A stretch of 64,000 bases of DNA from Mya arenaria (Eukaryota > Mollusca > Bivalvia > Myida > Myidae), in contig NC_069129.1 of the NCBI RefSeq assembly GCF_026914265.1, positions 22,553,945 to 22,617,944 on the forward strand, given 5' to 3'. A program made the position numbers and the translations under genes. Numbering within the stretch: the stretch's first letter is position 1; each line of letters begins with the position of its first letter. Positions 1-64,000 of the stretch are shown here, piece after piece. The notes under the pieces are model-generated. The model ran no database searches. It saw nothing but the letters and a program-made list of their open reading frames with translations, and was not told the DNA's origin.

Positions 1-1990
1 TACCAACAGTGTGCGTAGCTCTTGTTGCAATCTGAAATGAACAAAAAACACAAATGTAGCTTATCAAGTGTCATCAGAGGAAAGACAATGTTTGCCTGAC
101 CTTTGTGTTGTTCAAACCAAAGGCCTTTGGTTTAGTCTAAAATATTAGACGTGTTATACGGGATTCTTCCAATCCCTAACGTCTAAACGGGAATGTGCAA
201 AAAAACCGGGGGTGTTTTAAAAATATTGAAATTGTTTTAAGTGAAGTATTTTATGGTTGAAATTGATCATAAAGAGTTATATTCATATTTTACCATGTAA
301 GTGAAATGCTATTTTGCACTAAACAAGCATTTAATGCATTAAAACAAGTTGTTTACCTTTCCAATAAAACGAAAGTTGACTGACACAGAAAACAATTATG
401 CGAAGGGGAACAACTCGATACAATCGTAATAACTCGGCCTCCTCCGACAAAGCTTCGAGATAGACCTCGTTATACAATCGTAACAACTCGGCCATGGCCG
501 AAATGTTCCGAGCGATTTAAAACTGTGCCCTGAAACCTTGCAGGTGCCCTTCATGTATATATCGTTATGTTATGACAGAATGAAATGAAGAAAAGCCGTC
601 AAACTCATAATTATAAGTTGGATATTTATTTTTAGTGTACGGAACTAATATAAAATAACATTATCTGGTAATATTTCTTGTTTTTATAATATTTTATAGA
701 CGCTATATGCTTTAACCCGGAATCCTGATTGGAACAACTACCCACTTTCGATACTAAACAATTTGTACGTGAAGGATTTGCCATATCAAAAATCTAAAAA
801 AAATCCGCCAACGTACAATAATTTGGACTACCTTTGGTTCAAACCACAAGCATTTCTCATGATTATTTTTACCTTCTATTTAACCTACAGATTAAATAGC
901 AACACAGTGTAAAAAAAGATCCTGAGAAAACCCTGTGGTTTCAGCAGATCTAAGTCTTTTAAGATGCAATTTAGTAAAACATGCGGGACACGATTTTCTC
1001 ATAATAACTTTCAGTGTAACATTACCTTTTTTGATTAAGTATCATGTAGACAAGTGTAAAAGTATTTATTTAGCCAATACTGCTGGTGGTTACTTTGAAT
1101 ATTTATACAAATTTATTTTAACTTTGAATAATAAAGTAACGTTTGTCAGATAAATATAGAAACTGCAGTGGCATATAAACAAAATAAAGAAGAAAATTAC
1201 ACAATTTCTTACGATATCAAAACAAAAATACTCATATTAACTTTATTCTGTTTTAAAGGTCTAAAGATTGTTCGAGAAAATGTGGTAATCAAATTAAACT
1301 TGCATATCGAAAATGACGACCTCCTTTGTATTTTTTCTACCATTCGCGAAAATATATGACAAAATATTTGTACTTACCGTTTGCTCACAGAATGAGTTTC
1401 TTTGGAGTTCATTGCAATTTTCCCTTTATCTTTAAGCCTTTGATTACTCGTACTGGGGTCTATGTTTTGTTCTGACATGGCGATCCCGTATAATTTACAG
1501 AAAGTTGCGATTGTGTTTTCTTTTAAATTAAGCTCTTCACCCTGATATAAATTTTTATCCAATCAACTGCCAGTGCATGAAAAATATTTTGTTGTGGAAA
1601 TTGCAGGGGTAAATTTCGGTACATTGCAATCAATGATTTCTGAGGTATGTTTTCAGTGAAAATAATGAAATAGAAGTTAGCTGTTTTCTTTAGTAAAGTT
1701 TTTTAGCATATCAATTTCTTTTAGCACAATTTCCCTCACTTGACACTATCATATACCAGTATAGATTTTCTAAGTTTTTATCCACAGGGTTTGCACGGTC
1801 TATCTATCTCTGTTTAATGTCAACTCCTCTTCCGAATGTTACTGACATTACGGTCGGTGGAATTACCGAAATCATGGTAAATACTGAAATCACCTTTCAT
1901 TTTCATAGGTATACGGTATTTCGTTTTCTTTTACAAAATACGCCCGGATTTAATACTTTATTGTGTTCGAATGTTGTTCTCGGTACCATA
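1..1990. other. Upstream region without a supported gene
   Basis: I see no convincing exon here. Short open frames exist, but they lack splice context and recognisable domains. A 14-bp palindrome, CCAAAGGCCTTTGG, lies near 117-130. A GC-richer patch at 411-510 carries the module CAATCGTAAYAACTCGGCC twice and a 12-bp palindrome CGGCCATGGCCG. A similar module occurs at the 5' end of the retrotransposon at 13.5 kb. The first non-coding exon or promoter of the GSS gene could lie in this stretch, but nothing in the sequence pins it down. Confidence 0.4.
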
Positions 1991-1993
1991 ATT

Positions 1994-2395
1994 GTTGGAG
2001 GTTGGAGAGGGGTGGAGAAGTCAGAGGAGGGGTGGGTGTGGGGTCGTGGTGACTAAAACCCGGGACCCCCTTTCATTTACATAAGTTCATACAAAAGAAG
2101 AGTATACTAGGAGGTATTTGTTGGAGGTTGGAGAGGGGTGGAGAAGTCGGAGGAGGGGTGGGGGTGGGGTTTGGGTAGACTAAAACCCGGGACCCCCTTT
2201 CATTTACATAAGTTCATACAAAAGAAGAGTATGCAAGGAGGTTCTTACGCGGTTGCTTCAAAACTGCATTGTGTTTATGGGTTGTATGCTGTAGTTGTTC
2301 GTGGTTGGAGAGGCAGTGGGAGTCAAATGAGGTGGTGGGGGTGAAAACCCGGAACCCCCTTTCATTTTCAAAAGTACCCACAATAGAGTATGCGA
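1994..2395. repeat. 127-bp tandem repeat, two good copies plus one degenerate
   Basis: The block starting TTGGAGGTTGGAGAGGGGTG at 1994 recurs at 2121, a period of 127 bp. Each copy continues through a G-rich stretch, then CCCGGGACCCCC and TTTCATTTACATAAG. A third, shorter and more diverged copy follows at about 2300-2395. The open frames over it are repeat translations. Confidence 0.8.
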
Positions 2396-3349
2396 CTTGG
2401 TTTGTATGAGTTTATTAAACTGGCTAGAGGATGGGAACAGAGAAATATTTTAAAACAGTTACCTCAATTACTGCGAATTAATACTTTGCAACGTGGCATA
2501 TAATGTTGACTATACGCAGGGAAAATCAAAGAAATGAACGTGGTATATATGCTTTTATTGCAGGGTATAGTTAAAAATAAATTAAAGAGATAATGTCTGT
2601 GGTAAGGAAAAATCGATGCAAAGCAGTCTGCAAAATACGTGTGGTTGGTAGTGTAGATACCGGTATGTTTTTTGCATATGAGTTTTTTGTGCTGAATTCA
2701 GTGTTCAAACAATATGTTATCTACGTTTCTATGTTACTAAAAGCATGATTCAGGAAATGTCGATAAACGATTAAATCTTGCCTTTTAATTCATCAACTTT
2801 GAACTGCGTTGCTAACATGATTGAGATATAAAAAGAATATTACATTACTATCAAAACTATCACATGACAAAACTGTGTGCTCACTCTTATTCTGGGCTAC
2901 CTGTGAGAGCAGTGCTGATAGAGCTTGATGGAATATTGGTATGCTTTGGCCAAGATCTACTTTATTCCGAAATAATTTTAAACAGTAAAGTATATTTATC
3001 TTAAGTATTTAATTTGATTGAATGGATAATGCATTTAAGCTCTGCACCCACTCTTAAAACTGTCAAGAGGGAAAGTGGCTCCGTTCTACACCAGTAGGAA
3101 TGAATAAACATGGACATGTAAAATAAACTTGGCAGGAATTCCTTTTTCAGTGGTAAGAATTATACAGCAATTCCTTGACTACTGGGTGTGCAAATAATTT
3201 CAAGGTATATTCTGTCAGATTTTAAGCTTATTAAATTAAAATTAATTTGTTTTTAATTAATTCTAATCAGAATGTTAAACGCAATGTTCATGTTTTTATA
3301 ATCATACAAGTACATGTTCCTCTGATATCTCTCATTGTAAACTGTAGAG

Positions 3350-3733
3350 TTTTGTGTACCCTGAAGCTATGATAGAAGTTTGAGGACAGACTCAGATGCT
3401 TTTATCAACATGCATGGTATAATGCAGGGTTTCTGAAAATAATGGCTGAAATCAGGATTCAGAAGTTTCAACTTCAGTTTTGTGTATCCTGAAGCTATGA
3501 TAGAAGTTTGTGGACAGACTCAGATGCTTTTATCAACATGCATGGTATAATGCAGGGTTTCTGAAAATAATGGCTGAAATCAGGATTCAGAAGTTTCAAC
3601 TTCAGTTTTGTGTATCCTGAAGCTATGATAGAAGTTTGTGGACAGACTCAGATGCTTTTATCAACATGCATGGTATAATGCAGGGTTTCTGAAAATAAGG
3701 GCTGAAATCAGGATTCAGAAGTTTCAACTTCAG
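3350..3733. repeat. 128-bp tandem repeat, exactly three copies
   Basis: The unit begins TTTTGTGTAYCCTGAAGC and ends TTTCAACTTCAG. It starts at 3350, 3478 and 3606, giving 3 x 128 = 384 bp with only a few substitutions between copies, so the amplification is recent. I see no coding role. Confidence 0.9.
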
Positions 3734-4024
3734 CCTATTGTACATTTGTTAAAAAAATATATTTTGCAAGCCTCTGACATCACATCAAGAACAGTAGGAA
3801 CTAGGAAGTACCTTGAAATTAATATAAATGACTTTGGAAACAATCTCAAAAGGCCAGCCCAAGCTTGTTTACCATGCCTTGGGCTTGATTCTCTCATACC
3901 TCTGGCTATTTTTCAGGATTGAAAATGTTCAGCTGTTAAACCCCAGATATTGAAATAAAATTTATTTATGTATATTGAAAACAAACTGCTGTAAAATCAA
4001 AACAGTTTATATATATTATAATAT

Positions 4025-4204
4025 ATCATACCTTTTAACTTTGAATGGAATTTGCAAGAAGGAAAACACAGTCATATATCATACCTTTTAACTTTGAATG
4101 GAATTTGCAAGAAGGAAAACACAGTCATTCTAATAAATAAAACACAGTCATATATCATACCTTTTAATTTTGAATGGAATTTGCAAGAAGGAAAACACAG
4201 TCAT
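4025..4204. repeat. Short tandem repeat, three copies
   Basis: A unit of about 50 bp, recognised by ATATATCATACCTTTTAA then GAATGGAATTTGCAAGAAGG and AAAACACAGTCAT, occurs three times. The second and third copies are separated by a short extra AATAAATAAAACACAG stretch. Confidence 0.8.
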
Positions 4205-5675
4205 CTAATAAATAGACTAAAGTATTAGAACTAATTTGATGAATTTATCATTATTGAGTGTATTTTGATTTTGTTACATCATAATACTGATGTTTGACAC
4301 TGTGATTTTGCATTCAAGTTAAAATGATTATACTCTAAACATTCATTATCTATTATCTGTATGCGCTGCAAGTAGGATTATACGCACATGTACATGTATT
4401 CTGACCTGTGAATGGTAAAATGGGGATGTCCTGGTTTTGGTCATAGTTTTAATAATAAATCTGAAAATATAGAACACGTTCTAAATAGTTTTTGTATTTA
4501 TATTCTTGAAAAAAGGTAAAGCCAAATGTTTTCTTTAGTGTATTAACATTATAGTGCATGAAATTTTAAATATTTAAAGGTGAAAACAACATCTACTGTA
4601 TAATATTTTATATTCTTAACTTGAGTGTATAAATGGTATGATCTTTTAAATATTGAAAGGTATAAAACACATCTACTGTGTAATATATTGTAATTTTTAT
4701 GTATTTTTTAATATAAACATTAATATAGCACCTGAAATGCTTATTCTCAAGCTGAGGGTTAAATCTAGTATTTTTTGAAACCAACCATCCATTTAGTATA
4801 ATATATATATGATTTCACACGATTTCACATAATGCATTATATATTTATATAAAATAGAAATACAATCTTCTGTTTTATGTATTACAAGTTATCATCATCC
4901 CTTAGTTCTCTAAATTAACTTTATTCAATTTCTTAACTTAAAAGTAAATACAACTTTAAATAACAAAACTAGTAACATAACCAATAAATTTGTTTGACTT
5001 TGTTAGAAGTTTAAAATTAAAACTACCTATATTATTCATATTGCATATATATATATACATAATAATATCTAACTAATTCTATTTTTATATTTCAGATCCT
5101 GAAAAGTCATTGTGGATTAGTGCAAAGCGGTGTTACATTGTATTACAACTGATAATATCCAGATATATTATTTATGTCAAGTGCCGGTATTGACAAACTT
5201 ACTGAAGTTTATGCCTGACTGAATTCCTGAAATAGTTATGCAATAACAAATATGTATTTTGAAAACAAGTCGAAATTATAGCACACTTAAGTATAATTTG
5301 GCAATAGATGACTTTGAATGCTATAAGTAGTAATACAAAAATCAAGGAGTTAGTGAACTGTGAAGGGCAGGAATCAACATACTGGTTATAGAAAGTTTGA
5401 ACATTATGGCTAGATCTATAGAAATTGTGAACAGGTTCTTAAAATCAACAGCAGCAGACAAATGTTAGTGAAGAATAAAATACAACTCCAGCAGAAACTT
5501 AAACGTGTTTAAGCACACTTGTTGTGATACAGTAAGAAATGATATGTTAGTTGATAATATATAAAAAAAACATTTGAAGTTTTCAAATATTGTGTGTCAA
5601 TTTAAAAAAATGTCATCAACTAACTGAAGAATATACTTTATAAAAGTGTTAAGATTTTGTTAGAGTGAAGACAGT
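4205..5675 (+). other. AT-rich stretch and probable 5' untranslated sequence of GSS
   Basis: 4205-5090 is AT-rich, with TA-rich runs and no gene that I can see. A good splice acceptor, TTTTTATATTTCAG, ends near 5094, and another possible one (TTTTGTTAG) ends near 5663. A non-coding 5' exon may therefore start at either position and run into the coding exon at 5676. Several upstream ATGs lie between them, so the true mRNA start is undecided. Confidence 0.35.
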
Positions 5676-8600
5676 ATGTCAGCGACTGCTTTAAGCCTCT
5701 CTGGAAGGACGTTGGGTGCCGGAGAATTGCAGAGAATCAAAGAGAAGGGAAAGCAATGGGCGGTGTTACATGGTAAGCTGAAAATATTTATACTTGACTT
5801 CATGACCTTTCTTTAAGCCGCACCCAAACAGATTTACCGTCTTTTATTTATTGTTTTTGAATGAGCCAATTTTTGAGTAAATATGTAACAACCAGTGATG
5901 TAAGACTGCTGACAAAAGATCAGATCACAGATTTTCATATTTCTGTTCGAAACATCAATTTTTGAACATAAGATAAAAACCTGCCATCTTACCATATTTT
6001 AGTCAGCAGTCTTATATCACTAGTACATGCATGTTCGCTAAAAATGGCTTGTTCCTAGACAAAAAAATAAAAAAGCTGTCAAAACGTTCAATCTGTAAGA
6101 GTGCAGCTTTAATGATTTTATATCATTATTAGGCTCTATTTCCAATATTTTGAAAAACACATTTTTCTCAATATATGCGTAAAAACTGCCAATGAATTTA
6201 CTTTAAAAAACATGGTCAATTTTGAAGAAAAAAATCACAAATATAAGGCTTTGATCTCTTATCTCTAACAATTTTTTGTGGAAATGTGACAGTGTTACAG
6301 TTTAGCAGTCATGGTTCAAATTTGAATGTATTTCTATCATGCATGAACAAACATAATTATCCTTGATATTTTGTCTTCATTTTTTCCCACCTTCAATGGT
6401 TACCCGAGTGTATGACTTTGCATTAATTCATCATAATTTGCATTTCATTTTTGGCTTCACTAGTGCATAATACGAGACATCTATTCATGTAATGTATTTA
6501 TTTCACCTTTCAGTATGATAAGTTTGTATGGATAAATGTATACAAAATATAGAACATATACTCTTCAAAATAAGTTCAGGACCTCAAAGAGAAACTGATC
6601 AATCTTAATTATAAGGCATGCATATCTGTATAATATAATTTTATATAATATAGTAATTCTTTACATTTGGGGCATCAGTTTAAATTGGACCACCTTAAAT
6701 TCAACATTTTTTTATACTTTTTTCCACTGACAGAAAATATGTTATGCTTAATGTATATTTGGCAAATAGAATATGGAAACCTGTGTTTTATAAACTTTCA
6801 AAAATATTTGAAAGAATTTGTTAGCATTTAATTTTCTTAACATGTTTCTGTTATACAGCACAGGGCTTCCATTAAGAATTTGAAACTGGAAGTATGAACT
6901 TCCAGTCAATCAATTTTGGAAGTTTTACACTGAAATGTGGAAGTTTATTAAAGTCTCCCGAATACAATATCTTTTTCAACTATTTTTCAACAAGTACATT
7001 AAAAATCTAATAATTTGCAACTTTAACTTGCCAAAATCACAGACTTATATTGTATTAATTCATTTTACTTAAACAGTTAAACTGATTGAAATTGTGACCA
7101 TAAAAGTAATATTGACAAAAGGGTTTGAATTTTGAAATTCCAAGCTTTCAACTTTGGAAGTTTTCTTCAAAATTATGGAAGTTTTTGTACTTCCAAAGAA
7201 TCATATTTGGAAGTTTTAACCCATTTCTAAGGAGTAATATACTTCCAAACTTCCTTTAACGGAAGCCCTAACAGCAACAGTTAATTTAACTTAGACAATG
7301 ATTTTCCTAACACTTGCAATGAAATTAAACAAAAGAAAATTACATTGAGCCCATGTTCTAGCCAAATCTTTAAAACATTTTTTAAAGCTGTTTTTATTTA
7401 CAATATTAAATCTCAAAAAATCTATGTTGAAGGTCACATGTATTTGAGTATGCGCAATTTTTCATGAAAGTCTAGTTGGTGCAGTTTTAGTTTGAAGGTT
7501 TTTTTTCTAGTATTTTGGAAAAATGATCTATATCTTTGGAATTGGGAATTTTCAAGTCATTTTTTTACAGTATTTTTAAATAGTTGTGTAGGTTTAATAC
7601 ACTCAAATATCTTTTTACCATTGTGGGTTTTTTAGACCTTCGAACAATATACTTCAATTTACTATATTGAAAATTGAAATTCATTACTATGACCACGAAC
7701 CTATAAACCTTCAAACATATTCATTGCTTATAATACATGTGACAAGCCAGTCCTGACGGAAATTAATGGAGATCGCAGATTGAATTACTGGCAGTAATTG
7801 CTGAGTGCAGGCTTTGATTGTGGGTAGATTATTATTCATTATCATTTCACAGATATCAGGCAGTTTTCAATCCGTGGTTTATAGGTCCGTGCCTTAATAC
7901 TGCATGTAGTGTTGTCTCCATGGAGGGTGACAGGCGGTCTAATGATATTATTGATGTGGTGTGCAGTTGGCCTTAAACACTGAACATCCCATATCAGGTT
8001 TATGTTCGTGGTCAAGAAAGAAATGCGTAATTGGCAAATATTGCAAGGCTGGTAGGATTCATAAATGAATGAATAATATTTTGATTAGGTGCAGTTAATT
8101 ATATTTTTTATTTCATATCATTTTAATCCTCAGCTGTGGTTATGCGACCCCAGAATGATCCAAGTTCAAAGTCACATGTTGAATATGCCCCGATGACATT
8201 ATTCCCGAGCCCACTGCCACGAGGTGTCCTAGCAGAAGCAAAGGCGTTACAACCCTACTTCAACCGGCTCATACACCAAGTGGCACATGACCATGAGTAC
8301 CTTTGGCATTGTCTACACAAGTAAGTGAACGTCTATTTAATTCTATTAGGTTCTATTGATTTGGGCTATGGGACACTGCCTACAAAGTTACAAACTAGGT
8401 GTTGACTGTACTCTACTGTTTTATATAGTCCCCTAAAATATCTGTTATATTTTTATTTTTATTTTGTTAGTTTGTATTTTGTATGTTCAAAAAGCTTTAA
8501 AGCTTTATACTGAATATAACTTGAACACTATTCCCCAATGATGAAAATATTGTTCGTACATAAAGCCTAATATTTATTTCTAGCTAACATGTACCTACCC

Positions 8601-11600
8601 TTCCTGCTGTTGAACAAAATGTATCAACAATCAACTTCAAAATGTACCTTTTGAGTTTTTTTGTGCAATTCTATACAGAAATGTCCATGGTCATATTGTA
8701 TACATTACAGTGTGGTAAAGGTGGATGACTATACTCGCAGACTCTGGGACATCTATACAACAGTCAGGAAGGAGGGCAGTGCCCAGGTATTGCATAAAAG
8801 TTTAAGTTCTATTACATATTATTCGTCTGTTTTTCTAAGAAAAAAATTATAATGTTGGTTTAACCACAACTTGTAGACTACTAGGATGTCTATAAAACAG
8901 TCAGGTCCAAGAGCAGTGCTCAGGTTGGGCCTTAAAGACCACAACATTTGGTTCGGGATACCCGACCCTTCACGAAATAGTTGTTGTTGTTGTTGAGTTT
9001 ATAAAGGTCTGCCCGCGCCCTATAATGGCTGCATTATGGCTTGACCCCGTCACATCCCCAAGTGTGACTAAAACAGAAGTTTGAAGCCAAAGGGGGAGTT
9101 TTACTCCCATCGGTTGATGGGATATTCGCAAAAGGAGTCATTTTGTATCCAAAGTGCCCAGAAACCGGCGATTCACGAAATAGGCGCCAACCCTACAGTT
9201 TTATAGTCAGCTGGTAAAACAAGATATTTAAAAAATAAAATTAAGTGTGTGTTTTAAAATGCAGTTTAAACCTTTTATGCTTTACACAGAAGATTACTTC
9301 AATACCATTTTGCAATGATGACAATAATGTTCTTGAATTAAACCAATAAAAAAAACCAACCTACCCTTCCTGTTTTTGAAAAGATGAAACTTTAACCAAA
9401 CCATTTATTTTTTTGGCCTAGGCATCAGAAATGTTGCTTTAGTAGATTGTCAACTTGTTGGTTTTAAGAAGCAAATAAGTTTTGGTTTTGTTAAAGCTTA
9501 AATTGGTGTCTTTGTTGTTGTTGTCACTGTTGGTGTCTTGCTAAAATTTTCGTTTTTGCACCGCCAAAATTATTGAAGATTTTCATGAATCTCATGTTCA
9601 CCTTGACAATATGCACATGTGTAGCAAATCCCCTAATATCTCTGGCTAAATATTTGTTAATAATATGTCTCTTGTTGAAATATGAAACTGAACGAGTGTT
9701 GGCATCTAATTGCTATGGTCGTGAAAGCTAGTCGGTTTTTTGGAAGTAAAAAAGTTCAGGCACAAAACATGTAAAACTGTATATATCGAAATGAAGTTTT
9801 GTACATTTCTTGGGTAGATAGATAGATAGATTTATTCGTGCATATATATGTCATTGTAACAAACCAAATATCTCATAAAGTTATAACACAGACTGAATAA
9901 CAAAGTATTAGTGATGATATCTATACTAAAGCACAACATCATTAGAATGCTTTGGATACATACGTGCGTTAACAAAGATTTAATTCAATGTGACAAATAT
10001 ATAACACAGGATAACCCATTAAAGTTATTCAACTTATTTCCAATGGGGTCCTTATGACAAATATAATTATTTGCCAAGATCTCAGTTATAAGCTGTTTAA
10101 ATTAGGTTTACTTATACAAAAATAACATGCATGTACTCTTGACCAGTTAAAGAATGATTAAATGTTTGATATCGAACTTTTACAGTTATAATGCAACCGA
10201 CTGTTAAAACCATATGACACTTTAGCATAATATGACAAAAATCTTTGGACTGATATGCAAGATTAAATGAATAACAATTAATAAAAAAGGAAATCTTCCA
10301 TTTCTGCACATTTCATACCAACAATGAGATGTGATTTCACTTCTTTTTTAAAAGTATTCTTATTTTTCAATTCTTTTAACTTTATTGGAAGACTGTTCCA
10401 GTCCTGGATTGCTTGATAAAAGAAAGTATTTAATATAAAACTGTCAGCCTGTGGCACTTTAAAATTTCCAGCACTATGTCTAATGTTGTAAGAATGTGTG
10501 GATGAGACTAAAGTAAAATGTTCATGTAAGTATGATGGGCATTTGCTATTAAAGATTTTATGTACATGGTTTAGTCGTAGTTGCTTTATCCTATTTTCTA
10601 TATTAAGCCATCCAATATCACTGAAAGCCGAGACTTTCAGGGAAGTTCTACAATCATAGCCATAAATAAATCTGACAACTTTGTTCTGAGTGACCTGTAA
10701 TCTGTTCTTGAATTGTTTACATATACCACTGTACCAAGATGTCGATGCATAGTCAAAATGGCATTGTATTAAGGAGTTACATAACAATCTTCTTAGATTC
10801 ATATCTAAAAAACGATTTTGTCTATATAAAAATTTTAGCCTAGAATTAACTTTACTGACAATATTGTTAACAATAGATGCAGCACTGAGATCATTGTCCA
10901 GTATATTTCCAAGATATTTAACAGATTGTTTAGGTTTTATGATATGGCCATTGCAGTTTACATTAAAGCTATCAACTTTTGTTAGTTTTCTTTTAGACCC
11001 AAATAAAATACATTCTGTTTTTCCAAGATGCAAAGACAGTTTGTTGTCAACTAACCACTTACTACAGTTTTCAAGTTCCTTGCCGAGTACATTACTAATA
11101 ACAGACGGATCTTTGTGTGAGAAAAGGATAGCACTATCATCTGCATATAATATTAATTTACATTTTTTACTTATGCTTATACTCATATCATTGACATAGC
11201 ATAAAAACAGCAACGGTCCAAGTATGCTTCCTTGAGGAACGCCACAAGAGATGTTCATGAATTCAGACGTTGTATTATTTACATTGACAACTTGTTTACG
11301 TCCAGATAAATATGATTGAAACCAATCAATTGAATCCACACCAATTTCTTTTAACTTCTGACATAGAATTTTGTGATCTACGGTATCAAACGCCTTTTGA
11401 AGATCCAGCATAATCATTCCTGTATATAGACCTTTGGAATTTTGTTCTTTTATATGGTCGGTCAAATGAATTAGGCAGGAGTCAGTTGAATAGTTACATC
11501 TAAAACCACTCTGAAGTTCGTATAATAATCCATGTTTAACAAGAAAAGATTCTAGTTGGTTGTATACAACTCTTTCTAAGATTTTTGAAACTATACATAG

Positions 11601-14600
11601 TATGCTTACAGGTCGATAGTTTGAAACATCAGATCTGTTGTTTTTCTTAAACAATGGTTTAACTTTAGCATTTTTGAGTTCAGATGGTACAATGTTACTT
11701 GTGATAGAACTGTTTATCAGAAATGTTACTGGTATCTTTAAAAATGGTGCAGCATCTTTTAAAAATCTTGCAGGAATGTTATCTAACCCTGTGCTTTTTG
11801 AACAATTTAGTTTACATAGTTCCTTGTAAATGTATTCTTCACTAACAGTGTGAAGTTTAAATTTAACAGAGTCAGGATTTCTATCTTTATAAAATCGTTT
11901 AAAACAGTCAGACTCATAGTTAAACAAATTGAAGGGCAAAGGTAGTTTTTTTTACTAAAGTTGAGGCTACAGTAGTAAAAAAAGTATTAAAGTGATTTGC
12001 AATCTTACATGGTTCAAAACAATTTTCATCATCAATGTTCAAAACAATATTTGGAGAAGATTTACTTTTACTACTATATCCAAGATTTTTTAAATCTGAC
12101 CACAGCTTTTTTGGATCATTTTTATTTTCTTCCAGCTTGTTCGACATATATTCCGATTTGGCCTTAATTACTTCTTTCTGAACAAGGTTTCTGTAAAAAC
12201 GATATTTATCTAACATCTCCTTCTGTTTGTATTTTTTGAATTTGAAATAAAAAGCATCTCTTTGACTGATGAGTTCCAGAATGTTAGAATCTAACCATGG
12301 TTCACTTCTTTGTTTTAGTCTGACTTCCTTAACAGGAGCAACAGTGTTCAAAACTGACAGAAATGTTTCTTTAAAAGACAGCCATGAATCTTCTACAGTT
12401 TTTGCAATAAACATGTTTGACCAATCGCAAAGTTTAAGTTTGTGAATAAAATGATCTACATTGTAATGTTTCAAAGACCTTACAACAACATTCTTATGCA
12501 TATTATACGTCCCTTTCTGTGTTTTACGCGTACAAAATACAGGCAAATGATCACTGAGACCTATCGGAAGAGTACCAGACAGAACAATCTTGTTTTGATG
12601 GCTACATAAAATGTGATCTAACACAGAAGAGGAGGACTCTGAGATTCTGGTAGGGTCATTTATGATCTGTTTTAGATTAAAGATATTAAGAACTTGTTCA
12701 AACCTTTTAAAAAGAGCTGATTTCTTTGCAAAAAAACAAATGTTAAAATCACCAAGGATGTACCATTCTGTGTCAGATCTAACCATAGATAAAACATTTT
12801 CAAAAATATCAACAAAATCTGTTTGTTTAGGTGGTCTATAACATGACCCTATTAAAATAGGTTTGGTTTTTGGTAATAAAATATCAGCCCACACTGCTTC
12901 AAGATTGTCATTTTCTAGGTCCCGTCTTTCGGTGAACGCCAGATCTTCATTAACGTATAAGCATACTCCACCACCTTGTCTGTTCCGGTCCTTTCTGATC
13001 ACATTGTATCCTTGAATTTGTATTTCCGAGTCCATAACTGAATTGTCCAGCCAGGTCTCTGAAAACGCTATGGCTGCAAATCTATATTTTGACATTAAAT
13101 GTCTCACTTCGGGCAACTTTGGTAATAGAGATCGTATGTTGAAATGAATAAAATGAAGTCCTTTAAGTTCAAAGCAGTTAAAATTACTACAAGATTCAGC
13201 AAAACTATTGTCATGTAAATCTGGCAGAATTCTATCATGAATATCGTTTAAATCATCACAAAGATAAAAAGGTAATAATTTAAAAGTACATATCCGACAA
13301 GTGAAATAGAAAGATCCATTAGATTTGCATACGTTTGAGTAAAAAGAATCACTTATATAACCTGAGCATCTTATATGTGTCCGGATTTCACAAAAATCAC
13401 AGTTGACAGCTTTACTACGGGCAGTTACACCTTTTCCACAAACCGAACAAGGAAATTTAGGTTGTCTTCCTTTTTTCATATTTGAAAATCCCGAATTATC
13501 AGCATACTTGTCCAATCGTAACAACTCGGCCATCTCCGGCAAGCTTCGAGATAGACCTCGTAAATAGTAGTAAGGATATACGAAAGTGCGATGCGGCTGC
13601 CGGCGATTAACACCGTTTTCAATCCGCGTAAAGAAGGTCCATTGTAACAACAAGGAAATGGATTGTGTTAAATTAAATGTGTTTGTTTAAGAGAAAATAT
13701 TTATTGTAACCTCAAAGAATGTTCGTTTTATGAATATTTAGATGTTTCCTTATAGTTAAAGCACTCTGTTTCCTCAAGAAAAATCGTGAGCACACAGAAA
13801 ATGTACTTGACAGTCATTGAAATGATCATACGGTTCATGGCATGCATGAATCATTACATCGGATTAAATGCACGCATGGACTAAATGTCAACATTTTCTC
13901 AACAGTTATAGGAACACCCTATGAAATGTAAGTTTTAAGTCATAATTTGCCGTGTTATTTCTCACACAATGCCTTGCCATTAAAACAACATTACTATTCT
14001 GTAAAATCATTGATTGCATTATCCAGAGTTTTGAGGGTTGTGGTAGGATGGTTGTGAGCTTGGCACCCAGTCAGCTTTACCAGCTGAAATCTATGCATGC
14101 CTTTACTTCAGCATTATTGGGTTTGGGCTGCAGATTTTTTTTGTGTAAACAGTTGGGGTGGGGTGGGGCGTTGACTATCCACGCAGTAAGCTCAATTGTT
14201 AGAGTACCAGTACAACGTTCATGTGGCTTTGCACCAGACAATTGTAACCACGCCCCCCCCCCCCCAGGTATGGGGAATAGTGGGGACTTTGACTTTCAGT
14301 ACAGCCAACCCCGGCTAAAATCCTCACCCTGCGCGGACGATCCAATGGCAAAATCCCTGCCAAATGCCCCCAACACCCCAGGGACTCTAGGTAAGGTCCA
14401 TTCCCCTCTATATTTTAAGTGAAGATAAAACCACCGCATTCACCCAGCACTGCAGGGCCACCTGATAGGTAAAAACACGGCCTATTTCCCCGGGTAAACC
14501 CCAGTATTCCCCCGGACCTGGAGTGGGGGGGGGTACAATTGACTGGTGCACTAAGTTGACAGAACTTGTCTTAAAATTGTATTTGTTCAAGGCAGATCAT

Positions 14601-17600
14601 GCTTCACTTTACCTCCTAGGCTGTGGATAAAACCCACTCGTTAAAAGTTTCCTTACACATTATATTTGTCTTAATCTATAATTATTAGTCTCAGTATCTT
14701 TGAGTAAATTGGCATTTTTTATGAAAAACAACAACACCAAAAGAGTAACTGATAAGATACTCAACTGATTTATTTTTTTTGTTAATAAAAGCCTTAAACA
14801 AATATTTAGCCAGGTTACTAAGCTTTTCAGCAATGAATATCAGACTTTTTTCAATAATACTTAATCTATTTTGAATAATTAGCCTTTAGATCACTCTACA
14901 CCAAATGACTCTTTTATGTCCAACTCCATAAAATACATACAAGAATAATTACAGTTTGGATCAACATGTCTCTTAATTTTATTTTTAATATTAGTAAAGT
15001 AATAACAGAGCCATCTGTATGCAATCCAATGTAAAATTAATGATAAATTAGGTTTTGCTCCCATTTTTACTTTCATTTCTGTGCCAAGCCCTTTTAAGTG
15101 CATTGAGTCTTTTGGGAGACTTCACAATATTTCTGGCATTTAATCCCCATATATGGCTTTAAGTTGCCATACAAATTTAAGTCTTCATTATAAAAAATAC
15201 TGTATGTTTCCACTTTAACCATAAACACACAATGAGAGGACTATTTAAAGCATTACCATGTGTCAGAATAATAGATCTTTCTTTGCATTTTATTTGTCTA
15301 AATATATTACCGGTCTCTTGAGCAATATCCTTGTGCCTCTTTGAGTACTTGGCTTGACAGTTTGATTTTTAATACATTGTTTTGAATGTTTTATTTGTAC
15401 ACAACAATGATGATGATGATGATGACACTATGCTACGCCAAAACCTCAACACATTTTCTTCAAACAAAAAAGGACAGTCATTCAGAATAACTTTTATTAC
15501 ATCATTTGAGAAAATAAACTCATACAATCAACAAAATAAACATGCATCTGTAAAATCACAAGTAATGTTATGTGTTCGTTAAATTTAACTTAATAACAAA
15601 ATAAGTATTTGTTGCAGTAAGCAATTCGCATCACTTCTAATAAACATTCCAACAGACTGAAAAATAAATCAACACAAATGGAAAAACTGTTTGCAAGTCA
15701 GCTAGTATCTTATTTTATGCCTTATCAGATTGCTATGCAAGCTGGAAGCTTACAAAATCACTCTTAAGTCTGTTGCCTAAGTAGAAACAAGTATGGGCAT
15801 CCTTTTCCTGAGCTCAAGAGAAAGTATCTTGGAGGTCTTGAACTCACAACCTTGAATTTGAGACTTATCCTCTAGACCACTTTCACCTTTTCACATTTTA
15901 AAGAGCCCAGTTTACAATATGGCATTTGCAAGGATGTGCCCTATTAACGGATTTTCTGAAGTCTTAAAAATTGAACTGAACAAAATAGTTCTCCTTTATT
16001 TGGTCTGCCGATGCCATCTGTTTCTGTTTTTGTAGTTATCTTCCCTCCATAATATAGGAAAACAGTTTAAGCGTAGATAAATCCTTTACCATATTACCCT
16101 TTTAAAATATATGTTCGGATTTATTTAATAATCACGGACCAACAGATGGCTTTTATCTTCAACTTCACATCAGTATGTAAGTCATCAAATGTTTGAGATG
16201 ACAAGATGTTCCACTGAACGCTTTGTTTCCATCTTGCACTCATTTTTCCATGGTAGGCGTTGCAGTTGTGTTAGATGATTTCCATGCATTGCAGGTCAAT
16301 CCTCATACAATGGCATTTTTGAGTACATTCGGATTCCAATGCCTGAAATAGAAAACAGAAAATACAACAATAATAGGAATTATATCTTCAGATCAATTAT
16401 TTTAAAAGCCTGTACAACAACAGAAAAGTATTCCCAAAACATTAACTGCAACACCAATTTAAAGCTGCATCCTCACAGTTTTACTGTTCTGACACCTTTT
16501 TTTTATTTTTGTCTTTAAACGAGCCGATTGGCAATTATTGTGCAAATGTAGATATTAGATTGCTGACATAATATCAGATCACAGTCTTTCACAAGTTTGA
16601 AAATTTGGTAAAAATTCCTCCAACTAGTCATATAAGGTCACACATAATATAACAGATTTCAATTGTTTGGAAAATATTTTTTTGCTATTGCTTTAAGCCA
16701 TATAATTAATTATATATGTGTAAATTTAATTTAATTACTCCTTTGGGCTTTTGAAGAATGACCAAGAAGAACTGTCAATCTGTGATAGAGCAGCTTTTAG
16801 TTCTGGACTACTGGTAAATGTTTAAATTCATCTACAATGTTGATATTTTAATACTGTCAATCCTTGTTGGTTAATTGTTCAAACATGCAGGTACTTTTGG
16901 GCTTAAACCAATAGGATACTTGACACTTAAATTATTGTCCGAATTTCGAAAATCGCACAACCATTACCTCATCTGCCTTTTTTTCATTAGAACAAGCTGG
17001 GAATCAAGAGTCAGCTGCACCCCTGGTACCATACTCTTCTCTGAAAATGACAATAAGATTAAAATTTAAATGTCTGCATTTCATTGGCACAGTAAAAATG
17101 TCAGCATTTTTCAATGTTTCTGCATCACCACCACTGGTGGATATCATAGAATTTAGTCTTGAAAGAAATGTGTGCTGGTTCATGCATTCAAAAAATGAAG
17201 ATCTAATTTATTTAGAGAACTATATTAGTGAACAGGGCCGAGGCATTCAGTTGTGCCATTACATTAAGTTGTTCGATACCAACACTCACGGACATATAAA
17301 CCATACATCCTTGGTTAAAAGAATGTAAATTTTAATTATAAAAAAATAAAGTTAATGATATGAAATGTATGAGATAAATACACTGAAAAAGAAAGTCTAA
17401 CCTATTATCGATCAAGGTAAAGTCAGATTCAGACTTATTTGTTATTAAAAAAAATCAAATAGAATATTTGTTTTCTTAATTTTTGCCACTGATCACTGGA
17501 GCTTCAAAATTGTTATTTACTATATTAGAATCTGTCAAATGAAAGAAGACTTTACCCCACCCACTAAGAATTAATGACATTTCCAATTAGTTTCTCATTA

Positions 17601-20600
17601 GGGCTCTTTTAAAACTATTTTTATATTTTATTAAAATACAATAAGTATAAAAATAACACTTACACACAAATAAGTGGTAAAAGTTCGCTCCTCATCCTGT
17701 CTTTGGACTAACATATCTCTTGGTTGTTTGAACATCTTCTTGGTCGGCCATGATGGACTATTTTCTTACGACCCGTATTATATCCGAGGCCATATCTTGA
17801 TACTAGCCGAGGAGTTACGATTGCATACTTGTCCTGTTCAATAGGTCCAGGGTGAGGGTGCACGTCACCACTTAGTAGAAGGAACACGAAAAATATATAT
17901 CTTGGATTAACCTTGGCATAATACTTCTGAAGGTTTTTAATAGTTCTCATGGAGGATACAAAATGGCTGGGTGCCACTTCAACCACTGGGGGCGAAAGGT
18001 ACGAAAGAATTTCAAACGTGAAAATACTTTTTTTTGTAGAGTCAAAACAGTTGACAAGTGTTTTTTCGCCTGGAGAATATTTATGTTTTGTTTTAGGCTG
18101 GTTGGTATCGTTGTATTCCACTGCCTTTAAATATATTTGAAGAAGTATACAGGCGACTAATATTCCACGAAAAGCCACCATCTTGAACGACTAGACTGTT
18201 ATCTCCTGTATTAAAACGAAATTAAATGTCTCACCAGTACGTACAGAAGAAAAAGTGACTCTCCACATATGTTGAAAAAATAATTTACTCTTCCTTTTTA
18301 CTAAGCTTGTAAGTCCCTCTTCGGTTATTTCTACGCCGGGATCCGAACACTATCAAGCGTTTACGTTATATCTCCTGTGGAATTGTTGTTCGATTTTGTT
18401 GAATTTGTCATAAACGGTATGGTTGTTGGCAAAATGATTGTTCACTGTTGATTTCCCATCTTTTAAGTTAAAGTTCCGTCTTTTTCCTCTTTGTAACTCG
18501 ATTTTTTTGCGCCGACGTCAAAGCAAATTTGAAGTTTTCCAAAGTTCACACAAACCATCTTGATGAAAATTGTACCATAAGACGTGAATTTTAATTTGAC
18601 ATCGTTTGATAATATTTTTTTAAATATTGCTTAAGAAATAATGTTAAAATAATTTATTTTTGTTAAAATATATAAGAGCGTCATTTTTTACAACTTGTTA
18701 TGATGACGTCATTTCCGCATTTATGCAACATAGGGTACATTGTGAATAATTTATCACTCATAATCAAGCCTTTTTTTTCTTCATAATTATTATATATATA
18801 CATGTAATATGATTGTAAAATTCCTTTATATCAAGCTAAAACTAAATTGAATGAACAATATCTGATAATTATTTACAGCCGTTGAGTCTGGGATTGATTC
18901 GTAACGACTTTATGTTGGACGTCAAAAGTAGCTGCTGTGAAATTCAGGGCATGCCACAATGTCTTGAGCTTCGCCAGATAGAAATCAACACAATCGCATC
19001 AAGCTTTGCTGGCCTAGCTTCGGGAATCTGGAAGGTACACAGGTATATGATAGAAAATGCTAATTTTTTAGATTTATCTGAAAGGTGTCTGCCATTTTAA
19101 GCTCACATGGCCCCAATTTCTTGACACTTTTTAAGCTTAACAGGCTAAGGTAGCTTATTTCAATTTCAAAAATATATATTTCAATTTGATTTTAATAAAT
19201 GAAAAAAGGTTTATTATAATTTTTAATATCATGAAAATAATTCACATTCAAAGTAAAAAAACCTCTTACTGAATAGCTCAAATTATAGAAAAACAAAATT
19301 AGTGAGCTTAGCTTAATCATGTAAGAAAGAACTTGAAAAGTTTCGTGAAATTTGGGCCTGATTTTAGTACTTTGTTTTGAATATCATAATGACTCTTCTA
19401 GATGGTGTTTAAAAGAGAGGTCCGACTAAATTATGCATAACTTCCATGTTTTTATTGGCATGCCTTTATATTGCAGGTTTACAATGGCACAGGCTGGCAT
19501 AGAATGTAAACCAGAACAGGTAGGCCACTTTTATTTGGATAAAGAAAAAATTATAAATGATTTTATGCTATTCAGTAAAACATCATGATATTTTCACTGC
19601 TGATATTTTCATGGCTGATATTTTCATGGCTGATATATTTACTGCTCTTACACAGCTTGGTTTCTGTTGTTTGACAAAAGAATCACTTTATCAGTGTTGA
19701 CTTTGCCAATAATTTTTTTAAAGGAATACATGAATAAGACTCTATCTTTCTCAAAAAAAATATATAATTTTTTTTTAATGCTATTTAAATCAACACTTTC
19801 CTTGAAATTTAAGTAAGAAAAAACAACAACAGAAAAATTGATGAACAAATCAAAATTAATTCACTGGTGAACATTAAAAATTATATTTTCCTCCACTCAA
19901 AAAAAGTTTGCTTTCAGAGATTACTTGTCAAAATAAATTTGGATCCTACACCAAATTCTGTGAATATTCTCTGTATTTTTTCTTGAATTTTATATTTTTA
20001 TCGCTGCATGAAATTTATTTCCCTTGACACAAATGTCAAGGGAGAAAAATTACATCTAGACTGTCTAAGAGGGCTGGTTTGCCCCTGCAGTTAGCCGCCC
20101 TGGACAGTGTTTTACTGCAATATAGACCTTTCTTTTGGGGTCAATGCAATATCGTACTGAAGCAACATTAAAATTTGTATGGCTTTGACATGTTTTCATT
20201 GAACCTATAAACTGACATTTTACCTGCAGTTCCATATAGAGAACATATTTGTAGAGAAATTAAAAGGGGAAAGTGATTTCTCAATGTGTTATATTGCTTT
20301 CAGATACCGGTAAATGCACCTGCTGAAGGCATTGCGAAGGGTCTGTTGTCAGCATGGGAACACTATGGCAATCAGAGGTTTGTGTTGATCTAATTACAGT
20401 CATATGTTAATACTGGTCCTAGAAGGTTCATCCAAAGAAGGTCATTTTCTCGTGACCTTTTTGTCAGCCAATCAGATGTTTACTTACAACAAGTCTGTAT
20501 ATATGCGATAGAGTTAAATTTAGCCAATATTTCACTGGGATTCCAAATGTGATTTGAATATTTAAAGTAGAACATATGAATATCTGCGATGTAGGTTCGA

Positions 20601-23600
20601 ATCAAACCTTTGCTTCATTTTTATGTAAAAATATATAAAAAAAAAAAACAACATTAAAAGCACACTTTTGCCAGTCAATTTGTGTATGATTTACATTTTT
20701 TTTAACATTGATGTAACCTATTATCCAATTAATTCCAAAAGAACACAGACTATCAGTTGTGCATAATTTCTTATAAGCTGAGCTATAAAAAGCATATTTA
20801 TAGTTTAACAAGTTCCAACGGGTGGGAGTCAGATTTTATCTTAAGTATATTAAAGATTATATTTGTAGTGTTATACCCCCTGAAAAAATCCCAAATAACA
20901 TAAAAATGTTTTGTTCTGCAGGGCTACTGTTCTCGTTGTAGCCTCACTTTTAAACTTGTTTATGTATGTCAAATAATATTTATAGTATGTTGATTTGAAA
21001 TCCAATGGAAAATGCCTCTGATGAGGATATATACCCAAATCATCTTGTCATGTTATTTGCTTATAAAATAATGTCTTTTTCTTTAACATAAAAGGTTTTT
21101 TGCCTTTTTTAGCAACAAATCCATCATTGATTGATAATTTTTTCCAGTGCGTCAGTTTTATTTGTTACAATGGAGGTTGAACGGAATGCCGTGGACCAGT
21201 GGTGGCTGGAGTCCCAACTGTTCTCGCTAAGCCACAATGTGTGTGTGCGATACACAACACTACAGTATGCATACGAACATGCCACGTTGACAGATGATAA
21301 AAGATTATTGCTGTAAGAAGTTACTTATTAAGATTTTGAGTATATTGTAAGTAATGAATTATTTTATTCTATTTTTATTGTTTCTGTAAGTAGTAAAATG
21401 TTGAGTATTTTAAGTCCTGTTACAAAATATAATGTCACAAATAACTCCAAAACTATTCCACCTTAACTTATTTAACTTATTAGGAAATGTTGGTCAGCAT
21501 ATTCCATACATGCCATATCCCCCGGCGGGGGGAAAAATCCCCCAGAATTTCGACCCATCCCAAAACTTGCTTAAGGTTGACAGTGGAAAGCATCAATAAT
21601 ATTATGAGTGTGAAATTCCATGAAGGACCATGATGACTAAGGCCAAAAATTATTGTATTTTGAGTGTATTTCTGTATTTATTCTAATATTATAAATGCAG
21701 TTATTGCGTAAATTTTCATCGCGCAAAAATCCCCTGGTGTTATATCAAAGTCCCCTGGAATTCAGACAAAAATCCCCTGGGAAGCCTCTCAGAAATATGG
21801 CATGTATGATATTCAATTCAATTGTGCACCTTTTGTGACATATCGCATTGTCTAGCAAGAATTATGGCCCTTTAATAAATGAAAAAAATGGTCTTTAAAA
21901 AATGTGTCACATGTAGCTCTAAAGGTATTGCATCTTCACTTATGAAACTTCATAGGAATGTTTGTCTGCTTTGTGAGTGCCAAATCTTTTTTACATTCCA
22001 CTTGGTCCAACAAGAGTTATTGCACCTGACCAAGTAAATATCACAGATCTGCAAGATCTTGTTTGGCATGTAACACCTAAATTATTGTAACTACTATAAT
22101 GAAACTTCCTAGGAACGTTAGTCAGGATGTGCTTTTGTACACCTGCCATATCTTTCATTAATAAATTCTGCAACTCAACATTTAACCATTTCTTTGTCAA
22201 GGCGGTGTCTGGTGTTTTTCATCATACTGTGATAGCTGTAGTGTTTTTTCTCAATGTAGCAACCCTAATTAGTAGAATGCTGATTTAAAATCACGAGTTG
22301 ATATGAATCTGTGGTTTAATTACAGTGATGATGGAAATGAAATTGCTGTGATATACTATCGGGATGGCTATGCACCCACACACTACCATTCAGAAAAGGT
22401 AATTTAACAATTATACGGTAATAATTATAAGCACCCTCTGAATTCCATTTCCATTTTGGTAATTGGAAAGGTTATTCTAAAGAGGAACATTCTGATCAGA
22501 TTTTCTGTAAAGAGCAATGTCTATCTCATGTAGAATTGTATTTGTTATTTAAACGTTTCACAGGTGTGACTTGAACACATCAGAAAATATTTTAACTATC
22601 ACGGTCTATTACCACACAGTCTTCATAAAATGCACCTGACCGAATGCCCGAGGTTTAATGAAAATGTTTTGAGTCTATAGAAATTCAGTTGCTGCAGGCC
22701 CTTTTGGCCTGTACTTTGTTCATTGTACGGTAACAGTTAAAACAACTGAAATAACCTAAAAGTATGAGTTTAATTATTCCAGATGCCCAATTGGTCTGTG
22801 CTCAAAAAATCATTTCACATACACAGAACTCATTTGGTAGACCTCAGTTTATTTCCCAGTCTGGCAGCAATTTTGTGACAATGTTTTATTGAATGTGATG
22901 AGACATGTATATTTTATCCCAAAGTTCAAGCTCAACTTTAGAAAACTTGCTGAGTTGAATATTTTTGTGTTTTGAGCTTGCCTGTTTTTTTAAAGAAAAA
23001 AAGATTGTCAGATTCTCTGTGTCCTTGTCGCGAGCATTGTGCAAAGACCTCAACTTGGCCATAACTCAAAAACCTAATCAAGATATTTGAATGAAACATT
23101 ATGTACACACTCCCACATGTATAGCAAGTTTCATAACTCCGGCTTTAATAATTTTTCTATTTAATAAATAGAGTTGTGCCCCTTTTTGACTGAAAAAACA
23201 ACACCGATGAGTGTTTCACAGTGCTCATGTTACTTTATTATTCAGGAATGGGATGTCAGATTGATGTTTGAGAGATCAAAGGCAATCAAGTGTCCATCCG
23301 TCCACCTACAATTGGCCGGATGCAAGAAGGTGCAACAGGAGTTAGCCACCCCTGGTGCTGTCGAGAGGTTTATTAAAGACAGGGAAGTGTGTAATGGAAT
23401 CAGGAACACATTTGCTGGGCAGTACACATTGGATCAGGTGAGATTTTGGCCCGAATTTCTTGAAACATCTTTTTTTTAAGAACTGATTAAGCTAGGCTCG
23501 CTATTTTTGTTTTGGTATAATTTGTATGTGTATTTACATTCTTAAGTGGTTTTGGACTATGAAATATTATTATCGTTACGATGATCACGATTAACTAATT

Positions 23601-26600
23601 TTCATTTAGTTAAATCAAGATTAAGTAAGAAATTGGATTAATAAAAAAAGCCTCTTAAGCTTTAGAGTAATTGGGGCCTGGTGCTTCTGTGTCTTAATAC
23701 AATTAAACGATTAGTATTTAAAGTGTGCACTGTTGATTGATTGAACAATATTTCAATATACTTAGTAGGTGACCATTTCATCAAGATTCTTGGAAGTGAT
23801 TTTGCATTTTCAACAGTAATATTACACTGTTCTTAGGTTTGAGAGTATTTCTAAGATGCTTGATAATAGCATTATTTTTTGTTTTATAAATCCATGTATC
23901 GGTACTCAGCTTTCCGCCACCAAAGCAAAAAACAAGCCAATAGCAAATACTGTACATTAAATACCCCCACAAAACCATCACCAATATGTAACAAATTTAT
24001 TAAATAAATAGTCAATAATGTTATAAATTACAAAGGTAATTATACTTTTGCTTTGTAAATTTCATACTTATTTACACTGCATATTTTGATTATGTATAGG
24101 GCCCAGAAGGTGACGCAAATGCAAATATGGCCATCAACGATCCCAGTCATTATGTACTCAAGCCTCAGAGAGAGGGAGGAGGTATGTGTTAGGATTAGTT
24201 GGGCTCAAACCTCAGAGGGAGGGAGGAGGTATGTGTTAGGATTAGTTGGGCTCAAACCTCATAGAGAGAGGGAGGAGATATGTGTTAGGATTAGTTGGGC
24301 TCAAGCCTCAGAGAGAGGGAGGAGATATGTGTTAGGATTAGTTGGGCTCAAACCTCAGAGGGAGGGAGGAGGTATGTGTTAGGATTAGTTGGGCTCAAAC
24401 CTCAGAGAGAGGGAGGAGGTATGTGTTAGGATTAGTTGGGCTCAAGCCTCAGAGAGAGGGAGGAGGTATGTGTTAGGATTAGTTGGGCTCAAACCTCAGA
24501 GGGAGGGAGGAGGTATGTGTTAGGATTAGAAGGGCTCAAACCTCATAGAGAGAGGGAGGAGATATGTGTTAGGATTAGTTGGGCTCAAGCCTCAGAGAGA
24601 GGGAGGAGATATGTGTTAGGATTAGTTGGGCTCAAACCTCAGAGGGAGGGAGGAGGTTTGTGTTAGGATTAGTTGGGCTCAAACCTCAGAGGGAGGGAGG
24701 AGGTATGTGTTAGGATTAGAAGGGCTCAAACCTCATAGAGAGAGGGAGGAGATATGTGTTAGGATTAGTTGGGCTCAAGCCTCAGAGAGAGGGAGGAGAT
24801 ATGTGTTAGGATTAGTTGGGCTCAAACCTCAGAGGGAGGGAGGAGGTATGTGTTAGGATTAGTTGGGCTCAAACCTCAGAGGGAGGGAGGAGGTATGTGT
24901 TAGGATTAGTTGGGCTCAAACCTCAGAGAGAGGGAGGAGGTATGTGTTAGGATTAGTTGGGCTCAAACCTCAGAGAGAGGGAGGAGGTATGTGTTAGGAT
25001 TAGTTGGGCTCAAACCTCATAGAGAGAGGGAGGAGATATGTGTTAGGATTAGTGGGGCTCAAACCTCATAGATAGAGGGAGGAGGTATGTTTTAGGATTA
25101 GTGTGGCTCAAACCTCATAGAGAGAGGCAGGAGATATGTGTTAGGATTAGTGGGGCTCAAACCTCAGAGGGAGGGAGGAGGTATGTGTTAGGATTAGTTG
25201 GGTTTAAACCTCAGAGGGAGGAAGAAGGTATGTGTTAGGATTAGTGGGGCTCAAACCTCATAGAGAGAGGGAGGAGATATGTGTAAGCATTAGTTGGGTT
25301 TAAACCTCATAGAGAGAGGGAGGAGATATGTGTTAGGATTAGTGGGACTCAAACCTCAGAGGGAGGGAGTAGATATGTGTTAGGATAAGTGGGGCTCAAA
25401 CCTCATAGAGAGATGGAGGAGATATGTGTTAGGATTAGTGGGGCTCAAACCGCATAGAGAGAGGGAGGAGATATGTGTTAGGATTAGTGGGGCTCAAACC
25501 TTAGAGGGAGGGAGGAGGTATGTGTTAGGATTAGTTGCGCTCAAACCTCAGAGAGAGGGAGGAGGTATGTGTTAGGATTAATGGTGCTCAAACCTCAGAG
25601 AGAGGGAGGAGGTATGTGTTAGGATTAATGGTGCTCAAACCTCAGAGAGAGGGAGGAGGTATGTGTTAGGATTAGTGGTGCTCAAACCCTTGAGCTATTA
25701 AATGAGAAGCAGACACCTGTATAACTAAAAACCAGCACCTTGGAGTTGCGTTTCTACCTGCCTGTAACCATAAATGACTTCATTTCTTACCTGAATCTTG
25801 CAATTCTTAACAATTTTTTTTTTGAGAGTATGTGTTCCAAATAATGCCATATATATATATATGTTTCTTGGTACCGAGTATTCTTTAATAAGCCCCTGAG
25901 TACTTCATATCAAAACATGGGGCTTAGTAATAATGAAGTAGTCAGGGTTCTCAATAAGTTTTAGTTAAACTAGCCCTCATATAAAAGTAACTAGCCAACT
26001 AGGGAGGCCTGGAAAAGTTTCCCGAGTGAGAAATTAATTTCGAGCATTCTTGGTCATTCTAAAGGCATTTTTGAGCACATTTTTAAATTGCAATTACATT
26101 ATAAAAAATTCCTGTAATTGTCACATAATGCACTGGATACAAGTTCTACAGCTCATGTTTAAAACTGACATCAAACTTGTATGAAAGGCACATTGATTAA
26201 TGAAAGTTGGAAAGGCACATTGCCTAATGAGAATTGACAACAAGAAAGGTACAAGATAAAAAATTAAACCAAGTCAAATCTGAACCAGCCTAATTGCCAT
26301 TTGAACTGTCCATTTCAGCCAGCGGCCAGTTCTTGTTGAGAACCCTGTATAATATGTTTGTAAGGAATGTTGGATAAGAAAACTAGGCACATTAGACATA
26401 AGATGGTTGTCAACAATCTAGGACAAGCTTAACCAGGTTTTTCTTCCAACTCATGAGACAACATTTTTTGGTAATATGATATATATATATAATGGTGTAT
26501 ATGTTTTTTGTTGTTGTTTCTTGCAGGGAACAACATCTATGGAGATGAAATAGCAGAAATGCTGCAAAAAATGGGAAGTACAGAGGAAAGGAGCGCTTAC

Positions 26601-29600
26601 ATTCTGATGGAGCGAATATTTCCATGGCCTCAAAACAACCATTTATTGAAGGAGGGAAAACCATGTGACCTTTTGGAGGTCATTAGTGAGCTTGGAATAT
26701 ACGGAGTTTATCTAGGGTAGGTACTTAACACTGACCTAGAATAAATCAATTGATTTCTTCTAGCTTTTGTTTCGAGGAAAAAAAGTCCTCTATGTAGTGT
26801 TATAGCCTTGGCTTAGTTGTCGTAGCTGTGAGCGTCGATGACTTAAAAAACTTAAACCCTGGCCTTAAAGCTGCGCTCTCACAGATTTACCATTTTTACA
26901 AACTTTTTTATTTTTTGTCTTGGAATGAGCAAACTTTTGCGTTAATTATCTGCAAACCAGTGATAAAAGACTGCTGACAAAAGATCAGAACGCAGATTTT
27001 CTTATTTCCATTCGAAAATTGATGTTTTATGGCTAAAAGAGTTACTAACCGTTTAAGAAAAATGCATAAATCATATATTTTTGAACTTAAATATAAAAAT
27101 CTGCGATCTAATGTTTTGTCAGCAGTTCTATATGACTTGTTTACATGCTTTTTTGCATAAATTGGCTCGTGCCAAGACAAAAAATATAAAAGGTAGCAAA
27201 ACGGCCAATCTGTGAGAGTGCAGCTTTAAGGCATAACAAATTATATGTTTGTTTCTGGTTTCATCGCCAAAAATAATGGGTGGATAGATGTCAAAAACAC
27301 TTTATTTTTTATTTTTTAAAAGATAAAAAATCAAACAATTTTTTATGTCAAATTAAAAAAAAAGATCGATATTAAAAGGAAAAATATAACACCCTTTGCC
27401 ATAGACAATGTGCATTAGCAACAAAGACTTTATTTTTGGCTTTTAAAATTTTTGAGTTACCGTATTATATCATGTATAGGACGCTAGCATAGATAGGACG
27501 CAGGCAAAAAAATCGCTGAGAAAACGTGTAAAACCCCTTAATATATAAGATAGGACGCAGCGGAAAAATGTCAAAATCGGAGCCGAAAAATTGAGGTTGG
27601 TTAAGTATTTATAACATATATTGAAGTAAAAAAAACAAACAAAAATTGTATAAAATGCATATTTCGATAAGTGTCTTGTGTACTTCGATAATAATCGTCG
27701 TATTTCAGTAATTAAACGTACACAACAATGATATATGTCTTGACATTTTGAGAACATTCACGCATATTATAAGACTTATACAAATGATGTAATAGACTAG
27801 TTCTGACTGACAGTCAACCGTTGCATCTCCCTACATGCCTTCTGAATGACAGTCAACCGTTGCAACCGTTGCAAAACTGTGTATTGTCAAAACTAATGAT
27901 TGTTTTGATAAGGCTTGTCGCTGCGCGGATTAAAGCATGTCAGCATAATTATTGCGCGTCGGTAATTAGCCTTGCCAGCAGAAGGCACCTCGGGTAAAGT
28001 GCGAACAAACAACAATACAGTATTACCATCGCAATAGTTTGTTCTATTGATGTTTTTCTAATGACAGACAGCGGATGTTTTTCACACCTTCGCACATTTG
28101 AAAAGATTTGATAGTGACAATAATGCTACTTTGCGTTATGCACATTCCTTTATTATTTTTTTAAAACAGTAACGTACAACAAAATGTTTTGTTAAATATC
28201 GAAACATTAAATTCATGAACAATGATTAATTGATAAATAGCTCCTTTCCCGATTTTCCGTTGCCGTTATAACTCAATCCAGTTTAAGTGCTGACTCACAT
28301 AGAGTTTTTATGAGTAGCGTCCCTTTTGTAAAAAAGTAAACACTCGTGTTTGTTTTCAATTTATTTCTCAATAAATCATTTTAAACATTCAATATATTTC
28401 TGCGTGTGTTAACTTGCATGATTTTACCTATGTCAGTTGTTCACTTCGGTGATGCAGTACAGATACTTACTATAACCGCGTTCTTCCCCGGTCCGATATT
28501 TTCAACCTGAAATGGACTTGGAAAAAAACAGATGAAATTCTAATAGCATAGAAAGGACGCAGGCAATTTTTAAGAAGATAATTGGGGGTAAAAAAGTGCG
28601 TCCTATGCATGATATAATACGGTATGCCTCTTTTTGGTGACATTTGCATGGGTGAAAGTTTGAATTTTTCAAAATACTGAAAATAGGGTATTTACAGAGG
28701 AAAATGCCATTTTTACAATACATTATATAGGATAAATATTTTCCAAAATACTGAATTCAGTATCAATACTAAAAACTTTCACCCATGCATTTGTTGGTGA
28801 TTTTCCCACAGCTTTCTTGTTCATTATTCAAAATTATATGCTATCATTTAAAAACAATTTTATCGAGGTAAAGAGATTGGTACACATAAGTACAACACAT
28901 TGTTACATTATGTTAAACATTTAAACGGGCAAAGTGCCAAGTGGACATTTATGAAAAAAAATAATGAGTACTTTATTTCAGTAAAAACTTAAAGTATTTT
29001 TTAAATATCCTAGCTGGCACACCTTGAAATTAATTTTATAAGAAATTTTGTCAGTACATTTTTTAGAACCTTATATTTTAATATGTATATTTTACTCAGA
29101 TGCTTTGAAGAAATTAGTTATTATAAGGTATTGTATTTTACTGTGTTGCTAAATTGCTTTTTTCTGAGCTATCATGGCATTTTGGCATTGAAGAAGTAGA
29201 GAAAAGTAGGGAAAATTAAGGAGTTTGTGTGCAATGTCTTAAATGAAAGGTAAATGAATATACTCCTCAGGCCCTTATTTCTCAAAACTTCTTAAGCTTA
29301 ACAGACTTAAGTAACTTATTTTAATTAGCCAAAATACATATTTGATACATATTTAAATATTGAAAAATGAAAAATGGTTTATTCGGATTGTCATAAAGAT
29401 AATTCCTATCTAAAGTATAAACACTCTTAAAAAGGGTAAATATCACCCAAATAATTGGAAAAAAATAGTGAGCTTAGCTTAATCCTGTCATAATGGACTA
29501 GAAGTTTAGGCCAGATGTCAAATTTTGTATTCTAATTATTTCAGATCAGCTGAGGAAGAGTTGGTTAATGAAGAAGTGGGTCATCTCCTTAGAACTAAGG

Positions 29601-29686
29601 CTCATACAGACAATGAGGGTGGAATAGTGGCGGGGTTCGCTACCATAGACTCACCACTCATTGTAGAGGCACCATGTGTAAAATAG
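5676..29686 (+). CDS. GSS: Glutathione synthetase (eukaryotic type), 12 coding exons, 494 aa
   Basis: It joins gamma-glutamylcysteine and glycine with ATP to make glutathione, in the cytosol as a homodimer. Exons: 5676-5772, 8134-8320, 8711-8786, 18879-19042, 19477-19519, 20304-20377, 21148-21312, 22326-22398, 23246-23437, 24100-24181, 26527-26716 and 29545-29686. All introns are GT-AG, and the phases join into one open frame of 495 codons. Human GSS has 474 residues. The protein starts MSATALSLSG. The metal-binding segment LRQIEINTIASSF is near residues 151-163 (Glu155, Asn157). The glycine-rich ATP loop KPQREGGGNN is at 378-387, split by intron 10 inside its third Gly codon. The C-terminal LLRTKAHTDNEGG (Arg464, Lys466) matches the substrate lid and A-loop. 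FRDGY-like YYRDGYAPTHY and ATFAG-like NTFAGQYTLD are also typical. Intron 3 is about 10 kb and full of antisense mobile elements. I see no disabling change in the exons. Identity is secure; the 5' untranslated part is not resolved. Confidence 0.96.
5812..6112. mobile_element. MITE family A copy 1 (intron 1 of GSS)
   Basis: This inverted-repeat element runs from TTTAAGCCGCACCCAAACAG to CTGTAAGAGTGCAGCTTTAA. Its interior shares the stretch about ACTGCTGACAAAAGATCAGATC with copies at 26.87, 56.0 and 58.15 kb. No transposase frame is present. Confidence 0.7.
6862..7270. mobile_element. Inverted-repeat element with AGGGCTTCC ends
   Basis: The left end AGGGCTTCCATTAAG and right end CTTTAACGGAAGCCCT are inverted repeats enclosing about 400 bp. 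The interior repeats GGAAGTTT and ACTTCCA many times in both orientations. It is a non-autonomous DNA element in intron 1 of GSS. Confidence 0.7.
8875..8923 (+). pseudogene. Decayed partial duplicate of GSS exon 3
   Basis: Codons at 8885-8923 read DVYKTVRSKSSAQ, against DIYTTVRKEGSAQ at the end of real exon 3 (8748-8786). That is 30 of 39 bases identical, and both end in CAG followed by GT. Upstream, one extra base and an in-frame TAG destroy the frame, and the first half of the exon is not recognisable. It lies 89 bp after the real exon, so it appears to be a fossil tandem exon duplication. Confidence 0.7.
8924..9815. other. Intron 3 stretch, no gene; TTG microsatellite
   Basis: A GTTGTTGTTGTTG run near 8983 sits between two similar phrases, CCTTCACGAAATAG and GATTCACGAAATAGG (near 8970 and 9170), which suggests a further repeat insertion. 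The rest is AT-rich intron. Confidence 0.4.
10278..11939 (-). CDS. LINE ORF, C-terminal part: reverse transcriptase
   Basis: A frame of 553 residues with the standard reverse-transcriptase motifs in order: NYRPVSILCIVSKILE, GFRCNYSTDSCLIHL, IMLDLQKAFDTVDH (first catalytic Asp), GVPQGSILGPLLF, LYADDSAILF (YADD active site), GKTECILFGS and VKYLGNILD. The C-terminal NKVVRFIYGYDCRTSLKVS and YNIRHSAGNF are typical of CR1-like elements. It has no ATG of its own at the beginning (the frame opens at TTG after PLPF-like codons), which agrees with its being the continuation of the endonuclease frame across a one-base shift. The domain is otherwise intact, so the copy is fairly young. Confidence 0.88.
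   Translation of the reverse strand: MPFNLFNYESDCFKRFYKDRNPDSVKFKLHTVSEEYIYKELCKLNCSKSTGLDNIPARFLKDAAPFLKIPVTFLINSSITSNIVPSELKNAKVKPLFKKNNRSDVSNYRPVSILCIVSKILERVVYNQLESFLVKHGLLYELQSGFRCNYSTDSCLIHLTDHIKEQNSKGLYTGMIMLDLQKAFDTVDHKILCQKLKEIGVDSIDWFQSYLSGRKQVVNVNNTTSEFMNISCGVPQGSILGPLLFLCYVNDMSISISKKCKLILYADDSAILFSHKDPSVISNVLGKELENCSKWLVDNKLSLHLGKTECILFGSKRKLTKVDSFNVNCNGHIIKPKQSVKYLGNILDNDLSAASIVNNIVSKVNSRLKFLYRQNRFLDMNLRRLLCNSLIQCHFDYASTSWYSGICKQFKNRLQVTQNKVVRFIYGYDCRTSLKVSAFSDIGWLNIENRIKQLRLNHVHKIFNSKCPSYLHEHFTLVSSTHSYNIRHSAGNFKVPQADSFILNTFFYQAIQDWNSLPIKLKELKNKNTFKKEVKSHLIVGMKCAEMEDFLFY
11920..13653 (-). CDS. LINE ORF, N-terminal part: PHD-type zinc finger and APE endonuclease
   Basis: A frame of 577 residues. 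A Cys/His-rich finger (PCSVCGKG, CDFC, THIRCSG, CRIC) occupies about residues 69-121. An APE-like endonuclease follows, with HFNIRSLLPKL, FSETWLD (catalytic Glu), ILGDFNICF, LDHILCS and SDHLPVF, at about 168-370. The C-terminal third is a linker typical of these elements (EPWLDSNILELI and KSEYMSNKLEENKNDPKKLW). The frame ends a few codons after an A8 run on the minus strand (plus 11946-11953). The reverse transcriptase continues in the frame one base away, so the two parts were once one protein of about 1,130 residues. The start Met is uncertain. The GSS gene is in the opposite orientation. Confidence 0.85.
   Translation of the reverse strand: MLLQWTFFTRIENGVNRRQPHRTFVYPYYYLRGLSRSLPEMAELLRLDKYADNSGFSNMKKGRQPKFPCSVCGKGVTARSKAVNCDFCEIRTHIRCSGYISDSFYSNVCKSNGSFYFTCRICTFKLLPFYLCDDLNDIHDRILPDLHDNSFAESCSNFNCFELKGLHFIHFNIRSLLPKLPEVRHLMSKYRFAAIAFSETWLDNSVMDSEIQIQGYNVIRKDRNRQGGGVCLYVNEDLAFTERRDLENDNLEAVWADILLPKTKPILIGSCYRPPKQTDFVDIFENVLSMVRSDTEWYILGDFNICFFAKKSALFKRFEQVLNIFNLKQIINDPTRISESSSSVLDHILCSHQNKIVLSGTLPIGLSDHLPVFCTRKTQKGTYNMHKNVVVRSLKHYNVDHFIHKLKLCDWSNMFIAKTVEDSWLSFKETFLSVLNTVAPVKEVRLKQRSEPWLDSNILELISQRDAFYFKFKKYKQKEMLDKYRFYRNLVQKEVIKAKSEYMSNKLEENKNDPKKLWSDLKNLGYSSKSKSSPNIVLNIDDENCFEPCKIANHFNTFFTTVASTLVKKTTFALQFV
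13661..14229. other. Intron 3 stretch without a supported gene
   Basis: The sequence just upstream (in element sense) of the LINE is AT-rich, with no domain or inverted repeat I can recognise. A 156-residue open frame starting at 13952 overlaps the next MITE and is not coding. Confidence 0.4.
14230..14550. mobile_element. MITE family H, copy 1 (TGCACCAG ends, C-run/G-run subterminal)
   Basis: The left end reads TGCACCAGACAATTGTAACC followed by a C14 run and AGGTATGGGG. The right end is its inverse: CCCGGACCTGGAG, a G run, then CAATTGACTGGTGCA. The interior has GGGACTTTGACTTT and AACCCCGGCTAAAATCC. A second copy lies in the opposite orientation at 57157-57470. Confidence 0.85.
14551..15799. 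other. Intron 3 stretch, AT-rich; one GAT microsatellite
   Basis: No gene is visible. A short (GAT)n run lies near 15406-15426. Small open frames here have no domain content. Confidence 0.45.
15800..15895 (-). repeat. tRNA-like SINE fragment
   Basis: On the minus strand the sequence has an A-box-like AGTGGTCTAGAGGATAAG and, about 20 bases later, a B-box-like GAGTTCAAGACC. This spacing is what tRNA-derived short interspersed elements show. It does not fold into an intact tRNA by eye. Confidence 0.45.
16458..16798. mobile_element. MITE family A copy 2 (diverged)
   Basis: TTTAAAGCTGCATCCTCACAG at the left and CAATCTGTGATAGAGCAGCT at the right are inverted relatives of the family A ends. The interior retains ACGAGCCGATTGGCAATTATT and TGCTGACATAATATCAGATC. 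Confidence 0.6.
16799..17707. other. Intron 3 stretch without a supported gene
   Basis: A 93-residue open frame at 17047-17328 has no recognisable domain. A B-box-like GTTCGATACCAAC near 17272 suggests an old SINE. I see nothing else. Confidence 0.35.
17708..18181 (-). CDS. ORF with signal peptide and 2A-like motif, probable retroelement 5' module
   Basis: A 157-residue frame antisense to GSS inside intron 3. Residues 1-22 look like a signal peptide (MVAFRGILVACILLQIYL). A second hydrophobic stretch, RYIFFVFLLLSG, runs directly into GDVHPHPGP at residues 105-113 (17843-17869). The family pattern of 2A peptides, which make the ribosome skip a bond, is D-V/I-E/x-x-N-P-G-P; here the Asn is His, which normally abolishes skipping. 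A hydrophobic run plus 2A at an N-terminus is known from APE-type LINEs of sea urchins and molluscs, so this may be the first exon of such an element or a domesticated copy. A good donor, GTAAGA, follows GGGTC near 17766, so the true protein may be spliced there. After the motif the protein shares DKYA with the N-terminus of the LINE at 13.5 kb. Function unknown. Confidence 0.5.
   Translation of the reverse strand: MVAFRGILVACILLQIYLKAVEYNDTNQPKTKHKYSPGEKTLVNCFDSTKKSIFTFEILSYLSPPVVEVAPSHFVSSMRTIKNLQKYYAKVNPRYIFFVFLLLSGDVHPHPGPIEQDKYAIVTPRLVSRYGLGYNTGRKKIVHHGRPRRCSNNQEIC
18182..18878 (-). promoter_or_regulatory. Possible promoter of the antisense ORF, with a CRE-like palindrome
   Basis: The sequence upstream of the antisense ATG is richer in CpG than the rest of intron 3 and contains a full CRE palindrome TGACGTCA at 18704-18711. 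No clear TATA box is placed. This is inference from composition and one motif. Confidence 0.25.
19108..19358. mobile_element. MITE family C copy 1
   Basis: GGCCCCAATTTCTTGACA at the left and CGTGAAATTTGGGCC at the right are inverted repeats about 250 bp apart. The interior has AAGCTTAACAGGCTAAG and GTGAGCTTAGCTTAATC, shared with copies at 29270 and 61217. It lies in GSS intron 4. Confidence 0.75.
21505..21808. mobile_element. Inverted-repeat element with perfect 14-bp ends (GSS intron 7)
   Basis: CATACATGCCATAT at 21505 and its exact inverse ATATGGCATGTATG ending at 21808 enclose 304 bp. Inside, AATCCCCTGG/CCCCC phrases recur at both sides. It carries no coding sequence. Confidence 0.8.
21830..22210. 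repeat. Degenerate dispersed repeat with 'TTATGGCCCTTTAA' phrases
   Basis: Phrases such as AAGAATTATGGCCCTTTAA, ATGAAACTTCATAGGAA and ATGAAACTTCCTAGGAACG recur at about 150-170 bp spacing. The same style of repeat reappears at 23.05, 33.1-33.8, 47.6-48.1, 53.5-55.6 and 63.1 kb. It is a very common bivalve repeat type, with no coding sense. Confidence 0.5.
23447..23678. mobile_element. MITE family C copy 2, starting 10 bases after the exon 9 donor
   Basis: GGCCCGAATTTCTTGAAAC and the right end AGAGTAATTGGGGCC flank about 230 bp with AAGAACTGATTAAGCTAGGC inside. Its left end lies only ten bases into intron 9 of GSS and is included in the open frame that runs past the exon. Confidence 0.65.
24157..25690 (+). 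repeat. Minisatellite of about 47 bp, 32 copies, built from the GSS exon 10 / intron 10 junction
   Basis: The unit is CTCAAGCCTCAGAGAGAGGG followed by AGGAG, then GTATGTGTTAGGATTAGTTG and GG (47 bp; 49 bp in copies with CTCATAGAG). The first 25 bases are the exon 10 codons for LKPQREGG plus the first base of the third Gly codon. GTATGT is the intron donor. I count 32 downstream copies of the donor-side segment. Nineteen keep GT after GGAG and thirteen have AT there (GGAGATATGT). In the GSS frame, read-through reaches TAG a few codons past the first donor. The 3' copies are the most diverged. Confidence 0.95.
25943..26347. mobile_element. Inverted-repeat element with CAGGGTTCTCAA ends
   Basis: CAGGGTTCTCAATAAG on the left and CTTGTTGAGAACCCTG on the right are inverted repeats about 400 bp apart, within GSS intron 10. 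TAGCCCT/TAGCCAACTAG phrases near the left end and GCCAGCGGCCAG near the right end are subterminal. There is no transposase. Confidence 0.75.
26865..27229. mobile_element. MITE family A copy 3, best preserved
   Basis: TTAAAGCTGCGCTCTCACAG and CTGTGAGAGTGCAGCTTTAA are near-perfect inverted ends. The interior is itself largely palindromic, with GACTGCTGACAAAAGATCAG near the left and TTGTCAGCAGTTCTATATGA near the right. It lies in GSS intron 11. Confidence 0.9.
27458..28624. mobile_element. DNA element with 27-bp terminal inverted repeats and TA flanks
   Basis: The left end TACCGTATTATATCATGTAT continues AGGACGC. The right end is its inverse with a single mismatch (GCGTCCTATGCATGATATAA then TACGGTA). 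The flanking TA suggests a Tc1/mariner- or pogo-like TA target. Subterminal AGGACGCAGGC phrases are repeated near both ends. The 1.17-kb interior holds no transposase, so it is non-autonomous. Confidence 0.85.
28644..28792. mobile_element. Small inverted-repeat element (about 149 bp)
   Basis: TTGCATGGGTGAAAGTTT at the left and its inverse AAACTTTCACCCATGCAT at the right enclose about 110 bp. CAAAATACTGAA is repeated inside. It lies directly beside the 27458-28624 element. Confidence 0.8.
29270..29512. mobile_element. MITE family C copy 3
   Basis: GGCCCTTATTTCTCAAAAC, AAGCTTAACAGACTTAAG and GTGAGCTTAGCTTAATCCTG are shared with copy 1. The right end (GTTTAGGCC) is diverged. It ends just before the acceptor of GSS exon 12. 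Confidence 0.65.
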
Positions 29687-32600
29687 ACAACGAAAGCTCA
29701 TACCTGAAAAACAAAGATGGAATAGCTGTGTGTGTGTCAATTGCTGGGGTGGGATGGGGGAGGGTTGGGTTGCGCTTAGTATGAGTGGATGATTTGCAAT
29801 TACAGTTACAAACTGCTCAATGTGGAGATGCAATGTGTATAGAAAATTGAGGGCTCAGGTGTAAAATAATTATATAATCACACATATCTCTTTTTTTGCT
29901 TATTTATTTATTTTGCTTTGTAAGTTTCTCTTTTTCTGGAGACGAAACAGGGTAATGTATAGGTGATTTTATTCAGCATATATTTTAGTTTAAAGTTTAA
30001 TCCAACGAAACAAGTTATTGCAACTTATATAAGTTACTCTGGTTGGCACAAGGTTGGGCGTGAGTGTTTTATTGTATTGTTGGGGAAACCGGAGTGGCTG
30101 GAGAAAACACACTTGTCCGGCTTGGTGACCACGAACCATACTCACATGCGCCCAGGCCAGGAAATCGAACCCTGGTCACCTACATTTTACTTTTATTGGC
30201 TTGCCTGTTTTATGAAGTAATAACATCAAAGTATTATAGCCTTGGGGTCACTATAATTAGTTGGAAATGTCGGTGTTGTATTTAAATAACCATTATGCCT
30301 CCTTATAACTATTAAAAGCGTTGGCATTAATTTTGCTTATCATTCTTTTTTTTTTTTTTTAGATCATTCAGATGAAAAAAAACTGTTGTACATGTTTTTT
30401 TTAAACTGCAAGCTGTCTATAGAATGCATTCTCATTTTATATGGTCAGATAAGGAAAAGATATATTTGTGTGTAATGTGACCAAAATGCTTGTTTTAATG
30501 ATAAAACATCGTCAATCGGGAGCCGTAATGGTAATCATCGTTTAAAGCATTGGAAATATTATTTTATGTTATAGTATTTTCTTGTACATTGTTTATGCTT
30601 TTTAAGTCTTCAATATTGGTATGTAATGGGCATTATAATCACCACCCCTCTTAGAAGCAGATTGTTTCATAATTAGCGAGATATTACAATAGCATTGAAG
30701 TTATTGTAAAACACAGTCTTGAAAGTGGCTTGTAAAGATTTTTAAATTTTGCATAAGGCCATACCAAATTTATTTCTACGGTATGTTGAGCATCAGGTTT
30801 TAGTTTTAAAATCTACCTACCTGGTAGGTATGAAACGAAGCACCGTAGAAAACAACAACAATAAATGTATTTGATAGCATTTGATAACGAAAGCATCATT
30901 ATACATTTACAGCTAAAAAATTTAGATTCTGAGGCCACAATTGAAAAACATTTGACCCACAGTTTGATGGGTGGATAGGTTAACAGGTTATTTTACCATG
31001 CATTCAAAAAGTAAAACCAGCCGTGTTTACTTAACATGTTTGTGGCCAGTGTTTGCTGTTTGGTTTTCTGCTTGCAGTGTATTTGCTGAGTTCCAACAGG
31101 GAAACAAATCAAAACAGTTTGCTTACGTTAGGTAATAATTTACCATACAAGGTCTTTAAGGTTGACATATTGTGACCAAACTTGGGATGTAGGAAGAATT
31201 TATGGAGACCGTTTTTGGGGGATTGCATTTGGGGACCCTAGGGTCAAGGTCAATGTCACCTACCGTAAAATAGAAAAACGTGTGAAACTGAATCTCACAA
31301 CATTTTTTCTGTCAATCATCGAAAAACCTGGTTTTGTGCATTGTGGTGTTTCTTTTTCTCTTTCTTACCTCAAAATTCCACAATGAAAATAAAATTAAAG
31401 AATTAAAATAACCAATGGGGAGGCAAAGTAATATTCCGGGTAGCTGGTAAGGCCGAACCAAACCAACTATTAATTTTGGCCTCATGGTATAATTAAAATA
31501 TAAACTACTAATTGTGGCCTCATGGTATAATTTAAAGATATATTTTCAAACCCGCATTATTGTCTCCTAATTATTATTTAGCTCTATAAAATCATTTTCT
31601 TTGCATAATTAAGAGTTTAAAGAAATGTTGTTTTTTATTCTGGATGCTGAAAACCTAACTGTTGGATTATGCAAAACAGTGAACCAATTTTGCAAGCTGA
31701 TAGATTTAATTTTTTTTATAGATGTATCAAGATAAAGCTATTCAGTATCTTTTCAAACAATAAATATTTAACGATAATCAGAAAGTGTAACTACAGTTTA
31801 TATTTTTAACATTATAAAGCTACTATAAATTGTATGTATTATTTAGTGTAAAATCTTGCATGCTACTATTGCAATTTCCTATAATGCATTTAATTTTCAA
31901 AAAGACATATTTTAAACAAATTTTTTAAGATATTTTTGAGTGAGTGCAGACTATGACAAGCATACATATTCTTAAAAGGCAAAAGCTAAGCTAAAAAGGG
32001 AGGTCATATTTTTCCAAATTTAAATTTCTTTCTTGAAAACAAAAATAAATCGAATAAAACATTGACTCAATTTATTTTATATAAAAAAAATAAAAAAAAA
32101 TGCTGTTGACTGCAAATTTTATCAGTCGGCATGGTCTGTAATTGTCACACTTCATTTTCTGATCTATTATGTTTGATCAATTTTTTTTGTTAAGTCCATA
32201 AACTTGGTATACACATTGGTCATGATCAGAAGATGGGGTCAATAGGTCAAAGGTCATGGTGACCATCGTGACCTTTAATGGAAAATTGATTGGCATTCAT
32301 GAAAGGCCACACATCCAATTTGAGGAATCCCATTTTCTTATTTATCTTCTTTATATATTATTATATTTATAGCCTGATTGAGGTGACATTTCAGTGTATC
32401 AAATAAATGCCTTGGTATGTAAAGACATATTTAAAGATTTTTTTTGGTTGCATTGATTTGGTTCTGTTTTAAATTCATTGTTAATTTATCCATTGTACAT
32501 ATTATCACTCTGACAGCATAATATCTTTTATTTATAGACATTTATTTTGTTCGGATGTTATAGCGTAATTTCTTCTTTGCTCTGGTTATTCATAATTGTG

Positions 32601-33000
32601 TTTAAGAAGGAGGCACTCGGATCAATTAAAGCTCAAAATCTCATGTATTTTATTATTTAAAAGTCAATTATAAGCTTATATTTTGGTTTATTAAGAAGTC
32701 ATGGTTTTGTGAAAGTCATTGAGTCATCAACTTCAACACTGATGTGCAAATACCTTGGACATAATTACTCAAAATAAAATCATTTCAACAAACTTCAGTG
32801 AAAAAACTTGTGAATATTTTGTTCATTTTTTTTCATGGTGCTTTTTTCCATCTATGATAAATTGAATGTTTTGTGTGAAGCAAGCATACTTGAATATTAA
32901 GTTTGATTTGTGATGACCTGTTTCTGTTACTGATTGTTAAGAATATGTTTTAATTGATGCACATGTATTTGTTCTATACAAGAAACAATAAATAAGTATA
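29687..33000 (+). other. GSS: GSS 3' UTR and intergenic sequence
   Basis: After the GSS stop there is no further exon. AATAAA signals occur near 30861, 31388, 32775 and 32987-32992. The last is followed by TTATAG and a TGTTTTGTTC stretch, so it is a fair polyadenylation site, but an earlier one may be used. A 38-bp direct duplication containing TTGGCCTCATGGTATAAT lies at about 31464-31540. A dispersed repeat lies at 30030-30180. Confidence 0.4.
30030..30180. repeat. Dispersed repeat L, copy 1 ('GGAAACCGGAGT')
   Basis: TCTGGTTGGCACAAGGTTGG, GTTGGGGAAACCGGAGTGGC and ACTTGTCCGGCTTGGTGACC recur, diverged, at 46020-46115 directly in front of CENATAC exon 2. It resembles a SINE-like family; I cannot see its ends. 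Confidence 0.55.
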
Positions 33001-33079
33001 TTATAGCTCAATGTTTTGTTCTTTATCATTGGTTTACACAACTTGTACAAATAACTTTAATTCCTTTCAATAGATTACA

Positions 33080-33760
33080 TATATATGGTCCTTTTTAGCT
33101 CACCAGCTTTTGTGATTGGTCTATGTCCGGCATCGGTCAGTTGTCTTCAACAATTTGCTTTAAGTTTAACATACATCTAAACTGCCTGGACAGTTTTGAT
33201 GCAACTTCACAGGGATGTTCCTTGGGTAGTGCCCTTTGTTGTTAAAAGTTGTTAAAAGATATGAATTCCATGAAGAGCTCTGATTGCCATGGCAACTGAT
33301 GGAAAATTTAAAAATCTTGACAAAAACATGAGGCCAAGATATTTGGTTTGTAACCTTGTCTAGTGGTCCTGTAGCAAGATAGTTCAAATTAAGCCTGAAG
33401 GGTCACATGTTTTACGTCAAGATATCTAGGCAAATCTTTAATAATCATCTTGTCTGAAACCCAAGACCCATGATTTTTTGTATGTAGCATAATAAAGTAG
33501 TCTTCTACCAAGTTTGTTCAAATTATGCCCCTCGGGTCAAAACTGGCCTCACTCAGGGGGTCACAAGTTTCATATAGGGAAATATTTTGTATATTTGTGT
33601 CCCTTGGGTCAAGGCTGACCACACCCCAGAGATCACATGTGTTTTTTAAACTTATATAGGAACATGTTGGTTCTTATATGACTGTGACCTTTTGACCTAC
33701 TTACTAATTTTCAAAGCCACAGCAATGAAACTTGGACCATATTTAAATGTCTGGAAAATT
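33080..33760. repeat. Degenerate dispersed repeat
   Basis: Phrases such as AGCTCACCAGCTTTTGTGA, CAAATTATGCCCCTCGGGTC and CCCTTGGGTCAAGGCTGACC recur at uneven spacing, as in many bivalve intergenic repeats. I see no gene. Confidence 0.4.
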
Positions 33761-34479
33761 TGATATAGAAAACTCATTTAGGCCAGTGTTATGGACCTTA
33801 ATATACCTGTGCGTATTGTCTCTGGCAACAGGTCTACCAAGTTTCATTTGAATGTTTTGAATGGTTTGGGAAATATGGCCAATATTAAGTTTTTTGCACA
33901 AATATGAAGCAGTGGCAAACATGAACAAGAACACCTCAACCCTTTTCTTCAAAAACAGAGGAGCCGAAAAAACCCAATCACAAATTAAAACCATCCTTCA
34001 GTAACAGTTGAATGACAAAGCAATAAAGATTTCACTTTTGCACCAGAACAAATGAACAACAAACAAGTGACACTAACAAAACATAGTTTATTAAAATATT
34101 ATAGATGTACAAATAATGATAAATAAGCCGCTTAACAAATAGTCACAACAAATTAAAATTTTATTTTAACACAACAAGAGAATTGAGGTATAAATTCAAG
34201 CCTTTTTTGCGTATGCAGAACAAACTCTATTATAAGTTGTACTACCAGTACTCATTTTATTCTAAGGATTACCGCCAATTATTCTGGTAAGGAAATATAC
34301 ATGTGTTAAAGGAACTATACAATTCTATTTTATACTATACTGGCCTTAATCAAGGCAATACTTATTAGACACAATTAATGCTTTGTTGGATCAAAAACAA
34401 TAAAACTAAATTTCGAATATGGAGTATCAAAAACACATTAATCAATTCTTATTATTGTCATAGACTTAAATGTTACTGA

Positions 34480-34657
34480 GGGCTTTTCCAGTAAAACATA
34501 TAACCCCTGGGGGAATAATATATGGGTGGGTGTCTATTTTCGCTAATTTGGACCCAAAAGGGTAAAATTGCTCATGTAAGGGGGTGGCATAATATTAAAT
34601 TGCCTCCCCCCCCCCCCCCCCCCCCCCCAGGGGTAATATGTTTAAATGGAATAGCCC
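34480..34657. mobile_element. Inverted-repeat element with a C23-like run
   Basis: Left end GGGCTTTTCCAGTAAAACAT then ATAACCCCTGGGG; right end CCCCAGGGGTAATATGTTTA then AATGGAATAGCCC, the inverse with few mismatches. A run of more than 20 C precedes the right end. Confidence 0.75.
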
Positions 34658-37089
34658 AGAAAATAAAGGTTAACCATTAGGTTCTATAACTCTTTCAATA
34701 GTCAAATTTTAATTGTGGTCCTTGGCATTATTGAATGATTAACATATATATGTCATAGATTCTGGTTTATTATGTATTGTATTTCTGTACCAGTTTCTTG
34801 ACAGATTGACAAATATGGCCGAGAGACCTCAAACTTGGTAGGCAGATTTGAGGTCAGTGGGTCAAGGTGAAGGTCAACAGTTGATGAACACTAGTTGTCA
34901 TCTATTATTAACAATAACCCATAAATTATCCAAAAATACCTTGTACAATGCCTTGTAATGATATGTTAGGAGAAGACTTAGGTGATCCCTAGTAAAATTT
35001 GAGAACTTTGGTATACATGTTTATATGTACTTAGCTTTTGATATATAATTTAAATACACACATCCATTGTCTTATTTTTGGCCTTTCCGATTACTCGTTT
35101 CTAAGGGAGGCTACTCCATTCTCTACTTCTGAGGAGTACATTTCTCTCATTTCTAAGGGAGGCTAATCCATTCGTTACCTCCGGGGAGTACATTTTTGCA
35201 AGATGGCAGTCGCAGACAATGAAATCACTGGGGCATGCATATCAATGTAATACAAGTAAAAAACAAACATAAATGGACATTGGTGATAGATTATATTTCA
35301 GGAATGAAATATTCACTTACCAAATTCACAAGTTAAAATAAAATGCAATCAAACACTGAAACAAAAAAATGCCATTTTTTTTAAAGCCTTAATATAATGT
35401 TTAAGACATGTCATTGGTACATATACATGTATACTGGACTTGTGAAGCACTACAAATAACTTTAAAACCAAAAAAGTATAAAACAAAGTAGTAAAAAACA
35501 CTCATACATATCATTTCAATATACTTAAATGTTAAAAGAATGAAATGCAAATATAAAAATGAGCGAAGTTGGTAAACATGATCATGCTTATAATATAACA
35601 TAGGTGTGAGCCGCTGACCAAGTCATGAGTATAATCCTATCGTTACAACCTGAATTTAACACACAAAGTTGTCTAACAAATAATAATTGAAATGCTTAAT
35701 TTTCTGAGGTTAATCTTACTGCCCAATCACATTGAATGTGTTGATACAAATGATTCATGTTTAAATTTCTCCTGATTTCACATTTAAATGATTGATTTGG
35801 GTAAATAAATGTCATACGTCAAATATGTTAAATATTATTAGTACTTCACTGTTGTCATGTGTCAAACACTTAAATACCATTAATACTTTAATCTCATCAT
35901 GATGTATGAGTATATATAGAGGATGAGCTTTACTTGATGTTTGATTCATCAGTAAAATTAGTATATATTTTTTGGCTAACTATGCCTTTCTATTCAATTT
36001 TATTGCATCTGTCCAGACCTGTAAAGACATTTAGTATAAAGAAACTTCATTTATGTCAAAATCTACTTAGTATGAGTAAATTATTTTACAAATGGTAAAC
36101 AAATAATGCAATTTGTTAACTACTTACAGGAAAAAACCTTCGAATTGTCATTCAAATTCAATTGTTCAAAATATTTCAAATAAAGCTTCATACATGTAAT
36201 CTACAAGGATATGAGCATCTCAATTTTTATGTGAAAACTTTGTATCTCGAGTTATGAAAAAACTTAGTAGCCTGATTTTTGTAAGAAAAGTTTTTATATT
36301 GATTATTGTGAGAAAACTTTGTATCTCGTTTTTTAAAGATTTTTTTATATCGATTTTTGTGAGTATTTTTTTATCACAATTTTTTTGTGAGAAAACATTG
36401 TACCTCTATTTTAGTAAGAAGCATTTGTATCTTGATGTATTTTATTTTTGTGCAAACTTGAACAAAACCCCCATATAAAACTCCCCATCCTTTTAACATA
36501 ATTATTTTAAAAGATCTGCAGTCACAATAATTTAAAACTACTGGCACACTGTACATCTAAGTTGTTAACTGTATGAATCATCATTATTTCTGTATAAGAA
36601 TACAAGTTGCCCACATTGCTAGGCAAGTATACATGTGCATGTGTTTATTATATAACTATAACATGAACTTTTCTAAATCTCTACCCTCTGTAAATAATAA
36701 CATAAATACATGAGCCTTATCCTTTATATGACACTACTGTTCATTAAGTTTCTATATACAGTCAATCTGCATTGGCTCGAACTCACTTGGCTCCATTTCC
36801 TTGTCGGCTCGAACTGGATGTAAAGGACTGATTTCTTTCAACTGAATGTGAGCAATCTTAATTAGATCGACTTTTCCGAGACTCAAGGTATTATTGCCAG
36901 TCACAGTGAATTTGAGCAAATGGGGTTCTACTGAACTTATTTGAAAATTGAATTCTCAAAAATTCAGTTCACAGCATCATCCAGAGCGCATCCAAACCAT
37001 ACCTGTATACATGAATTATAATAGTTTAACTTGCGTAGGAGATTCTGATAAAAAGAAACACTTATTTCCTAGTTACGCCGAAAGTTCTT
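34658..37089 (-). other. Probable 3' UTR of the PH-domain gene plus intergenic sequence
   Basis: No exon is visible on either strand. Minus-strand AATAAA signals (TTTATT on plus) are frequent, so the cleavage site is undecided. A two-copy 50-bp repeat (TTTCTAAGGGAGGCTA) lies at 35098-35200. A degenerate 30-bp repeat with GTGAGAAAACTTTGTATCTC lies at 36230-36440. Confidence 0.35.
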
Positions 37090-40000
37090 TTAATCAAAAC
37101 TACCGAAACTACCAAAACTGCCACAACTTCCAAAACTACTCATAGAGCTCCAACTGCCGCATCGACCCATGCCAAACATTCCGAACGGACTGCCAAAACC
37201 ACCCATGCCACCACCCATCATACGACTGGCTCCATACCCCAGTGCCGCACCACCAATCAGACCTAGAAATAATTGGACATGTTTATATTGTGAAGACCAT
37301 TAAATTGATGACAGTTTATAACAACATAAGTGTCACTTAGCAAACACCAATGCTGGTCTGTTTATAGTCTGTAAAACTAATCACTAATATTAGGATGGTT
37401 CCATCATATGTCAGTGTTTTGTTCCACCGTCATGGTAATGGAGGCGGGGCGCCTTGATAGGGGAAAAATAGTGTTGTTTAGACAAAATGTCAACAATATT
37501 TGTTTTCAAACCTTTTATTTAAAACACCCTGACCCCAGGGTTTTTGACTCAAGTTCCTTGTTACAGGTCTGGGACAGAATTTGCAGGAAAACAATTCAGC
37601 AAAGTTGCAGTTTGTATAAATCTCCTGGGTAAGCCTGCTGCAAACCAGGTGGGGCAAAACATTGATAGATGCATAGCATATCACCGATGTATAGCTATCC
37701 ATGACTCTTCAGAGCTCACCTATCTATCATGTTGTTAGGACCTTAATATTAAATGCATCTTATCATCTGCTTATCTTGTTCCAATCCTGACTTACCTGCA
37801 GCCATTTTGCCTGTATTACTGCCCATAACTCCTCCAAGGCCACCTTTCTTTTTCCTATGGTGATCAGTGGCATACACAACATTTTGTTGTGGGCCCTGGG
37901 CATACCCTCCTGCATAGCCCTGGGGTGGTTGCTGATACCCATAGGCTGCAAAATAAACGTTGCATTTACAACAAAAAGGTGTTTGTATAATAATAATATG
38001 ACCACTGTGCACTGCTATGTCAGTAACATGTGGTATAAAGAACAAATGCATTGTTGATGATTGTGACCACCTGAGCCCCCAAGTATAATCTGTCAAATAC
38101 AACATACCAGAGAAGTTTCATGGTCCCAAGTCAAACTGTTGTTGAGATTTTTTGCAAACAAGTTCAACCCATTATGCAATAAAAAATAGCAATATTATTG
38201 TCCTTACATATATATATACCAATACGTATCACTTCTGTTTCCTTATTATAATACCGGGGTATCAATTATTTCACACATCCCTATTCACTGACTTTACTTA
38301 CGTTGTTGCTGATAACCTCCGTACTGCTGTTGTGGGTAACCCTGTTGCTGTGGATACCCTTGTTGCTGTGGATACGGTTGTTGCTGGGGGTATCCTTGTT
38401 GTTGTGGGTACCCCTGTTGGGGTGGATAAGGGCCGGGCTGACTTGTTGGTGGAGGACCGGGGGCTGTAAATAAACAGATGAGGTAATGAACTAAATCAAT
38501 GAGGTTATACGCCATATAATGTGCTTCTGATTTTTCTGTGGCTCCTGATAAGGTTTGTGCTTAGAGGGAACCTGGTTGTGAATAATAAGGGCTGAGTTGA
38601 CTGAATATAACGATACTTAAAAGCGCACTATATACATGTAATTATCTGTATGAAATAAGTTATTCCAGTAAAAGAGTTAATATTCCAGTCCACAGAGTTT
38701 ATTTGGATGAAAAATATCATAGTTCAGTAAGAAATGTAGCATTTCAGTAAATACAGACATGGAACTATTTTACAAAGGCTATCATTAAAATTCAAAGCTC
38801 TACCATATCCTCCAAAACCTATGGGTTGAGGCATAGGCATGCCTCCAGGAGGTGGCGGGCCTGGCTGGTAGCTGTAAGGAGGTGGTGAATAAACCCCTTG
38901 GGGGTGCTGGGGCTGGATAGGACCCTGAGGCTGAGGCGGTGAGGGGCCAGACTGGTTGCTCTGGGGTCGGGAAGGGAGCTGGAAAATAAAGGGGCCATAA
39001 GTTAGTACTAATTTCTTTTGCTCAACTGTGATAGCTTACAGAAGCAGGTTCAAGTCTGCTTCCCTGTGAGACACCAGTACAAGCGTCAGTTTTAAGGGGC
39101 CATGAGAATATACCTCTACTGGGGATCAAACCCACAACCTCTTGGGCGAGAGGCGGATACCACTATCACTTGACTTTAGATTTTCTGTTAATGGCCCTCT
39201 TGGTGGAGAGTGATTGACATAGTTTGAGAAAACAACTCAACTACATTAGTGTGAGAATGAATTACTAACTTCCTATTCATTTGAAAACTTCATGTATATG
39301 CGAAAAGTTGGAATGATGTAAATACAATTATAAACATGAGGAATGCATTGCTTTAGACATGACTGCAAAGGGCCTTTGTGCATACCATACATGCATTCAT
39401 AAACAGATCAAGTTTTGATGACATTCAGGACATAATTTTACATTATTCATTTAATCATCTTTAAAGGGACTGTACACCAGATTGGCACAAAAAAAACGTC
39501 TTTTTCTGTAACCAATCTCAGGACAAGTATTTAATAAAATGGTTTACTCTTTGATATCATAATTGTAAAAAAATACCAAAATGTAAAAAAAAAATCGAGT
39601 CGAAAACCGGGTTCGAACCGGGGTCGCCAAAATTGCAGCCCAGTGTTGAACCACTGTGCTACGAAGGAATACTCTCAATGGTTGGAATATTTAAGCTATA
39701 TACCTAACTTGGTAATATCACGTGATAACATCGACTAGCCAATCTTTTTTAATGGAAAAATACCAAAAAACTATGTGGTACTTCAGTTAGTAAGTTTCAA
39801 TGCATTGTACACATCCATACCAAGTTTATGTCAGTTTTCGACAATTTTCTTTTTTTCTCTCGCTATTTCATCATACGGAGTACAGCCCCTTTAAAGCATA
39901 CATTGTAAACACTTATCAACAACCAATTTTCTATAAATATTAAAAGTAATACTTACAGTAGAAATGATTGCTGACATCCACTCACTGAAAAAATACAAGA

Positions 40001-43000
40001 ATAAGGATTACTTTTTAATAATGCATTTTTCCCCCTTATTTTCAAACATAAAAGAAATGTTCTTGTTCCTCATAATTCAAAACTACATGTACAGGTAAAA
40101 ATAAACATACAGGAAAATTGGTTTTATATTTTTCAAACAGAAATATTAATGAATTTTGTATTATGGTATCAAAAAACAGTTAACACATTATATTGTCGTT
40201 ATCGTCTGTATTGACGTGTAATATCTTTTTCTAAATACTTTTAAGGCCAGAGTTTTTTGTGTTTTTTTTAACTGCTTACCCACTTTTAGCAATTATAAAA
40301 TAAATAAATTCAACTTAATCTGTAAAATTTCAGATCTCAGAATGATGACTGTTTTCCCATTTATGTAAAAAATCATTTTTTGTATAGATCAAATTAAAGG
40401 CAACAATTAAATTTCTAAGTTTTGTGGCCAAAAAAGAAGAAATCAGATGAAAAAAGGAAAATTGGCATCACTGAATTCTTACTGCGAGTAATACATAGCA
40501 AAATGATTCATACTGTAACTGCTGCTCATTGTTCATAAGGAAGTAGTGTGGCTTTGCTTTATGGCTTGGTTTCTCGGGGACAGCTATCAAACATGAGATG
40601 CTCGACCCTGAGGGCAGCTGAGGAATGTCTTTGAAGTTGTTCTGTACATGCTCCCCAAATGCAAAGTGTTTGCATACATTCTGAAATGATAAAAAAGCGT
40701 CCATGGCTGTTTTTTTTTTCATGATTTTGTAATTGAAAATGTTGTGAAATTCATTTTAAATTCTTAAATGAAAATACATTAAAGTGACACTCTTATTCAA
40801 AATCAGTACATACACATATATAACAAACATAAACTTTGAGTGATAAACCTTTAACTCACTCAAACTTTATGTTTGTTTTTACCGTACTAAATAATGCATT
40901 TATGGAAAATATTAATAAATGATAACAAGATCGTAACTGTGTACTTACTATGTGAAAACGCAAAAATATTAAATGATTGGTGAGTGCTAAAGATTTACTC
41001 TGATCTACTATTGTTTCATAAGGTAGAAATACCATGTTTTCTGCACCTTTCTTTCAAATTAAACTTGGTATCCTTCATAAGTACCACTGTTTTCGACATT
41101 TATTCATCCTTTTTGGTATAGAATTGTATTAATTGTGGTAAATTTTATTTGGGAGTAAGAGTGCATGTTTAAGTCTATCTTCATGATTTTGTTACATTGA
41201 ATATGTTTTGAAGGTTTGTTTTAAATTCTTAGATGAAAATAAATGAAGCATATCCTGAAAATATGTCAAAAAATGTGTTGTATTGAATTGTGTGCGACAT
41301 GAATTGTCACTATCAAGATGAAAATACACGTATTCGTTAGGAATGCTGTGATGAATTACTATATAATTATACAGCAATTAGCAATTGCAAAACAGAACAT
41401 TTTAAAATGTCTTTAGTTGGTGACAGGTGTTTACTGAGTAATTAGTATTTACAGCAGATATTTTTCAATAATAAATTAAACATAGACTTAGTTCAAATCA
41501 GATAATTTATAAAATACAATGTGTCACATCAATATTATTTTATATAGATAACACAGAAATGAGCATTAACCAGATTGTTATAACTCTCTTAAGTCTAAAA
41601 TAACTTCAGTTCAGTTAATACACAGTTGATACACTACCGTAAATGTGTATATAGGACACACTTTCCCCCTGGGTTTTACTTAATTGCAACAGGTTTAAAC
41701 ATACAATGTATTCATCGACAACTGTTTTTAAATGAACAGAAGAAAAGTAAGGTGTTATGAGGACTTGCTAATGTTTTTGCAAAATGCATCTTTTTTATGA
41801 CACAAATAAAGTTTCGCAAATTGTTAGAAGTATGAAAACTAATATAAAAATACCCAAAGCAGCTGGAACCTTTCAGCAGATGTTGATATTTGCTCAAATA
41901 TTGTCTTCGATAAACTAACCCTTTTCATAAGCGTTATTAAGGCTAATGGTCATTTAATTACAGCTTTCTGTGATTGGTTGATGTACATTATCACGTGATG
42001 TTATCAATGTATTGTTAATAGGTCGAAATACCCTTCACTTTTTTATACAAGTACAGGAGGACTTGTGGTGAAGGCGTCTGTTTTCTATTTTTTTGTTGAC
42101 TTGACTGGTGCGTGTTCGCACCCTACTAAAATCAAAATACATTTTTATTCTAAAATTTTCTGCAGTTTCAATATCATAGAGTAAAATAATTATTTAATAA
42201 GTGTTTTCAGATGCATGACCGGGAAAAGTAATTTTAATCCAAAACATGAGAAAAAAACTACTGATCCTGCCCAAACAGGAACATGTTTATTAATGAAAAA
42301 TACTTTTTACAATAAATATCTGTATTTGCTTCAAATCATTCTTTTTTAGATTATCCCAACAATTTTATTTAGCTGGGAGTCAGTGTCACCCTTATGCTTG
42401 ACAAATTACAGACCTCTGGTAACTAAATAGTATGTCAAAATAAATGGTTTACACTTAATGGAAGGGATACGCATTAAGCTCAGAATTGGAGTCCCTAGCT
42501 TGAATCCAGTCCATGAATCTGCCATTCTTTCTTAACCTTTTAATATATACTTACTTTCATACAAATCTGTACTTTTGCTGTCATGTCGCCTTTTTTCTTG
42601 TATGCCAGGAGATTGCTGTCAGAGTAAAGCTTCAGGTAGACGTCATTCCAACCACCTGAGAACAAACTCTCTGTAAAACACAAACAAATAAATAATCAAG
42701 CCTCAAATATCCCTTCCACAACGAGATGTGTTTTCAACAAGATTCATGATTTCTAAGTTTGAAATTTAGGTTTGAACATTTCTGTAATTATCTAACAAAT
42801 ACATTACATGTATATACAATAAATGTGCAATAACTGCATATAGAAATAGAAGCAGATATTGAGTTTTTTTGCACTTACATGGCGATATAATGTATTAATT
42901 GTTATATATATGTAAAATAAAGTTGTTAACTGTACTATCTTTATTTTTTTTTACTTTTTACAAAGCTGGTAAAGATCTGTAGTGCATGTGGGTAAGAACA

Positions 43001-43262
43001 AGCCACCTTGTTAACTTAATAGGTTGAAAATTGTGCATGTGTCACAAGAGTTTGGGTTCAAGCAACATACTGAACACTTTTTTATCTTCATTTAAGCCAG
43101 CACAATTAGACAGAGACGAGAGTGCATAAAAAAGTGACATGTAGTGACTGAAATCGACGGCAATGTTTATTCTATGTCCAGTATCTATTTTTATACTTTA
43201 GTACAAAAGAACTGTTACTTACTGCTATGTCGTTTGACATAGCCTTCTTTCACCACCGACAT
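37090..43262 (-). CDS. PH-domain protein with Pro/Gln/Tyr-rich middle and Gly-rich tail (evectin/PLEKHB-like), 8 exons, 345 aa
   Basis: Exons in transcript order: 43262-43223, 42670-42555, 40680-40483, 39980-39957, 38978-38804, 38463-38302, 37945-37796 and 37262-37090. Together they make 346 codons including TAA. Residues about 4-126 form a pleckstrin-homology domain: VKEGYVKRHSKSLFSGGWND at the start, LKLYSDSNLLAYKKKGDM, then VLLAWMSAIIS as the C-terminal helix. Residues 127-270 are low-complexity, with YSPPPYSYQPGPPPPGG and repeated GYPQQQ units. The end has VVYATDHHRKKKGG, a Gly/Ala hydrophobic stretch GLIGGAALGYGASRMM, and Gly/Ser/Phe repeats ending SFGSFD. The same order (PH, Pro/Tyr-rich, VVYA, Gly/Ala hydrophobic end) occurs in evectins (PLEKHB), which bind phosphatidylserine on recycling endosomes. 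That function is inferred from family likeness, and orthology is not proven. The start ATG lies in an exon beginning at 43453. The gene is head to head with CENATAC. Confidence 0.85.
38300..38463 (-). repeat. Coding GYPQQQ repeat in exon 6 of the PH-domain gene
   Basis: The exon encodes seven QQ-containing units of the form GYPQQQ, PYPQQQ and GYPPQQ in series. It resembles the tails of annexin A7, rhodopsins and other disordered proteins. The trinucleotide-like CAACAGCAA content makes its length prone to vary. Confidence 0.8.
39030..39190 (-). repeat. tRNA-derived SINE-like sequence (Gly-GCC-like anticodon arm)
   Basis: On the minus strand an A-box-like ATAGTGGTATCCGCC is followed by the hairpin CCTCTCGCCCAAGAGG, whose loop contains GCC. 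A B box GGGTTTGATCCCC comes next. The order and spacing are those of a tRNA, but the acceptor stem is not conserved. It sits in intron 4 of the PH-domain gene. Confidence 0.55.
39461..39895. mobile_element. Inverted-repeat element enclosing a tRNA-like segment
   Basis: TTAAAGGGACTGTACACC at the left and the inverse GGAGTACAGCCCCTTTAA at the right bound 435 bp. Inside, on the minus strand, 39667-39596 has A box TAGCACAGTGG (39661-39651) and B box GGTTCGAACC (39618-39609), then a poly-T stretch that could end Pol III transcription. It lies in intron 4 of the PH-domain gene. Confidence 0.7.
40720..41247. mobile_element. MITE family B copy 1 with duplicated flanks
   Basis: The element 40779-41172 runs from TTAAAGTGACACTCTTA to TAAGAGTGCATGTTTAA (inverted ends with mismatches). 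It is flanked by a direct duplication of about 60 bp. 40720-40778 and 41183-41246 both begin CATGATTTTGT and contain TTTTAAATTCTTARATGAAA. It lies in intron 2 of the PH-domain gene, close to the exon 3 acceptor. A second copy of the element is at 44385. Confidence 0.7.
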
Positions 43263-43453
43263 TGTTGTGTAATGAACAACAAACTATGAGGTCTTGAAGT
43301 GTTCAAAATTAGCACAAAACTTGAATTCCTATTTTTACGTCGCCTGGCTTGTTACAATTCCAAGTAGTAGTGTAACTACTGCAGTGTTAAAACTTTGGCT
43401 TGTTGATTCGAAAAATTTATGACTGGTCCGTTACTTATTGCGCAATACTTTAT
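43263..43453 (-). other. 5' untranslated part of the exon carrying the PH-gene start
   Basis: A strong minus-strand acceptor (TTTTCTCTTTTTTGCAG) ends at 43454, and no upstream in-frame ATG opens before 43262. A separate non-coding first exon therefore probably lies at about 43960-44050, where a possible donor ATAG/GTACCG is seen. Confidence 0.5.
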
Positions 43454-43959
43454 CTGCAAAAAAGAGAAAAAAAACAACAGAACATTAGTCAGTCACAAAT
43501 TGATTTGTCTGCAACATATTTACAAATGGAGCTGTTCAACTAACGAATATCAAAATATTGAAAAAAGAGCAAGAAAGTAACATATGTGACAAGACACAAT
43601 CATTTATCAATATCAGTTAATTTCTTAGCAAACAATTATGAAACATTCTGGAATGGTCGAACTTCGTGTGATAATCAATGATACATAGAAAAACTTATTC
43701 CATTATTCATATACATATTTATACATGTTAGAGATGAAATTTTAAAATATATTTCATAATATTCTAGAAAATTACCAAGAAACGTCAAATTTGGTAAACA
43801 CAGTTAAAAAAATATTGTTTGTGAGAAACAAAAAGGCTACACCCAACTATAAATTCAAGAGGAGCACTTAGATTAGAAGAAAAAAAAACTTGTCATGCGT
43901 GAAATAAGTATTGCAGCAAAACAGAATAAAACTGAAAAACATAAATTGTTTTTTTACGG

Positions 43960-44106
43960 TACCTATATTTCCGTTTCTAGCGAGTTTTCATTTTCGTAGG
44001 AAAAGTAACGTAGGGTAGTTTTAATACAGTGTCAATCCGTGATTTTGTGAAACTGTTGTCTGCTGCTTGTACAATAGGGTAGCATTTTGACAGCTAGTTG
44101 GCCAGA
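43960..44106. promoter_or_regulatory. Probable bidirectional promoter of the PH-domain gene and CENATAC
   Basis: The two genes point away from each other, and their start codons are 844 bp apart with a non-coding exon of the PH gene between. The remaining shared stretch has no TATA box. It is inferred from arrangement only. Confidence 0.4.
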
Positions 44107-47100
44107 ATGAATACAAATAGCACGTCTTTTAAACAATATAAGTACTGCAGTTTATGCAAAGTAAATCACAATACAGGCAAAAAACATGTTTATTCAAAAA
44201 GACACCAGCTCATATTGAAGAACATTCTCCAAAAATTTCAAACAAAGGTAATTCAGCTATAATTTCTAAATAGTTAAAAGATAAACCGGTTTCATTTTTT
44301 TAATTTATAATAGTGAGAATTCATATTTAAGTATGAATAATCAAGTATATAGCAGTGTCGTGGTGTTTGCAATCTCAGCTTACTTTAAAGTGACACTCGT
44401 ATTTAAAACAATACATGGTACACATGTAGTCATTCTAAAATGCCGGCATAAATTTTTAGAATGACTAGGTACACATACATTACAAACATACATTTTGAGT
44501 GATAATTAAACCTTTAACTACTTACTAAATAAAGCAGTTTGGAAATAATAACTGATACCAAGATTGTAACAGTGTATTTAATAGCTGAAAACACACACAT
44601 ATTTAATGACTGGTGGGTCCTAAAAGATTTACAGTGATCAACTATTACTATTGTCTCATAAGATAGAAATACTGTGATTTCTGCATTTTCCTTTCAGAAT
44701 CAAAGTAAACACAGTATCCTTCATATAAACCGTTGTTTTCTATATTAATTCATCACTTTCGGTAATTTAAAACAATTGTATTAATTGTGGTACTGCTTAT
44801 TTGGGAGTGTAATGTTCATGGAATCATGTAGTCCGGAGCCCGGAAAATAATCATTTCTGTTTTAGTGAATTTTATAGAGAATTTGATTTTCGCTTTATCG
44901 CTATGACTTCTTTATGATGATTTCGTGTATTTTTACTAATGTTATGTTTTTAGTATTAAATGTCTAAATTTAGCTAGTAAATAATTAATTAATACGAACT
45001 AAGTTGTATTCTTAATAGTTTTCTACTTTTTCGTAAGTTTGATAAACTTGACACCCCTACTCTGTAACGTTAGTTATGTATAATGGTTTCGCCCATCGTG
45101 CTTGTTAAAATGGACCATTCCATTTTGGTCACGTGATGTTAGGGTATATAAGAAGCGAAATGCATAGAAATAGTTAGTTCGTGTCTCGACGCCGATGTGA
45201 AAACATCAAGTTAATATATAGGGAAGCTTTGAAGTATCTTTTTGCACTGTTTAGGGCGGGTTCTGAACTATTGGAGGCTAGGAGAATTAAAGTGAAGCAT
45301 TGCGCTACAGCTTCTAGTTTCTAGGTTCGGACATCCGTGGGGTTTCTTTTTGGCCTCTTAGTAAGCCTGGATCATTGCGATACAGACGGAACAGGGTCAA
45401 TGGTTTGATTCCCCGTAAAAGCTATACATTTAGGACTGTGGGTTTCGCTGATATATTGTTATTAGTTTATAAGCGTTTTGTATGATGGTCCTGTTTGAAG
45501 TTATAGCATAATTGTTGTATTGTTTCTGTTTGGTCGTTCTTGCTTTTGGGATAATTGAACGTTGATTCTTGAACCATACCAATTATTTCTAATCATTCGG
45601 TTTTGTAAGCAATCATTGTCAATCACGTGTATATAATATTAATTTCATACTTAATTTTTGGGACAATGCAGTCTGAGAATAGGTTTATAGTTTAATTTAA
45701 GGTAGCGTGTCCGAGCTAGTTAGGGAAGAAACGTTACAGGAGTAAGAGTGCATCTTTAACCTTCTACACTTTTTTCTATTTGTATAGACCCTGTTAACTA
45801 CAGAATATTACTTGCAGCATTTCTTTCAGTCAAAAATGTTCATAAATTATGACCAAAAACATGTACTACTAGTATTTTCTGTGTTGTAATATCCCAAATG
45901 TGCATTTTTGTGTGTGTTGTAATACCAAATTGATCAACAATTAGAGTCATATGGGACGACAACTTTGTTTACTGATTAAAATTGTTTATTTTACAATGAT
46001 TGTGAAACAAGGTCTTACCATTAATCACTCTCGTTGGCACGATGTTACACAAGACTGATTTCTTGTGTTGTTTGGGAACCGGATTACCGGGAGGAAACAG
46101 ACTTGTCTGGTTTTGTGACCATAAACCAACAGCATATGTCCATGTCTTTTATTTCCCAGATACAGCAAGTGAAGGGAACATTGTTCAGCCCAGTAGCAAA
46201 GGATTTGGAATATGAGGCTGGAGCGAAATTCTGGTGCTACTTTTGTGCCATAGAAGTTGACAAACATGACATCATGGAATCCTGCAAAGTTCTCGGATAT
46301 GGCCTGCTCCAACATATTGCAAGGTGAGCTTTTGGAAACAAAATAACTACTAATAAGATTGAAAAAAAAATAACTTTATTAATATAGAGAAGAATATACA
46401 AAAAATGATTGAAGATTGCTTAACTCAAGAGATGTTTCATTTCCATGTAAAAACACATTTTTTAATGAAATTCAATGTGAGATATGAGTTATTAAATAGG
46501 ACAGTTACATAATGTGAGCCTTTTCTTAGATAAAGCTTGGAAATCTGGCTGTCCGTGTCAGTTAAGAGGTTTTAATAGTTAAACTTAGTGTTTTTGCAAG
46601 GTTTGAAACTAATTGGTCCTGAAAAATTTGTGTTGTAAATCATAAACAAAATAAATGCTGGATAATTTTTGTTTCAGTTTAAGATCATAGTATATTTCAC
46701 CAAGTGAGCATCAAGAGTAGCATAGCAATAAGTGAAATATTTACTATCCTCCTGGGGAAGAAAAATACAGAACCGCACCCACTGACTTATTCTCAAATGA
46801 AAATTGTTTTCCAGTGATGAGCACAAGGCAGGCTTGGAGCAGTTTTTCTGGGACAACCTTGTTAAGAAGGAGATGAAGCCGAGATATGTGCTGTCCATAG
46901 AGGATCTTAGCATGTTAGTACATGTGTATAGTTTGGAATGAAAATAGGAAGTCTTTAAGCCCATAATATCTTGATTTTCTTGGAACAATCTTGGTATGGA
47001 TGCATTTGGACTATCATAATGAGCAAGTGTTTGAAATATGGACAAATAAGTACCTTGCCACTGCAGTTTCCTCTTCTGACACTAAAATCCAACTTTTTTT

Positions 47101-50100
47101 ACTCCTTATAAAAAGTAAGTGTTGTATCTACAGTGCTCATATTTTTTTTATTTTTTTTTTGTGCTAGTTAGATTTAAGCATATTAATTCATACATTATGG
47201 CATCATAATAAGTATAAATACATATGCAGTTACTGTTACTGGTAATCATAGTAACATTATGGGTCATAGTAACAGTATGTATTTGTTATTTTCAGATTTA
47301 AGAAAGCTGCTTTTTTGGCTGTAAAGAAATACCAGAAAGCAAGTGAAGCGGATATTAAGCAAGTAAGTTGGAATTGAATTGTTGAATAATAGGAAATATA
47401 TTTTGTGGGGCCAAGAGTACAGAATTATGCTGCCAGCGGAAATGATTTTGATACAAATTTGATTTTTTTAAGTTCTTGACCATGATTTTAGCAAGCTAAT
47501 CGAGGCACAGGCTGAATTACTTGATCATGAAAAGAACAGCAATAGAAATTTTCTTAAGCAAAATGAGACACTTTGACTTTGTCAGCATTAGTTATCAAGT
47601 GTTTACCAACTGTCACAGTGTTCACTGGGATTATATCTCAATCGATAAAGATCCACAGCCAGATCACTCTCTTACTCCAGAGTTATGGCCCTTGAATTGT
47701 CATAGTTTGGCGAAGCTCTCCAATTTTAGCATATTTTTACCAAACTTGATCATAATGTATATGGTCATATAATCTGTACTGAGTTTGATTAACAGCCTGA
47801 TCAAGTTATTCATCCGGAGTAATTGCCTTTGATTTTTATTTGATTTTTACAAAATTCAGATTGTTGTTTGTCTAACTTGAGCAATTTTTATCCAATCCTA
47901 AATTACCAAACTTGGTTACAATGTTAATAGGCGTAATACCTTGACTGAATTCATTCAACAATCAGATGGCTTTATTCACTCCGGAGTAATGGCCCTTAAT
48001 TTATCAAAAAATTACAAAACTAACATTGTCTTCTCTCTAACTTTTGTGATCCAAATTCTCTACACTGGGTTAAAATCTTCAAGGGCATAATATCACAGTC
48101 AAGTTTTATTGGCAGCCAAATAAAACTATTTATATCATTATATATCATGCTGAGTTTAATAGTGAAACATATTGTTCTTGTTAAATCAATCCTTCTGAAT
48201 ATTGATAATTGTTGAATCATTTTCCATTTCAAAATACCGGTATGGGTGCTCCTAGCATATGACATATCCAATTCTCATTTATTTTACTTTGTGTCTATTG
48301 TATATATGAAAGAGGTGTATTCAAAAATAAAATTTGAACACCACAAGTTTTGACCATTAATATTATTTATTTCAGGCAGCATTTGAAATAGCAGCAGCGG
48401 AAACCAGACGCCAGGAACGCCTTTCAGAGGTTGTCAGTATTCTGCGACACTGTATCCAACTTCAAAATTTGTTGTCTATTTGCTCAACTTCAATTTCCCG
48501 AAATGAAATTTTTATTTTCATGAAACCTACTGCTGTAGGCCTCACATTTTTGGCATACTGTCTTAGAGATGTTCAGATATATATTTAAGTAGTGGTTGAA
48601 ATTATCACAAGCCGACCAGCCCTGCATTGGTTAGATGATTTCCAGGCTTCCTCAAATTCTGTTTGTTATACAGGAAGGCTTTTTAAGAAATTTGATGCCA
48701 AGGTCTTGTGTAAGAATTCAGTAGGATTCACGCTTGTTTAACCAAAAGATTAATTTTTTTACTGTTATAGTTCATTGCTTCAAAGAAGCCAATCTGAGTC
48801 TAGTATTTCTTGCTCTCTACTTTGGTTGTTAGTGTATGTGACTCAGCATACTCATATATAACATAATAAAACTTAATAATTAACACTTTACAATTGAATA
48901 GTTCAAACCATAAACTATTTGTTGGTACCGTAATCAATGGTTCATGTAGTATGAATTTAACAAACTTATTCCTACGGTCACTGTCTCTTTGGAATAAATT
49001 TGTTCAATTTATCATATATAACCAATATAACCTACTACTATTATGTTCATGACTTTTGGGCTGTTGTTCACAGTCTATCAGACAGCGAATTGAGTGTATT
49101 CATCAATGAGGAAGCAAAAATAATGATGAATTGTAACCATTACTTAAAGTGTATTGAATTGTATTTATAAAAAATAAATAAACAATTTGTAACCATTCCT
49201 AACACTGAAATCAAGTTTGTGGATCATCATAATGATTGTAAGTCAAGAAGACTTGAACATTGTGTTTTTTTATTTCATCTTAATTTAATGCTTTGAGAAA
49301 CTGCTTTGTCAAATTTATCAAAGATTTGGCAAAGCAGTTTTAGTCAATTCATACGTATTACATTTTCCTGAATGTACACAGTCAAACCAGTCCAAACAGA
49401 TAACCAGTCAACTAGAAGCTAACACTGGTAACCAGTCAACAACTGAAGCAGAAAACCGATCCATATCAGCCAGAGGAGTAAAGCAGTCGGCAGAAATGAG
49501 ATGGCCCATATCATCAGGAAAAGTGAACCAGTCGGCTAAAGGCGGGGCCAGTCGTGATGGAAAGCAGCCTGGAAAGAGGACAGTTTTGGCGCATGGTGAA
49601 GGTCTCTCATGTATTTCACAGGTTGGTAGTGCACTGTTTACTGCTGGCTTTCAAAGCCCTAAAGCTATTCTACTCGCAAATAGGCTTGTTTCCTGGTATT
49701 AACAATAATAATACCCCCACAAACGAAGTTTGAGGGGGTATATAGGAGTGAGCTTGTCGGTCGGTCAGTCTGTCGGTCTGTCTGTCTGTCGGTCGGTCGG
49801 TCGGTCTGTCAGTTTTCATGGTTTCCGGACGATAACTCATGAAAGGCTAGACAGATTTGAAAAATATTTGGTACACAGGTGTAACATCAGAAGATACAGG
49901 TCAAGTTCGATATTGGGGCTGGTGGGGCCAAGGTCAAGGTCACTGTTATTAAAAATAGAAAAACGGTTTCCGGACGATAACTCATGAAAGGCTTGACAGA
50001 TTTGAACATTTTTTGGTACACAGGTGTAACATCGGAAGATACAGGTCAAGTTCGATATTGGGGCTGGTGGGTTCAAGGTCACTGTTACTAAAAAAAGAAA

Positions 50101-53100
50101 AACGGTTTCCGGACGATAACTCATGAAAGGCTTGACAGATTTGAACATTTTTTGGTACACAGGTGTAACATCAGAAGATACAGGTCAAGTTCGATAGATC
50201 CTTCAAAAACTAAATGAGCAAATATTTACCTTAAAAGTAATTGAAACTTGGAAAGATGAACAAACAAAATAAATCCAGCATGCTTCATTTGAACCAGATG
50301 CCAGTGGAATACCAGCAGAACTTAAGTATGGCATATTTAACACATAGCATAACAGTAGTGCTTACTACAAATATTGACCTGTCAGATGGATTTGTTAATT
50401 CGGCTACAGGAACAGTCCCGGGATTTATTCCCAGGTAGATAAGGATGCATTCAAGCCCAAATATGTACTTGTAAAATTTGATGATGATCGTGTTGGAAGA
50501 AAAGCTCGTAAATGCTCTAGATGTCTTATTCCAGAAGAGATCAGCTAGAGCATCAGCTAGTTTTTCTTGTCAGCAGTGTAACTTCTAAATTACTCAACAG
50601 ATTTAAATAAAACAATACATGCATGATAAAAGAAGATGCAGTGTGCAGTCACCTTGGAGTTATGGCCTCTTTTCAAAGGAATGGTTTGCCATTCCTGTGT
50701 CCAGGCGGCATTTGGGGGTATTAGTCACTCCTGTGACAGCTCTAGTTTAATCCTGGTCAATTTTAATGCCTGTTGACTCCATATAATTTTAGCTGCAATT
50801 GAAAGGTAAATTGCTTGCTTATATGTAAAAAAGAAAAGAAAAAAAATGAGGCAACAAGTGTTTATCAATCTAACCTTTATAGCATATAATTGTACTTGTT
50901 ATAGTCTTATGCTAGGTCTTCAAGTGCTTAGGGTGAAGTAGTGTATTTCCGCCTCTTTCGACTTGAGTCATGCATGCTTCTTTATGTTACTAAAATATGG
51001 ATCAAATACCCTTGAAAATGACCGGAAAAATCTTGTTATTCCTGACATACCTTTTGATGCTTTAGGTTTTGTCATACCCTTGCTGTCCTTGTTGAGGTTG
51101 CTGAAGTGTTAAATAGGAATCTTGATGATTCCTTAAAATAGATAATCAAATGAATTTAACTTACTACAAATGTTCCCCCAGCTGCTCATATACAATAAGT
51201 CCCATAACTCTGACTGTAAATATTGCTACGTTATGCCCCTTTTTTGTAGCAAAACCTTCAGAAAGAGAAGGGTAATGCGCCTATGGCTTCAGGAAAACAT
51301 GTCCACATCCAGGATGACGGGAAATAATTCCTGCTTGAGATGTCTTTACACAAAGTAAAATCTGCTAGCTTTTCAGCCTGGAGTTGTGATGGAGGGTAAT
51401 GTACGGTCATGGGCCATATCAGACTGGCTGTTAGAGACCCAACTACTTTCAGGGTAGAGATATGTCACACCAAATAGCAGTGCAATTTTTGTTTTCCATC
51501 AACAGTTGTGAATAATTAATAATAAATCTTTACCTCTTTAGCCTGGAGGAGCGGAGGACGGAAATGTCCATTCAGGTGCGATGCCCCCCTGGCTTCTCAA
51601 TGACACGCCCACCTCCAGGGGAGAGATTGGACCCACCCTAGAAGACTACCAGAAACACTGTATGGTGATTTGATGATGTGATTTCTGAGCTATCATTAGA
51701 TCAAAAGCTTGGGTCAAATACCGTTTTTTAAGGAAAAATATTGGCATTAAAGTTTTACCATATTTATCAGTTCTTAGAACAGTCACCTATTAGAACAAGA
51801 AATCTTGGGGATGGTGCAAAATGTTTAGCATAAAAGTAAAAGCATATAAAAGCCACAATTTGTGTTGTGATTAATTTAAGGGAAGCATGCCATTTAGACT
51901 TGCTCTACCAAATTTAACAATTGTAACTATTTTACTTGTAAATTATGTGTACCGGTAGATCATTTTTATTCTGAAAATTTCCACGTTAATTAACCTTTAT
52001 TTTGATTTTATTTTAGAGAGGAGACTCAAACTATCAGCTTTGACAATGTGGTCATTTCATCCACTTTAAGTGATAATTATTTAAGTAATATCTTAAAATG
52101 TATTTTTAACAAGACCCTTTAATGTTAATATACAGTGCACCAGGAGAAAAGAGCCAAGCTGCCTGCTATGAGGGTTGGGGCAAACTTTGATCATCAAGGA
52201 ACTTCTGACACCAGCTGGCTGCCTTCCTTTGGACGAGTCTGGAGCAAAGGCAGGCGACTCCAATCCAAGTACAAATAGATACTTAATTTATATGTAATTG
52301 GTGAGGTACATGTACAAGTATATTTTTTCTTGCCTGATTGAATATAAGTGTTCCTTGAAAGCTTTTACATCTTATTTATTTGTATTGTTTACATGCATTT
52401 TTCTCTGTGAAACAAAATACCTTCTTTTTTTGATGAGTGATGTTAAATAAAAACTCCAATTATTCGTGATATGAGGCCCCCCGGCCCAGAACACATTGAT
52501 TACATATATCTAATTAAAACCCAACAGGTTTGATCAAATTTCTGACAAAATGCAATTCTCTCAAATTGTCCATTACCCTGGTTCTAACATTTCTTTAGAA
52601 ATGATTGTTTTTTTTAAAATAAGAAAAATAAAGTTTATTTTTTCAGACAACATTTTGAAAAAGAATGGAAGAAAACAAATGGAAAACCACAGCCAAGCAG
52701 CACCGTTACAGCAGAAAGCAAAATTGAAAGGATTAAATCAAGCACACCACCATGGGAGCAGCCATCTTGTTCCAGAATTGAGGTCATCCAAGATGGCTCT
52801 CAATCAGCCAATCAAGTTCAGCCTTACAAAAAGAAACTCAAGCAGACTGTAATTGATAGTGAAATTGATTCGGATTGGACAAAACAGAGTGCTGGGAAAA
52901 TGCCTGCTAATATTGTGCCATACAAAAGGAAATCACAACATTTTGGAACTCCAGATAATAAATATGTAAAAATGCAAACCAACACAGATCAAAGATTTTC
53001 ATCTAGTAGTGAAGTTGTGCCTACTGGCTATAAACGTCAAAGGAAAGAACATGATAATGCTTCGTCATCATCTAATCTTATACAAACTCCAGTCCTAAAT

Positions 53101-53112
53101 TTGCAATTGTAA
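44107..53112 (+). CDS. CENATAC: CENATAC (CCDC84), centrosomal AT-AC splicing factor, 9 exons, 493 aa
   Basis: In vertebrates this zinc-finger protein is part of the minor (U12) spliceosome and is needed for introns with AT-AN ends. Exons: 44107-44247, 46160-46323, 46815-46913, 47296-47362, 48376-48429, 49382-49621, 51542-51659, 52136-52268 and 52647-53112. Phases join to 494 codons with the stop. A C2H2 finger has Cys14, Cys17, His27 and His33 (YCSLCK...HVYSKRH). A second finger-like segment, FWCYFC...LLQHIARDEHK, spans about 70-106. The two C-terminal family motifs are HSGAMPPWLL with EIGPTLEDY (exon 7) and RVGANFDH...WLPSFGRVWSKGRR (exon 8). Human CENATAC has 332 residues. The extra length here is mostly a 154-residue Ser/Lys-rich tail in exon 9 and a Gln/Ser-rich exon 6. 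The exon 5 donor (GAG/GTTGTC) is weak. Exon 7 has decayed look-alikes upstream. Confidence 0.95.
44385..44807. mobile_element. MITE family B copy 2, left part, interrupted by an LTR
   Basis: It starts TTTAAAGTGACACTCGTAT and follows copy 1 through ATTGTATTAATTGTGG and TATTTGGGAG. There it is broken at 44807 by the element 44808-45738. The rest, TAAGAGTGCATCTTTAA, resumes after 45742 and ends at 45759. Confidence 0.8.
44808..45738. mobile_element. Solo LTR (931 bp) with TG...CA ends and 4-bp target duplication
   Basis: It begins TGTAATGTT and ends AACGTTACA (inverse with one mismatch), and it is flanked by GGAG at 44804-44807 and 45739-45742. The intact MITE copy at 41.15 kb shows the unfilled site, TTTGGGAGTAAGAGTGC. 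A TATA-like GGTATATAAGAAGCG near 45143 fits an LTR promoter on the plus strand. No gag or pol is present. It sits in CENATAC intron 1. Confidence 0.75.
46020..46159 (+). repeat. Dispersed repeat L, copy 2, abutting CENATAC exon 2
   Basis: CTCTCGTTGGCACGATGTTA, TTGGGAACCGGATTACCGGG and ACTTGTCTGGTTTTGTGACC match the copy at 30030. The pyrimidine tract and AG (TCTTTTATTTCCCAG) of exon 2 follow within 40 bases. The open frame seen upstream of exon 2 is only this repeat. Confidence 0.6.
47560..48080. repeat. Degenerate tandem repeat of about 150 bp in CENATAC intron 4
   Basis: ACTCCAGAGTTATGGCCCTT, CCGGAGTAATTGCCTTTGAT and CTCCGGAGTAATGGCCCTTA recur in series, separated by 'accaaacttggt' phrases. 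It is the same dispersed type as at 21.8 and 53.6 kb. Confidence 0.55.
49712..50745 (+). mobile_element. Pearl/Helitron-like element: hairpin, tetranucleotide run, core repeats, helicase remnant, CTAG end
   Basis: Order: a 29-base hairpin TACCCCCACAAAC-GAA-GTTTGAGGGGGTA at 49712-49740; a (GTCG/GTCT)n run to about 49810; three tandem cores of 137-147 bp starting GGTTTCCGGACGATAAC at 49820, 49967 and 50104; a Pif1-helicase C-terminal remnant; then a 3' end with hairpin GTCAC-TCCT-GTGAC (50724-50737), AGCT and CTAG (50742-50745) followed by T. Hairpin plus CTRR is the Helitron 3' signature. The microsatellite plus tandem core is the pearl layout of bivalves. It lies in CENATAC intron 6. Confidence 0.7.
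50180..50548 (+). pseudogene. Remnant of a Pif1/Helitron helicase C-terminus
   Basis: One frame reads VVLTTNIDLSDGFVNSATGT then VPGFIP. After a one-base shift near 50430 the next frame reads KPKYVLVKFDDDRVGRKA and ends with a stop at 50546-50548. The pair 'N-D-x-S-D-G-x-V-N-x-A-x-G-T' and 'V-x-F-D-D-D-R-V-G-R' is the C-terminal signature of Pif1-family helicases, including those of Helitrons. The ATPase motifs upstream are missing. Its stop lies 197 bp before the Helitron-like 3' end, as in autonomous elements. Confidence 0.75.
51260..51457 (+). pseudogene. Two decayed copies of CENATAC exon 7, the second with a usable acceptor and a stop
   Basis: 51377-51457 follows TTTTCAG and reads PGVVMEGNVRSWAISDWLLE then TQLLSG and stop, in the same frame as exon 7 (PGGAEDGNVHSGAMPPWLLN). 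About 36 of the first 57 bases are identical. Further upstream, 51277-51330 reads MRLWLQENMSTSRMTG, against AMPPWLLNDTPTSRGE. The upstream acceptor and in-frame stop mean that inclusion would end the protein before the conserved C-terminal motif. The first copy is only a likely match. Confidence 0.5.
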
Positions 53113-53430
53113 TTGAAGTTAACTGTATTATGTTATGTCAAATATAATAGGGCATATAAGTTTCATGGACTATTTTTCTGATTGTGGAAAACTGATAGTC
53201 ATATGACATTCTTTGTTAAAATGCATCTTATATTGGCAAACTTAAGAATATTGTTTATTGTATTTCGAAACTAAGAGCTTTATTGGTCAGTTTCTGGAAT
53301 GTTTATTTGATTCTGTTATTACAAAGTTAGTTTTGTGTGCATCAACCTATCATACCGTGTTTAGTAATGACTGAGTATGTGTTGATAAGAGTTCTATGTG
53401 AAAAATAAATGAGAAAAGTTTCTTTTAATC
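53113..53430 (+). other. CENATAC: CENATAC 3' UTR
   Basis: The stop at 53110-53112 is followed by a single AATAAA at 53404-53409 and a TTTCTTTTAATCC stretch. Repeats begin at about 53520, so the transcript probably ends near 53430. Confidence 0.6.
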
Positions 53431-53529
53431 CTGAACACCTTAATAATTTCTTCTGTTTTCCTTTTCTCATTTTTACCCCACCTATTTGAAGAAAAAAAAG
53501 CTAGAAAAAAGTTATACTACTCACCCCGG

Positions 53530-54300
53530 TGTTGGCATCACACCTTGGTTAAGGTTTTGCATGTAAGCACCTACAAGTTATTGTCTCAGCAAATATGTCA
53601 TATATTGCATTGAAACTTTAGATATGTCTTCCCAACTATCTGACCTATTTCATTAATCAAGTAAGAGATGGCTCAATCTGGCATATAATGCAAGTAATTG
53701 CCCTTTATTATTTGACTTAAAAAAATGGTTCAGGTTTTGCATGTAAGCACACATAGGTTAATATCTCAGCAACTACTTGATGTATTGCATTGAGAATATA
53801 TTCAAAGGTACTCAACCATGCAACGTACTTGAATAACCAAGTAAGATAACTCTTTTTTTACATATAATTTGCTGGCCATTTATCATTCAACTTCGCTACT
53901 ATGGTTAAAGTTAATTAATGTAATTACACATAATTATGTTAATATTTTAGCAACTTCATGTATTGAGACTTTAAACAATGCTTCTCAACCATCTAACCAA
54001 CTTAAATAACTATATAATGCAAAATATGGCCCTTGATTATTTGACTTAGAAATTCTGGTTAAGGTTTTTTTGCATTTTACCACATATAAATCAATATCTC
54101 AGCAAATACATCATGTATTGCATTGAAAATTGAGACATGTCTTCCAAACTATCCAACCTACTTAATTACTTAAGTAAGATAACTCAATTGTGCATATAAT
54201 GCAAAATATTTCCCTTTAATACTTGACTTAGAAGTTCATAGTTAAAAATCTCTGTAACTACTGATTTGTCTCATGTAGGCTTTATACAACGATACTTAAC
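53530..54300 (+). repeat. Tandem array of about 195-210 bp units, left arm
   Basis: Each unit has GGTTAAGGTTTTGCATGTAA, ATCTCAGCAAMTA, TATTGCATTGAAA, CAACYATCTGACC, TAAGTAAGATAACTC and ATAATGCAAATAATGGCCCT in order. Four degenerate units follow one another. Related units in the opposite orientation lie at 55230-55590. Confidence 0.7.
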
Positions 54301-54359
54301 CACCTTCTTGAAATACTAAGTTAGATAAATCTATTTTGAATATAATGCAAATAATGGCC

Positions 54360-55015
54360 CTTTTTAAGTCATAATTCTGGCTTTTTTGTAACAAAGGGAG
54401 AAAATTTAGTAGTGTAAATGGCCTTTTTGTTACTTTTAAAGGCAAGAATTTGAGTTTAATAATGCAAATAACTTTTTCGAAACAAAGGGAGGAACTTGAG
54501 CAAAAATGAAAACATTGCAAATTGATTATTTGTAACAAAGGAAAGTAAATAATCAAAAATGTGTTGCAAATGGCTTATTTGTAACAAAGGAGAGAAATTG
54601 AGTAATTATTATGCAAATGGCTTTTTAGTATCAAAGGGAGAAAATCTGGTTTTGAATATGGCTTATATGTAACAAAGAGAAGAAATCAAGGAAAAATATA
54701 GCAAATGGTGTTTTAAGTAACAAAGGGATAAAATTGAGTAATTCTTATGCAAATGGCTTTTTGGTAACAAAAGGAGAAAATTTGGTTTTGAATATGGCGT
54801 ATTTGTAACAAAGGGAAGAAATCAAGAAAAAAAATAGAAAATGGTATCAAAGGGAGGAAATTGAGTAAAATTATTGCAAATGGCTTTTTTGTAACAAAGG
54901 GAGGAAAAAATAAAATAACACAAATGATTTAATTGTACCAAAGGAAAGTTACCATGAAACTACCGGTATATTGCAAATGGGTCATATGAAACAAAGGTAA
55001 GTAGTTGAGTAGTAT
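54360..55015. repeat. Degenerate tandem repeat of 45-60 bp ('GTAACAAAGGGAG')
   Basis: The phrases GGCTTTTTTGTAACAAAGGG, AGAAAATTGAGTAA and TATTGCAAATGG repeat a dozen or so times with strong divergence. It occupies the loop between the two oppositely oriented arms. Confidence 0.75.
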
Positions 55016-55229
55016 TTTGTAAATTGAAGGTGATATGTATACAGCGGGAAAAGTTAGATGCCACATCATGCTGTGTTGAAAGTGTTTTTTGTACTTCAGA
55101 TATAAACAATCTGGTGTCACAGAGACAGCGGGCTCGGCTTATTCACTGCTTTTAACCAGCATTTCGTCGAATAATAATGATCAATCATTTGCATTAAATG
55201 CAAGACAATTATCTGACTTGATTGGTTAC

Positions 55230-55590
55230 CTTTGATTGTTGGGAGCCCTTGTATAAAATATTAATGCAGTAGTTACTGAGATATTGACTTACACGCTTAC
55301 ATGCAACCAGAATTTCTAAGTTGAATACTAAAGGGCCATAATTTGCATTACAAATGTACATGGAAAACAGAGTTATCTAACTTGATTAAGTTAGTAGTTG
55401 AGAACCATTGTAAATAGTTTCAATGCAAAACAAGACATATTTGCATAGATATGTACTTTTGTTTTTGAAATAAAAAGGGCCATAATTTGCATTATATCAA
55501 AGATAAGAGTTATTTTACTTAACTTAAATTCAACAGGTTGGATGGTTAGGAAAACTTGTCTTATTAGTTCCAATGCAATACTTTAGTTTT
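55230..55590 (-). repeat. Tandem array, right arm in inverse orientation
   Basis: GGGCCATAATTTGCATTA, AGAGTTATCTAACTTGATTA and TTCAATGCAAAACAAGACAT are inverse counterparts of phrases in 53530-54300. Two units are seen. Confidence 0.65.
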
Positions 55591-55992
55591 TGCGGAGATT
55601 TTTTACTTTAACTCCTTATACTTGGAAAAGTCACACTAAAATATTGACAAATTCTACAATTACCTGGGACCCCCTCATACACACATCAAATCTTGTAGCC
55701 ATCTCAAGATTTTCACATATACAACAAACTACCACTGGACATAACAAGGAGTCTTTAATCAGTAAGAATTTCATATACATAATATATATACAATGTTTCT
55801 AATATTTGGACAGATATACAAAATGCAAGGAAGAAAACAATATAATATAAAATGCCTTAAAAAGCAAAGAAATTAATAAACTAAAAAAAATAATTCAAGA
55901 AATTATTAACATTTTGTAAGTATGATAATATAAGTAGATATAAAGAGTTTGGCTGGATCTTAAATTGTTATCACATTACCTTTACATTTATT

Positions 55993-56655
55993 TTAAAGCT
56001 GCGCTCTCACAGATTGAACGTTTTGACAACTTTTTCATTTTTTGTCTTGGAACGAGCCAATTTTTGCGAAAGTGCATGGAAACCAGTTATATAAGACTAC
56101 TGACAAAAATTGGATCGTATAGTCTTATATTTAAGTTCAAAAATTGATGTTTCATGCATTTTTCCTAAACTGTTATATAGTAACAGTTAAGGCCATAAAA
56201 CATTAATTTTTCGAACGGAAATATGAAAATCTGCGATCTGATCTTTTGTCAGCAATCTTTCATCATTGGTTTGCAGATATTTACGCAAAAATTTGCTCTT
56301 TCCAAGACAAAAAATAAAATAGTTGTAAAAATGGTAAATCTGTGAGAGTGAAGCTTTCAAGCTGCACTCACACAAATTGACAGTTTTGACCATTTTATTG
56401 TTTGTTGTCTCAGAATCAGCTCATTTTGGCATCCGTGCTTTCAATTTAGTCATATAAGATAACTCGCAATAGAAAAGATCTCAATTGATTGTTAAACTAC
56501 CGAAAATTTCAATTTTCTTAAAGCGTTAGTTAGGCTTTTAGCCTCTTTTGTCAGCAGTCTTATATCACTGGTTGCCAGACATTTATGCAAAAAATTGGCT
56601 CATTCCAAGACAAAAAAATTGTCAAAAAAATCAATCTGTGAGAATGCAGCTTTAA
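55993..56655. mobile_element. Two adjacent MITE family A copies
   Basis: The first runs from TTTTAAAGCTGCGCTCTCAC to AAATCTGTGAGAGTGAAGCT near 56355. The second starts directly, CAAGCTGCACTCACACAAAT, and ends CAATCTGTGAGAATGCAGCT at 56651. Both keep the TTGTCAGCAGTCTTATATC-type interior. Confidence 0.8.
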
Positions 56656-57156
56656 CAATGAAGTGAGTATTATAGAATCTTATCTCATAATGTTGAACAT
56701 CATTCAGTACTCAGCAGTTGACATTCAATCTAATACTGACTACAATTATGGCAATTCTTTGTGTGCTTTCAGATTATGGATATCAACAGTTCATATTCAT
56801 AATAAAATGGTCCTACAGTTTGCAGACAGTTGCCCAAAATGTTATGGTCATGTATTTGATCTGTGCATTTTCTGGCGCAAGCATGAACAATTTATCAAAC
56901 AAATTGAACACTTATTAGATTTGATTTCATATTGGGAAAATCATCAATCTGAAATGAAAAACTTATGAGTGTAAGTCAGTGGTTCTTACAGCTGACAATT
57001 GTTAATCTTAAAATATATCAAGGTTCTGTGTGTACAAGGAATTCATGCCAAAAGCATGTTGAAGGTTTGTTTTCCATAGTCATTTATATTCATCACCATT
57101 GTTGATGCACAAGTCCGAGCTCTCAATCCCGATTTCTGCATCAATCCTGAAGATCA

Positions 57157-57470
57157 TGCACCAGTCAATTGTAACCCCCCCCCCCCCAGGTCCGGGGGTA
57201 AACAGGGGATAGCTGGCGAAATGGGCCGTGTTTTTTACTTCCAGGTGGCTCCGCAGTGCCGGGTGAATGCGGTGGTTTTGTCTTCGTGCCAAATATAGCA
57301 GGGAATGGGCCTTACTTAGAGTCCCTGGGGTGCGGGGGCATTTGGCGGGGGTTTTACCAGCAGTTCATTCCCACAGGGCGGGGATTTTGCCCGTGCTTGG
57401 CTAGACCCAAAGTCAAAGTCCCCCCTATTCCCCGGACCTGGGGGGGCTGTGGTTAAAATTGACTGGTGCA
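57157..57470. mobile_element. MITE family H, copy 2
   Basis: TGCACCAGTCAATTGTAACC, a C run and AGGTCCGGGG at the left, with the inverse CCCCGGACCTGGGGG ... AATTGACTGGTGCA at the right. The interior matches the copy at 14230 in reverse orientation, including GACCCAAAGTCAAAGTCCCC. Confidence 0.85.
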
Positions 57471-58145
57471 TAAGAACCCCGGATAAACACAACTTCATCA
57501 TTTTTAGCATCTTTGGTGCCAACCTAATTTTGAATAACAAAAGAATGCACAATTATATTATTAAAAGAGCATAACTGGTTAGTGGTACAAATATTTTGCC
57601 CTATAAATAGAATGGTTTAAGTTTGATTAACATAGTTTCTGTACAACTTTTGGAGCACTTAATTATTATGTGTAATATTAAAGGTGAAGAAATATTAAAG
57701 GTAAAGAATTGTCTTAATTGTATTAAACTGGGCATGAAAATAGTGATAGGAGCATGGCAATTTATGTCTGACTTCGGATATATTTGGTTAGGTTCTATAT
57801 TAAAACTGTACAAATAATATCTTACAAAGCAATTTATAGACAAAACATACAAAAGCACTTAATGACTGTATGTTTTTGTGATATTTCACAGAGCACTCTA
57901 TGGGCAAAATGTATAAAAGTACTTCATGAACAATATGTATATCCTTATAAAGCACTTTATGGACAAAATGTACAATACAATAATAAACAAATAAGACAAC
58001 ACACAATTATACAATCAAAACACCTCGGCCATTTTCCTTCGAAACAACCTCGAATGTATATGGACCATTTTGCAATGTAAGATCTTTTTATATTTCACCA
58101 CATTGCAACAAGATCGCGTAGTTATTTTAATCAAGCACATAAGTC
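57471..58145. other. Intergenic, no gene seen
   Basis: A triplicated phrase, AAAGCACTT(A/T)ATGGACAAAA-like, near 57830-57975 (CAATTTATAGACAAAACATA, CACTCTATGGGCAAAATGTA, CACTTTATGGACAAAATGTA) gives a period of about 65 bp. Nothing else is recognised. Confidence 0.4.
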
Positions 58146-58383
58146 TTTAAAGCTGCACTCTCACAGATTGAACGTTTTGACAAATATTTTTAATTTTTAT
58201 TTTTTGTCTTGGAAAGAGCAAAATTTTGCGTAAATATCTGCAAACCAATGATAAAAGATTGCTGACAAAAAATCAGATTGCAGATTTTCATATTTCCGTT
58301 CTAAAAATGCATAAAACATCAATATTTTAACTTAAATATAAAAATCTGTGATCTAATTTTTTGTCAGCAGTCTTATATGACTT
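58146..58383. mobile_element. MITE family A copy, right end missing
   Basis: TTTAAAGCTGCACTCTCACA starts it. The interior matches through TTGTCAGCAGTCTTATATGA, after which the sequence leaves the family without the right terminal repeat. Confidence 0.75.
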
Positions 58384-58519
58384 CGAGGTTCGTGGTATTG
58401 CGGAGATGTAAGAGGTGTTTTGATTGACAATTATAACATACTTTAACAGTATAATACTCTAATAATAATCATCATCACTTGATATTTGGCAAATCATATC
58501 ATAAAAAAGTTTTTGGACA

Positions 58520-60523
58520 AACGAAAACAAATCACAACATTTTTATTTTGTTTAACGGACATTAACAAATTATTGCTTTTCAAAATTCATTGTTATTTCA
58601 ACTAAAGTTTCATATAAAAATACAAGAATCAACATACGGTACAACTGTTTTGTTAAAACTGCTAGTGCACATATAATCAAAAATATGCTACACTCCTGCG
58701 AACAAATAACTGGGTCACTTCATTGACCTTGACTTGCATCAGAACAATTGTCTTTGTGTTACTTCAAGGTTGGGAAAATAAAAGTTCTATGAAAAACAAA
58801 AAGCCATCACATTCTTCCCGAAATGTTCAAGTCTGCCGGACATGATCGGCAAATAATGCTTTTGTATGGCAGTTTTTCTCGTAAATGATGGACTGTTAGA
58901 CAATTTTTTGCATTCACTCAAAAACAAACATTTCCTTGTAATTTGATTAACAGAGGGGCCTTTAATTTTTTTTTACATGTCACTAGAAAGTAAATAATGT
59001 CATAGCCAATGGATCATACTTTTAGAAAACTTGACAAGATCAACAATGTCGACAAACATTCACATTAGTGTATTTGAAGCATTATGCTTCAAAATAAAAA
59101 TATTGTGACACAAAACATATTTTGAGAGCGAACCCTAAGTACCTTCGAACATGTGTATACACAACCATTTTAGATAAAACTTTACATGTTTTTCTTTCTT
59201 TTTTCAACAATTTCAATTCACAGTATTTTAAGCTGATTAACTTCTGTTTCAGACAGGCAAATATTTTTTTTTCAACAGGCAAACCTTTCAGATTGCTTTA
59301 AAAATATTTCCGGTGGACTTGAAGCATTGATTCTTTACAATTTGGAAGAACTGAATTCTGTATCAAGTATTGTGGATTTAATGCTCTAAATATTAAGAAG
59401 ACAAACTCTATTTTAAGTCTCAAAGTTACAATTTGTACAATTTAGGCTCTACAGAGCTGTCAAACTGTCTATGAAAAAAAATACCTAGAAAACTCTTCTT
59501 TATGTTTCCCCTACCAAAATCTAAAATAGATATAATGATTTCGATCTATTAGGCCACCCAAATTATATTTCATATTTGTAGGAATTTGGGCCGGAAGAAT
59601 TGGAGCAAGCGGGCAAAATAAAGAAAAATCAAATTCTCCATTTCGTTTAAAAACTGGAATGGCTGAAAGCCAATCCCCTAATGAATTAATATTTATAACA
59701 TTTTTGTTTTCAAAATTGACATTGCTAAAAAATAATCAAGCCTTGAAATCACTCACCCCTACATATTCCGAATATTATTGAAAAGACGACATAAAAATTG
59801 GGTAAAAAACAGCACAGAATAAACTTGATTGAACTCGAACATAAAGACAGAAACATGAACTAAATACGCCATACTGTACATTCAATGGTCCCAAACTTAA
59901 CTACGTCTTTCATCTTGGACAGAGTAAAAAAATTCATATGGCAGGACAGAAAAATCTAAATTTGTAGTAAAAAACAAATGTTATATAACAGTTAAACACC
60001 TAAAATGATGCTTGTGCTAACATGGTCAACATTAGTTAACATTTCTGGCAGGGAAACACAAGGATGATACACAAGTTTATGCATACAATATAATTATGTT
60101 GTGTCAAGACTTGGACGAAACGTTGTCTAGATAATCCAGCAATTTGGGTGACCAAACATATTTTGTAAACACTGATATTTCTAGTATAAAGTAACCTGTT
60201 TTTCTTTCTCCTCATTGGAACACATAACAGAATAATCAACCTATGGTCACAATGTATGAAGTAATTTACCAAAGGTCACAAGGCAGAACATGATTGCTAA
60301 ATGGTCACATGGCAGTAAACCTTATTGACATCCTTATTTATAGATCTGAATACTCAGTATAAGAGAATATGACATCATCATCCGAAGATATTATCGAGGT
60401 GATACCAATGACATCCCCGGAGTCGCAGAAATGGATTTTCTACACAATGAACTTATTGTTATCGTCTAATGCTACAGAGACAGCTTGAGAGTTTTTTTTC
60501 ACCTAGTTTTTGTCTATTTTCAA
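58520..60523 (-). other. Probable 2-kb 3' UTR of a minus-strand gene
   Basis: This stretch lies downstream of the candidate terminal exon at 60524-60568 and contains none of the repeat families that fill the rest of the window. A minus-strand AATAAA (plus 58542-58547) is a fair polyadenylation signal at its far end. The length is inferred. Confidence 0.4.
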
Positions 60524-60568
60524 CTAGTTGAGGTCCGACGATACACGACTTTCTGCCTTGTTGTACTT
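60524..60568 (-). CDS. Candidate last coding exon of an unidentified minus-strand gene
   Basis: A minus-strand acceptor TATGTATTTCAG is followed by 15 codons, KYNKAESRVSSDLN and TAG. The repeat-free stretch after it supports a real transcript end. I do not recognise the protein. The upstream exons would lie at higher coordinates, perhaps outside the window. Confidence 0.4.
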   Translation of the reverse strand, partial: KYNKAESRVSSDLN

Positions 60569-61216
60569 CTGAAATACATAAAAGAAAATATTTTAAAATA
60601 AATATAATTAATTGGACAAAAAGTATAAATCAAAATATTTTAAAACAAATGGTACCATTGATAAATATATATATAAACATACTGACTTAAAAGCAATGTT
60701 ACAATGAACAATTAACTATGTCCTGATAGAGAAAAATATTACATGAACATTACCCAAATTGATTCTATGTTAAATGATGTTTTGACAATAGGTTTTCAGC
60801 CTTTAGAATGAAAACAATTCAATGTTAAACATAGAATCAACTTGGTATGGCCTAAGTTGATGTGGATTTTAAATGACATTAGTTCTTACTTAATTGTATT
60901 AGAATAATGGAAAGAGTTTGCATTTGCAATGATTATAGATTTATGAAGTAAAATGAAGATTTATTTGAGAATATAATTGATGCTAAAATAATATATTTTT
61001 TATGAAACATAACAGTAATTGATCAATATCATATTTGTGTGATATAAAACAGATTGATCTATTTTGAAGACTTAATCATGCACAAAAAGAAGGGAAATAT
61101 TTCTGAAAAAAACCCACTCCACCTTCTGACAAGAACCTTCAGATCCATTCACATAATGACATATTTTAATAAAAATATGAGACAAGACATGAACATGCAG
61201 CAATATAGGAAGACCC
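60569..61216. other. No gene seen
   Basis: AT-rich. An inverted pair near 60755-60845 (CAAATTGATTCTATGTTAAA and the inverse TTAAACATAGAATCAACTTG) marks a small palindromic element of about 90 bp. Confidence 0.45.
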
Positions 61217-61450
61217 GGCCCAAATTTCTTCAAAGTTCTTAAGTGTAACAAGTAAGGTAAGCTTATTTCATTCAACCAAATAAGTTATTTAATCTTGAAT
61301 TTACTAAATATTGTAATAATCATTAAATTAATTCTAAGTCAAAAAGCTCTCAAGAATGTAAATATTGGAGAAATTATACCTTAAACAAAGATAGTGAGTT
61401 AAGCGTAATCCTGGTCTAAGGGACTTAACCTGTTTCGAGAATTTGGGGCC
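61217..61450. mobile_element. MITE family C copy 4
   Basis: GGCCCAAATTTCTTCAAAG at the left and CGAGAATTTGGGGCC at the right. AAGTAAGGTAAGCTTATTTC and GTGAGTTAAGCGTAATCCTG lie inside. Confidence 0.75.
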
Positions 61451-61622
61451 CATACACCAGAAAAGAAAGTAACAAACATGTAATACATTCTCCTTATTTT
61501 AGACTAAAAAGCTAAAAAGGAACAAAGTTCATAACCTTGAAATGAAGAGAAATTCAGAGCAACTGTTATATAATATAATAATTATAATAATAATAATATA
61601 ATACATAATATTATAAAGTATC

Positions 61623-62743
61623 AGGCTTTCCAGCAACTTCTGACAACATTAATGAGGGTTTATTTTTTAGGATTTTTCTGAAATAATTCAGCCTCCAAAT
61701 GTTGTGTTCGGGTGTGGGTGGGGTTAACTTTATATGCATGACATCAGTAGAACAGACCAGGTGTTCTTTAATGGCTCCGATGGGATTATTATTAATCAGA
61801 ACAAGTTGCATTCTTTTTGGGGTTAAGTGTCCAGGTATGCCTTATTAAAAAAAAGAAAATGGTCCATTTTGGACGCTTTTCACGACTACCAATTACGAGA
61901 AACAAAAATCCCTCATTCTTGCCAAAAATTGTGCATTTGTCGAGTGTAGCCTTGTGTTCATTGGACCATTTTATTGACTTTATACACCAGGGGATGTATA
62001 CAGCTGTAATGCAGCAGATACTGATTGCTGATTGGACATTCACAGGCCTAAGGGTAGTTAATCCATGTGTTCATTGGACCATTTCATTGACTTTATACAC
62101 CAGAGGATGTATACAGCTATAATGCAGCAGATACTGATTGCTGATTGGTCAATCACAGGCTTTCGGGTAGTTAATCCATATGTTCACTGGACCATTTTAT
62201 TGACTTTATACACCAGGGGTTGTAAACAGCTATAATGCAGTAGATACTGATTGCTGATTCATCATTCACAGGCTTTCCGTTAGTTGATAAATAACTGATC
62301 AAATTTAGTGGATTTTAAAAAGTTGGCTTAAAGGGTGAAAAACATTTTTATTCAGCACGAAGGCTTCTCAAAAAGACACACACCAGTACCGCTAAATAGA
62401 GGAAATTAATTGCATGTTCCTTGACAGAAAATGTGAACTTAAAAACTTCAAAGAAAAATTAAGGCTTAAGTTACCCTTTTTAGGAATTTAAGCAAAGCTG
62501 TAATCTTTAGGAAAGCCATGCAGTAGATAATAAAACTATATAAAAACCTTTGGGGGTGTTTTATCTGCCTAGAAAAAAAATGATGAGGAAGATTATGTCC
62601 GCCTTGTTAAAATGATAGGAGGGATTATGTCCGCCTTGAAAAATTGATAGGGAGAATTATGTCCACCTATACAAAAAATGAGTGGGAGGGATTTTGCACA
62701 GGGGAATTTTGTCCGCCTCCCATTTTTTGTCACTGGAAAGCCT
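61623..62743. mobile_element. Inverted-repeat element containing two different tandem repeats
   Basis: AGGCTTTCCAG at 61623-61633 and its exact inverse CTGGAAAGCCT at 62733-62743 bound 1,121 bp. Inside is a 113-bp unit in three copies (61954, 62067, 62180; GTGTTCATTGGACCATTT). Near the right end there are four copies of a roughly 40-bp unit with ATTATGTCCGCCTTG. It carries no coding sequence. Confidence 0.6.
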
Positions 62744-62849
62744 AGAGTTTGAAAGGAAACCCATTCAACTCCATACATGGTCAAAGAATTTCAGATATAC
62801 CAGTACATAAACAATGCAAGGCTTGAATGTATATGTCTGACTATTTATC

Positions 62850-62970
62850 TCATTCTAAGTCTTCTTGATACAGCGAATCTTCCGACAAACTGGTAAGCGT
62901 TGCCCTTCTAGACTGGTACAATGCGGACTCATTCCACATTGAGTTTGAAATGTGGCCCTGGATGAGATAG
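62850..62970 (-). CDS. Candidate last coding exon of an unidentified minus-strand gene
   Basis: After an acceptor GGGGATTTCAG the frame (one base, then codons) reads YLIQGHISNSMWNESALYQS then RRATLTSLSEDSLYQEDLE and TGA: 39 residues with ordinary, non-repeat composition and a Ser/Glu-rich end. I do not recognise the family. The reading phase differs from that of the 60524-60568 exon, so the two are not simple alternatives of each other. Confidence 0.4.
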
Positions 62971-64000
62971 CTGAAATCCCCTCCTCTATAAAGAGCAAAT
63001 TAGGGCAAAAATTAAAGTGGCACCCGGAAATGTCAATAGTTAATTTATTTTGTAATCAAGAGAGCTGAGATGAGAATGGCAACACTTATCCGGGTCTTGT
63101 TTGGTTGTCTTTGGTTTGTTCAGTCCAACAAGAGGCATAACTCATAATTTAAGACAGAGTTATGGGCCTTGCTTTACATGAACAATCTCCTTGCAAGGTG
63201 CATACCAAGCTTTATTTGAATAGCTTTAACTATTTTTGTGGGATGCCGATGCTGACAACAAGGCTATAACATAATTTTTTCTTCAAACAGACAGGCTTAC
63301 ACAGTATCATAATGATTTTGCACATAAATAATATTATATTAGATTTCAATTCATTCACTTCGTAAGTTACCTAGAACAATCCTCAGCAACAGTCAAGCTT
63401 GGCTTAGTAAAAGACAATACTTTTCCACATCGTATTGTATTAAGAATGCTTCCCTTCTTCAAAGGAGACACTAAAACATGTTTTACAATTGGCTCTGTAT
63501 GATATTTAACAAAACCCTACACAGCTATTGCTTGCCTTTGTTTTACAGTAAACATAACACATTATCACATGATGCTGACTACAAGGTAAGATCATTAAAA
63601 AAATTGAAAACGTCTTTTTTTTTTATTTAAAAAAAAAAACTTAAATTAATAAAACCTAAAAAGTATTGCTTAAATGCGTGTAAAAGTATATTTCATAAAG
63701 TGATCATTGCTGATATTAATCTACTTTTCGTCCATGTTGGCAGATATCGTCACTCACGTCTAACAGGAAATCATTGCAAAGGAGATAGCAGCCAATTTCC
63801 AAAGGCAATTTTTTTTTATTTCAAAAACCCTGTTCTAAAATTAGTATATAATTGTGTCAAGCAGATTGAATAGCAGTTATTTTAAAGCTATATCTTAAAG
63901 CAAAATATATGATAGTAAACAGCTCAGCTTATATTACGACGGCATAATTCCTTACCCATTAATGCATTAATGAAAATACACTGGAGGAGACTTAGTAGTA
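62971..64000. other. Intergenic or intronic; dispersed repeat and one possible plus-strand microexon
   Basis: 63060-63260 is a dispersed bivalve-type repeat (AGACAGAGTTATGGGCCTTG, CTCCTTGCAAGGTGCATACC). At 63549-63585 a 37-base segment lies between GTTTTACAG and GTAAGA and reads KHNTLSHDADYK in one frame. It may be a small exon of a plus-strand gene continuing beyond the window, or chance. Confidence 0.25.

Follow-up and report, generated by a model that had tools for sequence, protein, structure and literature searches.

How is the correct splice donor chosen when the end of a coding exon, donor included, has been amplified into a long tandem array? The question is raised by a gene in the window, the 64,000-nucleotide stretch analysed here (C8:22553945-22617944), which carries a glutathione synthetase (GSS) gene on its plus strand from about 8.1 to 29.7 kb. 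Pieces of a human GSS sequence, used as query, gave ordered matches running from 8127 to 29656 of the window. A protein joined from three window exons (9-11) matched the Pfam family GSH_synth_ATP at 3.4e-50, and its alignment with residues 280-433 of human GSS (2HGS) had an E value of 1.1e-46. The presence of both the GSH_synth_ATP domain and the glycine-rich loop KPQREGGGNN identified the product as a eukaryotic glutathione synthetase. The identity of this loop (G-loop) is reported to approach 100% across 23 eukaryotic glutathione synthetases; in human GSS, Lys364 is expected to bind the phosphates of ATP (PMC2845819).

The exons and the other features of the locus are listed in Table 1, with exons numbered as in the preliminary description of this DNA. 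The 3' end of exon 10 reads CTC AAG CCT CAG AGA GAG GGA GGA G, and exon 11, whose start at 26527 is CAG/GGAACAAC (a slash marks a junction), opens with GG AAC AAC and is preceded by TTTCTTGCAG. Joined, the two exons encode LKPQREGG/G/NN, as in human. Since exon 10 ends in G and exon 11 begins with GG, the intron interrupts the third glycine codon of KPQREGGGNN in phase 1. Homology and frame agree on both sides of this junction, and the first unit of the array is for that reason taken to hold the real donor. The earlier proposal that a minisatellite had amplified an exon end of GSS together with its donor was confirmed.

Table 1. Positions of exons, donor and repeat units of the window GSS gene (window coordinates).
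Feature	Position	Strand	Basis or remark
Exon 9, EWDVRLMFERSKAIKC...TLDQ	23246..23437	+	3' end phase 0, CAG/GTGAGA; human GSS homology
Exon 10, 82 nt, GPEGDANANMAINDPSHYVLKPQREGG plus 1 base, ends phase 1	24100..24181	+	Acceptor TATAG/GG; human GSS homology
Authentic donor GT, GAG/GTATGT	24182..24183	+	Homology and reading frame either side of the junction
Unit 1: last 25 nt of exon 10 and first 22 nt of intron, with authentic donor	24157..24203	+	Exon/intron boundary; identical in second gene copy
Units 2-32: 18 GT decoys and 13 AT units	24204..25680	+	Unit alignment
Units 1-18, homogeneous exon-proximal part; 190-bp blocks (units 2-5, 8-11, 12-15)	24157..25008	+	Pairwise differences; 190-bp period
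Units 19-32, exon-distal part; several rare variants in same order as second copy	25009..25680	+	Unit-order alignment
Partial unit CTCAAACCC, intron-side near-copy of exon CTCAAGCC	25681..25689	+	Same end in both arrays; putative role as duplication start
Host intron, 2345 nt (second copy: 3403 nt)	24182..26526	+	Exon ends
Exon 11, mapped part, GG NN IYGDE...	26527..26714	+	Human GSS homology

The array consists of 32 full tandem units (24157-25680) followed by a partial unit of nine bases at 25681-25689; TRF called it at 24157-25688, with 32.2 copies and a score of 2401. The repeat crosses the exon-intron boundary, as 24157-24181 of unit 1 is exon and 24182-24203 is intron. Twenty-two units are 47 bp long and ten are 49 bp. 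At the donor dinucleotide 19 units have GT and 13 have AT, in agreement with the GT and AT counts given previously. Several units of each gene copy thus hold a consensus-like donor (GT in 19/32 here and in 26/52 in the second copy, described below). The donor nine-mer GAG/GTATGT (GAGGTATGT) is exact in 17 of the 32 units, unit 1 among these, so that 16 of the 18 GT decoys are identical to the true donor in this nine-mer. The two deviant decoys carry GAGGTTTGT (copy 11) and AAGGTATGT (copy 23), and copy 7 equals copy 1 across all 47 bases. No Rfam match was obtained over the whole window at gathering thresholds, and the 24-base core of the unit had no exact match among viral contigs.

A second, colinear GSS copy was found in the same assembly, 2.03 Mb from the window copy. 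Its array (C8:20552081-20554561, same strand) has 52 units, 26 with GT and 26 with AT. The nine-mer GAGGTATGT occurs in 25 of them and 24 of its 25 GT decoys match the true donor in it exactly. Unit 1 is the same in both arrays, and exon 10 of the second copy is intact with one amino-acid replacement (N to K). Probing the genome (1.216 Gb, 18 contigs) with the unit and exon 10 revealed no third array at the sensitivity of the search tool. The surrounding 50 kb is colinear with the window at about 1.3% mismatches (505 in 38,999 aligned bases, counting only pieces of at least 300 bases and more than 95% identity), and three probes indicated that the duplicated block spans 400 kb or more. Ten coding stretches (1272 nt), hand-cut from tblastn hits, with one certainly and perhaps two more overrunning an exon edge, aligned without gaps and differed by 4 synonymous and 4 other changes; among the replacements, that of S to F (stretch 8709-8819) may fall outside the exon. 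Tiny as these counts are, and roughly cut as the stretches are, no strong constraint is visible in them. The second copy is probably a retained haplotype or a very recent duplicate.

At the places probed, C8:20306313-20745748 and C8:22353500-22754500 have the same orientation and 97-100% identity. A probe taken from between the two copies (L028) hit three sites, C8:19955607, 21553500 and 21934165, at 99-100% identity. Where probed, this part of C8 thus occurs two or three times, as retained haplotypes or very recent large duplications. When loci were paired at a constant offset of 2.02 Mb, none of the best 40 rows was a collinear pair; such pairs were found by the probe searches. The exon 11 acceptor of the second copy carries 45 bp that separate its pyrimidine tract from its GCAG (L011:5460-5504, that is C8:20555460-20555504), and the 3' splice site of this copy consequently differs from that of the window.

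The consequences of using a decoy were examined by translating exon 10 on into each decoy and then into exon 11. With every one of the 18 window decoys, translation first meets a stop at codon 31 of exon 10 (GGG MC, then stop), a shared TAG three codons beyond the glycine triad that is reached by every downstream GT unit. It had been argued that other copies would usually shift the frame and that read-through would meet TAG at once. Six of the 18 decoys keep the reading phase, yet TAG halts those too, and none of the 18 would yield an in-frame protein product. In the second copy, too, this stop lies in frame downstream of donor 1. The true donor closes an exon of 82 nt; the window decoys would give exons of 129, 272, 319 nt and upward, and decoys yielding exons of at most 300 nt number two in the window, against four (units 2-5) in the second copy. 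These data support the view that decoy splicing would break or truncate the enzyme.

The explanation that we favour, and consider probable with some reserve, is that this is a minisatellite at an exon-intron boundary, that donor 1 makes most of the mRNA, and that the array is nearly neutral and not a regulator. A 47-bp segment made up of 25 exon 10 nucleotides and 22 intronic ones, flanked by short imperfect repeats, CTCAAGCC in the exon and CTCAAACC in the intron, would have been duplicated and then re-duplicated. One lineage of units would later have acquired 2 bp and the G-to-A change at the donor, and turnover of the array would be continuing with the exon's own unit taking part. As the first donor to be transcribed, and one that closes an exon of normal size, donor 1 would serve most mRNA; RNA spliced at a decoy, having a truncated frame, would be destroyed. 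The array would then be a nearly neutral by-product that places a small, variable burden on splicing. What we observed is the anatomy itself, two arrays (32 and 52 units) that have some units in common and others private to each, a greater likeness among the units on the exon side of both, and a paralogue free of any array.

The sequences at the two ends of the array are consistent with this origin. CTCAAGCC stands in the exon at 24157 and CTCAAACCC in the intron after the last unit of both arrays. We infer an unrepeated ancestor in which one unit lay between two short near-identical repeats, and duplication between these would give intronic units with AAA; most intronic units do have AAA rather than AAG, as this route predicts. 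In addition, a diverged GSS paralogue is present on C15 in two places about 615 kb apart (C15:48004373-48017592 and 48618864-48632139) that are 99.9% identical over the 1.8 kb compared. Its coding match stops at the same codon and phase, with GAG/GTGCTC, and the intron position looks shared, as judged from where that match ends. The 1.8 kb searched contained no array, its sole repeat (L046) having a 9-bp unit and 2.1 copies. Because the paralogue has the same boundary without an array, the intron looks old and the array appears to belong to the C8 gene, although the C15 paralogue could instead have lost one.

The array might instead act as a splicing rheostat, in which a sizeable share of transcripts is spliced at decoys and lost, and the number and GT or AT state of the first few units sets the GSS output of each allele. 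We calculated predicted U1 pairing, using an unmodified U1 end, as -8.8 kcal/mol for the common GT form, -8.0 for GTTTGT and -2.1 for AT. As most decoys have the nine-mer of the true donor (16/18 in the window and 24/25 in the second copy), they have the same predicted pairing. The arrays differ by 20 units in length and also in the number of their short-exon GT decoys (2 versus 4). Alternative donors of the human IFI6 minisatellite are used in mRNA, according to the part of the source drawn on here (PMC4526556). When two donors compete, SRSF1 and enhancers lying between the two promote use of the downstream, intron-proximal site, as described in the portion of PMC5585400 that we cite. Since every unit is purine-rich, the decoys might be used more than is assumed above. 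The winning donor is not predictable from rules, which is what makes the locus useful. However, selection ought to act against losing much of an essential enzyme, and yet five successive GT units (2-6) stand beside the exon in the second copy; we regard the rheostat as unlikely. A stronger form is somewhat less likely again. The array would here be a heritable, fast-changing rheostat: turnover on the exon side would alter the live GT decoys within about 300 nt, AT and AGG variants would silence single decoys, GSS mRNA would differ between alleles, and the exon codons would be repeatedly exposed to conversion by units with dead donors.

Turnover also forms part of the favoured reading of a nearly neutral array. 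The units of the two arrays were aligned in order. The scoring, with variant-rarity weights and affine gaps, was devised after an alignment with flat gap costs had proved uninformative (score 4.5, shuffles up to 7.5). The score obtained was 48.7, whereas 200 shuffles averaged 0.2 and never exceeded 16.0. Window units 19 and 21-26 have their partners in second-array units 7, 9-13 and 15, and the variants at columns 22, 25, 36 and 39 include ones confined to a single such pair. Window units 27, 28, 29 and 32 pair with second-array units 49-52. On the exon side of the shared block the window has 18 private units and the second copy has 6; beyond that block, towards the far end, 33 second-copy units (16-48) are without partners, compared with none in the window. 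Since private units fall in both places, the length (32 versus 52 units in two gene copies of one assembly, be they alleles or paralogues) has changed both beside the exon and further in. Turnover is therefore not confined to the exon side, the largest length difference being second-array units 16-48.

The units beside the exon are nevertheless the most alike. With cuts picked after inspection of the units in both arrays, mean pairwise differences were 2.5 for window units 1-18 versus 5.7 for units 19-32, and 2.0 for second-array units 1-6 versus 5.6 for units 7-52, so that recent homogenisation is strongest at the exon. AAG (Lys, column 6) is found in window units 1, 4, 7, 10 and 14 (5/32) and, in the second array, in unit 1 only (1/52, with three units gapped there). 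The exon's own AAG unit was probably copied back into window units 4, 7, 10 and 14, an argument from parsimony and not proof. Within the exon-derived part of the 47-bp units, a tally that excludes 49-bp units and gapped units showed AAG/AAA and AGA/AGG to be the commonest two variants, both silent in the exon frame. This would fit exon alleles feeding the array, two sites being no test. Our analyses suggest that the turnover of this minisatellite also involves coding bases of a catalytic loop that is nearly invariant.

The G-to-A change at so many donors could, it had been suggested, reflect either selection against decoys or the simple spread of one variant. AT units are indeed numerous (13/32 and 26/52), and the change would weaken U1 pairing by the difference calculated above (-8.8 to -2.1 kcal/mol). 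However, when both arrays were pooled, AT was found in 30/34 units of the 49-bp class compared with 9/50 of the 47-bp class, and since AT is tied to the 49-bp class it would represent few events. The spread of one variant mostly accounts for the pattern: AT appears chiefly to mark one unit lineage, with a few exchanges or recurrences. Variation was counted by column over 82 units, unit 1 of each array being excluded. There were 7 variant states in the 9 columns of the donor nine-mer versus 48 in the other 38 columns, and 5 versus 20 singletons. Over these units of both arrays, variation was not enriched in the donor nine-mer, and no sign of selection against decoys was seen in it. GT is also retained next to the exon, in 3/5 of units 2-6 in the window and in 5/5 in the second array. 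Together, these data make selection a very improbable cause of the AT units.

Slightly less credible still is the idea that RNA structure sets the true donor apart, for example by GAGGU:ACCUC pairing or by a two-tier G-quadruplex in AGG units. The preliminary description had offered RNA structure as one way in which the first site might be marked. In ordinary pairing the first donor was among the less open ones in both copies, ranking 14, 18 and 18 of 19 in predicted openness under three settings in the window, and 14, 21 and 22 of 26 donors in the second copy. Growing transcripts were modelled at 8 lengths, and each time the first donor was predicted to be less open than units 2 and 5. Structural marking of donor 1 was consequently rejected, as predicted accessibility does not favour it at equilibrium or during transcript growth. 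Four GG tracts, the donor's included, occur in 30/43 GT decoys of the two arrays and in neither exon copy. The tracts are, however, missing from 13 GT decoys, and their occurrence in 0/39 AT units is partly by construction, as AT removes the last GG. A Fisher test of G-tract units against GT was discarded on this account and because the units are related, which leaves no association test valid. The predicted G-quadruplex version of the idea is weak.

Least probable of all is an assembly artefact, on which the array, or else its length, would be false, or the second copy no more than a faulty assembly of the same DNA: haplotypes may stand side by side in the assembly, because the C8 region is repeated at 97-100% identity at the places probed, yet the arrays differ in length and by many private variants while sharing rare variants in order, the pattern of real alleles or paralogues, and the second, differently built 52-unit array in the same assembly makes an artefact less likely.

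Turri, Cuin and Porter (1995, NAR 23:1854) reportedly described the minisatellite of human IFI6 (G1P3, 6-16), whose unit is said to be 12 bp and in frame and whose downstream donors are said to give in-frame protein isoforms. The GSS unit, in contrast, is 47 or 49 bp and every GSS decoy leads to TAG; moreover, the GSS array is without GT in 13/32 and 26/52 units, and its exon encodes the catalytic loop of a housekeeping enzyme. The likeness lies in a minisatellite at an exon-intron boundary whose units supply multiple splice donors: in the part of the IFI6 account cited here, several donors arise and two downstream units are used, giving isoforms (PMC4526556). Variable internal tandem repeats at exon-intron boundaries are also described in primate segmental duplications, with a mean unit of 30 bp, about 4 units on average and 27 intron modifications at such boundaries, in the portion of that study consulted (PMC2812944). 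Those minisatellites likewise vary between recent paralogues. As far as the same portion goes, they differ from the GSS arrays in size (about 4 units versus 32 and 52) and in effect, with novel introns and alternative transcripts there and an old intron with decoy donors here. Intron gain by tandem duplication, as outlined in part of PMC4974935, is similar in that a duplication can copy a splice signal; in GSS, however, there is no new intron, the intron position being common to the C15 paralogue. Other intronic repeats are treated in the parts used of PMC5628181 and PMC3223203. Literature joining "glutathione synthetase" and "minisatellite" was off-topic as judged from titles and the beginnings of abstracts, and we claim no wider absence. 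The kind of structure is thus already known from IFI6 and the primate boundary repeats; its size, the non-productive decoys and the position in a catalytic loop differ.

The locus offers a natural experiment in donor choice, in which 16 decoys in the window, or 24 in the second copy, share the nine-mer of the true site and lie downstream of it, mostly 47 or 49 bp apart, behind one stop codon and in two array forms within one genome. It could show whether position alone decides among many identical donors.

Several other features of the region were observed. Window positions 9817-18732 (about 8.9 kb) are missing from the second copy, and retroelement-like frames lie on the minus strand at 10278-13686. 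A tandem repeat of about 139 bp at window 49820-50196 matches a longer stretch in the second copy (C8:20577944-20579106), so that a second minisatellite of the region also seems variable. PQQGYPQQ-like repeats abound in a minus-strand open frame at window 38294-38560, which may be a tandem repeat within the coding sequence of another gene.
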